A DNA stretch of 64,000 nt from Arcobacter lacus (GTDB taxonomy: Bacteria > Campylobacterota > Campylobacteria > Campylobacterales > Arcobacteraceae): assembly GCF_003063295.1 (NCBI RefSeq), contig NZ_MUXF01000001.1, positions 124,001 through 188,000 on the forward strand. Reading direction: 5' to 3'. Under the pieces are notes generated by a model that was given only the letters and a program-made list of their open reading frames with translations, was not told where the DNA came from and searched no databases. This document shows positions 1-64,000 of this stretch, in pieces. Within the stretch, counting starts at the first letter, position 1. Each line of letters starts with the position of its first letter. Both the position numbers and the translations under genes were made by a program.

Positions 1-125
1 AAAAGTTGAGAAATATTTATCTCTTTATTTTCAATTTTTTTTAATAATTGTAAAAGTTCTTGATTTTTTTGATTGAAGTGAGAATCAGCTACAAAAATAG
101 CCTCATCTTTAATTTGAAGATTCAT
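1..125 (-). CDS. LpxH-like metallophosphoesterase (5' part only)
   Basis: Only the first 41 codons are inside the window; the gene runs off the left edge. The N-terminus reads through AIFVADSHFN, the first metal-binding motif (D-x-H) of calcineurin-like phosphoesterases, in the form found in the UDP-2,3-diacylglucosamine hydrolase-like proteins of Campylobacterota. Such enzymes would act in lipid A synthesis at the inner membrane. The ATG lies 12 bases after the greA stop, so the two are probably cotranscribed. The family is likely; the exact substrate cannot be judged from this fragment. Confidence 0.65.
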   Translation of the reverse strand, partial: MNLQIKDEAIFVADSHFNQKNQELLQLLKKIENKEINISQL

Positions 126-137
126 CGGCTATTTTCT

Positions 138-626
138 TTATAAACTTATCTCTTTGTAATAAACTTTTAAGATTTCAAAAGTTTTAGCTCCACCAGGAAG
201 TGTTGCATTTAATTCATCACCTGCTTCTTTTCCCATAAGTTGTTTTGCTAAAGGTGAATTAAAAGATATCATTCCTTTTTCAGCACTTGATTCTACTCCA
301 CCAACTATTGTGTAAGTAAATTCTTCATCTGTATCGACATCAACTAAGTCAATAGTTGACCCAAAACTTACTCTATCATGAGGTAAAGTTGTTGGATCAA
401 TAATAACTGCCTTTGAAATTACTGCATTTAACTCTGCAATTTGAATGTCAATTAACTTTAATTTTTCTTTTGCAGAGTGATATTCGGCATTTTCTTTTAA
501 ATCGCCTAACTGTCTAGCTTCATCTAATGCAATTACAGTTTCAGGTCTTTCTGTTTTTTTCAAAAAATCTAATTCTGCTGTTACTTTATTATAACCTGCT
601 AGGGTCATTGGTTCCTTTTCCATCAC
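138..626 (-). CDS. greA: Transcription elongation factor GreA
   Basis: GreA binds the secondary channel of RNA polymerase and stimulates cleavage of backtracked transcripts. The 162-residue length is normal for the family. The N-terminal coiled coil carries GDLKENAEYH at residues 41-50; D42 and E45 are the tip acids that coordinate the catalytic magnesium. The C-terminal FKBP-like half contains the SPLAKQLMGK stretch. Two adjacent ATG codons open the gene, so the start is uncertain by one codon. It probably leads the operon with the LpxH-like gene that follows on the same strand. Confidence 0.96.
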   Translation of the reverse strand: MMEKEPMTLAGYNKVTAELDFLKKTERPETVIALDEARQLGDLKENAEYHSAKEKLKLIDIQIAELNAVISKAVIIDPTTLPHDRVSFGSTIDLVDVDTDEEFTYTIVGGVESSAEKGMISFNSPLAKQLMGKEAGDELNATLPGGAKTFEILKVYYKEISL

Positions 627-685
627 ATCTCCAATAAATATATTTGTGATATAATAGCCAAAAATTTGTAAAGAAGAAGTTTAGT

Positions 686-1345
686 ATGAAATATGATAGA
701 ACAATAAAACTATTTGGACAAGAAACATTTGATAAGTTTAAAGATGTGAAATTAATACTATTTGGTGTTGGAGGAGTTGGTAGTTTTGCTCTTGATGCAC
801 TATATAATACGGGAATTACAAATATCACTATAGTTGATTTTGATACATATGAAGATTCAAATATGAATAGACAATTAGGAAGCCACGGAAATATAGGAAG
901 AATAAAAGTTGAAGTATTAAAAGAAAAATATCCAGAAATTACTCCAATTCATGTAAAAGTTACTCCTGAATGGATTGATAACTTCGATTTTTCATCTTAT
1001 GATTATATTTTAGATGCAATTGATGATATAAAACCTAAAGTTCATTTGATTAAAAAACATTTTACAAAAGTTATAAGTACAAGTGGAGGAGCAAAAAGAA
1101 TAGATGCTACTAAACTTGAATATATATCTATTTGGGATACTTATAACGACCAATTTATAAAAAAAGTAAGAACTGAATTAAAAAATCAAGGCTTTAAAAA
1201 GAAGTTTAAAGTTATCTTTTCATCAGAAGTTCCTTTATGTATCGAAAAAGGAAGTTTTGAAGGAGTTACTGCTTCTTTTGGTTTAATGATGGCATCTGTA
1301 ACAGTTCAAAAACTATTAAAAAAAATAAAAAAAGCTAAAGATTAG
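686..1345 (+). CDS. tcdA: tRNA threonylcarbamoyladenosine dehydratase (ThiF/MoeB/HesA family)
   Basis: The TcdA/CsdL family uses ATP to cyclise t6A37 of tRNA to ct6A. The nucleotide-binding loop GVGGVGS is at residues 27-33, the acidic D51/D53 follow the second strand, and N61-R62 correspond to the conserved Asn-Arg of E1-like enzymes. A TSGGAKRID stretch and a late FSSEVP segment match the E. coli TcdA pattern. No catalytic E1-type cysteine loop is evident, which fits a dehydratase rather than a sulfur-carrier activating enzyme. It is divergent from greA, with a 59-base gap that must hold both promoters. At 219 residues it is slightly shorter than E. coli TcdA. Confidence 0.85.
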   Translation: MKYDRTIKLFGQETFDKFKDVKLILFGVGGVGSFALDALYNTGITNITIVDFDTYEDSNMNRQLGSHGNIGRIKVEVLKEKYPEITPIHVKVTPEWIDNFDFSSYDYILDAIDDIKPKVHLIKKHFTKVISTSGGAKRIDATKLEYISIWDTYNDQFIKKVRTELKNQGFKKKFKVIFSSEVPLCIEKGSFEGVTASFGLMMASVTVQKLLKKIKKAKD

Positions 1346-1395
1346 TTAAAGTTTTAAAATTATATAATAAATCACTTACACAATAAAGGATTTTC

Positions 1396-2304
1396 ATGAG
1401 CGGTATTAGTGGTAGTGTTGAACAAATGACACAAGGTCATTTGAGAAATGTTCAACAGTTAGCAGTATTTTACACTGGTCATAATAATATTTACGCAATC
1501 AATATAGCGAAAGTTAAAGCTTTTATTATAACAGAAGAAGTAGCTATAAATGATACACCTAAAGATTCCGATATAATAGCTGGAATAGCAACAATTAGAG
1601 GTGAACCTGTAACTTTAATAAATCTTGACGCTTGGCTTGGATTAAGAGCATTAGATGTTAAAGAATATAAACTAATTATTTTTTGTGAATTCAATCATAA
1701 AAAAATTGGTTTTTTAGTTAAAGATATGCTTGATATTGTTGAAAAAACAACTCAAGAATTAAGACATACAGAAGAAACAAACTCTAAAATTACATATACA
1801 ACTTATGTTAAAGTAAATAACAAAGATGAATTATGTACAGTATTTAATGCTGAACAACTTTTAAGAGACATCAAATGGACAGATGACGGAGATGATGATG
1901 TTAGAAAATATGTAGGAGAAGAACTACACTCAAATAAAGTAGTTTTAGCAGCTGAAGATTCTGGTGTTGCAAGAGAAGTTCTAACGAAATTTTTCCAAAA
2001 AGCTGGAGTTAGATATGAAGTTTATGCAAATGGTGGACTTCTAATATCAAGACTTGAAGAACTAAATCCTTCAGAAGTGGGAATGGTAGTTACAGATATT
2101 GAAATGCCAGGAACTGATGGTTATCAGGTTGCTTCATTTATTAAAAACAACAATAAATATTCACATATTCCAGTAATTGTAAACTCATCTATGACAACAG
2201 ATGCAGTAAGAGGAAAAATGAATCAAATTGGAGTTGATGGATTTGTTGGAAAAACTGACATTTCTACTTTATATGATTTAACAAAAAGATTTCTTATAAG
2301 ATGA
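1396..2304 (+). CDS. cheV: Chemotaxis coupling/response regulator CheV
   Basis: This protein has a CheW-like coupling domain (about residues 17-165) followed by a receiver domain (about 178-302). It joins chemoreceptors to CheA and adjusts signalling by phosphorylation. In the receiver, E191-D192 form the acidic pocket, D234 in VTDIEMPG is the phosphoacceptor, and the KTD near residue 285 supplies the conserved Lys. A clear AAAGGA site precedes the ATG. It stands alone downstream of tcdA and ends in a perfect hairpin shared with argH. Campylobacterota usually have one to three CheV paralogues; which one this is cannot be told here. Confidence 0.95.
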   Translation: MSGISGSVEQMTQGHLRNVQQLAVFYTGHNNIYAINIAKVKAFIITEEVAINDTPKDSDIIAGIATIRGEPVTLINLDAWLGLRALDVKEYKLIIFCEFNHKKIGFLVKDMLDIVEKTTQELRHTEETNSKITYTTYVKVNNKDELCTVFNAEQLLRDIKWTDDGDDDVRKYVGEELHSNKVVLAAEDSGVAREVLTKFFQKAGVRYEVYANGGLLISRLEELNPSEVGMVVTDIEMPGTDGYQVASFIKNNNKYSHIPVIVNSSMTTDAVRGKMNQIGVDGFVGKTDISTLYDLTKRFLIR

Positions 2305-2320
2305 GTTTTTCTCATCTTAT
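2296..2320. terminator. Bidirectional terminator hairpin between cheV and argH
   Basis: A perfect 10-base stem (ATAAGATGAG with CTCATCTTAT) encloses a five-T loop. It overlaps the cheV stop codon and lies just past the argH stop. T-rich sequence follows on the plus strand, so it can end both convergent transcripts. Confidence 0.8.
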
Positions 2321-2327
2321 TTCATTT

Positions 2328-3716
2328 TTACTTTTTTAACCACTCTTCAAAATATTTTATTTGATTTTCTGTTTGAATAGTAGAAGTTCCACCAAATGAA
2401 TTTCTTGCATTCATTGAGTTTCTTAAATCTAAATACATAACAATTTCATCACTTATATTTTTTAATTCATCATTTGCTTTTCTAATTTCATCTATGTTTA
2501 ATTCACTAATATCTTTATTTAATGTATTTGCAAGAGACACAACATCTTTTGTAATATAATAAGCAGTTCTAAATGGCATATTTTGTTTTTGAACTAAATA
2601 ATCAGCTAAATCTGTTGCTGTTAAATGCCCTATTTTAGAAGCTTGTTCCATTTTCTCAACATTTACAATCATAGTTTTTATAACTTCATTTAAAATTGAA
2701 ATTGAAATTTCAACAGTTTTAACTGAATCAAAAACTCCCTCTTTATCTTCTTGAGTATCTTTATTGTAAGCTAATGGTAAACCTTTCATTACAGTTAAAA
2801 GTGAAATTAAGTTTCCATAAACTCGACCTGTTTTTCCTCTTAAAAGTTCTGGAACATCAGGATTTTTCTTTTGTGGCATAATTGAGCTTGTTGTTGCATA
2901 TTCATCACTCATTCTTACAAATTGGAACTCATAAGATGACCATAATATTAATTCTTCTGAAATTCTACTAATATGCATCATTGTGGTACTTATATTAAAT
3001 AAAATTTCTAAAGCAAAATCTCTATCTGAAACAGTATCCATTGCATGTAAAGTTGGAGAAATAAATCCTAACTTTTCACTGCTTGAAAATCTATCAATAT
3101 TATGAGGAGTTCCTGCAAGTGCAGCACTTCCTAAAGGACAATAGTTATTTCTATCATAAGAACTTTCAAATCTTTCATAATCTCTTTTAAACATATTTGC
3201 ATAAGCTAATAAGTGAAAACCAAAATTAAGAGGTTGTGCATGTTGTAAATGTGTCATTCCTGGAATTAAAGTTGTTGTATATTTACTTGCAACGTTTACA
3301 AAAGTCTCAATTAATTCTTTTAATTGCTCTTTTATACTTAAAGATTTATCCTGAACATAAAGTCTAAAATCTGTTGCAACTTGGTCATTTCTACTTCGTG
3401 CAGTATGAAGTCTTTTCCCAGGTTCTCCTATAATTTCAGTAAGTCTTGTTTCAACAGCCATATGAATATCTTCATAAGCTAAAGAAAATTTAAATTCGCC
3501 ACTTTCAATCTCTTTTTTAACTTGCAAAAGTCCAGTTTCAATTGCTTTTTGTTCTTCACTTGTTAAAATACCTTGTTGAGCTAACATTTGTGAATGAGCA
3601 ATACTACCTCTAATATCTTGAGCATAAAGTTCTTTATCAAACATTATTGAAGCATTGAACTCATCTAAAATTTGTGCATTTGTATTTTTTAAAATTTGAT
3701 TATTTTGATTTGACAT
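2328..3716 (-). CDS. argH: Argininosuccinate lyase
   Basis: It cleaves argininosuccinate to arginine and fumarate, the last step of arginine synthesis, as a cytosolic tetramer. The fumarase/aspartase superfamily signature [10 protein letters not shown] sits at about residues 277-286. The upstream HTARSRND and TPGMTH-like blocks (here [11 protein letters not shown]) carry substrate-binding residues. The 462-residue length is typical. A GGAAAG site precedes the ATG. It is monocistronic here, convergent with cheV and divergent from a diguanylate cyclase gene. Confidence 0.97.
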
Positions 3717-3790
3717 TCGCTTTCCTAATAAAAATTAAGTTATCATTATAACACAAGTTTATAATATAAATTTAAAGGCTAAATTGCTTT

Positions 3791-5038
3791 ATGGAAAATA
3801 TTAAAGAGATAACAAAAAATACACTTTCTGAGTTAAAAAATCAGAATTTAGAGACGACTCCTGAAAATTATTTTATAGAGTTTAAAAAACAAGCTGATAG
3901 TTTAGATGTAAAATTAAATGAATTTAAACTTTTCGATAAAATAAAAAATTCTTTGACAACAGATGAAAAAAGTCAATTAAAAATGGATTCATTTAATAAA
4001 TTAGCAGCTGTTTTAACAAAAAGAACAACATCCGAAGAGTTAAGATCTTTAATTGAAGTATTTAATGATATTTTAACTCCTTCTATTAATTTCGAATATA
4101 TAGAGAATATAGAAGGATTTATTTGTGAGATTATGAAAAATCCTAAAAAACTTACAAATAAAAATACTATTTTTAAATTAAAAGAATTTGCAAACCAAAG
4201 AATTGATGCCGATAGAAAAGTTTTAAGAGATAAAACAAATGATATTGTAAAATTAACCTCTTTAATGAGTAGATATTTTGATAAAACTTTAAATGACAGT
4301 GATTCTTCAACAGATGAAATCACAAAAATAAAAGATGATTTAGTAAGTCTAAATATTTCAAACTCTTCACATAGAGAATTAAGAGTTGTTCAAAAAAAAC
4401 TTATAGATACGATTTATAAAATTGAAAACTCTATAAAAGAAAATAATAAAATTCTTTCAAATAATATAGAAAAATTCAAATTTTTAAATAGACAGATTGA
4501 AGAGTTACAAAAAGAACTTATTTTGGTGAAAGAAGAACAACAATTTGATTTTTTAACATCACTATTAAATCGAAGAGCTTATCAAGAAGAAGTTAAAAAA
4601 GTAGAAAAACAATTTGCTATTTTTGGTTCAGACTTTGCAATAGTTTTTATAGATATTGATCATTTTAAAAATATAAATGATGTTTATGGTCATGCTTGTG
4701 GAGATGCGATTTTGAAAAATTTTGCATCTATTTTAAAAGACTTAACAAGAAAAGAAGACATCATTTCAAGATATGGAGGAGAAGAGTTTGTTGCACTTAT
4801 AAATTATCAAAGTGAAACTGAAATACAAAGATATGTAAAAAGAGTAAAAACAGCTCTACAAAATCATGTATTTATATATAAAACTCAACAATTACAAATA
4901 GAATTTTCAGCAGGTGTAGCTTTTAGAAATAAATATAGCTCATTTGCGGAAGCAGAAGCTAGTGCTGATAAACTACTTTATAAAGCAAAAAACAAAGGTA
5001 GAGACAAAGTAATTTTTGATGATGGTATAGAGTTATAA
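3791..5038 (+). CDS. Diguanylate cyclase (GGDEF domain)
   Basis: The C-terminal GGDEF domain (about residues 250-413) carries an intact active-site GGEEF at 329-333. A product-inhibition I-site, RKED, lies at 320-323, exactly five residues upstream. It should therefore make c-di-GMP and be feedback inhibited. The N-terminal 240 residues have no membrane segment and look helical, with a coiled-coil stretch (about 190-245) leading into the domain. They match no sensor family that I recognise. The protein is cytoplasmic. The AAAGG site is about 13 bases from the ATG, a long spacing. The gene ends one base before the convergent CBS-domain gene. Confidence 0.9.
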   Translation: MENIKEITKNTLSELKNQNLETTPENYFIEFKKQADSLDVKLNEFKLFDKIKNSLTTDEKSQLKMDSFNKLAAVLTKRTTSEELRSLIEVFNDILTPSINFEYIENIEGFICEIMKNPKKLTNKNTIFKLKEFANQRIDADRKVLRDKTNDIVKLTSLMSRYFDKTLNDSDSSTDEITKIKDDLVSLNISNSSHRELRVVQKKLIDTIYKIENSIKENNKILSNNIEKFKFLNRQIEELQKELILVKEEQQFDFLTSLLNRRAYQEEVKKVEKQFAIFGSDFAIVFIDIDHFKNINDVYGHACGDAILKNFASILKDLTRKEDIISRYGGEEFVALINYQSETEIQRYVKRVKTALQNHVFIYKTQQLQIEFSAGVAFRNKYSSFAEAEASADKLLYKAKNKGRDKVIFDDGIEL

Positions 5039-5039
5039 A

Positions 5040-5663
5040 TTACGACCAAAGTTGTAACTTTGGAAGATGTGAAACAGCCTTTAAAATATCAGTTTTAGAA
5101 ACAATCCCCATTAAAATATCGTTTTCATCAACAATTGGGATTGCATCTAATTTTAAGTCTAACATAATTTGAACAACTCTTCTAACATCAGATTCTGGTT
5201 CAGCTGTTATAATCTCAGGAAGATAAATATCATCTATTTTTCTTTTCAAAATTTCTTTAGCATTTTCAATATCATCCATTAAAAGATTTAAAATAACTTT
5301 TTTATTTACAATTCCAATTATTTTTTTACCAAAAGCTGTTATTGGAATTTGATGCACTTTCTTACTTTTAATGATATTATATACATCTTCTATTGTTGAT
5401 TTATTATCCATATAAACTACATCTTTAGTCATAATATCTTTTATATGGTAAACAGGCTCTAAAGTATCAATATTTGCTACTTTTTTATATGAATCTAAAA
5501 AATCTTGTTTTTGTTGTTTATTTAATTCGCTAGAAAAATCCTGTATTAGACCTTCTTTAGGGTCAAATTTTACAGAATCAGCTTCTTCTACATTTTGTAA
5601 ATTATATAAATTATCTGATGTACTTCTAAATCCAACTGTACCATTATTATATATTGTAAACAA
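5040..5663 (-). CDS. CBS-domain pair protein
   Basis: Two CBS motifs occupy about residues 74-130 (IKDIMTKDVVYMD onward) and 143-205, forming one Bateman module that would bind an adenine nucleotide. The first 70 residues are not recognised. No catalytic or transport domain is attached, so it is probably a stand-alone energy or nucleotide sensor; its partner is unknown. The start is TTG, supported by AAAAAAGGAATTTTAG just upstream. It lies convergent with the diguanylate cyclase, whose stop is one base away. Confidence 0.85.
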   Translation of the reverse strand: MFTIYNNGTVGFRSTSDNLYNLQNVEEADSVKFDPKEGLIQDFSSELNKQQKQDFLDSYKKVANIDTLEPVYHIKDIMTKDVVYMDNKSTIEDVYNIIKSKKVHQIPITAFGKKIIGIVNKKVILNLLMDDIENAKEILKRKIDDIYLPEIITAEPESDVRRVVQIMLDLKLDAIPIVDENDILMGIVSKTDILKAVSHLPKLQLWS

Positions 5664-5737
5664 CTAAAATTCCTTTTTTAAAGATTATTGAATATGATAA
5701 TATAAATTACTTAATCTACAGTTAATATAAATGTCAT

Positions 5738-5776
5738 AAAAAAAAGGGAAGTCACAAAAAGTAACTCCCCTTTTTT
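5738..5776 (-). terminator. Rho-independent terminator after nifU
   Basis: AAAGGGAAGT and ACTCCCCTTT form a stem with one mismatch around an 11-base loop, flanked by A and T runs. It follows the nifU stop on the minus strand and separates the nifSU operon from the CBS gene. Confidence 0.75.
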
Positions 5777-5795
5777 AATAAACTATTACTTCTAT

Positions 5796-6776
5796 TTAGA
5801 TTGGTAAAACTCTTATATTATCATCAATTTTTTGTTGTAAAACTGATTCTATTGCATATAATGTTCCTGTACTTCCAGATGCACAACCAGAACACGAACC
5901 TAAATATCTAATATACAAATCGTAGTGTGGTAAATTTTCTTTTATATCAATAATTTCCATATTTCCACCATCCATTACAAGCATAGGTCTAATATCTTCA
6001 TCAAGAACACTATCAATTGCTTTTATTCTTTGAACTAATGTCATTTCACCAAATGATATAGTTCCAGAGGCACTTGCATTCGCAGCATTTTTAAGTTTTT
6101 CTTGCTCCATTTCAGCTCTTACATCTTTTAAAATATCAACCAAATATATATCTTTTTCTTCATGTCCACCAGGTCTAATACATGATTTACAAAATGCTCC
6201 AGCTTTTGTATAATCAGTTATTTCTTCAACTGTTTTTAAATTATTTATTCTAATAACTTCTTTTAATGTTGCTAATGAAACTCTTGCACACTCACAAACA
6301 ATCTGTTCTTCTTCAAAAGAGTCAATATCAACTCCCTTGTATTCAGCTGCAGCTTTTTTAATAACATCATAAGCCATAACTGAACAGTGCATTTTTTGAG
6401 GTGGAACAGCTGGCGTTTCTGGATTATCTCTTAAGGCAAATTCAACATCAATATTTGTAATTTTTACAGCTTCATCAACTGTTTTTCCAATACAAAGTTC
6501 AGCCATAACATCTGAAGATGCAATTGCAGTACCGCATCCAAAAGATTTAAATTTTGATTCTAAAATTTTATGCGTTTTTTCATCAACTGCCCAATAAAGT
6601 CTAACAGCATCACCACATGATTCAGCTCCAAAATCAGCAACAATTAATTTTGCGCCAAGTTCAGCTGCTCTTTCTTCAGTGATTTCACCTTGGTGTTTTG
6701 GATTATTCATTCTATTTACAACTTGATTTGAGTATTCATCCCAAATTGAACCACTAATTAAACTATTTTTTGCCAT
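5796..6776 (-). CDS. nifU: Fe-S cluster scaffold NifU (three-domain)
   Basis: NifU is the scaffold on which NifS-derived sulfur and iron assemble into clusters. Three domains are visible. The IscU-like part has cluster ligands C54, C81 and C131. The central BFD-like ferredoxin part has C161, C163, C196 and C199 for a permanent [2Fe-2S] cluster. The C-terminal NifU domain has the C295-S-G-C298 motif. At 326 residues it is full length for the Campylobacterota housekeeping NifU. No nitrogenase genes are nearby, so the role is general maturation. It follows nifS by 30 bases in the same operon. Confidence 0.96.
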   Translation of the reverse strand: MAKNSLISGSIWDEYSNQVVNRMNNPKHQGEITEERAAELGAKLIVADFGAESCGDAVRLYWAVDEKTHKILESKFKSFGCGTAIASSDVMAELCIGKTVDEAVKITNIDVEFALRDNPETPAVPPQKMHCSVMAYDVIKKAAAEYKGVDIDSFEEEQIVCECARVSLATLKEVIRINNLKTVEEITDYTKAGAFCKSCIRPGGHEEKDIYLVDILKDVRAEMEQEKLKNAANASASGTISFGEMTLVQRIKAIDSVLDEDIRPMLVMDGGNMEIIDIKENLPHYDLYIRYLGSCSGCASGSTGTLYAIESVLQQKIDDNIRVLPI

Positions 6777-6806
6777 TTATTTTTCCTTTAAATATTCTTC
6801 AAATTT

Positions 6807-8027
<1,221 letters not shown>

Positions 8028-8056
8028 TTAAAAAATTTTCTTGTATTCTATTTAAA

Positions 8057-8077
8057 ATAGGATAAATTTTGTCTTAA
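8057..8077. promoter_or_regulatory. Candidate operator 1, nifS side
   Basis: An inverted repeat: ATAGGATAA, three bases, TTGTCTTAA. The two arms match at six of nine positions. It sits at about the -35 position of the likely nifS promoter, with TAGAAT on the minus strand at 8045-8050, so bound protein should block RNA polymerase. The same element recurs at 8189-8209. The regulator is unknown; an Rrf2/IscR-type Fe-S sensor is an inference from the genes served. Confidence 0.6.
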
Positions 8078-8140
8078 TTAACTACTTAATTAAAGTAAGA
8101 TGATATTTTATCATCAATAGCATTAATTTTTTAAGATTTA

Positions 8141-8169
8141 TTGAATTATATGCCTTTACATTGTATACT
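8141..8169 (+). promoter_or_regulatory. Sigma-70-type promoter of the suf operon
   Basis: TTGAAT at 8141-8146 and TATACT at 8164-8169 are separated by 17 bases, an excellent vegetative promoter for this AT-rich genome. Transcription would start near 8176, leaving a leader of about 57 bases before the sufB ATG at 8233. It runs through the upstream TTG at 8161, which argues against that codon as a start. Confidence 0.65.
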
Positions 8170-8188
8170 AAATATGATAATATTCCAA

Positions 8189-8209
8189 ATAGGATAATTT
8201 TTGTCTTAT
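8189..8209. promoter_or_regulatory. Candidate operator 2, sufB side
   Basis: ATAGGATAA, three bases, TTGTCTTAT: a 9-3-9 inverted repeat with seven of nine arm positions matching. It agrees with operator 1 (8057-8077) at 19 of 21 positions. It lies about 13 to 33 bases downstream of the predicted suf transcription start, a position typical of repression. Confidence 0.65.
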
Positions 8210-8232
8210 TTAAAAAACTAGATGGAGCAGTC

Positions 8233-9669
8233 ATGAGTGACAATCAACAAATACATGACGTAATAAACAAAGAATATAAATTAGGATTTGAAACTTTAGT
8301 TCAAAGTGATACTTTTGAAAAAGGTTTAAATGAAGATGTTATAAGAGCAATTAGTGCAAAAAAGGATGAACCTTCTTGGCTTTTAGATTTTAGATTAAAG
8401 GCTTATGAAAAATGGTTAAAAATGGAAGAGCCAACTTGGGCGAACTTAAAATATCCAAAAATTGATTACCAAGATATAGCTTATTATTCAGCACCTAAAA
8501 GAGCTTTGAATTCACTTGATGAAGTTGACCCAGAAATTTTAAAAACTTATGAGAAACTTGGAATTCCACTTGAAGAGCAAAAACAGTTAGCTGGTGTTGC
8601 AGTTGATGCAGTATTTGATTCAGTTTCTGTAAAAACAACTTATCAAGAAGAACTTGAAAAATTAGGAATTATATTTTGTTCAATTAGTGAAGCAGCACAC
8701 AAATATCCAGAACTTGTAAAAAATTATTTAGCAAGTGTTGTTCCAACTGTTGATAATTATTTTTCCTGTTTAAATAGTGCAGTATTTACAGATGGAAGTT
8801 TTGTATATATTCCACCAAATACAAGATGTCCAATGGAACTTTCAACTTATTTTAGAATAAATGCTTTAAATACAGGACAATTTGAAAGAACTTTAATAAT
8901 CTGTGATGAAAATAGTTATGTATCTTATAATGAAGGTTGTTCTGCTCCAACAAGAGATGAAAGACAACTTCACGCAGCAGTTGTTGAATTATGTGCATTA
9001 AAAAATGCTCATATAAAATATTCAACTATTCAAAACTGGTTTCCAGGAGATGATAAAGGAAAAGGTGGAATATTAAATTTTGTTACTAAAAGAGGTTTGT
9101 GTAAAGGAGATAATTCAAAAATATCTTGGACACAAGTTGAAACTGGAAGTGCAATAACTTGGAAATATCCATCTTGTGTACTTCAAGGAGATAATAGTGT
9201 TGGAGAGTTTTATTCAGTTGCTATTGCTTCAAAATCTCAACAAGCAGATACTGGAACAAAAATGATTCATCTTGGAAAAAATACAAAATCAACTATTATT
9301 TCAAAAGGTATTTCAGCAATGCATGGAATAAATGGATATAGAGGACTTGTAAAAGTTGGAAAAAATGCACAAAATGCAAGAAATATATCTGAATGTGACT
9401 CACTTTTAATAGGACACAAATGTCAAGCTCATACATATCCATATCATGAAATAAGAAATAGTAGTGCAAATATAGAGCATGAAGCAACAACTTCAAAAAT
9501 ATCTGATGAACAACTTTTTTACTTAAATCAAAGAGGAATTGATGAAGAAAATGCGATAGCTATGATAGTGAATGGTTTTTGTAAAGAGGTTTTAAAAGAG
9601 TTACCAATGGAGTTTGCTGCTGAGGCAAAAGAGTTATTAAATATATCACTTGAAGGAAGTGTGGGGTAA
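8233..9669 (+). CDS. sufB: Fe-S cluster assembly protein SufB
   Basis: SufB is the scaffold subunit of the SufBCD complex, on which clusters are built under iron limitation or oxidative stress. The protein shows the SufB beta-helix core and the C-terminal motif with E-rich [13 protein letters not shown], matched in SufD. The frame is open from a TTG at 8161, but I choose the ATG at 8233 (478 residues). It has a GGAG site eight bases upstream, and the TTG lies on the -10 of a good promoter with an operator between them. sufC follows after three bases. Confidence 0.95.
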
Positions 9670-9672
9670 ATT

Positions 9673-10443
9673 ATGAGTAAAAAATTATTATTAAAAATTG
9701 AAGATTTAAAAGTTAGTATAAAAGATAAAGAGATTTTAAAAGGTCTAAATTTAGAGATAAATGAAGGTGAAGTTCATGTTCTTATGGGAACAAATGGTGC
9801 AGGAAAATCAACTTTGGTAAAAACTTTAAGTGCTCATTATGACTGTGTTGTAAATGAAGGAAAAATCACTTATAAAAATAAAAACTTACTTGAAATGGAT
9901 GTTGCACAAAGAGCAAATGAAGGTATTTTTATGAGCTTTCAAAGTCCAGTTGAAGTTCCAGGAGTAAATAATAGCTATTTTTTAAAAACAGCTTTAAATG
10001 AAAAAAGAGTTTACCAAGGATTAGAACCAATTGATGCAATGGAGTTTTTAAAACATATAAAAGAAGAAACAGCAAAATTTAATATAGATAGAAAACTTCT
10101 ACAAAGAGATTTAAATGATGGTTTTAGTGGTGGAGAAAAGAAAAGAAATGAGTTAGTTCAACTTCTTATGTTGCAACCTGATTTGATTATGCTTGACGAA
10201 ATCGATAGTGGACTTGATGTTGATGCTATCAAAACTGTTGCAAATGTTATAAATTCTATGCTTGATGGAAAACGTTCTATTTTGATGATTACTCACTATG
10301 ATAGATTAATTGAATTAATAAAACCAGATTTTGTTCATATTTTAAATGATGGAAAAATAGCAAAAACAGGAGATTATAACTTAGCTTTAGAACTAGATGA
10401 AAAAGGTTATGAAGCAATAGGAATAAAAGATGAAAATAGATGA
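9673..10443 (+). CDS. sufC: Fe-S assembly ATPase SufC
   Basis: SufC is the ABC-type ATPase that drives conformational change in SufBCD. Walker A GTNGAGKST is at residues 39-47, the signature FSGGEKKR at 151-158, and Walker B LIMLDEIDSGLD follows near 170. The FSGGE form and the EIDSGLD ending are the usual SufC variants. The length of 256 is normal. It starts three bases after sufB and its end overlaps the start of sufD by 14 bases, so translation is coupled. Confidence 0.97.
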   Translation: MSKKLLLKIEDLKVSIKDKEILKGLNLEINEGEVHVLMGTNGAGKSTLVKTLSAHYDCVVNEGKITYKNKNLLEMDVAQRANEGIFMSFQSPVEVPGVNNSYFLKTALNEKRVYQGLEPIDAMEFLKHIKEETAKFNIDRKLLQRDLNDGFSGGEKKRNELVQLLMLQPDLIMLDEIDSGLDVDAIKTVANVINSMLDGKRSILMITHYDRLIELIKPDFVHILNDGKIAKTGDYNLALELDEKGYEAIGIKDENR

Positions 10444-11461
10444 AATAAAAACAATCACTCTTCCAAAAAAAAGAGATGAAGAGTTTTTAAAAATAAATTT
10501 TGAAGCCCTATTCTCTTATGATTTTAAAAATGTTAAAAATTTTGAATTTGATAAAAATCTAAAGACAATAAAAGATGAAAACTCTTATGAATCAATTTTA
10601 TTTTCTATTGTAAAAAACTTTGATGAAAACCAAAAAGTTTTAGTTATAGACAAAGCTATAAATGAACCAATTATTTTAATTCATAACATGAAAGAAGATG
10701 AAACTTTTTTTACAAATTCTCTTAGAATCGAAGTAAAAGAAAATATCAAAGCTTCTATTATCGAACTTTTTGTAAATAGTTCAAATAACTCTTGTTTTGC
10801 AGTTAATAGAAATATAGTTTTAGAAAAAAATGCTTCTTTAGAGTATGTAAAAATTCAAGATATAGATTTATCAAATTCTATGATTTTTGCTACTTCTTGT
10901 GAACAAAATGAAAATTCAAATCTTGAAATCTCAAATTTTGAGTTTGGAGAAGGATTTATAGTAAATAGCTTTGAAAATATCATAAATAAAGAGTTTATAA
11001 ATTATGAATTAAATGGTTTAACAAAACTAAAAGATAGTTCTAATACTTCAACTTTAGTAAAAACTATTCATAATGAGAAAAATTCAACAAGTTTTGTAAA
11101 TTATAAAAATAGTTTAAAAGATAAATCAAGAGCTGTTATAAAAATAAAATCTATTGTAAATCAAAATGCTCAATTTACAAAAGCATTTCAAAATTGTAAT
11201 ACAATTTTATTAAGTGATGATGCAACTATTTTTGCACAACCTCATCTTGAAATATATATAGATGAACTAGAAGCAAGTCATGGAGCAACAACTGGAACTT
11301 TAAATGAAGAACAACTTTTATATCTTCAATCAAGAGGAATTAGAAAAGAAAAAGCTTATGATATGCTTCTTAATGCATTTGAAAGTTCAATCAAAGATAA
11401 TATAAAAGATGAAAAAATAAAAGAATTTATAGAAAACTATAAAAAGGAAAAATATGTTTAA
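10430..11461 (+). CDS. sufD: Fe-S assembly protein SufD
   Basis: SufD is the SufB paralogue that completes the SufBC2D complex and helps iron delivery. Overall similarity is low, as usual for SufD. The C-terminal block with H-G-A-T-T-G and EEQLLYLQSRGI (about residues 280-305) is diagnostic and pairs with the same block in SufB. At 343 residues it is somewhat shorter than E. coli SufD, mainly in the N-terminal helical part. It overlaps sufC by 14 bases and sufS by 8. Confidence 0.92.
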   Translation: MKIDEIKTITLPKKRDEEFLKINFEALFSYDFKNVKNFEFDKNLKTIKDENSYESILFSIVKNFDENQKVLVIDKAINEPIILIHNMKEDETFFTNSLRIEVKENIKASIIELFVNSSNNSCFAVNRNIVLEKNASLEYVKIQDIDLSNSMIFATSCEQNENSNLEISNFEFGEGFIVNSFENIINKEFINYELNGLTKLKDSSNTSTLVKTIHNEKNSTSFVNYKNSLKDKSRAVIKIKSIVNQNAQFTKAFQNCNTILLSDDATIFAQPHLEIYIDELEASHGATTGTLNEEQLLYLQSRGIRKEKAYDMLLNAFESSIKDNIKDEKIKEFIENYKKEKYV

Positions 11462-12638
11462 AAATGATTTTCCATATTTTCAAAATTCGAAAACTACATA
11501 TTTAGACAATGGAGCAACAACACAAAAACCTAAAAGTGTTATTGATTCGCAAGTTGAGTATTATGAGCACTATTGTTCAAATACACATAGAAGTAACTTT
11601 GGTGATGCAAACAAAGCAACTTTAGAGTTTGAAAAAACTAGAAAAATATTAAAAGAGTTTATTAATGCTTCTAAAAAAGAAGAAATCATCTTCACAAAAG
11701 GTGTTACAGAATCTTTAAATTTTATAGCAACTTCATTTGCAAAAGATTTTAAGACTGTAATAATTTCAAGTTTAGAACACCACTCAAATATTGTTCCTTG
11801 GCATATGCAAGGAAGAACTTTAGGTTTGGGACTTGAAGTTGTAAATTGTGATGATAACTTAAATTTTGATATGAATCATTTTGAAGAACTTTTAAAAGCA
11901 AAGCCAAATGCTTTTGTAAGTATCACGCATATTTCAAATGCTTTTGGAAAAATCCATGATATAGAAGCTATTACAAAACTTGCACACTCTTATGGTGCGG
12001 TAGTTATGATTGATGGTGCTCAAAGTTTAGCTCATACAAGTATTGATGTACAAGCACTTGATGTTGATTTTTTTGCAATTTCAGGACACAAAACTTTTGC
12101 ACCAACAGGAGTTGGAGCAATTTATATAAAAGAAAAATATCTAAAAGATGTAAAACCATATCAAACAGGAGGAGCAACTATTCACGAAGTTGATTTTAGT
12201 GGTTCAACTTTACTTGATTCTCCTTATAAATTTGAAGCAGGAACTCAAAATATAGCTGGTGTTATAGGATTTGGAAAAGCTTTAGAATACTTAAATTATG
12301 TAAAATATGAAAATATACAAAGTATAGAACATAATGTTTTTAAATATTTAGATGAAGAGTTAGCAAAACTTCCTGATATTGTATTTTATAATGATTTAGA
12401 AAATTGTGTAGGAAGTAGAAGTTTCAATTTCAAAGGTATAGTTCACGATGATATTGGAATACTTTTAGATAAGATGAAAATTGCAGTAAGAGTTGGTCAT
12501 CACTGTGCTCAACCAATTATGAAAAAACTTGGAATAAAAGGAACAATAAGAGTTAGTATCTCTTTTTATAATGATTATGTAGATGTTGATAATCTTATAA
12601 CTGCACTAAAAAAAGCTTTGAATATGTTAAGGGATTGA
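11454..12638 (+). CDS. sufS: Cysteine desulfurase SufS
   Basis: This class II cysteine desulfurase supplies sulfur to SufBCD through SufE. The PLP-binding lysine is K213 in SGHKTFAP and the active-site cysteine is C351 in VGHHCAQP. It lacks the extended Cys loop of NifS/IscS, which explains its need for SufE. The length of 394 is normal. It is the window's second desulfurase after nifS and belongs to the opposite operon. It overlaps sufD by eight bases; sufE follows after one base. Confidence 0.96.
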   Translation: MFKNDFPYFQNSKTTYLDNGATTQKPKSVIDSQVEYYEHYCSNTHRSNFGDANKATLEFEKTRKILKEFINASKKEEIIFTKGVTESLNFIATSFAKDFKTVIISSLEHHSNIVPWHMQGRTLGLGLEVVNCDDNLNFDMNHFEELLKAKPNAFVSITHISNAFGKIHDIEAITKLAHSYGAVVMIDGAQSLAHTSIDVQALDVDFFAISGHKTFAPTGVGAIYIKEKYLKDVKPYQTGGATIHEVDFSGSTLLDSPYKFEAGTQNIAGVIGFGKALEYLNYVKYENIQSIEHNVFKYLDEELAKLPDIVFYNDLENCVGSRSFNFKGIVHDDIGILLDKMKIAVRVGHHCAQPIMKKLGIKGTIRVSISFYNDYVDVDNLITALKKALNMLRD

Positions 12639-12639
12639 T

Positions 12640-13050
12640 ATGAGTACAATAGAACAAAGAGTTGAAGAGATAAAAGATGATTTAGATTTTTTTGATGATG
12701 AACTAGCAAAATATGAATATATTATAGATTTAGGTAAAAAGTTAGAAGAGTTTGATGAAAAAGATAAAACTCCTGAAAATATAGTTCATGGTTGTACTTC
12801 TCAAGTTTGGTTAACTTGTGAAAATAAAGATGGAAAATTATATTTTTACGGAACAAGTGATGCAATAATAGTAAAAGGTTTAGTTTATATGATACTTCAA
12901 ATTTTTTCTGGTTCAACTATACAAGAATTAAAAGATGTTGATATGGACATAGTTCATGAACTAAATTTAAGTGAAGTTATAACTCCAAATAGACAAAGTG
13001 GAGTTATTGGAATGATAAAAAAAATAAAAGAGTATGCTTTAAAAGCTTAA
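12640..13050 (+). CDS. sufE: Sulfur acceptor SufE
   Basis: SufE accepts persulfide from SufS and passes it to SufB. The acceptor cysteine is C52 in the conserved HGCTSQVWL. The 136-residue length and the preceding motif (KTPENIVHGC) are typical of the family. The ATG overlaps the downstream side of the sufS stop with only one base between the genes, and sufT-like follows after nine bases. Confidence 0.95.
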   Translation: MSTIEQRVEEIKDDLDFFDDELAKYEYIIDLGKKLEEFDEKDKTPENIVHGCTSQVWLTCENKDGKLYFYGTSDAIIVKGLVYMILQIFSGSTIQELKDVDMDIVHELNLSEVITPNRQSGVIGMIKKIKEYALKA

Positions 13051-13059
13051 GGATTTAAA

Positions 13060-13413
13060 ATGGAAGATAAAGTTTTTGATTTAGAGAATGTAAAAGAAAA
13101 AATAATAGAAAATTTAAAAAAAGTATATGACCCAGAAATTCCAGCAGATGTTTACAATCTTGGATTAATATATGAAATAAATCTTGAAGAGAGAAGTAAT
13201 TATTTATATTGCGAGATAGATATGACACTTACAAGTCCAACTTGTCCTGTTGCAGATAGTTTACTAGAACAAGTAAGATATGTAACAATGGCTGTAGATG
13301 AAGTAGATGAAGTAAAAGTAAATCTTGTATTTGAACCTGTTTGGGACCCTTCAATGATGAGTGAAGATGCAAAAGAGATAATGGGAGTTAGCGGAGCTGC
13401 AATAGGTTTTTAA
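13060..13413 (+). CDS. SufT/MIP18-like Fe-S assembly factor (DUF59)
   Basis: This is a single DUF59/MIP18 domain of 117 residues. The motif DPEIPADVYNLGLIY is near residues 24-38, and the reactive cysteine C62 lies in TSPTCPVAD. Family members such as SufT and PaaD-like proteins help mature particular Fe-S targets. The position at the end of the suf operon supports that role. A weak hairpin at 13400-13421 covers the stop codon, without a real U-run, so termination here is uncertain. Confidence 0.88.
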   Translation: MEDKVFDLENVKEKIIENLKKVYDPEIPADVYNLGLIYEINLEERSNYLYCEIDMTLTSPTCPVADSLLEQVRYVTMAVDEVDEVKVNLVFEPVWDPSMMSEDAKEIMGVSGAAIGF

Positions 13414-13562
13414 CCTTATTGTAGCCTTATGTCTCATATTTATATAAACTAATAATTCTACACTTAAAATTACTTTTTTACTAACATAATTACACTTTAT
13501 TTTTTTACTTTTAAATAACTCAAAATAAAAATTCTTACTTTGATTAATAAGATAAATTTTAT

Positions 13563-13596
13563 AAATTAGCAATATCCAACTATAAAATTAGCAATA
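13563..13596 (+). repeat. 12-base direct repeat pair upstream of the biotin carboxylase gene
   Basis: AAATTAGCAATA occurs at 13563-13574 and again at 13585-13596, exactly 22 bases apart, about two helical turns. The likely -10 (TACAAT, 13626-13631) lies 30 bases further on. The rest of the 13414-13662 gap is plain AT-rich sequence with no gene seen. A role in activating this promoter is inference. Confidence 0.45.
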
Positions 13597-13662
13597 ATTA
13601 AAAAGAAATTATTTAAAAAAAACTCTACAATTTCAAATATTAAAAATTAAGGGTATAGATAA

Positions 13663-15114
13663 ATGAAAAAAATTCAAAAAGTACTTATTGCAAATAGAGG
13701 AGAGATTGCACTGAGAATTATTAGAGCTTGTAAAGAGCTTGAGATAAAGAGTGTTGCGATATTTTCAGAAGTTGATGTTGAAGGAATTTGGGTAAGAAAA
13801 GCAGACGAATGTTACCCAATTATGGGAGATGTTGTTCAAGCATATCTTGATTACAGTAAGATTATCTCAATTGCAAAAAAAGCAGAATGTGATGCAATTC
13901 ACCCAGGATATGGTTTTTTAAGTGAAAATGCAGATTTTGCAAGAGCTTGTGAAGAAAATGGAATTATTTTTATTGGTCCAAAACCTGAACACATAGAACT
14001 TTTCGGTGATAAAATGGCATCAAAAGTAGCTATGAAAAAAGTTGGTGTTCCTGTTCTTGAAGGTACTGATGAACCAATCATTGATATTGAAGAAGGTGCT
14101 AAAATAGCAAAACAAATTGGTTTCCCAGTTATCATCAAAGCTGCATTTGGTGGTGGAGGAAGAGGAATGAGAATAGTAAGAGAAGAAAAAGACTTCAAAG
14201 AACTATTTGAAAGTGCCTCAAATGAAGCTAAAAAATATTTTGGTCGTGGTGAAGCATTTATTGAAAAATATGTTGAAAATCCAAGACATATAGAAATTCA
14301 AGTTATTGCAGATAAATATGGAAACGTTCTTCATTTAGGTGAAAGAGATTGTTCTATTCAAAGAAGACACCAAAAAGTTATTGAAATTGCTCCTTCTCCA
14401 AGATTAAATAATGAAGCTAGAAAAGAGTTATATAGAATCGCTACAAAAGCTATGTTCAAACTTGGTTATGAAAGTGTTGGAACAGTTGAATTTTTACTTG
14501 ATCCAGATGACAACATCTATTTTATTGAGATGAATACAAGAGTTCAAGTTGAACATCCAGTAACTGAAACTATCACAGGAGTTGATATTATTCAAAGAAT
14601 GATTCAAATTGCTGAAGGTGATAAGATGATATTCTTACAAGAAGAGATTAACTTTAGAGGATATTCAATAGAATTCAGAATCAATGCTGAAAATCCACAA
14701 AAAGGATTTATGCCATCAGTTGGAACAGTTAGTAAATATTTAACTCCAGGTGGTCCAGGAGTAAGACTTGACTCTGCACTTTATACAGGATACAAAGTTC
14801 CACCGAACTATGATTCTATGGTTGGAAAACTTATCGTTTGGGCTTTAGATTGGGAAGGTGCTGTTAAAAAAGCAAAAAGAGCTTTAGATGAGTTTTATAT
14901 TGAAGGTTTCCCTACAAATATTCCTTTACATAGAGAAATCGTAAGAGATCAAGATTTTAAAGATGGTATATTTACTACAAATTATCTTGATACAAAAATG
15001 GAACTTTTCACACTTCATAGTGAAGATAATATCAAAGAAGAAGAAGAAAAAGTTGCTAAACTTACTCAATTAATTGATACTATCAATAAAAATAACATCA
15101 AAGCAAGAATCTAA
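13663..15114 (+). CDS. accC: Biotin carboxylase subunit (AccC/PycA type)
   Basis: This enzyme uses ATP and bicarbonate to carboxylate biotin on a carrier protein. It has the biotin carboxylase N-domain (KVLIANRGEIALR, residues 6-18), an ATP-grasp domain with the glycine loop GGGGRGMR near 165, EMNTRVQVEHPVTE near 288-301, and a C-terminal domain ending near 450. The last 30 residues are a charged extension. No accB or carboxyltransferase gene is adjacent, so it could serve acetyl-CoA carboxylase or act as the separate A subunit of a two-part pyruvate carboxylase, which also occurs in Campylobacterota. I am sure of the reaction but not of the complex. Confidence 0.85.
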   Translation: MKKIQKVLIANRGEIALRIIRACKELEIKSVAIFSEVDVEGIWVRKADECYPIMGDVVQAYLDYSKIISIAKKAECDAIHPGYGFLSENADFARACEENGIIFIGPKPEHIELFGDKMASKVAMKKVGVPVLEGTDEPIIDIEEGAKIAKQIGFPVIIKAAFGGGGRGMRIVREEKDFKELFESASNEAKKYFGRGEAFIEKYVENPRHIEIQVIADKYGNVLHLGERDCSIQRRHQKVIEIAPSPRLNNEARKELYRIATKAMFKLGYESVGTVEFLLDPDDNIYFIEMNTRVQVEHPVTETITGVDIIQRMIQIAEGDKMIFLQEEINFRGYSIEFRINAENPQKGFMPSVGTVSKYLTPGGPGVRLDSALYTGYKVPPNYDSMVGKLIVWALDWEGAVKKAKRALDEFYIEGFPTNIPLHREIVRDQDFKDGIFTTNYLDTKMELFTLHSEDNIKEEEEKVAKLTQLIDTINKNNIKARI

Positions 15115-15121
15115 TTCAAAG

Positions 15122-15147
15122 AAACTAAGAACAAAAGTTCTTAGTTT
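15122..15147 (+). terminator. Terminator after the biotin carboxylase gene
   Basis: A perfect 11-base stem (AAACTAAGAAC with GTTCTTAGTTT) around a four-A loop starts eight bases past the stop codon. A short T run follows. Confidence 0.75.
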
Positions 15148-15175
15148 TATAAACTAATTTAATCTTTTTCATTAT

Positions 15176-15205
15176 TTGACATTATATATTATGATTGTAT
15201 ATACT
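15176..15205 (+). promoter_or_regulatory. Consensus sigma-70 promoter of the AEC transporter gene
   Basis: A perfect -35 TTGACA at 15176-15181 and a -10 TATACT at 15200-15205 are separated by 18 bases. A start near 15212 leaves a short leader carrying TAAGG before the ATG at 15234. It rules out the in-frame TTG at 15195. Confidence 0.7.
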
Positions 15206-15233
15206 AACAAATAATTTATATAAGGTTATCTTG

Positions 15234-16157
15234 ATGTCTGTCTTTTTTACTCTTTTAGGAAAAATTATTCCTCTTTATTTTAGTGTTTTTTTAGGATTTA
15301 TAAGCACTTATAAACTTAAATGCGATAAAGAAACTATTGCAAAAATTTTACTTTTTATTTTAGCTCCATTAATAGTTTTTAATGCTACAGTAAGTGTAAA
15401 ACTCAATTTACAAGTACTATTTCTACCTATTTCATTTTTTATATTTAGTACAATTTTAGCTTTTACTCTTCTATATTTATTTAAAAAAATATATAGTGAT
15501 AACACTGCAAATTTATTAGCTTTTAGTACTTCTACTGGAAATACAGGGAATATCGGTATTCCTTTAGCTATTTTATTTTTAGAACCTAAATTAGTGGATA
15601 TATTTATTTTTTCAATTTTAGCTTCTATTTTATATCAAAATTCTGTAGGATATTACATTACGGCAAAAGGTAATTTTAGTGCAAAAGAGAGTTTTAAAAA
15701 AGTTTTAAAACTTCCTGTTATTTATGCGTTTATCTTAGGAATAATATTAAATTTAAATGAAATAAAAATTCCAGATATGTTTTTAAGTTATAGTGATTTC
15801 TTAAAAGGAACATATGCAATACTTGGAATGATGTTAGTAGGAATGGGAATGGAAAAGTTTCGTTCAAGTAACTCATTTGATATAAAATTTATTTCATTTA
15901 CACTAATTATAAAATTTATACTTTGGCCAGTTGCAACTTTATTATTTATATATTTTGACAAAAACTTTATACACTTTTTAGATAAAGATTTTTATATGAT
16001 TATGTTTTTATTTAGTATTGTTCCACTTGCTGGAAATACTGTAACTGTAGCAACAATATTAAATGTGAAGCCTGAAAAAATGTCAATGGCAGTTTTTATT
16101 TCAACTATAATCTCACTATTTTACATTCCATTTGTTTTATATGTTTATATGAATTGA
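15234..16157 (+). CDS. AEC-family transporter (auxin efflux carrier type)
   Basis: This is an integral membrane protein of about ten hydrophobic segments with the two-halves arrangement of the AEC/BART superfamily. The first half has the conserved STSTGNTGNIGIPLA block near residues 93-107; the second half has PLAGNTVTVA near 263-272. Family members export or import organic anions, but the substrate cannot be assigned. I start at the ATG at 15234 (307 residues), because the longer open frame begins on the -10 of a consensus promoter. It is convergent with the next transporter gene, eight bases away. Confidence 0.85.
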   Translation: MSVFFTLLGKIIPLYFSVFLGFISTYKLKCDKETIAKILLFILAPLIVFNATVSVKLNLQVLFLPISFFIFSTILAFTLLYLFKKIYSDNTANLLAFSTSTGNTGNIGIPLAILFLEPKLVDIFIFSILASILYQNSVGYYITAKGNFSAKESFKKVLKLPVIYAFILGIILNLNEIKIPDMFLSYSDFLKGTYAILGMMLVGMGMEKFRSSNSFDIKFISFTLIIKFILWPVATLLFIYFDKNFIHFLDKDFYMIMFLFSIVPLAGNTVTVATILNVKPEKMSMAVFISTIISLFYIPFVLYVYMN

Positions 16158-16165
16158 TAATGAAA

Positions 16166-17038
16166 TTATCTTGTTTTTTTATATAAAGCTATAAATATTC
16201 CAAAAAGAATTATAATAGTAGAAAGAAATAGTTCAAAACTTAAACTTTCACTTAAGAATATAATACTTAAAAATATAGCAATTATTGGTACTAATAACTG
16301 AATAATGCTCGCTGTCATAATCTCTATTTTAGGTAAAATTGCATACAAAAGAAATACTCCAAAAGCAGTTGTAATAGAACCTGAAATAGTTGCCATAATA
16401 AAAGTAGCAAGATTTATTTTAATACTATTTTCAAAAAAAGTTAAATAAAAAATAGCAAAAATCATAGTAAAAATAAAAGCTTTAAAAAAACTATCTGTAG
16501 CATTTAAAATTGTGTCTTTTGATTTTTTTCCAAGAACACTAAATACTGCCCAACCAATTCCTGATAAAAACATCAGAAAAGTATGAAAATATGAGATAGA
16601 AAAATCATCTTTGGGATATAAAAGATATGCTAATCCACAAAAAGCTATGAGTATTCCAATAATTTTATTAAAAGTTAATTTTTCATTAAAAAACAAAGCC
16701 AAAATAATCATAGTTAATTGAACAACTGCAAATAAAATCAAAGTTCCAATACCTGCAAGCATATTTATATATGAATATGAAAAACAAATAGCATATAAAA
16801 AAAACATAAATCCACTAAGATAGTTAGATTTTAATCCTATTTTAAAATTTCTATTTTTATAAAAATATATAGTGAAAAGAATAAACATAGCAGATGCAAT
16901 TCTCAAAAAAGTAAAAGAGAATGCATCTATATTTTGTGTAGAAATAGCCATTCTAGCTAAAATTGAATTTGAAGCAAAAAATAGTAAAACTACAAAAATT
17001 GAAACTACTAATTTTAAATTAAAACCAAAATACTTCAT
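16166..17038 (-). CDS. EamA/DMT-family transporter
   Basis: Ten hydrophobic segments in two five-helix EamA repeats (about residues 5-138 and 150-285) identify a drug/metabolite-type transporter of the inner membrane. The second repeat ends in the usual Lys/Arg-rich tail (YKKTR). The substrate is unknown. An AAAAGGAATGAA site precedes the ATG. It is unrelated in orientation to the AEC gene with which it converges. The gap upstream (17039-17145) shows no other feature. Confidence 0.85.
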   Translation of the reverse strand: MKYFGFNLKLVVSIFVVLLFFASNSILARMAISTQNIDAFSFTFLRIASAMFILFTIYFYKNRNFKIGLKSNYLSGFMFFLYAICFSYSYINMLAGIGTLILFAVVQLTMIILALFFNEKLTFNKIIGILIAFCGLAYLLYPKDDFSISYFHTFLMFLSGIGWAVFSVLGKKSKDTILNATDSFFKAFIFTMIFAIFYLTFFENSIKINLATFIMATISGSITTAFGVFLLYAILPKIEIMTASIIQLLVPIIAIFLSIIFLSESLSFELFLSTIIILFGIFIALYKKTR

Positions 17039-17145
17039 TTCATTCCTTTTATTTCATTGCTTATTCTAATAAAATACTAAATTATATAAATTAGAATACC
17101 AAAAATATACCTAAAAGAACTATATGTAAAAGCAATCAATAAAAT

Positions 17146-17874
17146 TTATAAAAGTGTTAATCCACCATCAATTTTTAATGTTTGACCATTTATAAAACTA
17201 TTTTCTATCAAGAAAATATATGCAGAAGATACCTCTTCAATAGTTGCAGTTCTTCCAAGAGGAATTGTATTTGAAAAATACTCTTCAATACCTTTAACTT
17301 CATCTTTATTCATATTTCTCCATAATGGTGTTTTTGTCCAAGTTGGAGCAACTGCATTTACTCTTATTTTTCTTTTTGATAACTCAACAGCTAAACCTCG
17401 CACCATTGTACTAATAGATTCATTTCCTATAATTGCTCCTGAGGCATTATCAGCTCTTCCACCACTACCAGCTGTAAATACTAAAGAACCATTATCATTT
17501 ATTTTATTTGAAGCATATCTTGCAATTTTTAAATTTGCAAAAAGTTTTTCATCAATTGCATTTTTTATAGTTTCGTAAGAAGTATCTAAAAAACCTCCTC
17601 CCATAAAACCACCAGCCATAGAAATCATATAATCAAAATTTTCAATCTCTTCAAAGAAACTTTTTATATTCTCTTCTTTTGATGCATCTAAAACTTTTCC
17701 TTCAATATTTTTATTAATAGTTTTTAACTCTTTTACTACATTTTCTAATTTATCTTTGTCACGTCCAGTTATTATTACGTTTGCACCTTTAGAAAGTAAT
17801 GTTTTACAACTTTCTAAACCAAATCCAGAAGTTCCACCTATTATTAATACTTTTTTATTTTCTACATTATTCAT
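17146..17874 (-). CDS. SDR-fold oxidoreductase lacking the usual catalytic Tyr/Lys
   Basis: A Rossmann fold with the nucleotide loop GGTSGFG at 13-19, an NNAG-like SMAGG at 84-88 and the RVNAVAPT motif at about 168-175 make this a short-chain dehydrogenase/reductase. Where a classical SDR has Y-x-x-x-K about 13 residues after the catalytic Ser (S136 here), this protein reads SGAIIGNESI. No Tyr or Lys occurs between residues 125 and 163. It may bind nucleotide without classical catalysis, or use an altered mechanism. It lies three bases downstream of the GlcG-like gene, in one operon facing a MarR regulator. Confidence 0.82.
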   Translation of the reverse strand: MNNVENKKVLIIGGTSGFGLESCKTLLSKGANVIITGRDKDKLENVVKELKTINKNIEGKVLDASKEENIKSFFEEIENFDYMISMAGGFMGGGFLDTSYETIKNAIDEKLFANLKIARYASNKINDNGSLVFTAGSGGRADNASGAIIGNESISTMVRGLAVELSKRKIRVNAVAPTWTKTPLWRNMNKDEVKGIEEYFSNTIPLGRTATIEEVSSAYIFLIENSFINGQTLKIDGGLTLL

Positions 17875-17876
17875 TT

Positions 17877-18380
17877 TTATTCCTTTTCAAGATTTACAGC
17901 TTCAACTGTTTCTAAAGCTACACTATTGTCAATATCACCTTTTGCACCACTAATTCCTACTGCTCCACATAATTCACCTTTGTAAAATATTGGAATTCCA
18001 CCTTGTAATGGAGTAATATTTGGTGTTTTTGACATAGAGATATCACCACTATTTATCATATCTTCAAATAGTTTTGAAGGTGTTTTTAGTAAAGCTGCTG
18101 TTTTTGCTTTTTGAATTGCAACTTCAGTTGTTACTAAACTTGCTTCGTCCATTCTTGAAAAAGCCAATAAATTTCCTGATGAATCAACAACTGCTATACT
18201 CAAATTTAGATCTTTTTTTGTTGCAATTTTTTGAGCAGCATGAATATAATTTTTTGCACCTTTTAAACTCAATGTTGGTTTATAATTAATCAATTTTTCT
18301 CCTTTTTCTTCATTCGCATTACAAAAAGTAAAAAAACATATCGTAACTAATAGATAAAATAAACTTTGTCTTTTTTTCAT
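17877..18380 (-). CDS. Exported GlcG/HbpS-like protein
   Basis: An N-terminal signal peptide (about residues 1-22, cleavage after CNA) precedes a GlcG/HbpS domain of about 130 residues. Typical blocks are present: AVVDSSGNLLAFSRMD, LQGGIPIFY and CGAVGISG. Related proteins bind haem or small ligands in the periplasm; some are linked to glycolate use or redox sensing. It is the first gene of a two-gene operon with the SDR-like protein and is divergent from a MarR gene. The function here is inferred only at family level. Confidence 0.85.
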   Translation of the reverse strand: MKKRQSLFYLLVTICFFTFCNANEEKGEKLINYKPTLSLKGAKNYIHAAQKIATKKDLNLSIAVVDSSGNLLAFSRMDEASLVTTEVAIQKAKTAALLKTPSKLFEDMINSGDISMSKTPNITPLQGGIPIFYKGELCGAVGISGAKGDIDNSVALETVEAVNLEKE

Positions 18381-18441
18381 ATTTTTCCTTTTGTAAAATG
18401 GTTTATAACCATCAAAATCTTATCTCTATTTATCTTAATAA

Positions 18442-18459
18442 TATCTTACTAGTAAGATA
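18442..18459. promoter_or_regulatory. 18-base perfect palindrome, probable MarR operator
   Basis: TATCTTACT is followed immediately by its exact complement AGTAAGATA. A further half-site (TATCTTAAT, 18431-18439) lies 11 bases upstream in tandem. The palindrome stands midway between the divergent GlcG-like gene and the MarR gene, the usual place for an autoregulatory MarR site. Confidence 0.7.
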
Positions 18460-18504
18460 AATATATTAATATTAGAATAATGTTATTTTATATATAATTC
18501 TTTC

Positions 18505-18996
18505 ATGAATGTACAAAACATAAAAAATGATATAAATGAGCATAAGATAAAATTAAAAGAAAATTATAGTGATTCATTAGAAATTACTCTGCCTCTTTTT
18601 TTAGTAAACAATCTAATGCTTCAAAAAATTTCTAAAATTGAGTTAAATAAATATAATCTAACAAATAGTGAGTTTGACGTACTTATAACAACTTTAGTTT
18701 CAGGTGATGAAGAGTATAAAATATCTCCAACTATTCTTTATGAAAAACTTCTTTTTTCAACTGGTGCAATTACAAAAATACTAAATAAATTGGAAGATAA
18801 AAAACTAATTTTAAGAATTGACAATGAATTTGATAAAAGAAGCAAGTTATTACAACTCACACCTTTCGGAAAAGAAACTTGTGAAAAACTCTTTGCTGAT
18901 ATATCTTCTTTTCAAGAAAGTATCTATTCTGTTTTAACAAAAAATGAAAGAGATATATTTATAAAAGCTCTTTATAAAATGGTAAAAGAGCTTTAA
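18505..18996 (+). CDS. MarR-family transcriptional regulator
   Basis: This is a 163-residue winged-helix protein. The helix-turn-helix is at about residues 70-100 (ISPTILYEKLLFSTGAITKI) and the wing contains DKRSKLLQLT near 115. Helices at both ends would dimerise. It is divergent from the GlcG-like/SDR operon, with an 18-base palindrome between them, so it probably represses that operon and itself. No ribosome binding site is visible. A TATAAT at 18493-18498 lies so close to the ATG that the transcript may be leaderless. The ligand is unknown. Confidence 0.88.
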   Translation: MNVQNIKNDINEHKIKLKENYSDSLEITLPLFLVNNLMLQKISKIELNKYNLTNSEFDVLITTLVSGDEEYKISPTILYEKLLFSTGAITKILNKLEDKKLILRIDNEFDKRSKLLQLTPFGKETCEKLFADISSFQESIYSVLTKNERDIFIKALYKMVKEL

Positions 18997-19087
18997 TAGT
19001 TTTTAATATTTTATTTATAATTTCTTATTAACATTAGTTTAATTCTATAATAGATAAAATCTTTTACTAACTATTATAGGAGAATTT

Positions 19088-20626
19088 ATGTTTTTTTCGA
19101 ATAAAGAGGATAAACTTCAACTAAAAGCTATCGATCAAAATTATGCAGTTATAAAATTTAATTTAAATGGAACCGTAAAAGAAGCTAATAAAATTTTTCT
19201 TGATATTATGGGTTATAGTTTAAATGAAATAGTTGGAAAACATCATAGAATGTTTTGTGATAAAAGATTTGTCGAAAGTAAAGAGTATCAAGAAGCTTGG
19301 GATACTTTAAATAAAGGTAAATCTATTACTTCAGAATTTAAAAGAATAAAAAAAGATGGTGAAGCTGTTTTTCTAAGAGCAACTTATATGCCAATAGTAG
19401 ATAATAATGGAAAAATTGTAGAAATTATCAAACTTGCGCAAGACATCACAAAAAGAAGACTAAAAGATTTATACTATCTTGGACAAATAAATGCAATAAA
19501 TAAATCTCAAGCAGTTATTGAGTTTGATATGAATGGCATAGTTATAAATGCAAATAAAAACTTCTTAAATACTTTAGGTTATTCATTAGATGAAATTGTT
19601 GGAAAACATCATAGTATTTTTTGTGAAGAATCATATAAAAATTCAAATGAATATAAAGATTTTTGGAAAAAGTTAAATAGTGGTCAATATGATGCAGGCG
19701 AATATTTAAGAATAGGAAAAGACGGAAGAAGAGTTTGGATACAAGCAAGTTATAATCCTATTTTAGATTTAGATGGTGTTCCTTTTAAAGTTGTTAAATA
19801 TGCAACAGATATAACTTTGAAAAAAAATACAATGTTCCAAATAGGAAAAGAGATAGAAGATTTAACAGAATCTTTAACTCATTTAAAAGGTGCTTCTACA
19901 ACAATGGTAAAAGAAGCAAAAATAAGTATGGAGAACTCACAAGAAACAACTGTATCTATTGAAGAGTTAAACCAAGCTGTTCAAGAGCTATCTAAAAAAA
20001 TAGAAGTAGTATTATCTTCTATTACAAACATTGCTGATACAACTTTACAAAGTGAAAAGATTGCATTAGAAGCAAAAGAACAATCAAAAGATACTGCACT
20101 TGCAATAGTTAAACTAAATGAAGAATCAACTAAAATTGGTGATACAATCAATATTATCACACAAATTGCATTCCAAACAAATATTTTATCTTTAAATGCA
20201 GCTGTTGAAGCAGCAACTGCTGGAGAAGCAGGAAAAGGTTTTGCCGTTGTTGCACAAGAAGTAAGAAACCTAGCAACAAGATCAAATGATGCAGCAAAAG
20301 ATATAACAGCTGCTATTGAATATATTCAATCTTTAGTAAAAAATTCTCTTGATTCTATTCATCATATTGATAGTATAGTTGAAGAGATAAGTTCAATGTC
20401 ATCAAATATATCAAATGCAGTAAAAGAACAAAAAAATATTACAAATGAGTTAGCAAGTACAGCAAATGAAACAAGCCATACTTTAAATCAAATTACAGAT
20501 AATATGGTAAGAGTATCAAATAGTGCAAGTAACACAGAAAAAGAAGCTGAAAAAACAAAAGATAATTCAAATGAATTAATTGAAATTTCAAATAAACTTA
20601 TAGAAACACTAAAAGTGCTTAATTAA
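19088..20626 (+). CDS. Soluble methyl-accepting chemotaxis protein with two PAS domains
   Basis: No membrane segment is present. Two PAS domains (about residues 10-125 and 130-248) share nearly identical cores ([12 protein letters not shown] and [12 protein letters not shown], each followed by a Phe-Cys), a clear internal duplication. The C-terminal signalling domain (about 255-510) contains the hairpin tip with [20 protein letters not shown]. The layout resembles Aer2/BdlA-type cytoplasmic receptors for redox or energy state. Whether the PAS domains bind haem or flavin cannot be seen. TATAAT at 19046-19051 may be its promoter; a weak hairpin at 20616-20634 follows the stop. Confidence 0.92.
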
Positions 20627-20651
20627 TTTAAGCATCTTTAGTTTTAAATCA

Positions 20652-20975
20652 TTATTCATTTGTTACTAAAATAGTACATCCTTCTTCTGATTGAGGAATG
20701 TGAGAAGTTCCTTTAGGATTTATTATAAATGAACCCTCTTTATATTTTTTATTACCATCATTAAAAGCTCCTGATATTACAAAAATATGTTCATCAAATA
20801 AATTGTGTTCATCAAGAAATGGTAGTTTACTATTTTTTTCAAATTTATAAATAGCTGTTAATTTTCCATCATTATTTTGCCAAAGTATGTATTGGCTCAC
20901 ACCTTTTGTAATTTCTATAGGAGTAATATCTTCTAATAAATTTGAGACTATTCCATTGAAGTTTGCTAATTGCAT
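20652..20975 (-). CDS. ChrR-like cupin-domain protein
   Basis: This is a small cupin (107 residues) with the ChrR-type pattern E-H-x-x-D-E-H-I-F-V-x-x-G followed by G-S-F-I and a late H (TSHIPQ). These histidines and glutamates would hold one metal ion. ChrR cupins are anti-sigma sensors of singlet oxygen or peroxides, but here there is no zinc-binding anti-sigma part and no sigma factor nearby. The open frame extends to 21020. I prefer the ATG at 20975, which follows AAAAGGATAAAT, because the longer version would run into an operator. It is divergent from an OhrR-like gene. Confidence 0.8.
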   Translation of the reverse strand: MQLANFNGIVSNLLEDITPIEITKGVSQYILWQNNDGKLTAIYKFEKNSKLPFLDEHNLFDEHIFVISGAFNDGNKKYKEGSFIINPKGTSHIPQSEEGCTILVTNE

Positions 20976-21011
20976 ATTTATCCTTTTTATATTTATTTTG
21001 TTAGCTAATAT

Positions 21012-21026
21012 TTTGCACACAAAGTA
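21012..21026. promoter_or_regulatory. Operator-like repeat, copy 1 (cupin side)
   Basis: TTTGCACACAAAGTA, matching the copy at 21060-21074 at 12 of 15 positions. It lies between the divergent cupin and OhrR-like genes, upstream of the chosen cupin start. Confidence 0.5.
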
Positions 21027-21059
21027 ATATTAACAAAAATCTATTTATTTGTCAATTAG

Positions 21060-21074
21060 TTTGTACACAAGATA
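21060..21074. promoter_or_regulatory. Operator-like repeat, copy 2 (OhrR side)
   Basis: TTTGTACACAAGATA contains the inverted core TTGT-AC-ACAA. Together with copy 1 it gives the consensus TTTGYACACAARRTA, with 48 bases between copies start to start. A TATAAT-like element (GTTATAATT) lies just downstream, before the OhrR-like gene, so binding here should repress it. Confidence 0.5.
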
Positions 21075-21114
21075 TATTTTGTTATAATTATTCATAAAAT
21101 TTCAAAGGTAAAAT

Positions 21115-21546
21115 ATGAAAAATAAAGAATTTGATTTCTCTAAAATGATTTGCTTTTTATTGAATTCAACATCAAATGCAATGATTAGAGAATATAGACC
21201 TCATCTAGAAGAATTTCAACTAACTTATGCTCAATATTTAGTGATGATGACACTTTGGAACAATGATAATATACTGATAAAAGATATAAGCAAAGAGACA
21301 TTTTTTGATTCGGCTACACTAACACCTATTTTAAAAAGATTAGAAGAAAAGTCTTATATTATCAGAACTCAATCATTAAGCGATGAACGAGGGAAAATAA
21401 TAAAATTAACAAAAGAAGGGAAAGATTTGAAAGATAAAACAGCTCATATTTTCAAAAATATGGAGTGTAAAATTGAACTAAGTAGTGAAGAACAAGAAGA
21501 TATTATTAAAATTTGTAACAAAATATTATCTAAATTAGGTAACTAA
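21115..21546 (+). CDS. OhrR-like MarR-family peroxide sensor
   Basis: The 143-residue winged-helix protein aligns by eye with Bacillus OhrR. The N-terminal ICFLLNSTSN places C13 where OhrR has its redox-sensing cysteine. It is followed by LTYAQYLVMMTLW and then DSATLTPILKRLEEKSYI, the recognition helix region. DERGKIIKLT forms the wing. Oxidation of C13 by organic peroxide would release DNA. The likely target is the divergent cupin gene, since no ohr gene is near. An AAAGGT site precedes the ATG. The gene ends overlapping the convergent phosphatase gene by four bases. Confidence 0.85.
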   Translation: MKNKEFDFSKMICFLLNSTSNAMIREYRPHLEEFQLTYAQYLVMMTLWNNDNILIKDISKETFFDSATLTPILKRLEEKSYIIRTQSLSDERGKIIKLTKEGKDLKDKTAHIFKNMECKIELSSEEQEDIIKICNKILSKLGN

Positions 21547-21986
21547 ATTTTGTCTTTTATTAAGTTCTTAACACAAGTTTCAATCATAGAATAAACATTT
21601 TTAAAATCTTCAAAATCTCTAAAGTAGTATGGATCAGGAACACAAGCTCCTTTATATCCAAAATCTCCAAGTTTTAGGGGATTTTTACAACCTAAATTCT
21701 TCAAATCTTTTAAGTTATTATCATCAAGTGCAATAACTAAATCAAACTTTTGAAAATCATCTTTTTTCACTTGTCTTGCTTTTTGTTTTGATATATCAAC
21801 ACCATTTAACAATGCAACTTTTATTGAGTTTTCACAAGGAGCTTCACCAATATGCCAAGAACCAGTTCCAGCACTATCTACTAAAATATCAAGTTGTTTT
21901 TTATTTATATATTCTTGTGCAATACCATGAGCTAAAGGAGAACGACAAATGTTTCCTAAACATACAAATAAAATTGATTTTTTCAT
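21543..21986 (-). CDS. Low-molecular-weight protein tyrosine phosphatase
   Basis: The active-site loop C9-L-G-N-I-C-R15-S at the N-terminus and the general-acid loop VPDPYY near residue 115 define the LMW-PTP/arsenate-reductase-like fold. The DP(Y) loop favours a tyrosine phosphatase over ArsC. The length of 147 is normal. It is the last gene of the bamD-lon-rhomboid run, with its ATG overlapping the rhomboid stop by four bases. No tyrosine kinase or capsule gene is near, so the substrate is open. Confidence 0.88.
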   Translation of the reverse strand: MKKSILFVCLGNICRSPLAHGIAQEYINKKQLDILVDSAGTGSWHIGEAPCENSIKVALLNGVDISKQKARQVKKDDFQKFDLVIALDDNNLKDLKNLGCKNPLKLGDFGYKGACVPDPYYFRDFEDFKNVYSMIETCVKNLIKDKI

Positions 21987-22546
21987 CTTTTGTATTTTTT
22001 TAAAAGTATAGATTTATCAATTATTGCATAAATAAATCCAATAGCTAGTCCAATAAAGTGAGCATACCAAGCAATAGGAAGTCCAATAAGTAAAGGAGCA
22101 ACAGAGATTAGTAAAATCCAAGTTATAATTCCACTTCTTTGAACTTTATCAAAGTATGCAACATATCCTAAAATAGCACAAATCGCTCCACTTGCTCCTA
22201 CTAAATTTACAGTAATATCTAAAAAAAAGATATATAAAAATGAGAAAAGAGAAGTTAAAACTCCTGTTATTAAATACAATAAAACAAAAGCTTTTGCACC
22301 TCTTGATCTTTCTACATAATTACCAAATTGCCAAAGTACAAACATATTCATAGCTAAGTGAGCGATTCCACCGTGAGAAAACATAGAAGTTAGTGGTTGC
22401 CAATAAAAACCACCAATCAAAAAGTATAAATTTAATCCAAATAGTAAACTTCCTTGTTGTACATTTATTTGGATTAAATAAAATAAAACTGTAATTATAA
22501 TAATTACATTTGTTGCTGTAAAATCTTTTTTACTAAAGTTTAGCAT
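21983..22546 (-). CDS. Rhomboid-family intramembrane serine protease
   Basis: Six hydrophobic segments fill 187 residues, the minimal bacterial rhomboid core. The catalytic serine is S119 in GASGAI and the partner histidine is H163 in WYAHFIG. The HGGIAHLAMNMFVLW block (about residues 58-72) supplies the conserved loop and Asn region. It should cut membrane proteins in the inner membrane; the substrate is unknown. It sits three bases after lon and overlaps the phosphatase gene, so all three are probably cotranscribed. Confidence 0.9.
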   Translation of the reverse strand: MLNFSKKDFTATNVIIIITVLFYLIQINVQQGSLLFGLNLYFLIGGFYWQPLTSMFSHGGIAHLAMNMFVLWQFGNYVERSRGAKAFVLLYLITGVLTSLFSFLYIFFLDITVNLVGASGAICAILGYVAYFDKVQRSGIITWILLISVAPLLIGLPIAWYAHFIGLAIGFIYAIIDKSILLKKYKR

Positions 22547-22549
22547 CTA

Positions 22550-24967
22550 TTAAACTAAAGCCTCTTTTAAAACATCTTCTATTGTATCAACAGCTTTTAT
22601 TTCCATTGCATTTTTTACTTCATCTGGAATTTCATCCAAATCTCTATCAAAATTTTTTCTAGGAACTAAAGCTTTTTTCATTTTTGCTTTATATGCTGCG
22701 ATTAATTTCTCTTTTAATCCACCAATTGGTAAAACTTTACCAGAAAGTGTAAGTTCTCCTGTCATTGCAACATCTGCTTTTATAGCTTTATCACTTAAAA
22801 TTGAAGCTATTGCAAGTGCCATAGTTATACCTGCACTTGGTCCATCTTTTGGTGTTGCACCTTCTGGAATATGTAAGTGAATATCATATCTTTTATATAT
22901 TTCACTACAATCAAGCTTTTCATTTTCCTCTTCTTCTTTTACAGATTTAGGAATAATTTTTTCATCAATTTTTAGAACTTTATTATCTATTAAAACTTTT
23001 ACAACAGAATATGAAATTCTTGAAGACTCTTTCATTACATCACCAAGATTTCCTGTAACAGTTAGATTTCCTTTTCCTTTTAGCTTAATTGCTTCGATTT
23101 TTAAAACATCTCCACCAACTGCTGTCCAAGCTAATCCATTTGCAATTCCAATAGAATTTTTCTTTTCAGCTGGGTCAATTTCAAAAATTGGATTATCTAA
23201 ATAAGCTTTTAAATCTTTTGTTCCAATAGTTACTTTTTCTATTGTTGAGTCATTTAAAATTTGTTTTACAACTTTTCTAAATATTTTAGAAAAAGTTCTT
23301 CTTAAATTTCTAACTCCAGCCTCTCTTGTATATTTTGATATGATTAATTCAATAGTTGCTTTATTGATACTTACTTCCGTTTTTTTAAGTCCATGTTTTT
23401 CTAACTCTTGAGGAATCAGATAATCTTTTGCAATATGATATTTTTCTTCTGGAGTATAAGAAGATATCTCTATAAATTCCATTCTATCTCTTAAAGGTGC
23501 TGGAATTCTTCTTGCATCATTTGCTGTTGAAACAAATATAACTTGAGATAAATCAATTGGAAAGTTTAAATATAAATCTCTAAATTCATGGTTCTGTTCT
23601 GGGTCTAAAATTTCTAACATTACAGCTGTTGGATCACCTCTATGATTAGAACCAAGTTTATCAATCTCATCTAAAACCATAACTGGATTCATTTTTTTTG
23701 CATCAATCAAACCTTTAACTAATCTTCCTGGCATTGCTCCAACGTAAGTTCTTCTATGTCCTCTAAGTTCATTTACATCTTCCATTCCACCTAAAGCTAC
23801 TCTTATTAAAGGTCGTTTTAGCGCTTGAGAAATAGAGTTTGCTAAAGAAGTTTTACCAACTCCTGGAGGTCCTACAAAACATAAAACAGTACCTTTTGAT
23901 TTTAAATCTTCAATATTTCTTTGCTCTAAAAGTTGTTTTACTGCAAAATATTCACTAATTCTCTCTTTTGCTTTTATCAAAGAGTAATGATCTTTATTTA
24001 GCTGCTCTTCTACATTTTTTACAGAAATTTTTTCGTTTGCATATTCTCCAAAAGGAATATCTAAAACTTGTTCAACATAAGTTTGAAGTAAAGATGCATC
24101 AGGAGAATCAGGATTCATTCTACTTAATTTATCAAGTTGTCTTTTAGTCTCTTTATAAGCCTCTTTATCCATAAACTCTTTTTTAGCTTTTAATCTTTTT
24201 TTATAAGATTTTATCTCTATTTCTTTTTGATTATCTGTTCCAAGTTCTTTTTGGATAGCTTTTATTTGCTCTTTTAAAAAATAATCTTTATGTGTTTTTT
24301 CTATTTTTGAGTTTACTTTTTGAGTAATTTCTTTTTGGATTTTAAATGATTCTATCTCTTTTTTAATAACTTCTATAATATCAAATAATCTTTGTTCAAT
24401 ATTTGTTTGAGAAAATAGTTTATAAGCTTCTTCTTTTTTTACTTTTAAAACTGAAGATATCAAATCTGCAATTCTTACTGGATCATCATTTTCTTCTATA
24501 GTTTTTACTAAATCAGCAGGAAATTTAATATTTAATTTTGATAATTTTTTTACATTTTCTATTAATACTTCGATTACAGATTTTATACTTTCTTCATTTG
24601 GTTCTTCATTTTTTAAAGTATCAACATTTACAAAAAGCGGTTGCTCACTTGCAAAATCTAAAATTTTTCCTTTAGTTAAACCTTGGAAAAGCACTTTTAT
24701 TTTACCATCAGGCAAAGATACTTTTCTCATAATATTTCCTACAACTCCAACATCATAAAAAGAGTCTTTTTCTCTTTTACCCTCTTTTGATGCTTTAGAA
24801 ACTGTAACCATAACTAATTTATTATGTTCTATTGCATACTCAACAGCTTTTATATTTTGCTCATTACTTAAAAATAAAGGAGCAATCATAAAAGGGTATA
24901 AAAATATATCATCTTCAATAATTAGTGGTATAGTTTGTGGAAATTCTTCATAATTTTTTAATTCCAT
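22550..24967 (-). CDS. lon: ATP-dependent protease Lon
   Basis: Lon degrades misfolded and regulatory proteins in the cytoplasm. The domains in order are the N-terminal substrate domain (about residues 8-205), a coiled-coil bridge, an AAA+ module with Walker A GPPGVGKTS near 367 and an arginine-rich RDRMEFIE segment, and a C-terminal protease domain. The catalytic dyad is S711 in DGPSAGI and K754 in GGLKEK. The length of 805 is normal. It lies 41 bases after bamD and three bases before the rhomboid gene. Confidence 0.98.
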   Translation of the reverse strand: MELKNYEEFPQTIPLIIEDDIFLYPFMIAPLFLSNEQNIKAVEYAIEHNKLVMVTVSKASKEGKREKDSFYDVGVVGNIMRKVSLPDGKIKVLFQGLTKGKILDFASEQPLFVNVDTLKNEEPNEESIKSVIEVLIENVKKLSKLNIKFPADLVKTIEENDDPVRIADLISSVLKVKKEEAYKLFSQTNIEQRLFDIIEVIKKEIESFKIQKEITQKVNSKIEKTHKDYFLKEQIKAIQKELGTDNQKEIEIKSYKKRLKAKKEFMDKEAYKETKRQLDKLSRMNPDSPDASLLQTYVEQVLDIPFGEYANEKISVKNVEEQLNKDHYSLIKAKERISEYFAVKQLLEQRNIEDLKSKGTVLCFVGPPGVGKTSLANSISQALKRPLIRVALGGMEDVNELRGHRRTYVGAMPGRLVKGLIDAKKMNPVMVLDEIDKLGSNHRGDPTAVMLEILDPEQNHEFRDLYLNFPIDLSQVIFVSTANDARRIPAPLRDRMEFIEISSYTPEEKYHIAKDYLIPQELEKHGLKKTEVSINKATIELIISKYTREAGVRNLRRTFSKIFRKVVKQILNDSTIEKVTIGTKDLKAYLDNPIFEIDPAEKKNSIGIANGLAWTAVGGDVLKIEAIKLKGKGNLTVTGNLGDVMKESSRISYSVVKVLIDNKVLKIDEKIIPKSVKEEEENEKLDCSEIYKRYDIHLHIPEGATPKDGPSAGITMALAIASILSDKAIKADVAMTGELTLSGKVLPIGGLKEKLIAAYKAKMKKALVPRKNFDRDLDEIPDEVKNAMEIKAVDTIEDVLKEALV

Positions 24968-25008
24968 ATTTTAATTCAACTCCTAAAATTCATAAATCGT
25001 ATTAAATT

Positions 25009-25662
25009 TTATTCAAAAATAGATCTATAAAATGGTACTTTTACAGGTTCAATTTCAGAATTATCAACCCAAGATTCTTTTACTTTTTCTTCATAGAACT
25101 CTGTTCCAAGTGGTTTGTCTCTTCTTGTGTAAAGCTCAGAAATTTCTTGATCAAAACTTGCTTTTGACATATATAATCTTGAATTTATAGTGTCAACTAA
25201 AGGCATATATGGTGAGTTTTTGTATTTTTCTTTAAACTCTTGAATTTGAGTTAAAGTATCATCTATTAGTTGTTGATCTCTAAATTGATATTTAAATCCT
25301 AAAAAATTTGCTTTGATTTTTAAATATCTTGCATAGTCAATATCTTTGCTTAGTCCAAATTTTTTGATGTATTCATCTAAATAAAAATTTGCTAAAGCAT
25401 ACTCTTCTTCTTCGATATGAGCATTTACTAAAATCATAATTGCTGTCGGAATATATGGTGAATTTCTATGTTCACTTTCTAATGATGTATATGTATCATC
25501 AGCTTCATCTAAATCTCCTGATGCTATTTGTTTCATCATTTTATTGTACCAATATAAGGCTGGTTTATTATATTCTTGTTCACTTTTAGAAGAACAACCT
25601 GTAAATACAAAAGTAGCACAAGTAACTAATAACAAACCTTTTAGCTTCAAACTTTTTATCAT
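25009..25662 (-). CDS. bamD: Outer membrane assembly lipoprotein BamD
   Basis: BamD is the essential lipoprotein partner of BamA in beta-barrel insertion. A lipobox (FVFTGCSS) puts the lipidated cysteine near residue 22, followed by about 190 residues of TPR-like helices (Y-N-K-A-L-Y motif, then ANFYLDEYIKKFG). The frame is open to 25680. I start at the ATG at 25662, since AAAGGA lies seven bases before it while the first ATG has no site. Placing bamD before lon is common in Campylobacterota. Confidence 0.9.
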   Translation of the reverse strand: MIKSLKLKGLLLVTCATFVFTGCSSKSEQEYNKPALYWYNKMMKQIASGDLDEADDTYTSLESEHRNSPYIPTAIMILVNAHIEEEEYALANFYLDEYIKKFGLSKDIDYARYLKIKANFLGFKYQFRDQQLIDDTLTQIQEFKEKYKNSPYMPLVDTINSRLYMSKASFDQEISELYTRRDKPLGTEFYEEKVKESWVDNSEIEPVKVPFYRSIFE

Positions 25663-25758
25663 TCTAATATCCTTTATCATAAAAAAGACATTCTATCTAA
25701 TTACAGCTTAGGAATTATCTGCTATAATAAAACAAACTATTTCAAAAAAGGAATATAG

Positions 25759-26523
25759 ATGAAGCTTACACTAATAGGTAATGGTATTATGGCTCAAGCA
25801 TTGGCTAAAGGACTTGTAAAAAAGTACGAAGTTGAGATGATTGGAAGGGATATTGAAAAATTAAAAATTATTCAAGAGAAAATACCTCAAATAACAATAA
25901 AACAACTAGAAGATAAAGAAGATATCACAGATAAAACTGTTATATTTTGTGTAAAACCTTATGCTTTAGAAAGTGTTTCTGTGAGACTTATTGGAAGTGC
26001 GAATATATTATTATCTATTTTAGCTGGAACAAAACTTGATTTTTTAAAAAAACAGATTAAAGCTACTCATTATATTAGAACTATGCCAAATATTGCTGCA
26101 TCAGTTCATAATTCTATGACAACAATTACTGGTGATGCTGAATCAAAAGCTATTGCTATGGAGATTTTTTCTTGTATTGGAGAAGCTCTTTGGGTAAATA
26201 CAGAAACTCAACTTGATATTGCAAGTGCAATTACAGGTTCTGGTCCTGCATTTTTAGCATTAATCGCTGAAAGTTTAGCGGATGGAGCAGTAAAAGCTGG
26301 ATTAGAAAGACATCTAAGTGCGCATTTAGTTCAAGGATTATTTAGTGGAACTGCTTCACTTTTAAGACACTCTCATCCAGCAGTTATAAAAGATTCTGTT
26401 ATGAGTCCAGGTGGAACAACAGCAGCAGGATTTGCTCAACTTGAAGAGGCTGGAGTAAGAAGTGCTATGATAAAAGCGGTTGAAAGCTCTTTTAACAAAG
26501 CATTAAAACTTGCAGAAAAATAG
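25759..26523 (+). CDS. proC: Pyrroline-5-carboxylate reductase
   Basis: ProC reduces pyrroline-5-carboxylate to proline with NAD(P)H. The N-terminal Rossmann loop GNGIMAQAL is at residues 7-15, and the C-terminal dimer domain carries the P5CR signature (GSGPAFLALIAESLADGAVKAGL region, about 163-185) and SPGGTTAAG near 212-220. At 254 residues it is slightly shorter than the 265-270 common elsewhere. Its last 14 bases overlap the start of a pseudopilin gene. GGAATA precedes the ATG. Confidence 0.95.
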   Translation: MKLTLIGNGIMAQALAKGLVKKYEVEMIGRDIEKLKIIQEKIPQITIKQLEDKEDITDKTVIFCVKPYALESVSVRLIGSANILLSILAGTKLDFLKKQIKATHYIRTMPNIAASVHNSMTTITGDAESKAIAMEIFSCIGEALWVNTETQLDIASAITGSGPAFLALIAESLADGAVKAGLERHLSAHLVQGLFSGTASLLRHSHPAVIKDSVMSPGGTTAAGFAQLEEAGVRSAMIKAVESSFNKALKLAEK

Positions 26524-26797
26524 TTTTACTTTAATTGAAACATTAGTTAGTATCACTCTTTTGCTTATCGTAATAATTGGGTTTAAATACTCAACTTATT
26601 ATGATGAAAACTCTTCAAAAAACTTTATGTCGCTAAATAATTTAGAAAATCTATTTGATACAAAAAATTATGGAAGTTTTCAAAACTCAGCTAAAACTTT
26701 ACAACTTACTATAAACAAAGAAACTATTGAAAATATAACTGTTACAAAATATCAATTTGAAAATGAAAATATAAAGCTTTTTAAGTATGAAAAATAG
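26510..26797 (+). CDS. Minor pseudopilin-like protein 1
   Basis: This 95-residue protein has a short leader (MQKNS) followed by FTLIETLVSITLLLIVIIGF, the type IV prepilin/pseudopilin N-terminal helix with the key Glu at position 5 of the mature form. The residue before the cleavage point is Ser rather than the usual Gly. The rest is a small polar domain. The start is TTG inside the end of proC, so translation is probably coupled. It is followed with overlap by two similar genes. No secretin or pilin ATPase gene is close. Confidence 0.75.
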   Translation: MQKNSFTLIETLVSITLLLIVIIGFKYSTYYDENSSKNFMSLNNLENLFDTKNYGSFQNSAKTLQLTINKETIENITVTKYQFENENIKLFKYEK

Positions 26798-27128
26798 TTT
26801 TTCACTTCTTGAAATAATCATAACTTTGATAATCTCTTCGATAGTTATAATATATTCGACACTTTTTACAAAAGAATTAAGTTTAGAAAATAGATATAAT
26901 CAAGAGTTAGAAATTGATAAAATAAATTTTTTAGCAACAAAAGTTTTTATAGAAAAAAATAAATACAATATTTCAAATCTACAATTTTCAAATGGTAATT
27001 TATATTTTGAAAATAATCTTTTATTAAAAGATGTAAAAGAGTTTAGTATTACGAAAACTTCAAAACAAATATCTGTTTATATAAATTTTAAAGATAAGAT
27101 TATTCAAACTTGGGAATTTAGTTTATGA
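26787..27128 (+). CDS. Minor pseudopilin-like protein 2
   Basis: This 113-residue protein has leader MKNS and then FSLLEIIITLIISSIVIIY, again a prepilin N-terminal helix with Glu at +5 and Ser at -1. The remainder is a short beta-rich domain. It starts 11 bases before the end of the previous gene and overlaps the next by four bases. Small size suggests a minor (GspH/I/J or PilE-like) subunit, not a major pilin. Confidence 0.75.
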   Translation: MKNSFSLLEIIITLIISSIVIIYSTLFTKELSLENRYNQELEIDKINFLATKVFIEKNKYNISNLQFSNGNLYFENNLLLKDVKEFSITKTSKQISVYINFKDKIIQTWEFSL

Positions 27129-27445
27129 AAAAAGCTTATACACTTTTGATTACTATTGTGTTAATCTCTACTTTTTCATATTTAGGTGTTTTGATTTTAG
27201 AGACAAAAGCCTTAAAAAATCAAAATTTATCAAACCAATATTTATATATTCAAGCAAAAAATCATCTAAATTTTTTTGAAGATTTTGTAAAAGATTATGA
27301 TTTAAAAGATATAACTCACCTTCAAATTGAAGATGAATTATTTGATATTTATGCGACTAAACTTATTGATTCAAATATTGTAGATATTTTCGTAAAAGCA
27401 AAAGATTTTGATATTTCAATCCATAAACAAATTATTAAAGAATAA
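27125..27445 (+). CDS. Minor pseudopilin-like protein 3, no Glu5
   Basis: This 106-residue protein opens with [23 protein letters not shown], similar to a prepilin helix but with Ile or Leu where Glu5 should be. Loss of that Glu is typical of GspK/PilX-like tip subunits in type II secretion and type IV pilus systems. The rest is polar and predicted periplasmic. It overlaps the previous gene by four bases (ATGA) and overlaps the convergent rdgB gene by 11 bases at its end. Confidence 0.65.
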
Positions 27446-28034
27446 CTTCTAAAACTTTCATTGCAAGTTTTAAAGCTTTACTTCTATGAGAAAACTCTTT
27501 TTTAACTTCTTCATCTAACTCACCTAATGTTTTATCATATCCATTTGGAATAAACATAGGGTCATATCCAAAGCCATTTGTTCCTATCTCTTTATTTAAA
27601 ACTTCACCATACATCCAACCATGAACTGTATAAACTTCATTTTTATAAACTATTGCAATACAAGCTGTATAAAAAGCAGGAGTTTTTTCTAAACCTAATT
27701 TATTTAATTCAGCTTTTAATTTTTCGTTGTTCTTTTTATCACTTGCATTAAGTCCTGCATATCTAGCACTATAAACTCCTGGAGCATTTCCTAAAACAGG
27801 AACACTAATTCCTGAATCATCTGAAATCACAACAACATCACCAAAATTAATTTTTTGAAGTTCATCATATATTGTTTGTGCTTTTTTTATAGCGTTACCT
27901 TTAAAAGTATCTTTATCTTCATCAATTTCAATTTTTCCTAAAATTTCACTAAATGCTACTATTTCATCATTTGGAAGAAGTCTTTCGAACTCTTTTATTT
28001 TTCCCTTATTTGCTGAGGCTAAAACGATTTTCAA
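27435..28034 (-). CDS. rdgB: Non-canonical purine NTP pyrophosphatase (RdgB/HAM1)
   Basis: It hydrolyses dITP, ITP and XTP to monophosphates and keeps deaminated purines out of DNA. The N-terminal [11 protein letters not shown] (residues 5-15) is the family's substrate-binding motif. The central VVISDDSG (about 70-77) supplies catalytic acids, and GFGYDPMF (about 153-160) and the late SHRSKAL complete the set. The length of 199 is typical. The start codon is TTG with AAAAAGGAC upstream. It is divergent from an MFS gene. Confidence 0.96.
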
Positions 28035-28111
28035 TCTTTGTCCTTTTTATACTAGTTATTATCGAATTTTTTATATAATAAACCAAAATTATAATATATT
28101 TAGGATTATTA

Positions 28112-29425
28112 ATGATTAAATCTGTAATGCCTTTGAGTTTTATCATAGCCCTTAGATTCTTTGGACTTTTTATTGTATTACCAGTTATTTCTGTATATGC
28201 TTTATCTTTAGATGGTGCAAATGCAACTTTAGTTGGTATCGTTGTTGGTGGTTATGCTTTAACACAAGTTGTTTTTCAAGTTCCTTTTGGAGTAATGAGT
28301 GATAAATTAGGAAGAAAAGGTACAATCATAACTGGACTTTTACTTTTTGCTACTGGTTCGCTAATCTGTGCTGTTGCGACTGATATTTATACTTTGATGT
28401 TAGGTCGTCTTTTACAAGGTTCTGGTGCTATTGGAGCAGTTGTAACTGCTATGATAAGTGATTTAGTAAAAGAACACGAAAGATCAAAAGCTATGGCTTT
28501 AATGGGTTCTTTTATAGGACTTGCTTTTGCAATAGCAATGTTAGCTGGACCATTAATTGGTGGATTTATAGGTGTTCCAGTTCTATTTTATATTACTATG
28601 TTTTTAGCTCTTATTTCTATTTACATTTTAGTAAAAAAAGTTCCAAATCCTCCAATAATAACTCACACATATAATGACAAATTAAGATTATCAGATGTTT
28701 TAGGAAATGCAAATATTGCAAGAATGAACATTACAAACTTTTTACAAAAAGCTTTAATGACATTTGCATTTTTAGTAATTCCTATCATCTTAACAAAAAC
28801 TTATGGTTGGGAGAAAAAAGAGCTTTGGTATGTTTATCTTCCTGCTATGATATTTGGACTTTTATCTATGGCACCTGCTGCTATTATTGCAGAAAAGAAA
28901 GGTAAATTCAAAGAGATTTTAGCTCTTGGAATTTTATTTTTTATAATTTCATATTTAGTTATAGGATTTAGTTCTAGTTCGGTTGTTTTTGTAATTGGTG
29001 TAGTTATATTCTTTATTGGTTTTAATATGCACGAACCAATCATGCAATCACTTGCTTCAAAATTTGCAAAAGTACACCAAAGAGGAAGTGTTTTAGGAGT
29101 ATTTAATTCATTTGGATATTTAGGAACATTTGTTGGTGGACTTTTAGGTGGAATTATGCTTGATAACCTCAATTTATCAACATTTTCTATTATTATCGCT
29201 GTTATTTGTGTTTTATGGGCAATCCTAATTTTGACTATGCCAAATCCATCAAAAACAAAATCTTTGTATTTAAGTTTAGATGAATACAAACTTGAAAATA
29301 GTGGAAAACTAAATCAAAATGATGCAATAGATGAGTGGTACATAAATAATACAGAAAATATTATTGCCATAAAATATAGTGATGAAAAGATTGGAGAAGA
29401 AGAGATTAAAAATCTTTTAAAGTGA
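28112..29425 (+). CDS. MFS transporter
   Basis: Twelve hydrophobic segments occupy about residues 5-395. The loop between helices 2 and 3 has the MFS signature G-x-x-x-D-K-L-G-R-K-G (about 64-74). A charged cytoplasmic tail of about 45 residues follows the last helix. Drug/proton antiport is the usual role of this subgroup, but the substrate is unknown. TAGGA precedes the ATG. A gene for a LapD-like periplasmic protein follows after six bases, so the two may be cotranscribed. Confidence 0.9.
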   Translation: MIKSVMPLSFIIALRFFGLFIVLPVISVYALSLDGANATLVGIVVGGYALTQVVFQVPFGVMSDKLGRKGTIITGLLLFATGSLICAVATDIYTLMLGRLLQGSGAIGAVVTAMISDLVKEHERSKAMALMGSFIGLAFAIAMLAGPLIGGFIGVPVLFYITMFLALISIYILVKKVPNPPIITHTYNDKLRLSDVLGNANIARMNITNFLQKALMTFAFLVIPIILTKTYGWEKKELWYVYLPAMIFGLLSMAPAAIIAEKKGKFKEILALGILFFIISYLVIGFSSSSVVFVIGVVIFFIGFNMHEPIMQSLASKFAKVHQRGSVLGVFNSFGYLGTFVGGLLGGIMLDNLNLSTFSIIIAVICVLWAILILTMPNPSKTKSLYLSLDEYKLENSGKLNQNDAIDEWYINNTENIIAIKYSDEKIGEEEIKNLLK

Positions 29426-29431
29426 TGAAAT

Positions 29432-30286
29432 ATGTTTAAATCAAAACTTTTATATATAATTTTATCTATTTTTTCTCTTACATTTTTTGTATGGGATTTT
29501 TGGGTAAATTTTGAAAAGATGAAAGAAGATACTATTTCTTCATCTTTATTAAAAACAAAAACTACTTCGATTTATCTACAAGAAAATCTAAAAAAATTTT
29601 TAGAAGATAAAACAAATCCTGAAATTTTATCTATTGTAAATCAAACTTTTAATAGTGACTTTAAAAGTATTAAAGTTGATAATAGTACATTTGAAATAAA
29701 AGAAGAAGATTTAGTAAAAGCTTCAAATGACTTGGATAAAAATCAACTTTGGGAAGTTACAGATGCTGCTATTGATGAAACTCTTGGAAGATTTGTGATG
29801 AGTACGCAAAGTGATGATTTTGCAAAAGAGTTATTAACTTTAAATGGTTCTATTCCAAATGAAGATAATAAATCTATCGTTCCAAGTCAAGATATATATA
29901 CTTTTTTACCAAATAAAAATTTCAAAAATCAAAATAGCCTTACGATAAAATTTAAAGCAACAAATCAATTTGAAAAAGTTGTAGATACACAAGCAACTAT
30001 CTCTTTTGACAAAACTTTGGCACAAGTTTCTAATGATAATGTGAATTATACAACTCCTTTGTGGTTTAAAGAGTTAGTTCCAATATATCTTGAAGAACAA
30101 GCAAATGACATAAGTAATAGTTGGAAATCAAATGCTACAATCTATGTAAATACAAACATAGAGAAAGTATATTTTGAGCTTTATGAAAAAGTAAAGGAGA
30201 AGTTTTTTGATAATCTTTTATGGTTTTTTGTAACTATTTTAGGATTGTTTGGTTTTAGATTTTTATATGTTTTTTTAAAAAGATAA
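29432..30286 (+). CDS. LapD/MoxY-like periplasmic sensor protein without output domain
   Basis: This 284-residue protein has one membrane segment at about residues 5-24, a periplasmic region of about 230 residues and a second membrane segment at about 258-281, ending in three residues. The layout and the pattern TPLWFKELVPI...SNSW...ATIYVNTNIEKVYFELYEK resemble the LapD_MoxY N-terminal domain of c-di-GMP effector proteins. Those proteins continue into HAMP-GGDEF-EAL, which is absent here: a stop and a terminator follow at once. This may be a free-standing sensor subunit or a truncated remnant. The similarity is by eye only. Confidence 0.55.
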   Translation: MFKSKLLYIILSIFSLTFFVWDFWVNFEKMKEDTISSSLLKTKTTSIYLQENLKKFLEDKTNPEILSIVNQTFNSDFKSIKVDNSTFEIKEEDLVKASNDLDKNQLWEVTDAAIDETLGRFVMSTQSDDFAKELLTLNGSIPNEDNKSIVPSQDIYTFLPNKNFKNQNSLTIKFKATNQFEKVVDTQATISFDKTLAQVSNDNVNYTTPLWFKELVPIYLEEQANDISNSWKSNATIYVNTNIEKVYFELYEKVKEKFFDNLLWFFVTILGLFGFRFLYVFLKR

Positions 30287-30306
30287 GTTTTTAGACTTAT
30301 CTTTTT
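30277..30306. terminator. Bidirectional terminator between the sensor and EF-hand genes
   Basis: AAAAAGATAAGT and ACTTATCTTTTT form a perfect 12-base stem with a six-base loop. It overlaps the plus-strand stop at 30284-30286 and touches the minus-strand stop, so it serves both convergent genes. Confidence 0.85.
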
Positions 30307-31375
30307 AAACTACTATATCGATAGAATTTACAACTCCAAGACCTGAACCATCTTCTTTAATAAAAATTCCATTACTTTTTTGTATAGCTTGAGTATTAAA
30401 AATACTGTCTTTATAAACAAATCCGCTTTGAATGTCTCCAAGATAAATAGCTCCTACATTTGCATCAAGTAATGAAATTAACGAACTATTTCCACTTTCA
30501 TCAATACTCCAAATTTTTAACTTATTAAAAACTTCATCAGCTTCATCAATGAAGCCATTTTTATCATTATCATATTTTGCTAATTCTTTAAATCCATCAT
30601 TTGTTTGAGGACCAAAAAGTTCACTTCCATTATCAATAGTTCCATTATTATTTTTGTCTAAAGCTAAATACCCTGCGCCAGATTTTAAATATGGAATCAT
30701 TTCTGCTTGTTCATCACTATTCAAATCAAAAGCAAATTTTAGTGAACTAATATTTTCAAAAGGATTAATATCTTCTCCAAAGTTTATAATTAATGGATCA
30801 ATAAAAGCTTCATCTCCAATAACTATTCTAGTGTTAGTTGATTCATAAAACTCTTTAGAAAAAGATATATCTAAATTCATTTCATAACTTTTATTTGGTG
30901 TATTAAATTTCACTTTCGCCGAAAAATCAATACTTTGTTTTGCATAATATTCTTCAGTTGTTTCAAATACTATGGCTTTTAATTTTCCATCATTATTAAG
31001 CTCATTAGTATATGGATTTTTAAAAAAATTATTTGGAAAATTTGTAGTTGAATTTTCTTTATTTGTATTTAGCATTTTTTGAGGATATAAAGATATTTTT
31101 TGATTTGAGAATTGCTCTAGCAGCATTTCAATAATCAACTTCTTTATTCTATCTTCAGGACTTAAATCTTCTTCGTAATTATATACTGCTCTACTTGATT
31201 GTGTATATGTACTACTATATTCGTATTGAAAATTTAATTGAAAAGCCTCTTTAGTATTTTTTATATCATTTGAATTCGTTTCAGCATAAAATTTTTTTGT
31301 GCTTTGGCTAATTGATTGTTTAGAAATATTTTGTGATTGTGAATATAGTTCTACTTGTGAATCTTTTATAATCAT
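30305..31375 (-). CDS. EF-hand-like calcium-binding protein of unknown function
   Basis: The 356-residue protein has no signal peptide and no membrane segment. The N-terminal 110 residues are Ser/Gln/Asn-rich. The C-terminal half has two EF-hand-like loops: DKNNNGTID (followed by GSELFGPQTNDGF) and DNDKNGFIDEAD, then KLKIWSIDESG and VGAIYLGD. This ordered block is common in many proteobacterial proteins of unknown function. The frame opens at 31381, but AAAAGGA is correctly spaced only for the ATG at 31375. Calcium binding is inferred from the loops. Confidence 0.7.
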   Translation of the reverse strand: MIIKDSQVELYSQSQNISKQSISQSTKKFYAETNSNDIKNTKEAFQLNFQYEYSSTYTQSSRAVYNYEEDLSPEDRIKKLIIEMLLEQFSNQKISLYPQKMLNTNKENSTTNFPNNFFKNPYTNELNNDGKLKAIVFETTEEYYAKQSIDFSAKVKFNTPNKSYEMNLDISFSKEFYESTNTRIVIGDEAFIDPLIINFGEDINPFENISSLKFAFDLNSDEQAEMIPYLKSGAGYLALDKNNNGTIDNGSELFGPQTNDGFKELAKYDNDKNGFIDEADEVFNKLKIWSIDESGNSSLISLLDANVGAIYLGDIQSGFVYKDSIFNTQAIQKSNGIFIKEDGSGLGVVNSIDIVV

Positions 31376-31480
31376 ATACATATCCTTTTATCTAATATTA
31401 AGAATTGTATATGAAATGCATTAAATTGTCAAGCCTATTTCAAAAGTAAATTATTAGTATTGTTAGTAAAAAAGAAATCA

Positions 31481-31505
31481 TTTCTAAATATTACATATTT
31501 AGAAA
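31481..31505 (-). terminator. Terminator after valS
   Basis: TTTCTAAATAT and ATATTTAGAAA form a perfect 11-base stem around TAC. On the minus strand the T-rich TGATTTCTTTTTT follows, just past the valS stop. Confidence 0.75.
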
Positions 31506-31533
31506 CGATAAAAAAGTTATATTTTTAGACTAT

Positions 31534-34149
31534 TTAATTCAAACTTTTAAGTTCAGTCTCTATTTTTTCAAGTCTAGTTTTTACTTCTTCTAATGCTTTT
31601 TTATTTTCTTCTATTACATTAGCAGGAGCATTTGCAACAAATCTTTCATTTGATAACATACCATTTAGTTTATCAAACTCTTTTTGTGCTTTTTCTTGTT
31701 GTTTAGTCAATTTATCAATGATTGGTTTCATATCAATTTCACTTGTTGGAAGATATACTTCTAAGTTATTTGAAACATCAGTGATACTATTTTCAACTTT
31801 TGCATCTACAAACTCAACACTATCAACTTTTGCAAGTTTTTCAATAAATGGTTTTGCAACGGCTGTATCAATTGATTTATCAAGTTTTATATATGCTTTT
31901 GCAATTTTTGAGTTACCCATATCTATGATAACTTTAGCACGTCTTATTGCAGTAATTGCTTCTTCGATAACAGCAAACATCTCTTCGATTTTATCATCTT
32001 TTTTAACATCTTTAGGGAAGTTCATAATCATTAAAGATTCACCCTCTTCTAAAGAAGTTCCACTTAATTTGTGATATAAATAATCACTAATAAACGGCAT
32101 AAATGGAGAAACCATTTTTAAAGTCTCTTTGAAAATTGCCCCAAGTTCAACAATACTATCTTTACTAGCTTTTGAATACTCAATTCCCCAATCACAAAAT
32201 TCAGTCCATACAAATCTATATAAAACTGAAGCTGCTTCATTAAATTTATAAGATTCTAATGCACCTCTTACTTCATCAATAGCATCACTTAGTCTACTTT
32301 GCATATAAAGTCCAAGAGGAGATTTAATTTCAATATCTTTTAAATCAGGGAATGTATCAACATTTAGGCTTAAGAAATTAGATGCATTATAAAGTTTATT
32401 TGTAAAGTTTCTAAATTGCTCTAAGTTTTTTGCACCAAGTTTAATATCTCTTCCTTGAACTGCTAAATATGCAAGTGTAAATCTGATGATATCAGCACTA
32501 TGCTCTTCAACCATATCAAGTGGATCGATTACATTTCCTTTCGATTTAGACATTTTTGCACCATGTTCGTCACGTACTAGTGCATGCATATAAATATCTT
32601 TAAATGGTAATTCACCTCTAAAGTGTTCACCCATCATCATCATTCTAGCTACCCAAAAGAACATAATATCAAAACCAGTAATTAATAAAGAGTTTGGATA
32701 AAAATCTTTTAAATCTGATTCGTTAAATGTTCCTTGCATATTTCCATTATTTCCCCAACCAAGTGGTGAAAATGCCCAAAGAGCAGAACTAAACCAAGTA
32801 TCAAGAACATCTGGATCTTGGTGAATATTTTTACTTGAACAATGTGGACAAGCTTCTGGCTCGTCTTTTTTATCTGCCCATTGGTGTCCGCAATCATCAC
32901 AATAGAATACTGGAATTCTATGTCCCCACCAAAGTTGTCTAGAGATACACCAATCTCTTAACTCATCCATCCAAGCTCTATATGAATTTAACCAATGACT
33001 TGGGTGAAATTTAGTTTCACCAGCATAAGTTTTTTCAATTGATTTTGCTGCAACTTCTTTTCGTACAAACCATTGTTTAGAGATATATGGTTCAACAATA
33101 TTTTTACATCTGTAACAATGCCCTACTTGATGAACATGCTCTTCAATTTTTACTATAAATCCCTCATCTTGAAGTTTTTTTACAATAATTGGTCGTGCTT
33201 CTAATCTTTCAAGTCCAGCAAACTCTCCACAATAGTCATTTAAAATACCTTTTTCATCAAAACAAGTAATAAATTCTAAATCGTGACGTTTACCTACTTC
33301 GTAGTCGTTTTGGTCATGAGCAGGAGTAACTTTTACAACACCTGTTCCAAATTCCATATCAACATGCTCATCAGTAATTACTTTGATTTTTCTTGTCGTT
33401 AAAGGAAGTACAACTTCTTTTCCAACTATAGCTTTATATCTTTCATCATTTGGATGAACCATAATAGCTGTATCTCCAAAGTATGTTTCAGGTCTAGTTG
33501 TTGCAACTGTTACGTATCCGCTTCCATCTGCAAAATGATAGTTCATATGATAAAATTTACCTTGAACTTCATCATGTTCAACTTCGATATCTGATAACGC
33601 ACCATCGTGTGTACACCAGTTAACCATATAGTTATTTTGAACAATCATTCCTTCATTGTATAGATGAACAAAAGCTTCTTTTACAGCCTCTTTTAATCCT
33701 TCATCCATAGTAAATCGCTCTCTAGACCAAGCTGGACTTACTCCTAACTTTCTCATTTGATGAACTATAGTTCCACCTGAGAACTCTTTCCATTTCCAAA
33801 CTCTTTCTAGAAATTTCTCACGTCCTAGTTCTTCTTTTGTAGTACCCTCAGCTAAAAGTTGTTTTTCAACAACATTTTGAGTTGCAATACCTGCGTGGTC
33901 AGTTCCAGGTTGCCAAAGCGTTTTGAAACCATCCATTCTTTTATATCTTGTAATAATATCTTGTAATGTAAATGTAAGTGCATGCCCAATATGTAAACTA
34001 CCTGTTACATTTGGTGGTGGCATCATAATAGCAAAGTTTTTTCCCGCTTCTTGAATAGATTTATTTCCATCTATTTCAAAATATCCTCTACTTTCCCAAA
34101 TCTTATAAAAACTATCTTCTACCTTTGATGGTTCATATTTTTCACTCAT
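31534..34149 (-). CDS. valS: Valyl-tRNA synthetase
   Basis: ValS charges tRNA-Val in the cytoplasm. It is a class I synthetase with HIGH at residues 53-56 and KMSKS at 532-536. Between them lie a large editing domain and zinc-knuckle cysteine pairs (CYRC, CDDC, CPHC). A C-terminal anticodon-binding domain ends in a long coiled coil (about 805-871), the tRNA-binding arm typical of ValS. The length of 871 is normal. It is monocistronic with its own terminator. Confidence 0.98.
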   Translation of the reverse strand: MSEKYEPSKVEDSFYKIWESRGYFEIDGNKSIQEAGKNFAIMMPPPNVTGSLHIGHALTFTLQDIITRYKRMDGFKTLWQPGTDHAGIATQNVVEKQLLAEGTTKEELGREKFLERVWKWKEFSGGTIVHQMRKLGVSPAWSRERFTMDEGLKEAVKEAFVHLYNEGMIVQNNYMVNWCTHDGALSDIEVEHDEVQGKFYHMNYHFADGSGYVTVATTRPETYFGDTAIMVHPNDERYKAIVGKEVVLPLTTRKIKVITDEHVDMEFGTGVVKVTPAHDQNDYEVGKRHDLEFITCFDEKGILNDYCGEFAGLERLEARPIIVKKLQDEGFIVKIEEHVHQVGHCYRCKNIVEPYISKQWFVRKEVAAKSIEKTYAGETKFHPSHWLNSYRAWMDELRDWCISRQLWWGHRIPVFYCDDCGHQWADKKDEPEACPHCSSKNIHQDPDVLDTWFSSALWAFSPLGWGNNGNMQGTFNESDLKDFYPNSLLITGFDIMFFWVARMMMMGEHFRGELPFKDIYMHALVRDEHGAKMSKSKGNVIDPLDMVEEHSADIIRFTLAYLAVQGRDIKLGAKNLEQFRNFTNKLYNASNFLSLNVDTFPDLKDIEIKSPLGLYMQSRLSDAIDEVRGALESYKFNEAASVLYRFVWTEFCDWGIEYSKASKDSIVELGAIFKETLKMVSPFMPFISDYLYHKLSGTSLEEGESLMIMNFPKDVKKDDKIEEMFAVIEEAITAIRRAKVIIDMGNSKIAKAYIKLDKSIDTAVAKPFIEKLAKVDSVEFVDAKVENSITDVSNNLEVYLPTSEIDMKPIIDKLTKQQEKAQKEFDKLNGMLSNERFVANAPANVIEENKKALEEVKTRLEKIETELKSLN

Positions 34150-34229
34150 TAAAAATCCTATAATTTTTTTGAAATAAGTTAGATTATATCTAGTTTTTAC
34201 TTATAAATAGTGGTACGAGATTTTGAAGG

Positions 34230-34252
34230 AAATAGAGTTAAAAACTCTATTT
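34230..34252. terminator. Hairpin at the end of the antiporter gene
   Basis: AAATAGAGTT and AACTCTATTT form a perfect 10-base stem around AAA, overlapping the antiporter stop codon. A T-rich tail follows only on the plus strand, so it is a weaker terminator for the minus-strand gene than its stem suggests. Confidence 0.5.
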
Positions 34253-35417
34253 ATATTTTTGTAGCTTTCATATCAAAAGTTTTGTATAACTTTCTAATTA
34301 AAAGCATAAGAATAAGACCATCAGCCATACTAGCAATAATAAATGAAAAATATTCAGCTTGAGAAATAAGTCCATAATTATATGAAAGCATTGCTATTGC
34401 AACCATAAAAGTTAAAGGCATAGAATCACTGAGTGCAAAAAGCATTGTTTGTTTAAATTTTAAATAATTATAAAAAACTAAATAAGAACTAATAAGTCTA
34501 ATCACTATTATCGCACATATTATAAAAATAGAATGATGTAAAATATCTAGAGTTACCATATCTAATTTTACAGTTGAACCTGTATATATAAAGAATATTG
34601 GTGCAAAAAAACCATAACCAAAAGATTCTATTTTTTCTAATAATTCATATTTTTGGTTAAAAAACATCTTAAAGAAAATTCCTGTTGTAAATGCTCCTAA
34701 AACAACATCTATTTTAAGTATCAGCATAATTGAAACAAAAATTAAAAGTAAAGACAAAGAAAATCTTATATCTTGGTCATGCTTATCATTTTGATTTTCT
34801 GGAATAATAAAGTTCTTTATTTCTGGAAACCACCAAAAAATAACATATGAGATTCTAAGAAGAAGTACTATTCCAACAATAACAGAAAGTATAGTTAAAA
34901 TCGAATAGAAGAAGCTACTTGTAAATCCATATTCTGTCCAACCACTAAATAAAGTTAAGGCTAAAATACTAATGATTTCTCCAACAACCCCAATTGATAA
35001 GGCAAGATTTAGCCAAGGTTGCTCTTTTCCATACTCTTTTATCAGCATCATTATCATACCCAAAGAGAAAATTGGAAGAGCTACAAAATACGTAAGTCCT
35101 AAATCAAACAACCAACAAACAAGTCCAGAGATTGTATATAATAAAATAAAATAAAGTATTACATTTACAGCCAAAGTTGCTTTTATGATTTTTACAAGCT
35201 TAAAGTTTATTTCAAGTCCTGCTAGAAACATCAAATATACAAATCCAAATTTAGCAACTAATTTTAGAGTTTCATCATCATAAATTAAACCTAAATATCC
35301 ACAAAGTAATCCCAAAGTTATCTCTACAACAACAACTGGTGTTTTTATCATTTTTGAGATAATTGGAGATGCCATAATTATCATACATACTGTTATTATT
35401 AAAATAATTTTTTCCAT
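34251..35417 (-). CDS. Cation:proton antiporter (CPA2/KefB-like)
   Basis: This is an inner-membrane protein of about 12 hydrophobic segments over 388 residues, matching the Na+/H+ exchanger domain of the CPA2 family. The N-terminal helix with TPVVVVEITLGLLCGYLGL and the segment with LMFLAGLEINF (about 60-70) are characteristic. No RCK/TrkA-N regulatory domain follows, unlike KefB/KefC. The transported ion cannot be assigned. It lies 46 bases after the helicase gene on the same strand. Confidence 0.88.
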   Translation of the reverse strand: MEKIILIITVCMIIMASPIISKMIKTPVVVVEITLGLLCGYLGLIYDDETLKLVAKFGFVYLMFLAGLEINFKLVKIIKATLAVNVILYFILLYTISGLVCWLFDLGLTYFVALPIFSLGMIMMLIKEYGKEQPWLNLALSIGVVGEIISILALTLFSGWTEYGFTSSFFYSILTILSVIVGIVLLLRISYVIFWWFPEIKNFIIPENQNDKHDQDIRFSLSLLLIFVSIMLILKIDVVLGAFTTGIFFKMFFNQKYELLEKIESFGYGFFAPIFFIYTGSTVKLDMVTLDILHHSIFIICAIIVIRLISSYLVFYNYLKFKQTMLFALSDSMPLTFMVAIAMLSYNYGLISQAEYFSFIIASMADGLILMLLIRKLYKTFDMKATKI

Positions 35418-35463
35418 TTTCTACCTAAAAAAATATTTATATTCTATTATAATTGACTTAAAG

Positions 35464-37509
35464 TTAAGAATTTTCTTCTTCATTTATAGCCATTCCTGCT
35501 TCTTTTAAAAAGGGACTTGCTACAAATGTCATCTTTTTTATTTTGTCATATTTTGCATAAGATAAATACAAAATATCTTTCGCACGCGTCACTGCAACAT
35601 AAAAAAGTCTTCGTTCTTCTTCTAAACTTCCACCTTTACTCATAAGTTTTCTATTTGGAAATCTTCCATCCATTAAATCTATTACATAAACTTCTTTAAA
35701 CTCTAAACCTTTACTTGCGTGAATAGAAAGTAGATTTACACCCTCACCTTCACTCATTTCGCTTCCACCTAAAATCATAGAGTTTATAAACTTCGATAAA
35801 TCATTAAAATTTCTTGCTAGATTTTTTAAAAGCATCGCTTTTCTATTTATTTTTGCTAATGCTTTTGTTTTTTGAATATCGTTTATTGTTCCATCTTTTT
35901 GTGTTGCTCTTTTTGTTGCTAAAAAATCTTTTAGTTTTGAATAAGCCATCGAAGAAGATATACTTGCAACTAATGTTTCAGGAATTTTTGTTCTTCTTAA
36001 ATGTTTTAAAAGTAAATAAATATCATAAAGATATTTTCCACCATCAACACTTAACTTTGGATGTTTTAATATAGGATTACTTAAAAATGTCTCTTCAAAG
36101 TTACAATCTTTAAATTTTGAAATTGAACCTAACTCTATAAAATCATCAAAAAGTCCTAATTGTTGATTTTTTACTTTTGTTTCATAAGGATTTGAGATAT
36201 CAATTCTAGGTTGAAATAATCCTCTTATAATATCTCCATCACCAAGTTTAATTAAAGCATCAAAAATATCTTTTGCGATAGCTTTTCCTATTCCTTTTCC
36301 ATGTTCAACTATATGAATAAATGCCATCATATCATTGTGAGATACTTGCATCACTAAGATATCAAGTATAAATTTTACTTCAACTGAGTCAAAAAAGCTC
36401 ATTCCACCTTTTCTTTTAGCTGCAATTCCAAATTCTCTTAAATTTGCTTCTATTCCATCTGCACTTGAGTTATTTCTATATATTATTGCTATTTCACTAT
36501 GAGGTGTTTGACTTTTTGAAATAAGTTGCGAAATATATTCATATTGTGAAAAAAGTTCATTAAAAGCCAAAAGTTTTGGTTTATAAATATCTTCTTTTCT
36601 TACAACTTCGAGTTTTTTTTCATAAACTCTTTCATTAAACTCTATAACTTTTGTTGCTAAATCCAAAATAGGTTTTGTTGAACGATAGTTTTTTCTTAAA
36701 GTAAAAACATTTGCATCTTTGTATCTTGTTGAGAATGTAGAGATTATTCCTATATCAGAACCATTAAAAGCATAAATACTTTGGTCATAATCTCCAACAC
36801 AAAAAAGTGATTTTGGTCTAAAAGAATCAAGAAGTCTTCCTTGAAGAGGATTTGTATCTTGGTATTCATCAACAAGTATCTCTTTAAAATCAAAATCTTT
36901 CTCTTTTAAAATTTTAAGCATAGTTGTGAGTAAATCATCAAAGTTTACATAACCATATTTTGTTTTTAGTTCGTTAAATTCATCAACAACATCTTCATAA
37001 ATCAAAGTATATATTTCATGAGAAGAGTTTTTTGATACTATCCAAGAAGCAAAATCTTCTCCATCATTTGAATTTAAATATAAAGAGTACATATCATATA
37101 AATATCCACCATCATAAGGTGCTACCTCATCACTTCTATCAAAAAAAACTCTTTTTTCATATATTGATTTGAAAAGTGTTTTTAGTTCATTTGGTTGTTT
37201 TAAAGTAATATTTACATTTAGTTCTTTTAGAAGTTTATATGAAACAGAGTGAAAAGTTCCCGCCATAATCTCTTTTGCTATATCTTTTCCAAAAAATTTT
37301 GCAACTCTATTTATCATTTCTGCTGCTGCTTTATTTGTAAAAGTTAAAAGTAAAATCTCTTTTGGATTTATCCCACTATTTAATAAATAAGCAATTCTTC
37401 CAACAATTGTTGAAGTTTTTCCTGTTCCTGCACTTGCAATTATAAGGTTAAATCCTTGATGGCAAGTTGCTGCTTGTAATTGTTCTTGATTTAGATTTGA
37501 TAAAGGCAT
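35464..37509 (-). CDS. UvrD/Rep-family ATP-dependent DNA helicase
   Basis: This is a superfamily 1 helicase of 681 residues. Motifs run in order: Walker A ASAGTGKTS near residues 26-34, Walker B VDEYQDTNP near 212-220, GDYDQSIYAF (motif III), LRKNYRS (IV) and LLSIHASKGLEF near 600 (V), then VTRAKDILYLS (VI). This fits Rep/PcrA/UvrD; the paralogue cannot be decided. The ATG has hardly any ribosome binding site. The upstream gap carries a candidate small RNA terminator. Confidence 0.93.
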   Translation of the reverse strand: MPLSNLNQEQLQAATCHQGFNLIIASAGTGKTSTIVGRIAYLLNSGINPKEILLLTFTNKAAAEMINRVAKFFGKDIAKEIMAGTFHSVSYKLLKELNVNITLKQPNELKTLFKSIYEKRVFFDRSDEVAPYDGGYLYDMYSLYLNSNDGEDFASWIVSKNSSHEIYTLIYEDVVDEFNELKTKYGYVNFDDLLTTMLKILKEKDFDFKEILVDEYQDTNPLQGRLLDSFRPKSLFCVGDYDQSIYAFNGSDIGIISTFSTRYKDANVFTLRKNYRSTKPILDLATKVIEFNERVYEKKLEVVRKEDIYKPKLLAFNELFSQYEYISQLISKSQTPHSEIAIIYRNNSSADGIEANLREFGIAAKRKGGMSFFDSVEVKFILDILVMQVSHNDMMAFIHIVEHGKGIGKAIAKDIFDALIKLGDGDIIRGLFQPRIDISNPYETKVKNQQLGLFDDFIELGSISKFKDCNFEETFLSNPILKHPKLSVDGGKYLYDIYLLLKHLRRTKIPETLVASISSSMAYSKLKDFLATKRATQKDGTINDIQKTKALAKINRKAMLLKNLARNFNDLSKFINSMILGGSEMSEGEGVNLLSIHASKGLEFKEVYVIDLMDGRFPNRKLMSKGGSLEEERRLFYVAVTRAKDILYLSYAKYDKIKKMTFVASPFLKEAGMAINEEENS

Positions 37510-37586
37510 AAAAATTAATCGTTTGTGTGTTTAAAAAGTGAAATCATTTGGGAATACTAACATAAAAGGTTTAAAAAGATAGAAAA

Positions 37587-37620
37587 GAAAAAAGGACGCC
37601 TAGGGGAAGCGTCCTTTTTC
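37587..37620. terminator. Strong GC-rich intrinsic terminator
   Basis: GGACGC and GCGTCC, extended by A and T runs on both sides, give a stem of about 11 pairs around a nine-base loop. It can act in either direction. No plus-strand gene precedes it, so it ends either the nnrS transcript or a separate minus-strand RNA. Confidence 0.8.
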
Positions 37621-37705
37621 ACACAAGGAAACATAAAAAATTATCTATTTAAGAAATCTCATCTTAAAATACTCATATGAATAAGTTGCTCAATTACTTA
37701 TCCAT
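37587..37705 (-). ncRNA. Candidate small RNA with C-rich terminator loop
   Basis: A minus-strand TATAAT (plus 37712-37717) is followed by about 119 bases with no good open frame. It includes a hairpin (GGATAAGT with ACTTATTC, one G-U pair) and then a strong GC-rich intrinsic terminator. Read on the minus strand, the terminator loop is C-rich (TTCCCCTAG). C/U-rich terminator loops are the target-binding part of RepG-type sRNAs in Helicobacter. It could instead be the 3' untranslated end of the nnrS transcript. No -35 is obvious. Confidence 0.4.
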
Positions 37706-37761
37706 AAAAAAATTATAGTAACTCACAATTAACTAAAATCCAACCATAAATTAACAAAGAG

Positions 37762-38970
37762 TTAATTGGTATTCCACTTTTTTTCTTTTTCAAGTAATAT
37801 AGTTATATACTTGCTAGACCAAACAGCTAAAAGAAGGACAAAGATTGTAGCTGTAAGATTTATAAAGAATATATAATCAGAATCAAAATTTATACTAATA
37901 GAAGAAAAAATTCTAAGTAGTACAACAAATTGCATAACAATAAATATAAAAGTTGCAAATTTATTTGCGATAATTACTTTTCCAGAATGTCCTAAAATAA
38001 CTCTTGTTCCAAAACCAAGAAGCAATGTTACAAAATACCCTAAAGCTAAAGTATGAATAACAGCTTTTTCAAAATAAAAATTTGGAGCAACAAATGCAAA
38101 GACACTTTCTGTTATAGAAATAAAAAAAGCAACAACTATCCAATAAAGTCCAAGATATAAAACCCAAACAATAGAAGGAACTTTAAATAATGGTAATTTC
38201 CATCTTATCAACTCTTTTGTTATCACATATAAAAGTGGAATATCAGCAATAAGATTTAATTTTGCATTTTCAAAAGACAATAAAAAAACTTTTAAAACTA
38301 ATAATAAAAAGATTGTTTGAACTATTTTAGGGCTTTTATTTATCACATAATTTGGAGCTTTTGCTGTTGTAAAAAAAGGAATCATTCTTTGAGCAATAGT
38401 AAAAATAATCATAAACAAAAAAAGATAAAATCCACTATTAATCGAAAGTTTTGAGAAAAAATATGAATTTATAAAATCTAAATTTGAAACCAAAAACACA
38501 AAATGAGAAATAAGTCCTACAAAAAAAGCTATTAAAACCCATTTTGTATCTTCTTTTACTTTAATAACACTTTTTTTATGAATATTATAAAGAAGATTAA
38601 AACTAAGAATTTGTGCAATTAAAAGTAAAACTTGAAAAACAATAGTGATTTTAGAATAAAAGATTAAACTTAAAAATATTCCTAAACTTGAAATAAAATA
38701 TATATAAAATAGTCGCATATAATCTTTTGAAGCAATTTCACTTTGCATCAAAAATTTTGGGAAAACAACAAATAAAAAGCCTAAAAAAAACTGAATAAAA
38801 ACAACAAATACCAAACTATAAGCATGATATACAAGTAATGGCGCTTGAATATCTAAAATACTTGAATAAATCAAAATAAATAACATCATAAAAAGAGCAA
38901 AAAATAAAACACCATTTACAAAAAAAGGCTGATGTGGCTGTGAGGTAAATTTTTTGTACCAAGAAAGCAT
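37762..38970 (-). CDS. NnrS-family membrane protein
   Basis: About 12 hydrophobic segments fill 402 residues. The C-terminal motif H-T-L-A-L-G-Y followed by TRVILGHSGK (about residues 309-333) and the N-terminal QPHQPFF are the NnrS signatures, with conserved histidines thought to hold haem and copper. NnrS proteins protect against nitrosative stress. It is divergent from an ACR3/BASS-type transporter; a 5-5-5 inverted repeat (ATCAA/TTGAT, 39013-39027) lies between them. Its 3' flank holds the candidate small RNA. Confidence 0.8.
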   Translation of the reverse strand: MLSWYKKFTSQPHQPFFVNGVLFFALFMMLFILIYSSILDIQAPLLVYHAYSLVFVVFIQFFLGFLFVVFPKFLMQSEIASKDYMRLFYIYFISSLGIFLSLIFYSKITIVFQVLLLIAQILSFNLLYNIHKKSVIKVKEDTKWVLIAFFVGLISHFVFLVSNLDFINSYFFSKLSINSGFYLFLFMIIFTIAQRMIPFFTTAKAPNYVINKSPKIVQTIFLLLVLKVFLLSFENAKLNLIADIPLLYVITKELIRWKLPLFKVPSIVWVLYLGLYWIVVAFFISITESVFAFVAPNFYFEKAVIHTLALGYFVTLLLGFGTRVILGHSGKVIIANKFATFIFIVMQFVVLLRIFSSISINFDSDYIFFINLTATIFVLLLAVWSSKYITILLEKEKKWNTN

Positions 38971-39052
38971 AAATTCTCCTAAATTTTTTATTTGATTTTA
39001 GCTATTATAAATATCAATATCATTGATTTAAAACAATAAAATAAAGGTTTTT

Positions 39053-40027
39053 ATGAATTTATTAAAAATAAAAAATTTATTAGAAAATTATCAAATAAAT
39101 ATCTATTTTACAACTATTGCAATTGCAATATTGATTACTTTTTGTATTCCAAATACATCATATCTTGAAACAGCAATCAATCCAGCTTTAGCACTAATGC
39201 TATTTGTAACTTTTTTGCAAGTTCCTATATCAGAGCTAACTTCTGCCTTTAAAAATATTAAATTTATTTTTGCTTTGCTTTTTTCAAACTTTATTATTAT
39301 TCCAATTATTGTTTTTGGTCTTATACAATTTTTACCAGATAATCCACTTTTAAAATTGGGAGTTTTGTTTGTTTTATTAACTCCTTGTATTGATTATGTT
39401 GTTACATTTTCACACCTAGGAAAAGCAAATGCAAAACTTCTTCTTAGTTCAACTCCCATTTTATTGATAGTTCAAATGGCATTATTACCAATTTATCTAA
39501 ACATTTTTTTAGGAGAAGAAGCTTCTTTACTTGTAGAAATTTCACCATTTATTGAAGCATTTATTTTTTTGATTCTAATTCCATTTTCTCTTGCAACTAT
39601 ATTTCAAATTTGGTCTAAAAAAAGTAATTTTGGAGAAAAAATCGTAGATGTATTTAATATTTTACCAGTTCCATCAACTGCTTTAGTTCTATTTATTGTT
39701 ATTTTAGCTGTTGTTCCACGATTAAGTTTAGCAATAAATGATATTTTGTATGTTATTCCTATTTATGTGGTATTTGCAATTATTGCTCCAATGATTGGGA
39801 TAAGTGTAGGAAAACTATTCAAATTAAAAAAAGAGGAAAAAGTTTCAGTAGCTTTTAGTTCATCAACAAGAAACTCTTTAGTTATTTTACCTTTAGCATT
39901 AGCAGTACCAAATGCTTTGCCACTACTTCCAGCAGTTATTGTAACTCAAACATTTGTAGAATTAATAGCTGAAATAATTTATATTCGTATTTTTACAAAG
40001 TTAGATAAAAAAGGCAATTTCAACTAA
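39053..40027 (+). CDS. ACR3/BASS-type arsenic resistance transporter
   Basis: Ten hydrophobic segments in 324 residues show the bile acid/sodium symporter fold. PCIDYVVTFSHLGKANAKL (about 122-140) places a Cys-containing motif where ACR3 arsenite transporters have their conserved cysteine. SSTRNSLVILPLALA (about 275-289) is the second conserved block. No arsR or arsC gene is near, so arsenite export is a family-based guess and organic anion transport is possible. It ends in a terminator overlapping the stop. Confidence 0.75.
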   Translation: MNLLKIKNLLENYQINIYFTTIAIAILITFCIPNTSYLETAINPALALMLFVTFLQVPISELTSAFKNIKFIFALLFSNFIIIPIIVFGLIQFLPDNPLLKLGVLFVLLTPCIDYVVTFSHLGKANAKLLLSSTPILLIVQMALLPIYLNIFLGEEASLLVEISPFIEAFIFLILIPFSLATIFQIWSKKSNFGEKIVDVFNILPVPSTALVLFIVILAVVPRLSLAINDILYVIPIYVVFAIIAPMIGISVGKLFKLKKEEKVSVAFSSSTRNSLVILPLALAVPNALPLLPAVIVTQTFVELIAEIIYIRIFTKLDKKGNFN

Positions 40028-40047
40028 ATAGTTGAATTGCCTTTTTT
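40007..40047. terminator. Terminator between the ACR3-like and Sel1 genes
   Basis: A long stem (GGCAATTTCAACT with AGTTGAATTGCC, one bulge), flanked by A6 and T6 runs, overlaps the plus-strand stop and ends just before the minus-strand stop. It fits both convergent genes. Confidence 0.85.
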
Positions 40048-40050
40048 AAT

Positions 40051-40779
40051 TTATTTATTGAGATTATTGTGAGCTTTACAAGCTTCATCAAAATTCATAT
40101 CGCAAGCTCTTCTAAAATACTCTTTTGCATTTGCACTATTTTTTGCAAAGAACTTACCATCACTATACATAATTCCAAGATTATAACAAGCTGATGCATT
40201 TCCTAAATCACAAGCTTTTATATATAAGTTTGCAGCTTTTAAAGGTGCTTTTTCAACTCCATCTTCATTTTGGTATTTTACAGCTAAGTTATAACAAGCT
40301 TTTGCATGATTTAAATCACAAGCTTTTGTTAAAAATTCAACTGCTTTAAAAGTATGCCTTTCAACTCCATCACCAGTTTCATACATAGTTCCAAGATTAT
40401 AACAAGCTGCACTAATTCCTTGATTACAAAGTTTTTCATATAGTTCAACAGCTTTAAAAGAGTCTTTTACTTCTTGTGCATTTTCATACATATAAGCCAA
40501 ATTGTAACAAGCATTTGTATGTCCTAAATCACAAGCTTTTGAAAAAAGTTGTACTGCTTTTGGATAATTTTTCGCAATTTTATCACCTTTGTAATACATA
40601 AGTCCTAGATTATAACAACCAGAACTTGCACCTTCATTACAACTGTTTTGAAAAATATTTGCAGCTTCTAAAACATTTCCTTTTTCTAACTCTTCAAATC
40701 CATCATTTACAACTGAAGCATTTAACGTTAAAAACCCTAAACTCAATAAAAGCATCATTTTAAATAAATTTTTGAACAT
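40051..40779 (-). CDS. Exported Cys-rich Sel1-repeat protein (Hcp-like)
   Basis: A signal peptide (about residues 1-21, ending LNA-S) precedes about six Sel1/TPR-like repeats of 36 residues, each with the pattern A-C-D-L-G/N...A-C-Y-N-L-G. The cysteines come in pairs eight residues apart, as in the disulfide-bonded repeats of Helicobacter cysteine-rich proteins (Hcp). The protein is probably periplasmic or secreted, with a protein-binding role; the partner is unknown. AAAGGAGAAAT precedes the ATG. Confidence 0.9.
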   Translation of the reverse strand: MFKNLFKMMLLLSLGFLTLNASVVNDGFEELEKGNVLEAANIFQNSCNEGASSGCYNLGLMYYKGDKIAKNYPKAVQLFSKACDLGHTNACYNLAYMYENAQEVKDSFKAVELYEKLCNQGISAACYNLGTMYETGDGVERHTFKAVEFLTKACDLNHAKACYNLAVKYQNEDGVEKAPLKAANLYIKACDLGNASACYNLGIMYSDGKFFAKNSANAKEYFRRACDMNFDEACKAHNNLNK

Positions 40780-40863
40780 AATTTCTCCTTTATAAAAAAT
40801 TATTATTGTACATATTATAACTATTTTTGGTTAATCGAAAGAAAAAAAAGAGGAATATAAAAG

Positions 40864-40889
40864 TTTAAAGCCACAAAAGTGGCTTTAAA
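40864..40889 (-). terminator. Terminator after tpx
   Basis: TTTAAAGCCAC and GTGGCTTTAAA form a perfect 11-base stem around AAAA, directly after the tpx stop codon on the minus strand. The downstream U-run is interrupted (AAACTTTT). Confidence 0.7.
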
Positions 40890-40891
40890 AA

Positions 40892-41431
40892 TTAGTGACA
40901 ACTTCCACAACAAGAAGTTGATGTAGCACCTTTTGCAGCTTCTAAAACTGCATCATAATCTGGTTCAGCTGTAATTTCTGGAACTATTTGTTTATAAACA
41001 ATTTTTCCTGAAGCATTTATGATAAATATTGCTCGAGCTGTAAGTCCAGATAATGGTCCATTTGCTTGTAAAACACCATAAGATTTTGCAAAAGCTTTTG
41101 CTCTAAAATCTGATCCAACTTTTAAGTTTTCTATTCCTTCTGTTGTACAGAATCTTTTCATAGCAAATGGTAAATCCATAGAAACTACAATAACTTCTGC
41201 ATTTTCAATTTTTGCTGCTTCGCTATTAAATCTTCTAGTTTCAGTTGCACAAACACCTGTATCTAAAGAAGGAACAACTACAATAACTTGAGCTTTTCCA
41301 TTTTGTCCACCAATAGTAATATCACTTAAATCTTGTCCTACAACTGTAACAACTGGAGCAATATCACCAACATTTAATTCTGTACCATTTAAAGTTACTT
41401 CAAGTTCACCTTTAAATTTTACTGTTGCCAT
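40892..41431 (-). CDS. tpx: Thiol peroxidase Tpx with Cys-rich C-terminal tail
   Basis: This atypical 2-Cys peroxiredoxin reduces organic and hydrogen peroxides with thioredoxin. The peroxidatic cysteine is C61 in SLDTGVCATETRRF and the resolving cysteine is C95 in KRFCTTE, the same numbers as in E. coli Tpx. The protein is 179 residues, about ten longer than usual, and ends in TSCCGSCH, adding C174, C175, C178 and H179. This tail looks metal-binding and is not part of the standard fold. A minus-strand TATAAT (41462-41467) is the likely promoter. Confidence 0.95.
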   Translation of the reverse strand: MATVKFKGELEVTLNGTELNVGDIAPVVTVVGQDLSDITIGGQNGKAQVIVVVPSLDTGVCATETRRFNSEAAKIENAEVIVVSMDLPFAMKRFCTTEGIENLKVGSDFRAKAFAKSYGVLQANGPLSGLTARAIFIINASGKIVYKQIVPEITAEPDYDAVLEAAKGATSTSCCGSCH

Positions 41432-41511
41432 TTATAAATCCTTTATTAATATATTTTTGAAATTATAGTCAAATCGGATAAAAATACTCTTATTCTAAAT
41501 CAAGATATTTT

Positions 41512-42336
41512 TTATTTTATCCTTATGCAATTTTCTTCTAAAATTATTTTATTTTCACTTAAAAGTTTTGTTAAAGATGCTTTAAAAGATTTTTTACTTA
41601 TTCCAAAAACTTCTTTTATATCTTCTGCTTCACTTTTATATGTAAAATTCAGTTCTCCACCATTATTTTCTAAAACTTCAAAAACTTTATCATCTACTAT
41701 TTTTTGACCTATTTTTTGTAAAGAAATATCAAGTTTATTGTCTTCTCTCACATTTTTTACATAAGCTCTTTTTTTATCACCAATTTTTAAATTTTCAAAA
41801 ACTTCACTATGGAAAATCATACCTTCATAACGATTATTTACAATTACTTTATAACCTAATGGTGTTTTAGAATAAAGGATTATTTCTACTTCATCATTTT
41901 TTTCTAAGTTTCTTATTTTTTTTAATAAATCATATTTTTCAGAAGCTATAAGTCTATTTGTTTTTTCATCTAATTGTAATTGTAAAACTTTGTATGAACC
42001 AACATTAAAACTACTTTTTTGTCTATTTTTTGGAACTAAAATATCTTTTGGTAAACCAATATCAACAAATGCCCCAAATTTTGCAGTATCTACAACTTTT
42101 AAAAAAGCAAATTCATGTAGATATAAATATGGTTTAAGAGTAGTTGCTACAAGTCTATCTTCACTATCTGTATAAATAAACACATCTAACAAACTATCAA
42201 CTAACATTGATTTTTCAACATAAGCATTTGGCAATAAAACTTCTGTTTCATCGCCACTTATCAAATAAATTCCTGGTTCACTTACTCTATTTACTTTTAA
42301 AGTATTTATTTTTCCTATTTCTATTTTTTCATTCAT
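41512..42336 (-). CDS. S1-domain RNA-binding protein (CvfB/YitL-like)
   Basis: Of 274 residues, the first 210 form three S1-like OB folds; the middle one (FLKVVDTAKFGAFVDIG, about 78-94) is the most typical. The C-terminus (about 215-272) looks like a winged helix: ELNFTYKSEAEDIKEVFGISKKSFKASL. That order matches the CvfB family, which binds RNA and affects virulence-gene regulation in Gram-positives. Its function in Campylobacterota is not known to me. It follows znuB by 21 bases and may share its transcript. Confidence 0.82.
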   Translation of the reverse strand: MNEKIEIGKINTLKVNRVSEPGIYLISGDETEVLLPNAYVEKSMLVDSLLDVFIYTDSEDRLVATTLKPYLYLHEFAFLKVVDTAKFGAFVDIGLPKDILVPKNRQKSSFNVGSYKVLQLQLDEKTNRLIASEKYDLLKKIRNLEKNDEVEIILYSKTPLGYKVIVNNRYEGMIFHSEVFENLKIGDKKRAYVKNVREDNKLDISLQKIGQKIVDDKVFEVLENNGGELNFTYKSEAEDIKEVFGISKKSFKASLTKLLSENKIILEENCIRIK

Positions 42337-42357
42337 TTTGGTCTTTCCGATTTTTTT

Positions 42358-43158
42358 TTATTTTTTTAATTTCAAAAGTTTTACAACTCCTAAAATCACA
42401 ACTGCCACCATAATAATACTTGCACCTGAACTAATATCATAAAGGTATGAAACAATAAGTCCAATAATAGTGAATATTGTAGCTAAAATAGCGCTAATTA
42501 TCATCATATTTGAAAGTCTACTTGCAAAAGTTTCTGCTAAATAAGTAGGAATTGTAAGAAGTGCAATAACAAGTATAAGTCCAACTGCTTTAATTGCAGC
42601 AACAACACAAAGTGCTGATAAAATCAAAATTAAAGTATAAAAAAACTCTACATTTATTCCTCTAAGACTTGCAAATTCACTATCATATGAAACTGCAAGT
42701 ATTTGTTTATAAAAAAATACAACAATTGCAATTATAAAAATATCTAAAAGAGTCATATAAATTATATCTTGATGTGAAACTGCAATAATACTTCCAAACA
42801 AATAACTCATCAAATCTACATTATAGCCAGGAGTTAAATCCACAAAAATAATTCCTATTGCCATACCACTTGCCCACATCATACCAATAATAGCATCAAT
42901 TCTTGTTCTATTTTTTAAAGTTATAAAAGCGATTAAAATAGCTGTAATCACTGCAAAAATTGTTGCTCCTAAAAGTACAGGAATTCCTAAATAAATAGCA
43001 AGTCCAATTCCACCATAAGAACTATGAGCTATTCCACCTGTTAGAAATGTAACTTTATTTACAACTACAAGTGAACCTATAATTCCAGCTGCAATAGAGA
43101 TTAAAATTCCTGAAATCAAAGCATTTTGAATAAAATCATATTGTAAAACTTCAAACAT
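42358..43158 (-). CDS. znuB: Metal ABC transporter permease (ZnuB-like)
   Basis: This 266-residue inner-membrane protein has seven to eight hydrophobic segments and the ABC-3 family pattern (GGIAHSSYGGIGLAIYLGI near residues 40-58; LLTIPTYLAETFA near 200). It would move zinc, or possibly manganese or iron, across the inner membrane with the ATPase encoded ten bases upstream. No periplasmic binding protein gene (znuA) is adjacent; it must be elsewhere. The substrate is an inference from the family and from the His/Cys tail of the ATPase. Confidence 0.85.
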   Translation of the reverse strand: MFEVLQYDFIQNALISGILISIAAGIIGSLVVVNKVTFLTGGIAHSSYGGIGLAIYLGIPVLLGATIFAVITAILIAFITLKNRTRIDAIIGMMWASGMAIGIIFVDLTPGYNVDLMSYLFGSIIAVSHQDIIYMTLLDIFIIAIVVFFYKQILAVSYDSEFASLRGINVEFFYTLILILSALCVVAAIKAVGLILVIALLTIPTYLAETFASRLSNMMIISAILATIFTIIGLIVSYLYDISSGASIIMVAVVILGVVKLLKLKK

Positions 43159-43168
43159 TTTTTATCCT

Positions 43169-43909
43169 TTAATGACTATGATTACAACAAATTTGAGTTT
43201 TACCTAAAGCTGAAAGAAGTTCAACTTCGCATAAGTGTTCATTTTGTGTTGTTAAATTTTTTTGTACATTTTCTAAAGAGTGATAAACTATATTTTTATT
43301 TATGTGTGCTACTTTTTTTGCATAATTTAATAAAACTGAAATATCATGGCTTATAACAACAACACATATTTGTTTATTTAACCCTTGTAATAAATCATAT
43401 ATTTCTTGTTGTCCTTTTACATCTATACTTGCTGTTGGTTCATCTAAAAGTAGAATTTTAGGATTTGAACAAAGTGCTCGTGCTATAAAAACTCTTTGCC
43501 TTTGTCCCCCACTTAAATCTCCAATTTTAGAGTTTGCGTATGCGCTCATTCCAACTTGTTCCAAAGATAATTTGGCACAAGCTATATCCTCTTTTGAATA
43601 TCCAAATAATTTTCTTTTTGAAGTTATATGTCCCATTAAAACAATTTCAAGTGCCGTTATAGGAAAATCCATATTTAAGTTTGTATTTTGGGGAACATAT
43701 CCCATTTGGCTTGTTTTAATATTTTTTATTATTGTTCCACTTTGAGGTTCTAATAAACCTAAAATGAGTTTTAAAAGAGTTGATTTTCCACCACCATTTG
43801 GTCCAATAATAGCCAAAAAATCATCACTTTTGATAGATAAATTTATATTTTCTAATACATTTGTTTTCTGATATTTAAAAGATAAATTGCTTATATTTAT
43901 TAATTCCAC
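43169..43909 (-). CDS. znuC: Metal ABC transporter ATP-binding protein (ZnuC-like)
   Basis: This is an ABC ATPase with Walker A GPNGGGKST near residues 37-45, signature LSGGQRQR and Walker B ILLLDEPTASID. The last 25 residues carry EHLCEVE and end ICCNHSH, a His/Cys-rich tail typical of zinc-type partners. The frame opens at a TTG at 43939, but I start at the GTG at 43909 (246 residues). AAGG lies six bases before the GTG, and the TTG is inside a perfect palindrome that is more likely an operator. Confidence 0.87.
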   Translation of the reverse strand: MELINISNLSFKYQKTNVLENINLSIKSDDFLAIIGPNGGGKSTLLKLILGLLEPQSGTIIKNIKTSQMGYVPQNTNLNMDFPITALEIVLMGHITSKRKLFGYSKEDIACAKLSLEQVGMSAYANSKIGDLSGGQRQRVFIARALCSNPKILLLDEPTASIDVKGQQEIYDLLQGLNKQICVVVISHDISVLLNYAKKVAHINKNIVYHSLENVQKNLTTQNEHLCEVELLSALGKTQICCNHSH

Positions 43910-43922
43910 TAAAAACCTTAAT

Positions 43923-43939
43923 TTGCAACTTTGTTGCAA
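43923..43939. promoter_or_regulatory. 17-base palindrome before znuC, candidate metal-regulator operator
   Basis: TTGCAAC, TTT, GTTGCAA: seven perfect pairs with a three-base centre, 13 bases before the znuC GTG. A minus-strand TAAAAT-like -10 lies immediately upstream, so a bound repressor would cover the transcription start. A Zur- or Fur-type regulator is an inference from the genes controlled. Confidence 0.55.
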
Positions 43940-43965
43940 TTTTATCTAAATGTGGATTAATCTTT

Positions 43966-44712
43966 CTAAATTTCACCTTTTGCATATGAATAAATCATTC
44001 CTAAATATTCGTGGAATGCTAACTCAACTTTTTTGATATTTGTTGCATTAAAATATGAAGTTGGATAAGTGCTTGTAAAAAATTTATGATTTGTAGGACT
44101 AGCAATTATATTTAAGTCTTCTTTTTCAAACAACATAACGGCTCTTTTCATGTGACTTGCTGTTGTTACAAGAATAAGTTTTTGATTTCCTACTATTTTT
44201 TTAGCTTCGATTGCTTCTTCTTTTGTATCTTTTGGAGTATCAAGAGTAATAATATCTGCTTCATTTACTCCTAAACTTATTGCTAATTTTTTTTGCATTT
44301 GAGCATGAGAGTTTACATCATCAAAACTATAACCTGAAACTATTAATTTTGAATTTTCTAAGTTTTTATAGTGTCTTATACCTTCAATAAGTCTATTTAT
44401 AGCTGTTGTATTTAATTCAGAAGTTATAGGAAAATTATCATTTGTTTTATGTCCATTTCCTAAAACTAAAATATATTTTATATCTTTTGGTGTCTCTTTT
44501 AATGCTGGATAAGCATTTTCAAGGGGAGATATAATCATATTTGAAATAGTTTGATTTGATAAAAGGGCAAACCACAAAAATCCTAAAACTAAAAATATTT
44601 TTGCTTTTTCATATGAGTTTTTTAGTAAAAAAAACAAAGCTAAAAAAAGTAGAATAAGTCCTATTGGAATGGGTAAAAAGAAGGCTGAAATAATTTTTTT
44701 TAAAACAAACAT
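43966..44712 (-). CDS. YdcF/ElyC-like DUF218 membrane protein
   Basis: Two N-terminal membrane segments (about residues 8-28 and 36-54) precede a DUF218 domain. Blocks YILVLGNGH (about 85-93), TAINRLIEGIRHYK, LIVSGYSFDD and LVTTASHMKRAVMLFEK are those of ElyC/SanA/YdcF proteins. ElyC affects lipid-carrier use in peptidoglycan synthesis in E. coli; the biochemical activity is unclear. The gene starts right at the end of the MEMO-like gene and lies 56 bases before the znuC operator region. Confidence 0.85.
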   Translation of the reverse strand: MFVLKKIISAFFLPIPIGLILLFLALFFLLKNSYEKAKIFLVLGFLWFALLSNQTISNMIISPLENAYPALKETPKDIKYILVLGNGHKTNDNFPITSELNTTAINRLIEGIRHYKNLENSKLIVSGYSFDDVNSHAQMQKKLAISLGVNEADIITLDTPKDTKEEAIEAKKIVGNQKLILVTTASHMKRAVMLFEKEDLNIIASPTNHKFFTSTYPTSYFNATNIKKVELAFHEYLGMIYSYAKGEI

Positions 44713-45498
44713 TTAATCTCCTATAAGTGCTGATGTATATCCAACAACTCTACTTTTATCATTTGAAAAATTTGCACTTGTACAATAATGTAAAACTTTT
44801 GTTTTCAATTTATTTTTAATTGAAAAATCAATTATGGATTCTAATCCAGTTTTTCCACAAGCTTCACAATGGTTAAAAAGTTCTAAATTTTGTTTTTCAA
44901 TAGCATTTAAACAAATATTATCTAGTTTTTGTGCTTCTTCTTGAGTATAAAAATGACTCAAGTCAGAACTTATAACTATTAGATTTTCATCATTCTTTAA
45001 AATATCTTCTATCACTTTTTCTAAATCTTTGTAATCGATATCACCATAAACTATCTCAACTATTTTGATATCTTCAAAATAATGTCTTATAAAAGGCATT
45101 TGAGTTTCAGTTGAATGTTCAAATTCACATTCAGCATCAAAATTTAAAAAATCAAATTTATTTATAAGTTTTTGACTAAAATCTTTATCTATTTTTAAAT
45201 TTCCTAATGGAGTTTCATACTCATCATAAAGTGCTACGCTAGCTCCATTTAAAAAAACTCTATGAGATACTCCAATAATAATAACTCTTTTAAAACTTTT
45301 TTTGCAAGCCAATTTATAAGCTAAATTTGCAGTAAATCCGCTATAAACATATCCAGCATGAGGGACAATAATAGCTTTAATATTTTCAAAACCATTTAGC
45401 TTTAAATCAACACTATTAAAATGTTCTATATATTTTAAGATTTCATCTTTATCATTTGGATAAAAACTTCCACTAACAACTGCTTTCCTTATAGTCAT
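44713..45498 (-). CDS. AmmeMemoRadiSam system protein B (MEMO1 family)
   Basis: The 261-residue protein follows the MEMO fold. AIIVPHAGYVYSGFTA (about residues 43-58) and a HSTETQMPF block (about 122-130) contain the His residues, and a late C (EACGKTG) completes the usual metal site. MEMO proteins resemble nonhaem-iron dioxygenases, and human MEMO1 has been reported to bind iron or copper. It overlaps the AMMECR1-like gene by four bases. The radical-SAM third member of the system is not in this window. Confidence 0.9.
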   Translation of the reverse strand: MTIRKAVVSGSFYPNDKDEILKYIEHFNSVDLKLNGFENIKAIIVPHAGYVYSGFTANLAYKLACKKSFKRVIIIGVSHRVFLNGASVALYDEYETPLGNLKIDKDFSQKLINKFDFLNFDAECEFEHSTETQMPFIRHYFEDIKIVEIVYGDIDYKDLEKVIEDILKNDENLIVISSDLSHFYTQEEAQKLDNICLNAIEKQNLELFNHCEACGKTGLESIIDFSIKNKLKTKVLHYCTSANFSNDKSRVVGYTSALIGD

Positions 45499-46037
45499 TT
45501 TATTTTTTTCACTTCATAAATAAAAATTTGTGGATGAAAATCTAAATCTATCTCAAAACTTCCTTTATGACAAAGATGAGCAAAAAAATCTTCAAAAGTT
45601 GGAAGTTGTTCCCAAACTTGTGGTAAAAAAGTGCTTTTTCTACCATGATATTGCAAAATTACTCCATGAATATTTGGTTTTAGTTTTGATTTTAAATCTT
45701 CTAAATCTTTATATATTATTTCAATAGGTGCTGTTAAAATAGAAATTTCAATATTTATTTTTTCAAATTCTTCTAAACTTAATTCATAAAATCTTGGATC
45801 TTCGAAAGCAGCGGCATAAGAGTTAGAAATCAAATCATCAAGCAAACTTCTATATGCATAAAGTGTGCCAATACAACCACGAAGTTGTCCATCTAAAGTT
45901 AAAGTTACAAAAGTAGCACCAATATTCTTAAGTTTTGGAAAATCTTTTAAAAGTTTTTCTTTATCTATCAATATACTTTCATCAAATCTTTTTTGAATAG
46001 CTTTCTTTGCAATATCTAATAAAACTTGATTTTCCAT
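45495..46037 (-). CDS. AmmeMemoRadiSam system protein A (AMMECR1 family)
   Basis: The 180-residue AMMECR1 domain has the hallmark LRGCIGTL (about residues 50-57) and a downstream AAFEDPRF block (about 75-82) with LTAPIEI after it. The invariant cysteine sits in LRGCIG. The biochemical function is unknown; in bacteria the gene is usually adjacent to a MEMO-like and a radical-SAM gene. Here it lies between hemH (11 bases upstream) and the MEMO-like gene (four-base overlap). Confidence 0.92.
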   Translation of the reverse strand: MENQVLLDIAKKAIQKRFDESILIDKEKLLKDFPKLKNIGATFVTLTLDGQLRGCIGTLYAYRSLLDDLISNSYAAAFEDPRFYELSLEEFEKINIEISILTAPIEIIYKDLEDLKSKLKPNIHGVILQYHGRKSTFLPQVWEQLPTFEDFFAHLCHKGSFEIDLDFHPQIFIYEVKKIK

Positions 46038-46048
46038 CTAATTCTTTC

Positions 46049-46981
46049 TTATATTTTTATAATATCTTTTATAGTTTCAATAAATTCTTCACTATCATTG
46101 ACACAACTACAAACTTTATACTCTTTTATTCCTATTTCATGAGCTATTTCTTTATATTCAATATCAAGTTCAAAAACTGTTTCAGAATTATCAACAATAA
46201 ATGATAATGGATAAATAATTACATTTTCATCTTTAAAATTTTTTAACATATCTTCAAGTGAAGGTTCAAGCCATTTTAAAGGTCCAACTTTAGACTGATA
46301 TGCTAAATTTATAGATTTAAAATTTTTTCCTCTTTTTTGTAATTCTTCACTCAAAATTTTTACATGCTCATTCATCTGTTTTTCATAAGGATCACCTGCA
46401 TCAACTATCTTTTGAGGAAGTCCATGAGCTGAAAATATAAGATTATATGAAGTTTCATCTTTTACATTATTTAAAATTTCATTTACAATACACTCATTAA
46501 ATTTATCATTTTTATAAAATGTTTCAATAATTTTTAGATTAAAACTATTTTTTGCAAATTTTATAAAATCTTCTAAAGATGATTTTGTTGTTGTTGTAGA
46601 ATATTGAGGATATAAAGGAAGTAAAAGAACTTCTTTTATTCCATCTTTTTTCATTTGAGATATTGTTTCTTTCGCAAAAGGTGGAGTATATCTCATAACT
46701 TGATAAGTTTTATAATTTTCTATTTTATCATTACATTTATTTATTAGTTGTTCTGTTAAAGGATTTATTGGTGAAAAGTTTCCAATTTTTTCATAGTTCT
46801 TCCACGCATTATCCAATCTTGAATTAGTAATAAATGTAGCTACCATTTTTCGAATAAAAGCATTTTTGATTGTCAGAATATTTTCATCATTAAACATATT
46901 TGTCAAAAACATCTTTAATTCACCTTTATTTCTTGCTCCACCCATATTTAATAGCACTAAAGCTTTTTTATTTTCTTGCAT
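46049..46981 (-). CDS. hemH: Ferrochelatase
   Basis: HemH inserts Fe2+ into protoporphyrin IX, the final step of haem synthesis, at the inner membrane. The 310-residue protein has ALVLLNMGGARN at the N-terminus, the porphyrin-binding MRYTPPFA, and the conserved FSAHGLP (about residues 188-194) with the catalytic His. Later, E in DNSETVFELD is the second conserved acidic site. Its ATG lies inside the end of an ABC ATPase gene (14-base overlap). Confidence 0.96.
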   Translation of the reverse strand: MQENKKALVLLNMGGARNKGELKMFLTNMFNDENILTIKNAFIRKMVATFITNSRLDNAWKNYEKIGNFSPINPLTEQLINKCNDKIENYKTYQVMRYTPPFAKETISQMKKDGIKEVLLLPLYPQYSTTTTKSSLEDFIKFAKNSFNLKIIETFYKNDKFNECIVNEILNNVKDETSYNLIFSAHGLPQKIVDAGDPYEKQMNEHVKILSEELQKRGKNFKSINLAYQSKVGPLKWLEPSLEDMLKNFKDENVIIYPLSFIVDNSETVFELDIEYKEIAHEIGIKEYKVCSCVNDSEEFIETIKDIIKI

Positions 46982-47570
46982 CAGTTTCCAACCTTATAAT
47001 TTTATCACTACACCATTTTGCCATATCTAAATCATGAGTTATTAACAAAATAGCACAATTTTCTAAAAGAGTAATCAATAATTTCATAACATCATAAGCT
47101 ATAATATTGTCTAAAGCAGATGTTGGTTCATCTATCAAAAGTAAATCTGGTTTCATTAATATTGCTCTTAAAATAGAACATCTTTGAAGTTGTCCTCCAC
47201 TTAACTGATATGGATATTTTTCTAAAATTTCATTTGTTAAGTTAAGTTTTTTTAATAAGCTTTGAAGTTCTGTTGTAAAATCTCTTTTCACAACATCTTT
47301 AATTTGTTCAATAATTTTATATGTTGGATGAAAAGAGTTAAATGGATCTTGAAATATCATAGAAATTGTTGATTTTTCTATTATTCCATTTATCGGTTTT
47401 AAACTTCCAATTATTAACTCAAAAAGTGTAGTTTTTCCACTTCCACTTTTTCCGAATATAGTTACAAGTTCACCTTTTTTTAGCTCTAATAAAAAATTTT
47501 TATAAATAGGATTTTCTTTTTTGTAATAAAAAGTTAAATCTTTTATATTTAAAACTAAATCTCTATGCAA
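46968..47570 (-). CDS. Orphan ABC transporter ATPase (DppF/NikE-like)
   Basis: The 200-residue ABC ATPase has Walker A GKSGSGKTT near residues 38-46, a Q-loop FQDPFNSFHPTY, signature LSGGQLQRCSILRA and Walker B LLLIDEPTSALD. The Q-loop form FQDPxxSxxP is typical of oligopeptide/nickel transporter ATPases. It is shorter than DppF (about 320), lacking the C-terminal extension. No permease or binding-protein gene is adjacent. The start is TTG after GAGGT. It overlaps hemH by 14 bases and is the first gene of the long minus-strand run. Confidence 0.82.
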   Translation of the reverse strand: MHRDLVLNIKDLTFYYKKENPIYKNFLLELKKGELVTIFGKSGSGKTTLFELIIGSLKPINGIIEKSTISMIFQDPFNSFHPTYKIIEQIKDVVKRDFTTELQSLLKKLNLTNEILEKYPYQLSGGQLQRCSILRAILMKPDLLLIDEPTSALDNIIAYDVMKLLITLLENCAILLITHDLDMAKWCSDKIIRLETDARK

Positions 47571-47670
47571 ATTTTACCTCTAATATTAAAAATATTACTA
47601 TATAAAAAATATGCTTTATTTTCTGTTTTATGGAACTTTTTTTAACTTCACAAATTTTGCACAATTTTAA

Positions 47671-47683
47671 GTGAAAATTTCAC
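47671..47683. promoter_or_regulatory. Inverted repeat upstream of the cytochrome c gene
   Basis: GTGAAA, A, TTTCAC forms a perfect dyad. With flanks it reads like a CRP/FNR-family site (TGTGA to TCAC on the minus strand), but with one base too few between the halves. The likely -10 of the cytochrome gene (TAGAAT) is at 47733-47738. The rest of the 190-base gap is AT-rich with no gene. Confidence 0.4.
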
Positions 47684-47760
47684 AATTAAGAAAAAATTAT
47701 TAAGCTTAAAAATATAAAAAAAAAGCTAGAATTTTTCTCTTAATTTTAAAGGAGAAAAAA

Positions 47761-48057
47761 ATGAAAAAAATTGTTCTTACAACTTTAGCAGTTGCTGCTT
47801 TTGCTTTTGCAGATGCTCCAGCTTCTTATGCAACATGTAAAGCATGTCACGGTGTAAAAGGGGAAATCAACGTAACTACTCAAAGTAAAAATCACGTTCC
47901 AGCTAACTTGACAAAAGCTGAAATTGAAAAAGCTTTACATGGTTATAAAGATGGATCTTATGCTGGTGCGGGACCTATGAAAGCTTTAATGAAAGGTCAA
48001 GTTGCTAAATTATCTGATGCAGATATCAAAGCTTTAGCTGACTATATGGGTAAATAA
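47761..48057 (+). CDS. Small periplasmic monohaem cytochrome c (c553-like)
   Basis: A signal peptide (cleavage near A17) precedes an 80-residue class I cytochrome. The haem site is C26-K-A-C29-H30, and the axial methionine is M73 or M77 in GAGPMKALM. It ends with the usual LSDADIKALADYMGK helix. Such proteins carry electrons from the bc1 complex to the cbb3 oxidase. A strong AAAGGAG site lies before the ATG. The convergent ccoS-ccoI genes, which mature cbb3 oxidase, fit the context. Confidence 0.93.
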   Translation: MKKIVLTTLAVAAFAFADAPASYATCKACHGVKGEINVTTQSKNHVPANLTKAEIEKALHGYKDGSYAGAGPMKALMKGQVAKLSDADIKALADYMGK

Positions 48058-48068
48058 TTTTATCCTTT

Positions 48069-48098
48069 AAAAGAGTAGAAAATTCTACTCTTTTTTTT
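48069..48098. terminator. Bidirectional terminator between cytochrome c and ccoS
   Basis: AAAAGAGTAGAA and TTCTACTCTTTT form a perfect 12-base stem around AA, followed by more T. It contains the ccoS stop codon and follows the cytochrome stop by about 11 bases. Confidence 0.88.
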
Positions 48099-48312
48099 GT
48101 TTCTCTTCTTTTGCTTCTTTTTCCTCTTTTATTTTTTGTTCTTTTCTAATAGCATCATTTAAATCATCAACGCTATCATATAAAGGATTATTCAACATTC
48201 TATTAGCATCATCAAATTGACCAGTTTTTGCAGCCCAAACAAATAATAAAAGAAGTCCAGCAGATATTATTATCCCAACTATTAACATAAATAAAAGTGT
48301 GTCATTTATCAT
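48085..48312 (-). CDS. ccoS: cbb3-type cytochrome oxidase assembly protein CcoS
   Basis: The 75-residue protein has one membrane helix (about residues 7-28) and the CcoS motif WAAKTGQFDDANRMLNNPLYD just after it. The highly charged Lys/Glu tail is cytoplasmic. CcoS is needed to insert cofactors into the cbb3 oxidase. It follows ccoI by 16 bases, the standard pair. Confidence 0.93.
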   Translation of the reverse strand: MINDTLLFMLIVGIIISAGLLLLFVWAAKTGQFDDANRMLNNPLYDSVDDLNDAIRKEQKIKEEKEAKEEKQKKE

Positions 48313-48328
48313 AAAATATTATTTTCCT

Positions 48329-50767
48329 TTATTTCATTTTGATTCTAAGAGAGTTTAATACTACTATTAAAGAACTTAAACTCATTGAAAGTGCAGCAAT
48401 AAGTGGTATTACAAAACCCGCCATTGCTAAAGGTACAGTCGTTGCATTATAAAGTAATGAAAAGCCTAAATTTTGTTTGATATGTTTATATGTTTTATTT
48501 GAAATAACAAAAGCATCTTTTAAAGATTTTAAAGTTGAATTTAGTAAAACTACATCAGAAACTGCTAAAGATATATCAGCAGAATTTCCCATAGCAATAG
48601 CTACATCACTACTACTTAAAGCTACACTATCATTTACACCATCACCAACCATAACAACAACTTTATTTTGTTTTTTTAACTCTTTTATAAAATCTGCTTT
48701 TGAAACTGGAGTTTGGTGAGAAAAATATTTTGTTATATTTAACTCTTTTGCAATTCTTGAAGCAACTTGTTCATTATCACCTGTTAGCATTATTACTTCA
48801 ATATTTTTATTTTGTAGATAATTTATTAACTCTTTTGAACCTTCTCTTAGTTCATCTTCGAGTTCAAATGTAGCAATTACTCTTTTATTGATAGCAAACA
48901 AATATACAGTTCTTGAAGAATCAAATTTATAATAAATCCCAAATTCTCTAAGAAGTTCTACATTTCCACCAAGAATTTCAAACTCTTTATTTTCAACATT
49001 TTTATATGTTGCACTCATTCCTTTTGCTTCAATATTTTTTACATTTTCAAGTTTTTTTAACTCTAAATTATAGTTTTTTTCTAAATATCTTTTAATAGAA
49101 AGACTTACTGGATGAGTTGAACTATCTATTAGTGAATACAAAAGATTTAATTTATGAATATTATCATCTAAGATTCTTGCTTTTACGACATTTAATTCAC
49201 CTTTTGTTAAAGTTCCCGTTTTATCAAAAACTACACTAGAAGCAACAGCTAAAGTTTCTATAAACTTTGCTTCTTTGAAAAGTAACCCTTTTTTAGCAAG
49301 TTCTGAAATACCAACTAAACTTGCCATTGGAGTTGCAAGAGCCAATGCACAAGGACAAGCAATAACAATAACCGAAACAGCAACTATAAATGATCTTTCA
49401 AATTGATTTGTTCCTTCATAAATAAAACCTAAGTCTAAACCAAAAAAATACCAAACTAAAAAAGTAGCAAATGCAAGAGACAAAATAGTAGCACTAAATC
49501 CTCTTGAAATTTTATTTGCTTTAATCTGAATAGAAGGTTTTGAATTTAAAGAGTCTTCAAGTAAAGAAACTATAGAAGAAAAAGTTGAATTTTTAAAGTT
49601 TTTTGTTACTTCAAAATGTATCAAAGAATCTAAATTTATAGTTCCACTAAAAACTGCATCTCCAACTTTTTTATATACAGGAATTGATTCTCCTGTAATT
49701 GTTGATTCATCAAAAGAACCATTTCCAGAGATTATTTTTCCATCAACAGGAACTTTATCTCCTGCTTTTATTTCTACAATATCACCAATATTTACACTAT
49801 TTAAAGCTACAACTTTTTTTTCATTTCCATTTATAATAACTGCTTCTAAAGGCAAAGTTGATTTTATTTTATCTAAAGTATCAACAGCTGATTTTTTACC
49901 AATAACTTCTAAATATTTTCCAACTAAAACAAAAGTAATAATCATCGCAACAGAATCAAAATAACTATCTCCTTTTGCTCCAAGCAAAATAGTCAAAGAG
50001 TAAATATAACTCAATGTTGCTCCAGTAGAAACAGCTAAATCCATAGTTACCATTTTATTTTTTAGTCCGTAATATGCACCTTTATAAAAAACCCATCCAC
50101 TATAAAATAAAACAGGTGTTGAAAGAATAAACTCTCCCAAATGAATCATTTGCATAACTTCAGGAGTAATCCCTGTAAAAAATCCTGTGTATTTTGCAAC
50201 GCTTAACATCATAATATTCATAGTACAAACAACCGCAACCATAATACGTACAAAATAGTCTTGTTTTGCTTTTGAAGCTGCAATATCAGCAACACTTGAA
50301 TCATACGCATAAGCGTTATATCCAATAGATCTAATTTTTAAAATAATTTGTGATAACTTTAAAATATCATCATCCCAAGTGATTCTTGCTTTGTTTGTTG
50401 TAAAATTGATATTTGCTTCAACTATACCTTTTGTATCATAAAGAATTTTTTCATTTAGCCAAACACAAGCTGCACAATGAATTCCTTCGATGATTAAATC
50501 AATTTGATTAAAGCCTTCTTTTGTTTTAGTCACATAATTATCATAAAAATTTAAAGAATCAAATTTAGTAATACTTTCATTAAAAACTTCGATTGGTGGA
50601 GCTATTGTTTTATTTCCTAGTTTGTCATAAAAAGAGTCTAAACCATCACTTTTTAATAAATGATAAACTCCTTGGCATCCTTTACAACAAAAATTTAAAT
50701 CATTATCTTTTATCATTATATTTTCATCAAATTCTAAATGACAATGATTACATCTAATTTTTGACAA
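48329..50767 (-). CDS. ccoI: Copper-translocating P-type ATPase CcoI
   Basis: CcoI delivers copper for cbb3 oxidase assembly. The N-terminus has a Cys-rich element (CNHCHLEF and CCKGC, residues 5-35), then an HMA domain with GIHCAACVW. Six to eight membrane helices follow. The CPC ion-path motif is in IACPCALALATP, the phosphorylated aspartate is D515 in DKTGTLT, and MVGDGVNDS is the hinge. The length of 812 and the neighbouring ccoS distinguish it from CopA. Confidence 0.93.
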   Translation of the reverse strand: MSKIRCNHCHLEFDENIMIKDNDLNFCCKGCQGVYHLLKSDGLDSFYDKLGNKTIAPPIEVFNESITKFDSLNFYDNYVTKTKEGFNQIDLIIEGIHCAACVWLNEKILYDTKGIVEANINFTTNKARITWDDDILKLSQIILKIRSIGYNAYAYDSSVADIAASKAKQDYFVRIMVAVVCTMNIMMLSVAKYTGFFTGITPEVMQMIHLGEFILSTPVLFYSGWVFYKGAYYGLKNKMVTMDLAVSTGATLSYIYSLTILLGAKGDSYFDSVAMIITFVLVGKYLEVIGKKSAVDTLDKIKSTLPLEAVIINGNEKKVVALNSVNIGDIVEIKAGDKVPVDGKIISGNGSFDESTITGESIPVYKKVGDAVFSGTINLDSLIHFEVTKNFKNSTFSSIVSLLEDSLNSKPSIQIKANKISRGFSATILSLAFATFLVWYFFGLDLGFIYEGTNQFERSFIVAVSVIVIACPCALALATPMASLVGISELAKKGLLFKEAKFIETLAVASSVVFDKTGTLTKGELNVVKARILDDNIHKLNLLYSLIDSSTHPVSLSIKRYLEKNYNLELKKLENVKNIEAKGMSATYKNVENKEFEILGGNVELLREFGIYYKFDSSRTVYLFAINKRVIATFELEDELREGSKELINYLQNKNIEVIMLTGDNEQVASRIAKELNITKYFSHQTPVSKADFIKELKKQNKVVVMVGDGVNDSVALSSSDVAIAMGNSADISLAVSDVVLLNSTLKSLKDAFVISNKTYKHIKQNLGFSLLYNATTVPLAMAGFVIPLIAALSMSLSSLIVVLNSLRIKMK

Positions 50768-50862
50768 GATAGCTCCTAAAATTGTGATTATTCTGATAGA
50801 TTTTTACTTAAATATCAAGTTATTTTTTGTATTATATCTTAATAAATTTGCAGGGATACTTA

Positions 50863-52488
50863 ATGATAAATAATATTTCTATATTGAAAAATATGTCTAT
50901 TTTATATGTTGAAGATGAAAAGGATTTGAGAGAAGTTACTCATGAGATTCTAAAATCTTTCACAAAAAACCAGTATATTGCCGAAAATGGGCAAGAAGGT
51001 TTGGAGTTATTTAAAAAATATGAAAAGAATATTGACTTAATAGTTACAGATATAAATATGCCTATTTTAAATGGTTTAGAAATGGCAAAAGAGATAAAAA
51101 ATATAAATCCTAATATCCCTATCATAATCACAACTGCATTTTCAAATAAAGAATATCTACTTGAAAGTATAGATATTGGAATTGATAAATATGTTTTAAA
51201 ACCTATAGATATTGCAAAACTTCTACAAGCGATGTCTCAATCAATAATCTATTATGAATTAAAAGAGTTATTTATAGATAAACTAACAAATCTTCCAAAT
51301 AGAAATAAACTAAAAAAAGATTTAAATGAAACAGATGATGTTTTAATGGCATTCTTTGATATTGATGGATTTTTAACATTAAACGATTTATTTGGTGAAG
51401 ATATTGGAGATGGAATTTTAGTTGAATTATCTTATAAATTAAGAGATCATTTTCCAGCAAATGAATACTCTGTTTATAAATTAGATGTTGATAAATTTGT
51501 TGTTGTTGCAGTAAATAGTGGGAAAAGCGTAGAAGAATTTTATGAGAATACAAAATATTTTATTAATAATATTGAAAATCAACCATTTTTAGTAAATGAA
51601 AATGAAATTGACATAAATCTTACAGTTGGAGTTTCTCATGCCAACGGATCTTTAGCTTATAAATATGCACAAAGAACTATAACTTATGCAAGAACAAAAC
51701 TAAGAAAGATTATGATTTATGATGATTCATTTAATATTCATCAATCATTTGAAAACAATATAAAATGGTTAAAACAATTAAAACTGGGGTTTAAAGAAAA
51801 TAGATTCCAAGCCTATTTTCAACCAATAGTAGATACTCAAACTAAAGAAGTTTATAAATACGAAGCATTAATTAGATACATAGATGAAAATGGGAACGAA
51901 GTTGGTCCTTATAATTTTCTTGACATTGCAAAAAAAACTAGACAATATCCAAATATTATAAAGGTTATTTTAAAAGATTCTTTAAAGTTAATTATTGAAA
52001 AAAACAAAAGAGTATCTCTTAATATCTCTTATGCTGATATCTCAAATAGAAAAACCACTAATTATATATATGAGTATTTAAATAACCAAAAAGAAGAGCA
52101 TACAAAACTTTTAAGTTTTGAGATTTTAGAATCAGAAGAAATTGTTGATTTCGAAGAAGTTTCAAAATTTATTTCTGAAGTTAAGAAATTCCAATGTACT
52201 GTTGGAATTGATGATTTTGGTTCTGGATATTCAAATTTCCATTTGTTATCAAAATTAAAAATAAGTTTTATAAAGATTGATGGTTCATTAATTCAAAATA
52301 TTCATAACTCTAAAGACTTGGAAATTATTGTTAAAACTATTTCAAATATTGCAAAAGAATTCAATGTTAAAACAGTAGCTGAATTTGTAGCGAATGAAGA
52401 GATTTATAATAAAGTAAAAGAGTTAAATATAGATTATTCTCAAGGTTTTTACTTTGATAAACCTATAAGCTATGATAGTATTAAATAG
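50863..52488 (+). CDS. Response regulator with degenerate GGDEF and EAL domains
   Basis: The receiver domain (residues 1-125) has phosphoacceptor D63 in TDINMP and a conserved KP near 112. The middle domain is a GGDEF relative whose active site reads LDVDKF, so it should not make c-di-GMP. The EAL domain (about 310-535) keeps E334-A-L and the later DDFGSGYSN, KIDGSLI, AEFV and QGFYFDKP, so phosphodiesterase activity is expected. I start at the ATG at 50863 (541 residues) after GGGATA; the open frame extends 12 codons further upstream. Confidence 0.9.
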   Translation: MINNISILKNMSILYVEDEKDLREVTHEILKSFTKNQYIAENGQEGLELFKKYEKNIDLIVTDINMPILNGLEMAKEIKNINPNIPIIITTAFSNKEYLLESIDIGIDKYVLKPIDIAKLLQAMSQSIIYYELKELFIDKLTNLPNRNKLKKDLNETDDVLMAFFDIDGFLTLNDLFGEDIGDGILVELSYKLRDHFPANEYSVYKLDVDKFVVVAVNSGKSVEEFYENTKYFINNIENQPFLVNENEIDINLTVGVSHANGSLAYKYAQRTITYARTKLRKIMIYDDSFNIHQSFENNIKWLKQLKLGFKENRFQAYFQPIVDTQTKEVYKYEALIRYIDENGNEVGPYNFLDIAKKTRQYPNIIKVILKDSLKLIIEKNKRVSLNISYADISNRKTTNYIYEYLNNQKEEHTKLLSFEILESEEIVDFEEVSKFISEVKKFQCTVGIDDFGSGYSNFHLLSKLKISFIKIDGSLIQNIHNSKDLEIIVKTISNIAKEFNVKTVAEFVANEEIYNKVKELNIDYSQGFYFDKPISYDSIK

Positions 52489-53106
52489 TTAATCTAACCA
52501 ATTTAATACTATTTTTTCTTTATCGAAAAGTTTAGCTTTTGTTCTTGCAATGTTTGCAATAGAAACTAACTCACTTGCAGCATTATCTAAGTTATTGTTT
52601 ATTATAAAATAGTCGTATTCATCAAAAAATTCAATCTCTTTTTTTGCATTTTTTAATCTTTTTTCAATAACTTCTAAACTATCACTATTTCTATTATTTA
52701 GTCTTTCTTCTAAAATCTTTAAAGATGGAGTTGTAATAAATACTGATGTCACACAATCATTCATTTTCTTTCTTACCAAATGGTGTCCTTGAACATCTAT
52801 ATCAAATATTACTAATTTCCCTTCATTTAAAGCTTTAATTATTGGTTTTAAAGATGTTCCATAATAGTTATCATGAACTTTTGCATATTCTAAGAAATTA
52901 CCTTTTTTTATATCTTCTTCAAACTCTTCTTTTGAAACAAAAAAATAATCAACACCATTTACTTCACCAATTCTTGGCTCTCTTGTTGTTGTAGAGATTG
53001 AAAAATAATAATCAGAAATATTTTTATAAACTTCTTTTAGTAAAGTTGATTTTCCACAACCACTTGGTCCTGAAATGATTAAAATTGCGCCTTTTTTATC
53101 ATTCAT
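52489..53106 (-). CDS. gmk: Guanylate kinase
   Basis: Gmk converts GMP to GDP with ATP. Walker A GPSGCGKST is at residues 12-20, and the GMP-binding stretch STTTREPRIGEVNGVDYFFV follows at about 38-57. The length of 205 is normal. It is immediately convergent with the EAL gene (no spacer) and overlaps the pseudo-receiver gene by four bases upstream. Confidence 0.97.
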   Translation of the reverse strand: MNDKKGAILIISGPSGCGKSTLLKEVYKNISDYYFSISTTTREPRIGEVNGVDYFFVSKEEFEEDIKKGNFLEYAKVHDNYYGTSLKPIIKALNEGKLVIFDIDVQGHHLVRKKMNDCVTSVFITTPSLKILEERLNNRNSDSLEVIEKRLKNAKKEIEFFDEYDYFIINNNLDNAASELVSIANIARTKAKLFDKEKIVLNWLD

Positions 53107-53921
53107 TTATTTTCCCTTAAACTTACTCTTAAATCTATAGTTTGTCCACTAGCAATTTTATCGATAACCGTTTGATCAAATTTTTCTAATAAAGGTCTTA
53201 ATTCATCAATTCCATATTTACTCAATATTAAATTGTAAGTTTTCATTGGTTCATTATTTAAATCAAATTCATACTCTTTAACTTCTTCTAACGCATCATC
53301 TATTATTGAAGATATGTCTTTCCAATCATGTTTTTCTAAAGTTATATCATTATAAATTTCATCTTCATGTAAAATATCATTTATTTTACTTAATTCGCCA
53401 GAATCTAAAACTCCACCCATATTTAATTTAGATAGACTTACAATACTTTCATCATCCTCTTCAAAAGAATCATTACTTGAAATGTCTTTTTTAACAGAAA
53501 TGTTTTCGTCTAAATCTTCTTCTAAGTAATTAATCACTGGTAATATATCAATATCATCTTCAGGAGCATATTCAAAAACTTCCTCTTTATATGGTTGTTT
53601 TTGTGTTAAATCTTCTTTTACATATTCAATTTGTTCATTGAGTAAAGTTTCTAATTTTGTAGGTAAAAATGGTCTAGGAATAATAAAATCTCTTAATCTT
53701 TCCATTGGTAATTCTTCAGAAGAGATAGCACCAATTCTTTTTGAAAAATCTTTTATTTTATTAAATTTAGAATCAACAAAATTTTGATCAATTACAATTA
53801 AATCATAATTTTTATTTACTTTATTGTTTTTTTGAATTGTTAAATCAATTTTCATTTTTTTGCAAACTAAAGTAAATATATGTTCTATAATTGGTGTTTC
53901 ACAAACTAATAGTAAGTTCAT
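53103..53921 (-). CDS. Acidic protein with pseudo-receiver-like N-terminus, unknown function
   Basis: I do not recognise a named family. The first 95 residues read like a degenerate receiver domain: strand NLLLVCE, strand LIVIDQNF with an Asp near 48, and PRPFLPTKLETLL, which matches the K-P-F-x-x-x-x-L end of receivers with Arg in place of Lys. Residues 100-215 are a long acidic linker. The C-terminus (about 220-272) is a small helical segment ending DLRVSLREN. It overlaps gmk and the ABC ATPase gene by four bases on each side, so the three are translationally coupled. Confidence 0.6.
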   Translation of the reverse strand: MNLLLVCETPIIEHIFTLVCKKMKIDLTIQKNNKVNKNYDLIVIDQNFVDSKFNKIKDFSKRIGAISSEELPMERLRDFIIPRPFLPTKLETLLNEQIEYVKEDLTQKQPYKEEVFEYAPEDDIDILPVINYLEEDLDENISVKKDISSNDSFEEDDESIVSLSKLNMGGVLDSGELSKINDILHEDEIYNDITLEKHDWKDISSIIDDALEEVKEYEFDLNNEPMKTYNLILSKYGIDELRPLLEKFDQTVIDKIASGQTIDLRVSLRENK

Positions 53922-54598
53922 CTAATATCCTTTAGTTCTAAATTATCCAATTTATAAACCTTATCACATCTCAAAGCTAATTCATTTTCATGAGTAACCA
54001 AAATCAATCCTGCATTATTCTTTTTTATATAATTAAATAAAGTGTTCATAACAATATTTGCTGTCTCTTTATCTAAATTTCCAGTTGGCTCATCTGCAAA
54101 GATTATTTTTGGTTTTTTTGTTAAAACTCTTGCTATTGATAATCTTTGTTGTTGACCACCACTTAGTTCTCCAACACCTTGGTTTATAACATGCTCAATA
54201 TTTAACTCTTTTAAAAGATTTTTATCTATTTTTTCACCACTTAAAAATTCAGCAATTTCAAGATTTTCATTTGCACTAAAACCTCGAAATAAATAATGAG
54301 CTTGAAAAATTATTCCAAAATCATCTCTTCTTATTTTTAATAAATCATTTTGTGATAAAGAATATATATCTTTTCTTTGAAAAACAACATTACCATTTGT
54401 TGGCTTTAAAAGGGAAGATAATATATTTAAAAGTGTAGATTTTCCACTTCCACTAGTTCCAATTATTGCAATTGATTCTTGTTTTTGAAGTGATAAGTTG
54501 ATATTTTTAAAAAGTTCATAATCAAACTTATGAGATAAATTTTTAGCTTCTAATAAAAGGCTTCCAATGAGTCCATTTTTATTTTCTAATTCGCTCAT
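53918..54598 (-). CDS. LolD/MacB-family ABC transporter ATPase
   Basis: The 226-residue ABC ATPase has Walker A GTSGSGKST near residues 42-50, signature LSGGQQQRLSIAR, and Walker B IIFADEPTGNLD with the GNLD ending typical of the LolD/FtsE/MacB class. In Campylobacterota, LolD works with LolC/E-type permeases on lipoproteins. No permease gene is present here, so the partner is elsewhere and the assignment to LolD itself is uncertain. It precedes the pseudo-receiver gene and gmk in one operon. Confidence 0.85.
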   Translation of the reverse strand: MSELENKNGLIGSLLLEAKNLSHKFDYELFKNINLSLQKQESIAIIGTSGSGKSTLLNILSSLLKPTNGNVVFQRKDIYSLSQNDLLKIRRDDFGIIFQAHYLFRGFSANENLEIAEFLSGEKIDKNLLKELNIEHVINQGVGELSGGQQQRLSIARVLTKKPKIIFADEPTGNLDKETANIVMNTLFNYIKKNNAGLILVTHENELALRCDKVYKLDNLELKDIR

Positions 54599-54645
54599 TG
54601 CAATTCCTTTTATTTTTATATAGCAGTTTTTTAGCTAACTATAAA

Positions 54646-55689
54646 TTATTTACCCATTTGTTTTGCAACTTCTGCTGCAAAATCTTCTTCTTTTTTCTCA
54701 ATACCTTCACCAAGTTCAAATCTAATGTACTCAGTAATTACAATTGATGAATCAACTTCAGCAATAGCTTGCTCAACAGTTTTTTTATCATCCATAACGT
54801 AAGGTTGAGATAATAATGCAAATCTTCCATCTAATTGTGTGTTATCTGCAATAAATCTTTCGATTTGTCCAGGAATAATATTTGCCCAAATTTTTTCAGG
54901 TTTACCTTGAGCTTTTAATTCATCTTCAAATCTAGCTTTTGCAGCTGCAATTGCTTCATCTGTTAATTGAGATTTAGAAACAAATTCAGGAATTCTTTTT
55001 TGAGGTTTTCCTAATCTTCTTAATTCATCATTTTCAGCTTCAATTTCTGCTTTAATAGCTTTGTTTTCAGATTCAACGAATGCTGGATCTAAATCTTTGT
55101 ATGAAATAACAGTTGGTTTCATAGCAGATGCATGCATAGCAACATTTCTTAATAATGCAGCAGCTTTATCTTTAACTGCATCATTACAAGTAGCAGCTAA
55201 AACAACTCCTACTCTTCCTGTTGCATGAACATATCCATTTACAACTTGTCCAGAAACTAATGCAAGTTTTCTAGCAACTAAGTTTTCACCGATTGTTGCA
55301 ATTTTTTCATTTAAATAAGTTTGGAACTCTTCTCCATTAATTTTTGAAGCTGCTAAAGTTTGTGCATCAGCAATTCCATTATTTAAAGCATGAGATGTAA
55401 TCTCTTTTGTTAAATTAACAAAGTTTTCATTTTTAGCAACGAAATCTGTTTGTGAATTTAATTCTAATAAAGTAGCTTTTGTATTGTCACTATTTACTAA
55501 AACAGCAATTAGTCCTTCAGCAGCAACATTTCCAGCTTTTTTTGCAGCTTTTCCAAGTCCAGCTTCTCTTAAAGCTTGAACTGCTTTATCTAAATCACCA
55601 TTTGTTTCATTTAGTGCATTTTTACAATCCATCATTCCTGCACCAGTCATTTCTCTTAATTCTTTAATTAGTTGTGGAGTAACTGCCAT
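54646..55689 (-). CDS. tsf: Translation elongation factor Ts
   Basis: EF-Ts recycles EF-Tu by exchanging GDP. The N-terminal UBA-like domain and the signature LREMTGAGMMDCKNAL (about residues 10-25) and ELNSQTDFVAKN (about 76-87) are diagnostic. At 347 residues it is the long form with an extended dimerisation region, common in Campylobacterota. Its ATG overlaps the rpsB stop, as in most bacteria. Confidence 0.98.
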   Translation of the reverse strand: MAVTPQLIKELREMTGAGMMDCKNALNETNGDLDKAVQALREAGLGKAAKKAGNVAAEGLIAVLVNSDNTKATLLELNSQTDFVAKNENFVNLTKEITSHALNNGIADAQTLAASKINGEEFQTYLNEKIATIGENLVARKLALVSGQVVNGYVHATGRVGVVLAATCNDAVKDKAAALLRNVAMHASAMKPTVISYKDLDPAFVESENKAIKAEIEAENDELRRLGKPQKRIPEFVSKSQLTDEAIAAAKARFEDELKAQGKPEKIWANIIPGQIERFIADNTQLDGRFALLSQPYVMDDKKTVEQAIAEVDSSIVITEYIRFELGEGIEKKEEDFAAEVAKQMGK

Positions 55690-56486
55690 TACGCGTTTTC
55701 TCCTTCTTCAGCGAAATTAAATTCTTCACCTTCTGCCACTGCTTCAGCAATTAATTCTTCTTTTTCTTCAGCAGAAATTGGCTCAACTTCTACACCAGTT
55801 TCATCAGCTAATGCAGCTTTACCTTCATTCATAGCTGCAGCCATTTCGTTGCAGAATAAGTGAATTGATCTAATAGCATCATCATTTCCTGGTATTGGTA
55901 AATCTACAACATCAGGATCACAATTTGTATCTAAAGGAGCAACAACTGTAATTCCTAATCTTCTAGCTTCTTGAATAGCAATTTTTTCTTTAACAGCATC
56001 AAGTACGAACATCATATCTGGTAATTTGTTCATTTCTTTGATACCACCAAGGTATAATTCTAATTTTTCTTCTTTTCTAGTAAGCATTAAAGCTTCTTTT
56101 TTAGTTAAAAGATCTAATTGACCTTCTTCTCTCATTTTTTTAATAATTTCTAATTTTCTAATTGATTTTTTGATTGTTCCGAAGTTAGTTAACATTCCAC
56201 CTAACCATCTGTGGTTAACATATGGCATTCCACAAGAAATAGCAGCTTTTTTAATAGTTTCGCTAGCTTGTTTTTTAGTTCCTACGAAAATCATTGTTTG
56301 ACCTTCAGCAGCTCTGTCTCTAACAACGTTATATGTATATCTGAAATATCTTAACGTTTTTTGTAAATCTATAATATAGATATTTTTTCTAACACCGAAA
56401 ATGAATTTTTTCATTTTTGGATTCCATCTTCTTGTTTGGTGTCCGAAATGTACACCACACTCTAATAGGTCTTTCATAGTAACCAT
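55689..56486 (-). CDS. rpsB: 30S ribosomal protein S2
   Basis: S2 is a primary component of the small ribosomal subunit. The protein has the family motifs [19 protein letters not shown] (about residues 6-24) and PLDTNCDPD (about 193-201), and an acidic tail rich in Glu. The length of 265 is normal. It leads the rpsB-tsf operon with a strong AAGGAG site and a leader of about 120 bases that looks structured. Confidence 0.98.
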
Positions 56487-56620
56487 GTAATTCTCCTTGA
56501 ATTATTTTTTTGTATTTTTTGTATGGGTTTAGCCTCTGTGTCCCTTAATAACTACTGTTACAACCCAACCAAGGATTGACACATGTGAGGTTCTAATATA
56601 AAATTAGAATGGAGATTATA
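56487..56620 (-). promoter_or_regulatory. rpsB promoter and structured leader
   Basis: A minus-strand TATAAT (56615-56620) precedes a leader of about 120 bases. It starts with a hairpin (TTCTAAT and ATTAGAA, around 56590-56609) and contains a GGGTT/AACCC pairing enclosing a less AT-rich segment than anything around it. Such leaders commonly allow ribosomal protein autoregulation; that role here is inferred. The remainder of the gap to 56729 is AT-rich with the start signals of the metalloprotease gene (AGGAGG at 56720-56725). Confidence 0.55.
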
Positions 56621-56729
56621 GCGAAATTTTTTTAATATTTGTTTAATTAATTATTTGAAAAAACTTAACTAATAAAAAATATCTTTAAATAAATTTATGT
56701 TAATATAAGGAAAGCAATAGGAGGTTTTT

Positions 56730-57227
56730 ATGGAAATAAGTGACAATATTTCAACTCTTTCTTCTATTTATCAAGAATTAGCTTTAAAAAAAAGTGAATT
56801 GTCTAATATAGACAAAAAAGAATCTCAAAAGTCAAGTTTTGAGAAAAATGATGAAGTTGTTTTAGGTGAAAATTACGATGAAAATGACTATCAAAGAGTT
56901 TTAAATAAATTTAAAAATAAAGATAGTGAAGTAAAAACTCATGAACAAACTCATGCTTCAGGTGCAACAACAACTAGTGCAATAAACTATAATTATCAAG
57001 TTGGACCAGATGGAAAGCTCTATGCAATAGGAGGAAGTGTTAGATTTGATACTTCAATTCCAAAAGATCCGCAAAGTGCAAAGGTAAAAATGGATCAGTT
57101 GCAAAGTGCTTCAAGTTCTGTTAGTTCTTTAAGTGGAGCTGATGCAAGTATTGCTCAAACTGCAAGTTTAAATAAAATGTTATTAGAAAGTATAAAAGAA
57201 GGATTTAGTTATGACAATCAACAATAA
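56730..57227 (+). CDS. SprA-like putative metalloprotease (CJM1_0395 type)
   Basis: The 165-residue protein has zinc motif H71-E-Q-T-H75 in VKTHEQTHAS, followed by NYNYQVGPDGKLYAIGGSV (about 86-104), which matches the SprA-related zincin domain seen across Campylobacterota. There is no signal peptide. The N-terminal 60 residues are charged and perhaps act as a propeptide or adaptor. It has an excellent ribosome binding site (AGGAGG). The next gene starts 16 bases before its stop. The substrate is unknown. Confidence 0.82.
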   Translation: MEISDNISTLSSIYQELALKKSELSNIDKKESQKSSFEKNDEVVLGENYDENDYQRVLNKFKNKDSEVKTHEQTHASGATTTSAINYNYQVGPDGKLYAIGGSVRFDTSIPKDPQSAKVKMDQLQSASSSVSSLSGADASIAQTASLNKMLLESIKEGFSYDNQQ

Positions 57228-57450
57228 TTTAAATGCCATGGTAGCTTCTGAATTACAATTTCAAGATATGGCTACAAATATAGCAACTGTTGCAAATACA
57301 GTTGCAGAACCAGAATTTCAAGAAGTAACTGCTGATTTAATAGATTCCATTGTAGGACAAATTCCTGAAATTATTTCATATAGTGCAAATGCACAAAATA
57401 TTGAATTGCAAGCTGAGACATTAGATACACTTTTAAATATAAAAGCTTAA
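57211..57450 (+). CDS. Small protein coupled to the SprA-like protease, flagellar-like helices
   Basis: This 79-residue protein, in a frame overlapping the protease gene by 17 bases, is almost entirely helical. Its end (NIELQAETLDTLLNIKA) resembles the C-terminal heptad region of flagellar rod and hook proteins, and the N-terminus (NNLNAMVASELQFQDMATNIA) resembles their first helix. The intervening domain is absent. This resemblance is weak and by eye. Tight coupling suggests it works with, or is a substrate of, the protease. Confidence 0.6.
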   Translation: MTINNNLNAMVASELQFQDMATNIATVANTVAEPEFQEVTADLIDSIVGQIPEIISYSANAQNIELQAETLDTLLNIKA

Positions 57451-57482
57451 ATTTATAAAGATTTATTTTTCTTTATAAATTT
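57449..57482. terminator. Bidirectional terminator
   Basis: AAATTTATAAAGA and TCTTTATAAATTT form a perfect 13-base stem with an eight-base T-rich loop. It includes the stop codons of both the small flagellar-like gene and the DUF523 gene. Confidence 0.8.
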
Positions 57483-57953
57483 TGCTAACTCTTTTAGTTC
57501 ATTTTCATTAAAAACTTTTATTCCATTTTCTTCTAATAATCTTGCTGTAAGTCCTTGTCCCTCAACTAAATTAGAAGAAAAAGTTCCATCATAAATCTCT
57601 TTATTACCACAAGATGGTGACTTTGATTTTAAAAGTGCCACTAAAATATTTTCATTTTTACATGTATCTAAAGCTTTTTTTGCACCTAATAAAAAATTTA
57701 TTGTTACATCATTTTGTTCATTATCTAGAATTTTAAATGGTTTTTCATTTTTTACAATCTCAGCAGGATTTCTTGGAATTCCTAATCCTCCTGCAACTTC
57801 TGGACAAAAAGAATAAATTTCATTTTCGCATAAAATATCCATAAAAAGCTCTTTTAATGAAAATGAAAATTTAGGATTAAATGCCACTGATGAATTTAGT
57901 CCATCATATCTTACATCTTCACCTAAAAGACAAGATGAAACTAATATCTTCAT
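57453..57953 (-). CDS. DUF523-family protein
   Basis: The 166-residue protein has the DUF523 hallmark LVSSCLLGEDVRYDG (residues 3-17), CPEVAGGLGIPRNPAE (about 49-64) and LKSKSPSCG (about 107-115). The conserved cysteines could hold a metal or cluster. The function is unknown. It overlaps the TtcA-like gene by four bases (ATGA) and probably shares its transcript, which hints at a role in tRNA or sulfur chemistry without proving it. Confidence 0.88.
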   Translation of the reverse strand: MKILVSSCLLGEDVRYDGLNSSVAFNPKFSFSLKELFMDILCENEIYSFCPEVAGGLGIPRNPAEIVKNEKPFKILDNEQNDVTINFLLGAKKALDTCKNENILVALLKSKSPSCGNKEIYDGTFSSNLVEGQGLTARLLEENGIKVFNENELKELAKFIKKNKSL

Positions 57954-58735
57954 ATATTTTCATCTTCTTGTAAATCTAATTTTATATCTTTTAAATCTTT
58001 ATAGAAAAATGTTGGTAATTGAATATTGCTAAAAGCAGCTTTCATAGATATAAAAATCTTTGGATTTTCTTCTTCAAGTTTTGCTAATAGTTCTTTTGTA
58101 GTTGCTCTTGCATGTGGCATTTTTACATCAAATCTAAGTCCTGGACAAGCTTCATCACCAATAACTCTTATTTCATTTGTATTTGCAAATGCTCTTAGTT
58201 GTCTTTCTCTACAAAAAATCAACGGTCTGATAACTTCTAATCCATTTTCTGCTTTATAAATTGGTGGCATTGTTCTCATCGTACCATTATAAAAAAAGTT
58301 CATAAAAAATGACTCCATTGCATCATCTAAATGATGTCCAAGTGCAACTTTATTATATCCTTGTTCAAGCGCAGTTGAGTATAAATAACCTCTTCTCATT
58401 CTTGAAAAAAATGAACAAAAAGATGAATTTTTTCTTATTTTTTCTCCTGCAAGTTCAAAAATTTGAGTATCAATTATCTCATGTTCTATGCCATGTTCTT
58501 TGCAATGATTACTCAAAAATTCTACTTGTTCTCCCATTCCATAAGTAACTGTTACAGCTTTAAATTCAAAATTATATGGAACTACTTTTTTTAATCTATT
58601 TAATGAATGAATCAAAGTTAAAGAGTCTTTTCCACCAGAAAAACCAACTAATACTTTATCACCCTCTTTTATCAATCCATATTCTGCATTTGTTCTACCA
58701 ACTATTGTAGATATTTTTTTACTCAATTCAACCAA
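57950..58735 (-). CDS. TtcA-like tRNA thiolation protein lacking the second cluster Cys
   Basis: The PP-loop SGGKDS is at residues 33-38 and the family segment SRMRRGYLYSTALEQ with GHHLDDA at about 111-139, so it is an adenylating enzyme of the TtcA group, which makes 2-thiocytidine at tRNA position 32. E. coli TtcA holds a [4Fe-4S] cluster with a C-x-x-C pair plus a later Cys. Here the pair reads C107-S-F-F110, and the later Cys is C197. The cluster is therefore altered or held differently. The start is TTG after TTAGGAAAA. Confidence 0.8.
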   Translation of the reverse strand: MVELSKKISTIVGRTNAEYGLIKEGDKVLVGFSGGKDSLTLIHSLNRLKKVVPYNFEFKAVTVTYGMGEQVEFLSNHCKEHGIEHEIIDTQIFELAGEKIRKNSSFCSFFSRMRRGYLYSTALEQGYNKVALGHHLDDAMESFFMNFFYNGTMRTMPPIYKAENGLEVIRPLIFCRERQLRAFANTNEIRVIGDEACPGLRFDVKMPHARATTKELLAKLEEENPKIFISMKAAFSNIQLPTFFYKDLKDIKLDLQEDENI

Positions 58736-58822
58736 TACATTTTCCTAATTATTTTTTCGGATTATATCAAAAAAGTTTTAATAAACTATTTTAGATAAAG
58801 AATATATAATTTCAAAAAATCA

Positions 58823-59038
58823 ATGAATAAAAGACATAAAATGACAATTGAAGAGCAACAAATATTTTTTGACAAAATAAAAGAGACTATTTTACCAATA
58901 GCCATAAATATGCAAGATGAACAAATAAAAAAAATAATTGAAACTGTCGAAAAATCAAACGATGAATTGCCTAATGGTTTTGGAGCAATGCTATTCGAAC
59001 AAATTATTATTCACAAATACAATAGAACAATTATATAA
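58823..59038 (+). CDS. Small protein of unknown function
   Basis: This is a 71-residue charged, helical protein with no membrane segment and no recognised family. A TATAAT at 58805-58810 suggests a transcript starting near 58817, giving a very short leader. No strong ribosome binding site is seen, and the in-frame ATG at 58841 is an alternative start. The DMT transporter gene follows after 16 bases, so the two are probably cotranscribed. Confidence 0.55.
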   Translation: MNKRHKMTIEEQQIFFDKIKETILPIAINMQDEQIKKIIETVEKSNDELPNGFGAMLFEQIIIHKYNRTII

Positions 59039-59054
59039 AGTAAATTTTTAAATA

Positions 59055-59954
59055 ATGAATAAAAATATATTTTATATATTAATGATTCTTGCCATGATTT
59101 CATGGGGAGCTTCTTGGATAAGTACAAAAGTTCTCACAAACTATGTTAATGCTTATGAATTAGTATTTCTTAGAATGGGAATTTGTTTTATTACTATGAT
59201 TCCTATTATTTATTTTTTAAAATTATCTTTTAAAGTTAATTTAAAATCTTCTATTCTAATTTTAATAGCTTCACTACTTTTAGTTTTATATAGTATTTCT
59301 ATGTTTTGGGGAGTTGAACATGGAACAGGAAGTTTTGGAGGAGCACTTGTTCCAACACTAATCCCAATAAATACTTTTATATTATTAGCAATCATACACA
59401 AAAAAACTATAAGTTTAAAACACTCTTTTGCTTTAGTTTTAGGTGCTTTTGGTGTTTTAAACATGCTAAATGTTTGGAATTTTAATTTAACTGAAATACT
59501 CTCAAAAGATAATGTATATTTTATTTTAGCTTCACTTTTATGGGCAATTTTAACCATTGTAACAGCAAAAGCTACAAAAATAAATGCTTTTGTTTTTACT
59601 TTTTATACTTATGTAATTTCAACTTTAGTGCTTTACATATTTTATGTTGATAACTCTTTATTTGGAAGAATTTATGACTATGATTTTATATTTTGGTTCA
59701 ATATCTTTGTAATTACCATTTTAAGTACAACATTTGGAACATCAATATACTTCATAGGAGCCACGAAATTAGGTACTAAAGAAGTGTCATCTTTTGTATT
59801 TTTAGTTCCAGCTTCAGCTATGGCAACAGGAAGTATATTCTTAGGAGAAAAGATTACTTTAAATATGATTATTGGAACAATCTTTGCAATAATTGCAATT
59901 TATATCTTAAATAATTTAAACTTATTTCAGATATTTAAAAAGCAGAAATCTTAA
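59055..59954 (+). CDS. EamA/DMT-family transporter
   Basis: The 299-residue membrane protein has ten hydrophobic segments in two EamA repeats (about residues 4-135 and 150-290). The first repeat begins with SWGASWISTKVLTNYVNAYELVFLRMGI, and the second has SSFVFLVPASAMATGSIFLGE. It is a likely metabolite exporter; the substrate is unknown. It is different in sequence from the DMT gene at 16166-17038. A terminator overlaps its stop. Confidence 0.87.
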   Translation: MNKNIFYILMILAMISWGASWISTKVLTNYVNAYELVFLRMGICFITMIPIIYFLKLSFKVNLKSSILILIASLLLVLYSISMFWGVEHGTGSFGGALVPTLIPINTFILLAIIHKKTISLKHSFALVLGAFGVLNMLNVWNFNLTEILSKDNVYFILASLLWAILTIVTAKATKINAFVFTFYTYVISTLVLYIFYVDNSLFGRIYDYDFIFWFNIFVITILSTTFGTSIYFIGATKLGTKEVSSFVFLVPASAMATGSIFLGEKITLNMIIGTIFAIIAIYILNNLNLFQIFKKQKS

Positions 59955-59968
59955 AATCTCTGCTTTTT
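59937..59968. terminator. Bidirectional terminator between the DMT gene and rmuC
   Basis: AAAAAGCAGA and TCTGCTTTTT form a perfect 10-base stem around a 12-base loop. It covers the DMT stop and touches the rmuC stop. Confidence 0.82.
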
Positions 59969-61166
59969 ATTCTTCAACACTTAAATATCTATTTGGTAAC
60001 TGTTTTTTAGGTTTTACACCAAGTTCTAAAAACTCTTCTGTTCTTCTTATTAAATTACCATTTCCACTACTTAACTTATTCATAGCTCCATCATAAGCTT
60101 TTTGAGTTCTAGTAATATTTGTTCCAATATCTTCAATATCACCTACAAAAGCAACAAACTTATCATATAAATCAGCTGCTTTTTTTGAAATCAATTGAGC
60201 ATTTTCATTTTGATGTTCATTTCGCCAAATATTTTCAATAGTTCTAAGTGTCACATATAAAGTTGAAGGAGAAACTAACATGATATTATTATCAAATGCC
60301 AATTTAAAAAGATTATCATCACTTGAAGTAGCAAGCAAAAATGCTCCTTCAATAGGAATAAACATTAAAACAAAATCTAAAGTTCTAACGCCATCAATAT
60401 TTTCATAACTTTTTGAACTCAAATCTTTTATATGTGAAGTTATAGATTTAACTAACTCTTTTGAGGCTTGTTGTTTTTCATCTTCATTTTCAGCTTTACT
60501 ATAATTTATATAAGCATTTAATGATACTTTAGAATCTATAACTATATCTTTATTTGAAGGTAAATGAACTATTACATCAGGTCTTAACCTTTTTCCTTCA
60601 GCTGATGTAAAAGAACCTTGAATTGTATACTCTTTTCCTTCTCTAAGTCCAGTTTGATCCAAAATAGAAGACAAAATCATCTCTCCCCAATCACCTTGAG
60701 TTTTATTTTGTCCTTTTAAAGCTTTTGTTAGATTTATAGCATCATTTGAGATTTGATTATTTAGCTCTTTTAGATTTTTTATCTCTGTTAAAAGAGAACT
60801 TCTTTGTTTTGTTTCATCATTATAAATATCATTTACTCTTTTAGAAAAAGAGTCTAACTGCTCTTTAAATGAACTCAAAACAAAAGTTAGATTTGTAGTA
60901 GATTTTTTCTCTTTTTCATCAAAAAGTTTATTTGCTAGATTTTCAAACTCTAATTTCATTTGTTGTTTATTGTTTTCTAAAAAATTTATTTTTTCTTTTA
61001 GATTCTCTTTTTCTACTTTTGATAACTCTTCTAATGTTGATATTTTAAGTAAATATGAATTTATAATATTTTGATATTTTTGCTTTAATGTAAAAATAAT
61101 CGCAAAAAATATCACAAATATTATTAAAAAAATAGCTATTAAAACAAGATAGTCAATAGTTATCAT
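59967..61166 (-). CDS. rmuC: DNA recombination protein RmuC
   Basis: One N-terminal membrane helix (about residues 6-28) leads into a coiled coil (about 30-140) and then the RmuC nuclease-like domain. It contains GQNKTQGDWGE (about 150-160), RLRPDVIVHLP (about 190-200) and DSKVSLNAY (about 207-215), whose acids suggest a PD-(D/E)xK fold. RmuC limits inversion at short repeats in E. coli. Its ATG overlaps the end of the M48 gene by four bases. Confidence 0.92.
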   Translation of the reverse strand: MITIDYLVLIAIFLIIFVIFFAIIFTLKQKYQNIINSYLLKISTLEELSKVEKENLKEKINFLENNKQQMKLEFENLANKLFDEKEKKSTTNLTFVLSSFKEQLDSFSKRVNDIYNDETKQRSSLLTEIKNLKELNNQISNDAINLTKALKGQNKTQGDWGEMILSSILDQTGLREGKEYTIQGSFTSAEGKRLRPDVIVHLPSNKDIVIDSKVSLNAYINYSKAENEDEKQQASKELVKSITSHIKDLSSKSYENIDGVRTLDFVLMFIPIEGAFLLATSSDDNLFKLAFDNNIMLVSPSTLYVTLRTIENIWRNEHQNENAQLISKKAADLYDKFVAFVGDIEDIGTNITRTQKAYDGAMNKLSSGNGNLIRRTEEFLELGVKPKKQLPNRYLSVEE

Positions 61167-62383
61167 TTTTTAAACTCTTTTGTATGGACATCATATCCCA
61201 ACTCTTTAAATCTCTCAATTAGTGGAGGATGTGAGTAATAGAAAAAAATGTACAAAGGATGAGATAAAGGAAATGATTTATTTTCATTTGCGAGTTTTAA
61301 TAAAGCAGTTACTAAATCCTCTTTTGTTGCTAAGTTTGAACCAAAACTATCAGCTTTATATTCATTGTGTCTTGAAATAAGAGAGATTAATGGCATTAAG
61401 AAAAATGATAAAATAGGAGAAAATATCAAAAATACAGTTATTATTGCATAAGGTTCATTTTGTAAATTCAGTCCTAAAAATAGTTCATCACTTAAATTTC
61501 CAAAAATAGCAAAAAATACAAACATCACAAATCCCATAATCCCGATATTTTTTAAAATGTCACCATTTTTAAAATGTCCTAACTCATGCCCTAAAACAGC
61601 AAGTAATTCATTATGAGTTAATTTTTCAACTAAAGTATCAAATAAAACAACTCTTTTTGTGCTTCCTAATCCACCAAAATAAGCATTTAATCTATTATCT
61701 CTTTTACTCGCATCAACACTAAAAACTCCACTACTTTTAAAACCTACTTCATCTAAAAGTTTTTCTATTTTTTCTTCAAGTTCTTTATCTTTTAGTTTTT
61801 CAAATTTATCAAACATTTTGTCACGAATCACTGGATAAAGCATATTTATAAGTATGATTACAGCAAAAATAAATACAAATCCAAAAATCCACCAAGAAGG
61901 AAAGTTATTGATAATAAATGAAATTCCAGCAATAACAGCTGAACCAAAAACTAAAAACAAAACTCCAGTTTTTATAGTATCTTTTATAAAAAGTGCTGGT
62001 GTAATATTTGAAAATTCATATTTTTTATTTAGTTTAAAAGTTGAATAAAGTTCAAATGGTAAAGTCAAAATCCAATTTATAATGATAAATAAATCTACAA
62101 AAACAATAGCTTTTAACCAATATGAATCAATTTGAACTAAAGAATCTAAATATGATAAACCAAAACCAATCCATAAAATAAATAAAACAAAATCATAAAA
62201 TGTTGAAGTAAGCGCAAGTTTTTCTTTTTCAATTGCATAATTTGCAGCTTCAAGATATTTATTTGAATCTAAAATAATAGCTTTTAAATTTCTTGCATCT
62301 TTTATAAAACCTATTTGCATAAATGAAGTATAAATATTGAATGCAAAGTAAATACAAAATGCTATAACAAATATTTCTAACAC
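61163..62383 (-). CDS. M48-family membrane metallopeptidase (Ste24-like)
   Basis: The 406-residue protein has about seven membrane segments and the zinc motif H266-E-L-G-H270 in LGHELGHFKNGD. A downstream EYKADSFG (about 340-347) supplies the third ligand, and the N-terminal half has the Ste24/CAAX prenyl protease fold. Bacterial homologues take part in membrane protein quality control. It follows the PLD gene by 39 bases and overlaps rmuC by four. Confidence 0.9.
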   Translation of the reverse strand: MLEIFVIAFCIYFAFNIYTSFMQIGFIKDARNLKAIILDSNKYLEAANYAIEKEKLALTSTFYDFVLFILWIGFGLSYLDSLVQIDSYWLKAIVFVDLFIIINWILTLPFELYSTFKLNKKYEFSNITPALFIKDTIKTGVLFLVFGSAVIAGISFIINNFPSWWIFGFVFIFAVIILINMLYPVIRDKMFDKFEKLKDKELEEKIEKLLDEVGFKSSGVFSVDASKRDNRLNAYFGGLGSTKRVVLFDTLVEKLTHNELLAVLGHELGHFKNGDILKNIGIMGFVMFVFFAIFGNLSDELFLGLNLQNEPYAIITVFLIFSPILSFFLMPLISLISRHNEYKADSFGSNLATKEDLVTALLKLANENKSFPLSHPLYIFFYYSHPPLIERFKELGYDVHTKEFKK

Positions 62384-62422
62384 TAAAAATCCTTTATATT
62401 TTTATTAAAAATGTTATTCTAG

Positions 62423-62893
62423 TCAAATTTTGCTCACAAACTCTTTTAATTTTAAAATAAGCTTTTTATCATCAGTTATATAAATTAAATCGTAATTTTC
62501 TTCAAAAGACTCTTTTGTCCAATTTGTACTTCCAATTATTGCAGTTTTTGAATCAATCAAAACAACTTTTAGATGCATTTTATTTTTATCTTTATTTACA
62601 ACAGTTTTTATACCATTTTCTTTTAATAAATCTAGTATTTCATCATCTTTTTTTGTCTTTTTTTGATCAAATAATACTGTAATTCTTACACCATGTTTTG
62701 AAGCTTCAATCAAATCATTTGCAAACTTTTTATATGAAAAATTGTACATTCCTATAAATATTTCTGAATTAGCTTCTTGTATGAGTTCACTTATTTTACT
62801 TTCTGCATCATCAGACTCTTTAGGAAGTAAATAAACTTCACTCGAATATAAATTTATAATAAATAAAAAAGATATTACTATTATTTTTAACAT
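62423..62893 (-). CDS. Exported phospholipase D-like nuclease
   Basis: A signal peptide (about residues 1-18) precedes a single PLD domain. The HKD motif is complete: H107-x-K109, D114 and G121-S-T-N124. One HKD per chain and 156 residues point to a Nuc-type dimeric endonuclease in the periplasm rather than a lipase. Such nucleases occur in competent and pathogenic Campylobacterota. It sits between the thioesterase gene (nine bases upstream) and the M48 gene. Confidence 0.88.
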   Translation of the reverse strand: MLKIIVISFLFIINLYSSEVYLLPKESDDAESKISELIQEANSEIFIGMYNFSYKKFANDLIEASKHGVRITVLFDQKKTKKDDEILDLLKENGIKTVVNKDKNKMHLKVVLIDSKTAIIGSTNWTKESFEENYDLIYITDDKKLILKLKEFVSKI

Positions 62894-62902
62894 ATTTTTT
62901 CC

Positions 62903-63268
62903 TTACTCTAAAATTTCAAAAATCTCTAAAGGAATTTTTGCTGGTTTAAAGTTTTTTAAAAAAGCTAGTTTAAAAGTAGCTTTAAAAATCACCTCATCAT
63001 TTCGCAATATCTCTTGATACATTACAATAGAAGCTGATTTTTTCTCAACCAGTTTTGTTTTAACTTCTAATAAATCAGCAAAAACAGCTGGTTTTATCCA
63101 ATCAATTGTTGCACTTCTTACAACAAAAAACTCATTATTGTTGTGAGGACTTAAACCTTTTTGAAAAAAAAGTTCACTTCTTGCTCGTTCGCAAAAATTT
63201 AAATAATTTGAATGATAAACAACTCCACCACAATCAGTAGATTCATAATAAACCCTTGTTTGCACCAA
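62903..63268 (-). CDS. Acyl-CoA thioesterase, YbgC-like hotdog protein
   Basis: The 121-residue hotdog-fold protein carries the YbgC motif RVYYESTDCGGVVYHSNYLNFCERARSEL (starting at residue 5), with the catalytic Asp in S-T-D-C-G-G. Most relatives have Ala where this has Cys. It hydrolyses acyl-CoA or acyl-ACP thioesters; in some bacteria it is linked to the Tol-Pal system, which is not seen here. It is the first gene of the four-gene operon ending in rmuC. Confidence 0.88.
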   Translation of the reverse strand: MVQTRVYYESTDCGGVVYHSNYLNFCERARSELFFQKGLSPHNNNEFFVVRSATIDWIKPAVFADLLEVKTKLVEKKSASIVMYQEILRNDEVIFKATFKLAFLKNFKPAKIPLEIFEILE

Positions 63269-63359
63269 AAAACTCCACCTATTTAATATTTTAATTTATT
63301 TTACACTCTTATATGTTAAAATTCATTTTCAAAATTGTATATAATTAAAGGTGTTTTTT

Positions 63360-63761
63360 GTGTCTATTTTTGCTTTACAATCAATAGCAGGTGGTTTTTT
63401 AGATGAAGATTTACAACATTTTAATAAAAAATTTGATGACTGGTGTATTTATTTTAATACATATGAAGATGCTATAAATATAGCAAAAACGCTCGAAGAT
63501 CCAGAAAAAATTGATGTTGTTGAAATTACACCATTAAGTTATCCAAAATATTTTTTTCCAAATCTTCAAGGTACTATTTATGTAACAAGACAAATTGAAG
63601 ATAAAATCATTTGTGTTGTAGAACCATCTATAGGTTCAAGTTTTAGAATCGCAATATGTGATTTAAAAACAAAAAATGTGAGACTAACTCAAACTCATTA
63701 TAAAAATATTCCAAGTATTGAAAATGCCTTTGCTAATTTTAAAGAGATAATTTTATCTTAA
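63360..63761 (+). CDS. Conserved-looking protein of unknown function
   Basis: The 133-residue protein starts at GTG 63360, with AAAGG eight bases upstream; a GTG at 63351 is in frame but overlaps that site. No signal peptide, membrane segment or recognised motif is present. The sequence is mixed alpha/beta (CIYFNTYEDAINIAK, then IDVVEITPLSYPKYFF). It is divergent from the thioesterase operon. I do not recognise the family. Confidence 0.65.
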   Translation: MSIFALQSIAGGFLDEDLQHFNKKFDDWCIYFNTYEDAINIAKTLEDPEKIDVVEITPLSYPKYFFPNLQGTIYVTRQIEDKIICVVEPSIGSSFRIAICDLKTKNVRLTQTHYKNIPSIENAFANFKEIILS

Positions 63762-63821
63762 TCTGCTTTTCAAACTAACTTTAATAATCAATTAAAATTT
63801 AGAAAAGAGAAAAGAAACTCT

Positions 63822-64000
63822 TTACTCTTTTTCGCAGTTAATCTCTCTAACTTTATTTAATAAATCAAAAACTATTTCTATATTATCTTCGATATCTTTT
63901 GTAACTGGAAAAATTTCTTTATTTTCAGCTTTTGAAGCATATAAGTCACAAGTTTTTTGAACAAGTTTATGAACATTTTCATGAGCAACTTTTAAATCTT
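63822..64000 (-). CDS. 3' end of a gene of unknown function (partial)
   Basis: An open frame enters from the right edge and stops at TAA (63822-63824). The visible 58 residues are helical and charged (AHENVHKLVQKTCDLYASKAE, then DNIEIVFDLLNKVREINCEKE). No family can be named. Codon use matches its neighbours, and an A/T-rich CTCTTT/AAAGAG repeat at about 63806-63835 may terminate it. Confidence 0.5.
   Translation of the reverse strand, partial: DLKVAHENVHKLVQKTCDLYASKAENKEIFPVTKDIEDNIEIVFDLLNKVREINCEKE

Follow-up and report, generated by a model that had tools for sequence, protein, structure and literature searches.

A palindrome shared by the nifS and sufB promoters of Arcobacter lacus suggests common control of Fe-S assembly by an IscR-like Rrf2 regulator

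The closest described counterpart of the system considered here is IscR of Escherichia coli and Pseudomonas, a protein of the Rrf2 fold family which has Fe-S assembly operons among its targets. The type 1 site of E. coli IscR is the 25-bp sequence ATASYYGACTRWWWYAGTCRRSTAT (PMC3899308). The protein uses a site of this type at isc and a type 2 site at suf, leaves type 1 sites upon loss or oxidation of its cluster, and has the SelO (ydiU) promoter among those dependent on it (PMC12594620). The cluster ligands of IscR were given as Cys92, Cys98, Cys104 and His107 (PMC8593673), those of the [4Fe-4S] cluster of Streptomyces coelicolor NsrR as three Cys and Asp8 (PMC5411485). RirA and Rhodobacter IscR were described as members of the Rrf2 family that repress genes of iron and Fe-S metabolism by way of palindromes (PMC4618611, PMC5863699). 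A dedicated suf regulator is also found in cyanobacteria, although this protein, SufR, belongs to the DeoR family (PMC8593673).

We analysed a 64-kb stretch of the A. lacus genome, referred to as the window, in which nifS and sufB diverge from a common intergenic region (Table 1). The first-pass annotation of this DNA had assigned NIF genes to one side and SUF genes to the other, which the Pfam profiles bear out, and had drawn attention to one palindrome placed in front of both operons. The palindrome was indeed found there: the intergenic region holds two exact copies of ATAGGATAA-N3-TTGTCTTAW, an arrangement of half-sites also written as ATAGGATAA-N3-TTGTCTTA(A/T), which together make a 21-bp palindrome of roughly ATARGAYWANNNTWRTCYTAT. 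The copies are identical to each other at 19 of 21 positions and are the only exact matches in the window. When up to 3 mismatches were allowed, the window contained four matches against a shuffle mean of 0.71, and none of 100 shuffles got to four.

Table 1. Features of the nifS-sufB region of A. lacus (positions are those of the window)
Feature	Position	Strand	Basis or remark
Putative operator copy 1, nifS side, over the nifS -35 region	8057..8077	.	Exact match, ATAGGATAAATTTTGTCTTAA
Putative operator copy 2, suf side, at about the suf transcription start	8189..8209	.	Exact match, ATAGGATAATTTTTGTCTTAT
nifS promoter, likely -10 element TAGAATAC	8043..8050	-	By eye; spacing to the site constant in relatives
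suf promoter, likely -10 region TATGATAATATT	8172..8184	+	By eye; like element in several relatives
nifS, cysteine desulfurase	6807..8003	-	Pfam PF00266, 6.9e-82
nifU, three-domain scaffold protein	5796..6776	-	Pfam NifU_N, Fer2_BFD, NifU
sufB, start ATG 8233	8233..9669	+	Pfam SUFBD_core; N terminus conserved in relatives
Remaining suf operon: sufC, sufD, sufS-type desulfurase, sufE, DUF59 (FeS_assembly_P) protein	9673..13413	+	Pfam, five ORFs

Inspection by eye of 23 nifS-type sites revealed a -10 element resembling TAGAAT, TAAAAT or TATAAT 6 bases past the site. On the other side, an element like TATGATAA precedes the suf copy in several genomes (also by eye), which would place this copy at about the transcription start. 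A promoter consensus scan returned weak promoter-like sites overlapping the likely suf -10 region, the total of 6 for the scan being not clearly higher than in shuffles (3.3, sd 1.9). The suf copy had previously been placed just after the predicted suf start; instead, it lies upstream of sufB, as TTG 8161 is merely the first start codon of a mechanically delimited ORF, and the conserved N terminus of SufB starts at the ATG located 23 bases beyond the copy.

The site is strongly conserved in front of sufB. SufB was found in 68 of 89 genomes of the family, one of which (G021) was left out due to truncation of sufB at a contig end. In the interval from -350 to +60 bp of the start, the remaining 67 sufB genes have an exact site in 13 cases, a site with at most 1 mismatch in 48 and with at most 3 mismatches in 66, some of these sites being the nifS-side copy. 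When only sites at most 140 bp from the start were counted, 63/65 genomes had one at up to 3 mismatches and 37/65 at up to 1, compared with 0.6 and 0 in shuffles. Two genomes with a split sufB, G077 and G078, were left out of this shuffle test. As both have an exact site, 65 of 67 family genomes carry one at up to 3 mismatches in this interval, G012 and G055 being the exceptions. In the genus of A. lacus the core has drifted to GATAA-N3-TTATC, and 21 of its 27 genomes have a copy of the nifS type at a distance of over 150 bp ahead of sufB. Elsewhere in the family the sufB site reads ATAGGACWAWWWTWGTCCTAT, and 40 sufB sites of other genera have the GAC...GTC form. The search for relatives of SufB yielded 80 loci, most of them from distant phyla; the A. 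lacus protein matches that of an Arcobacter MAG (L053) at 87%, and in this MAG sites are present at -109 and -51 of sufB. As a separate matter, in the split sufB genes (G077:C19 and G078:C7) the short N-terminal piece includes three in-frame stops in both genomes, which could reflect a frameshift or a new start.

The genome of A. lacus encodes three proteins of the Rrf2 family and four that clearly belong to the Fur family. One of the Rrf2 genes lies next to rpsO, outside the window (G000:C1:348609-349004), and its product passes the superfamily profiles PF02082 (105.7 bits, cut-off 30) and TIGR00738 (113.9 bits, cut-off 73.3). Of the 89 family genomes, 85 contain an ortholog of this protein with at least 48% identity; no match was obtained in G034 and G036, and only a weak one in G043 and G046. 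Across the class, the ortholog was found at 1e-20 in 208 of 298 genomes. The class pattern of the motif, ATARGAYNANNNTNRTCYTAT, matches 40 of the 298 (10 for the reversed control), and its presence follows that of the ortholog: 40/208 genomes with the rpsO-linked protein match, and 0/90 of those without it (Fisher 3e-7, with kinship between genomes ignored).

A similar relationship was apparent at nifS. Among family genomes devoid of SufB, a site at up to 2 mismatches precedes nifS in 14 of 18 loci. For the comparison outside the family, a sample of 69 genomes was reduced by those read earlier (G033, G039, G043, G046), those with no nifS match (G100, G116) or weak nifS matches only (G091, G181, G286), and those with no start (G103, G105), while G115, where the ortholog was not found at 1e-20 and which has no site, was kept separate from the counts. 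At up to 2 mismatches, the site was present in 24 of the 40 resulting genomes with the Rrf2 ortholog versus 0 of the 17 without it (shuffles, 0.12 and 0.05, respectively); at up to 3 mismatches, in 35/40 versus 1/17 (shuffles, 1.4 and 0.5). We take families f3, f2 and f7 to be Campylobacter-like, Helicobacter-like and Sulfurimonas-like, respectively. The site is present in f3 but is mostly AAARGATAAWWWTTATCCTAA, and the exact class pattern therefore misses it. No nifS site was found in family f5, in which the three genomes read have weak Rrf2 orthologs, a fourth being uncertain. Within genus g5, the palindrome at nifS is retained by eye in G033 and G035, where the ortholog is present, and not in G034 and G036, where it is absent; this contrast carries little weight because mismatch counts do not separate the two pairs. 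Recurrence of the motif before nifS and sufB in related genomes, expected from the first-pass annotation, was thus borne out at both genes, and the poor conservation that it had named as a refutation did not occur.

Excess of the motif over chance was also evident at the scale of the 2.2-Mb genome, where the symmetrised palindrome ATARGAYAANNNTTRTCYTAT occurs at six places with at most 1 mismatch, compared with a mean of 0.5 in Markov sequence of the same length (two orders, 6 runs each). No excess was seen genome-wide at exactly 2 mismatches (5 places versus 6-7 simulated), and at up to 3 mismatches there were 82 places versus 64 for the reversed-pattern control; the excess is limited to 0-1 mismatch. 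The reversed pattern is a partly contaminated control, since in the genus of A. lacus it matches the nifS promoter itself, where the -10 element combined with one half-site resembles the reversed pattern, and we therefore relied on simulation and shuffles. As the motif is far rarer in shuffled and simulated DNA, the second anticipated refutation, equal frequency at random positions, did not materialise either. One of the four sites outside the window is located 44 bp upstream of mrp/apbC; A. lacus sites also precede a gene of HAD phosphatase together with a divergent small protein, as well as katG and the gene of a di-haem cytochrome c peroxidase, the latter two having been examined in A. lacus. 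The exact palindrome was found in 36 of 89 family genomes (reversed control, 5/89), and the 29 loci read from this search include sufB, HAD phosphatase, SelO, hemerythrin-PAS protein and flavodoxin-like genes, and a peroxiredoxin gene accompanied by a superoxide-reductase-like one. Some of the sites are intragenic and possibly fortuitous. SelO (ydiU) has the motif in four genomes (L027, L031, L048, L049). In one genus of family f7, a gene of the Mrp/ApbC type (by sequence) stands behind the motif in 10 of 10 loci read (L269-L278), and in other genomes the palindrome is upstream of genes of mrp/apbC type, superoxide reductase and peroxiredoxin.

Two groups of loci deserve separate mention. The motif lies between the HAD phosphatase gene and a gene of a small membrane-anchored or SafE-like protein in L004, L024, L026, L030, L032, L033, L037, L038, L039 and L040; the small protein of A. 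lacus has no Pfam match. In four family genomes (L028, L029, L034, L044) the motif is found 20-80 bp upstream of the hemerythrin-PAS protein gene, which may hint at a control linked to NO or oxygen.

Comparison with IscR revealed likeness in both the protein and the DNA. The nearest solved structure by sequence to the rpsO-linked protein is that of IscR; its score with the IscR equivalog profile TIGR02010, 78.7 bits, is nevertheless far below the cut-off of 207.55, and the NCBIfam profiles of RirA, NsrR and CymR gave 57.7, 38.4 and 39.6 bits against cut-offs of 193, 182 and 195. All 26 orthologs in the alignment share residues C91, C98, C106 and Glu8. Three invariant cysteines together with an acidic eighth residue recall NsrR, although the profile score and the Fe-S and oxidant genes found here as targets differ from that protein. 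Unlike IscR, the A. lacus protein has the spacing CX6CX7C, with no His three residues past the last Cys and no conserved His beyond the third cysteine in the orthologs, and its gene is placed beside rpsO rather than within an isc operon. As regards DNA, the 13-base core of the IscR type 1 site, GACTRWWWYAGTC, occurs exactly five times in 39,200 bases of DNA upstream of sufB and nifS (about 0.02 expected by chance, by our own estimate), each time inside the palindrome, in genera and families other than that of A. lacus. The ATA...TAT ends of the type 1 operator are shared as well, but they stand two bases closer on each side, giving 21 bp in total instead of the 25 reported for IscR. The earlier statement that the half-site is not of the IscR, RirA or Fur consensus needs two adjustments: the motif has an affinity to that of IscR, as an exact type 1 core is possible in other genera, and the form found in the genus of A. 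lacus, GATAA-N3-TTATC, has Fur-box spacing. A single type of site serves NIF and SUF here, whereas two types were described for E. coli; SelO, on the other hand, would be a target common to both systems. RirA and Rhodobacter IscR resemble the present system in the protein family, the palindromic nature of their sites and the iron and Fe-S genes controlled; the RirA profile score sets the former apart, and the box of the latter is given as 19 bp.

Proteins of the Fur family were considered first because of the GATAA-N3-TTATC core and of katG, peroxidase and ahpC among the targets, and were placed behind the Rrf2 protein by the comparison of sites between genera and by the co-occurrence table. 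The main rival explanation is that the sites are PerR boxes, through which a PerR-like protein of the Fur family would repress peroxide defence and Fe-S assembly. Genes of katG, cytochrome c peroxidase and ahpC, all found behind the motif, are typical targets of PerR, and a site with 2 mismatches is present upstream of the perR-like gene of A. lacus itself (G000:C10:28067; L009, L163). Moreover, palindromes such as AAAGGATAATTTTTATCCTTT, close to the Fe-S operator and with AAA/TTT ends, occur 110-220 bp upstream of perR in some of the relatives L165-L192 (e.g. in G016 and G083); this could mean that perR belongs to the targets as well, that the DNA recognised by the two regulators is similar, or that the sites are bound by PerR. 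However, no match of the motif at up to 3 mismatches was found upstream of perR in 13 of 30 cases, and many sites are of the GAC...GTC form, unlike the perR palindromes. Across the 298 class genomes the motif shows no association with PerR, being present in 34/261 genomes with PerR and 6/37 without it (p 0.61); it was found in 6 of 10 genomes which have the Rrf2 ortholog and no PerR, and in none of 63 with the opposite combination. We thus consider PerR an improbable binder.

Even less probable, and in our opinion hardly to be expected, is that the sites are Fur boxes of an iron-responsive regulon. In the genus of A. lacus the spacing of the core is that of TGATAATnATTATCA, one motif locus (L050) lies before a flavodoxin gene beside a gene of Fur type, and nifS of Helicobacter pylori is reportedly under Fur-dependent control. 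Nevertheless, the core GATAATnATTATC of the Fur consensus is kept within the genus and gives way to GAC...GTC in the sufB sites of other family genera, whose sequence is not a Fur box. It could also be proposed that another Rrf2 paralog binds the sites, as A. lacus encodes two more members of this family, of which one has three cysteines, and as G043 and G046 keep the sites while their Rrf2 match is weak and paralog-like only. This is very unlikely in view of eight site-bearing family genomes (G033, G040, G041, G044, G047, G048, G065, G066) in which the rpsO-linked type is the sole Rrf2 match (E 0.001). The other paralog (L018; G000:C16:405-737) is free of cysteines, is encoded between a metY-like gene and cysK, and gives its highest score with the CymR profile (111.8 bits against a cut-off of 195, which is not reached); it may therefore be a CymR-like cysteine regulator.

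Taken as genomic evidence, these results indicate that the two copies are probably operators of one regulator, and that this regulator is probably the IscR-like, rpsO-linked Rrf2 protein, which would act as a repressor. The idea of one regulator governing NIF and SUF, put forward in the first-pass annotation, is supported by the recurrence of the motif in relatives in front of either operon. The suggestion made there of a new or divergent Rrf2 protein is supported by the way the motif follows one Rrf2 ortholog and not PerR. The motif anticipated before an rrf2 gene was, however, not found: no site at up to 3 mismatches lies upstream of rrf2 in 30 of 30 loci, which gives no sign of autoregulation. 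Some further findings argue against the Rrf2 protein. Exact nifS sites are present in G043 and G046, two draft assemblies (270 and 190 contigs, respectively) in which the ortholog was not found and no such gene lies beside rpsO. Nearly all genomes devoid of the ortholog belong to one family, which means that independent losses are few. The exact class pattern occurs in only 40 of the 208 genomes that have the ortholog, and the similar palindrome upstream of perR in some relatives has been mentioned above.

A plausible mechanism would involve an Fe-S cluster held by Cys91, Cys98 and Cys106 of the rpsO-linked protein, perhaps with Glu8 as the fourth ligand. The form bearing the cluster would bind the 21-bp site and act as a repressor. 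With one copy over the nifS -35 region and the other at the suf transcription start, such binding would keep RNA polymerase from either promoter; the positions of the sites are compatible with repression. Shortage of clusters, or their damage by oxidants, would relieve this repression, for which the release of IscR from type 1 sites (PMC12594620) may serve as a model. Expression of NIF, SUF and Mrp, a cluster carrier, would then increase in concert with defence against peroxide and superoxide. We regard it as evenly balanced whether this protein is a general sensor of Fe-S homeostasis throughout the class of Arcobacter, Campylobacter and Sulfurimonas, forming an Rrf2 subfamily of its own whose likely ligands are three Cys and Glu8 and whose operator is compact, at 21 bp; NIF, SUF, Mrp, SelO and peroxide and superoxide defence would constitute one regulon, and one family, apparently Helicobacter-like, would have lost the protein and the operators together.

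Presence of the palindrome at both Fe-S operons, and the fact that it tracks one little-studied regulator, suggest a previously unrecognised switch of Fe-S supply in the Campylobacter group. In the literature covered, which included few subscription papers, we found no description of an Rrf2 regulator of Fe-S assembly, or of this operator, in the class. If the proposal is true, a widely conserved orphan regulator would gain a function and a ready list of target promoters, and an IscR-like operator would prove able to drift into a look-alike of the Fur box. A gene of Campylobacter jejuni 81-176 annotated as 'RrF2 family protein' was associated with a defect of mouse colonisation, whereas in rich medium the loss was small (PMC5438104, Table 1); this gene may be an ortholog of the rpsO-linked one.
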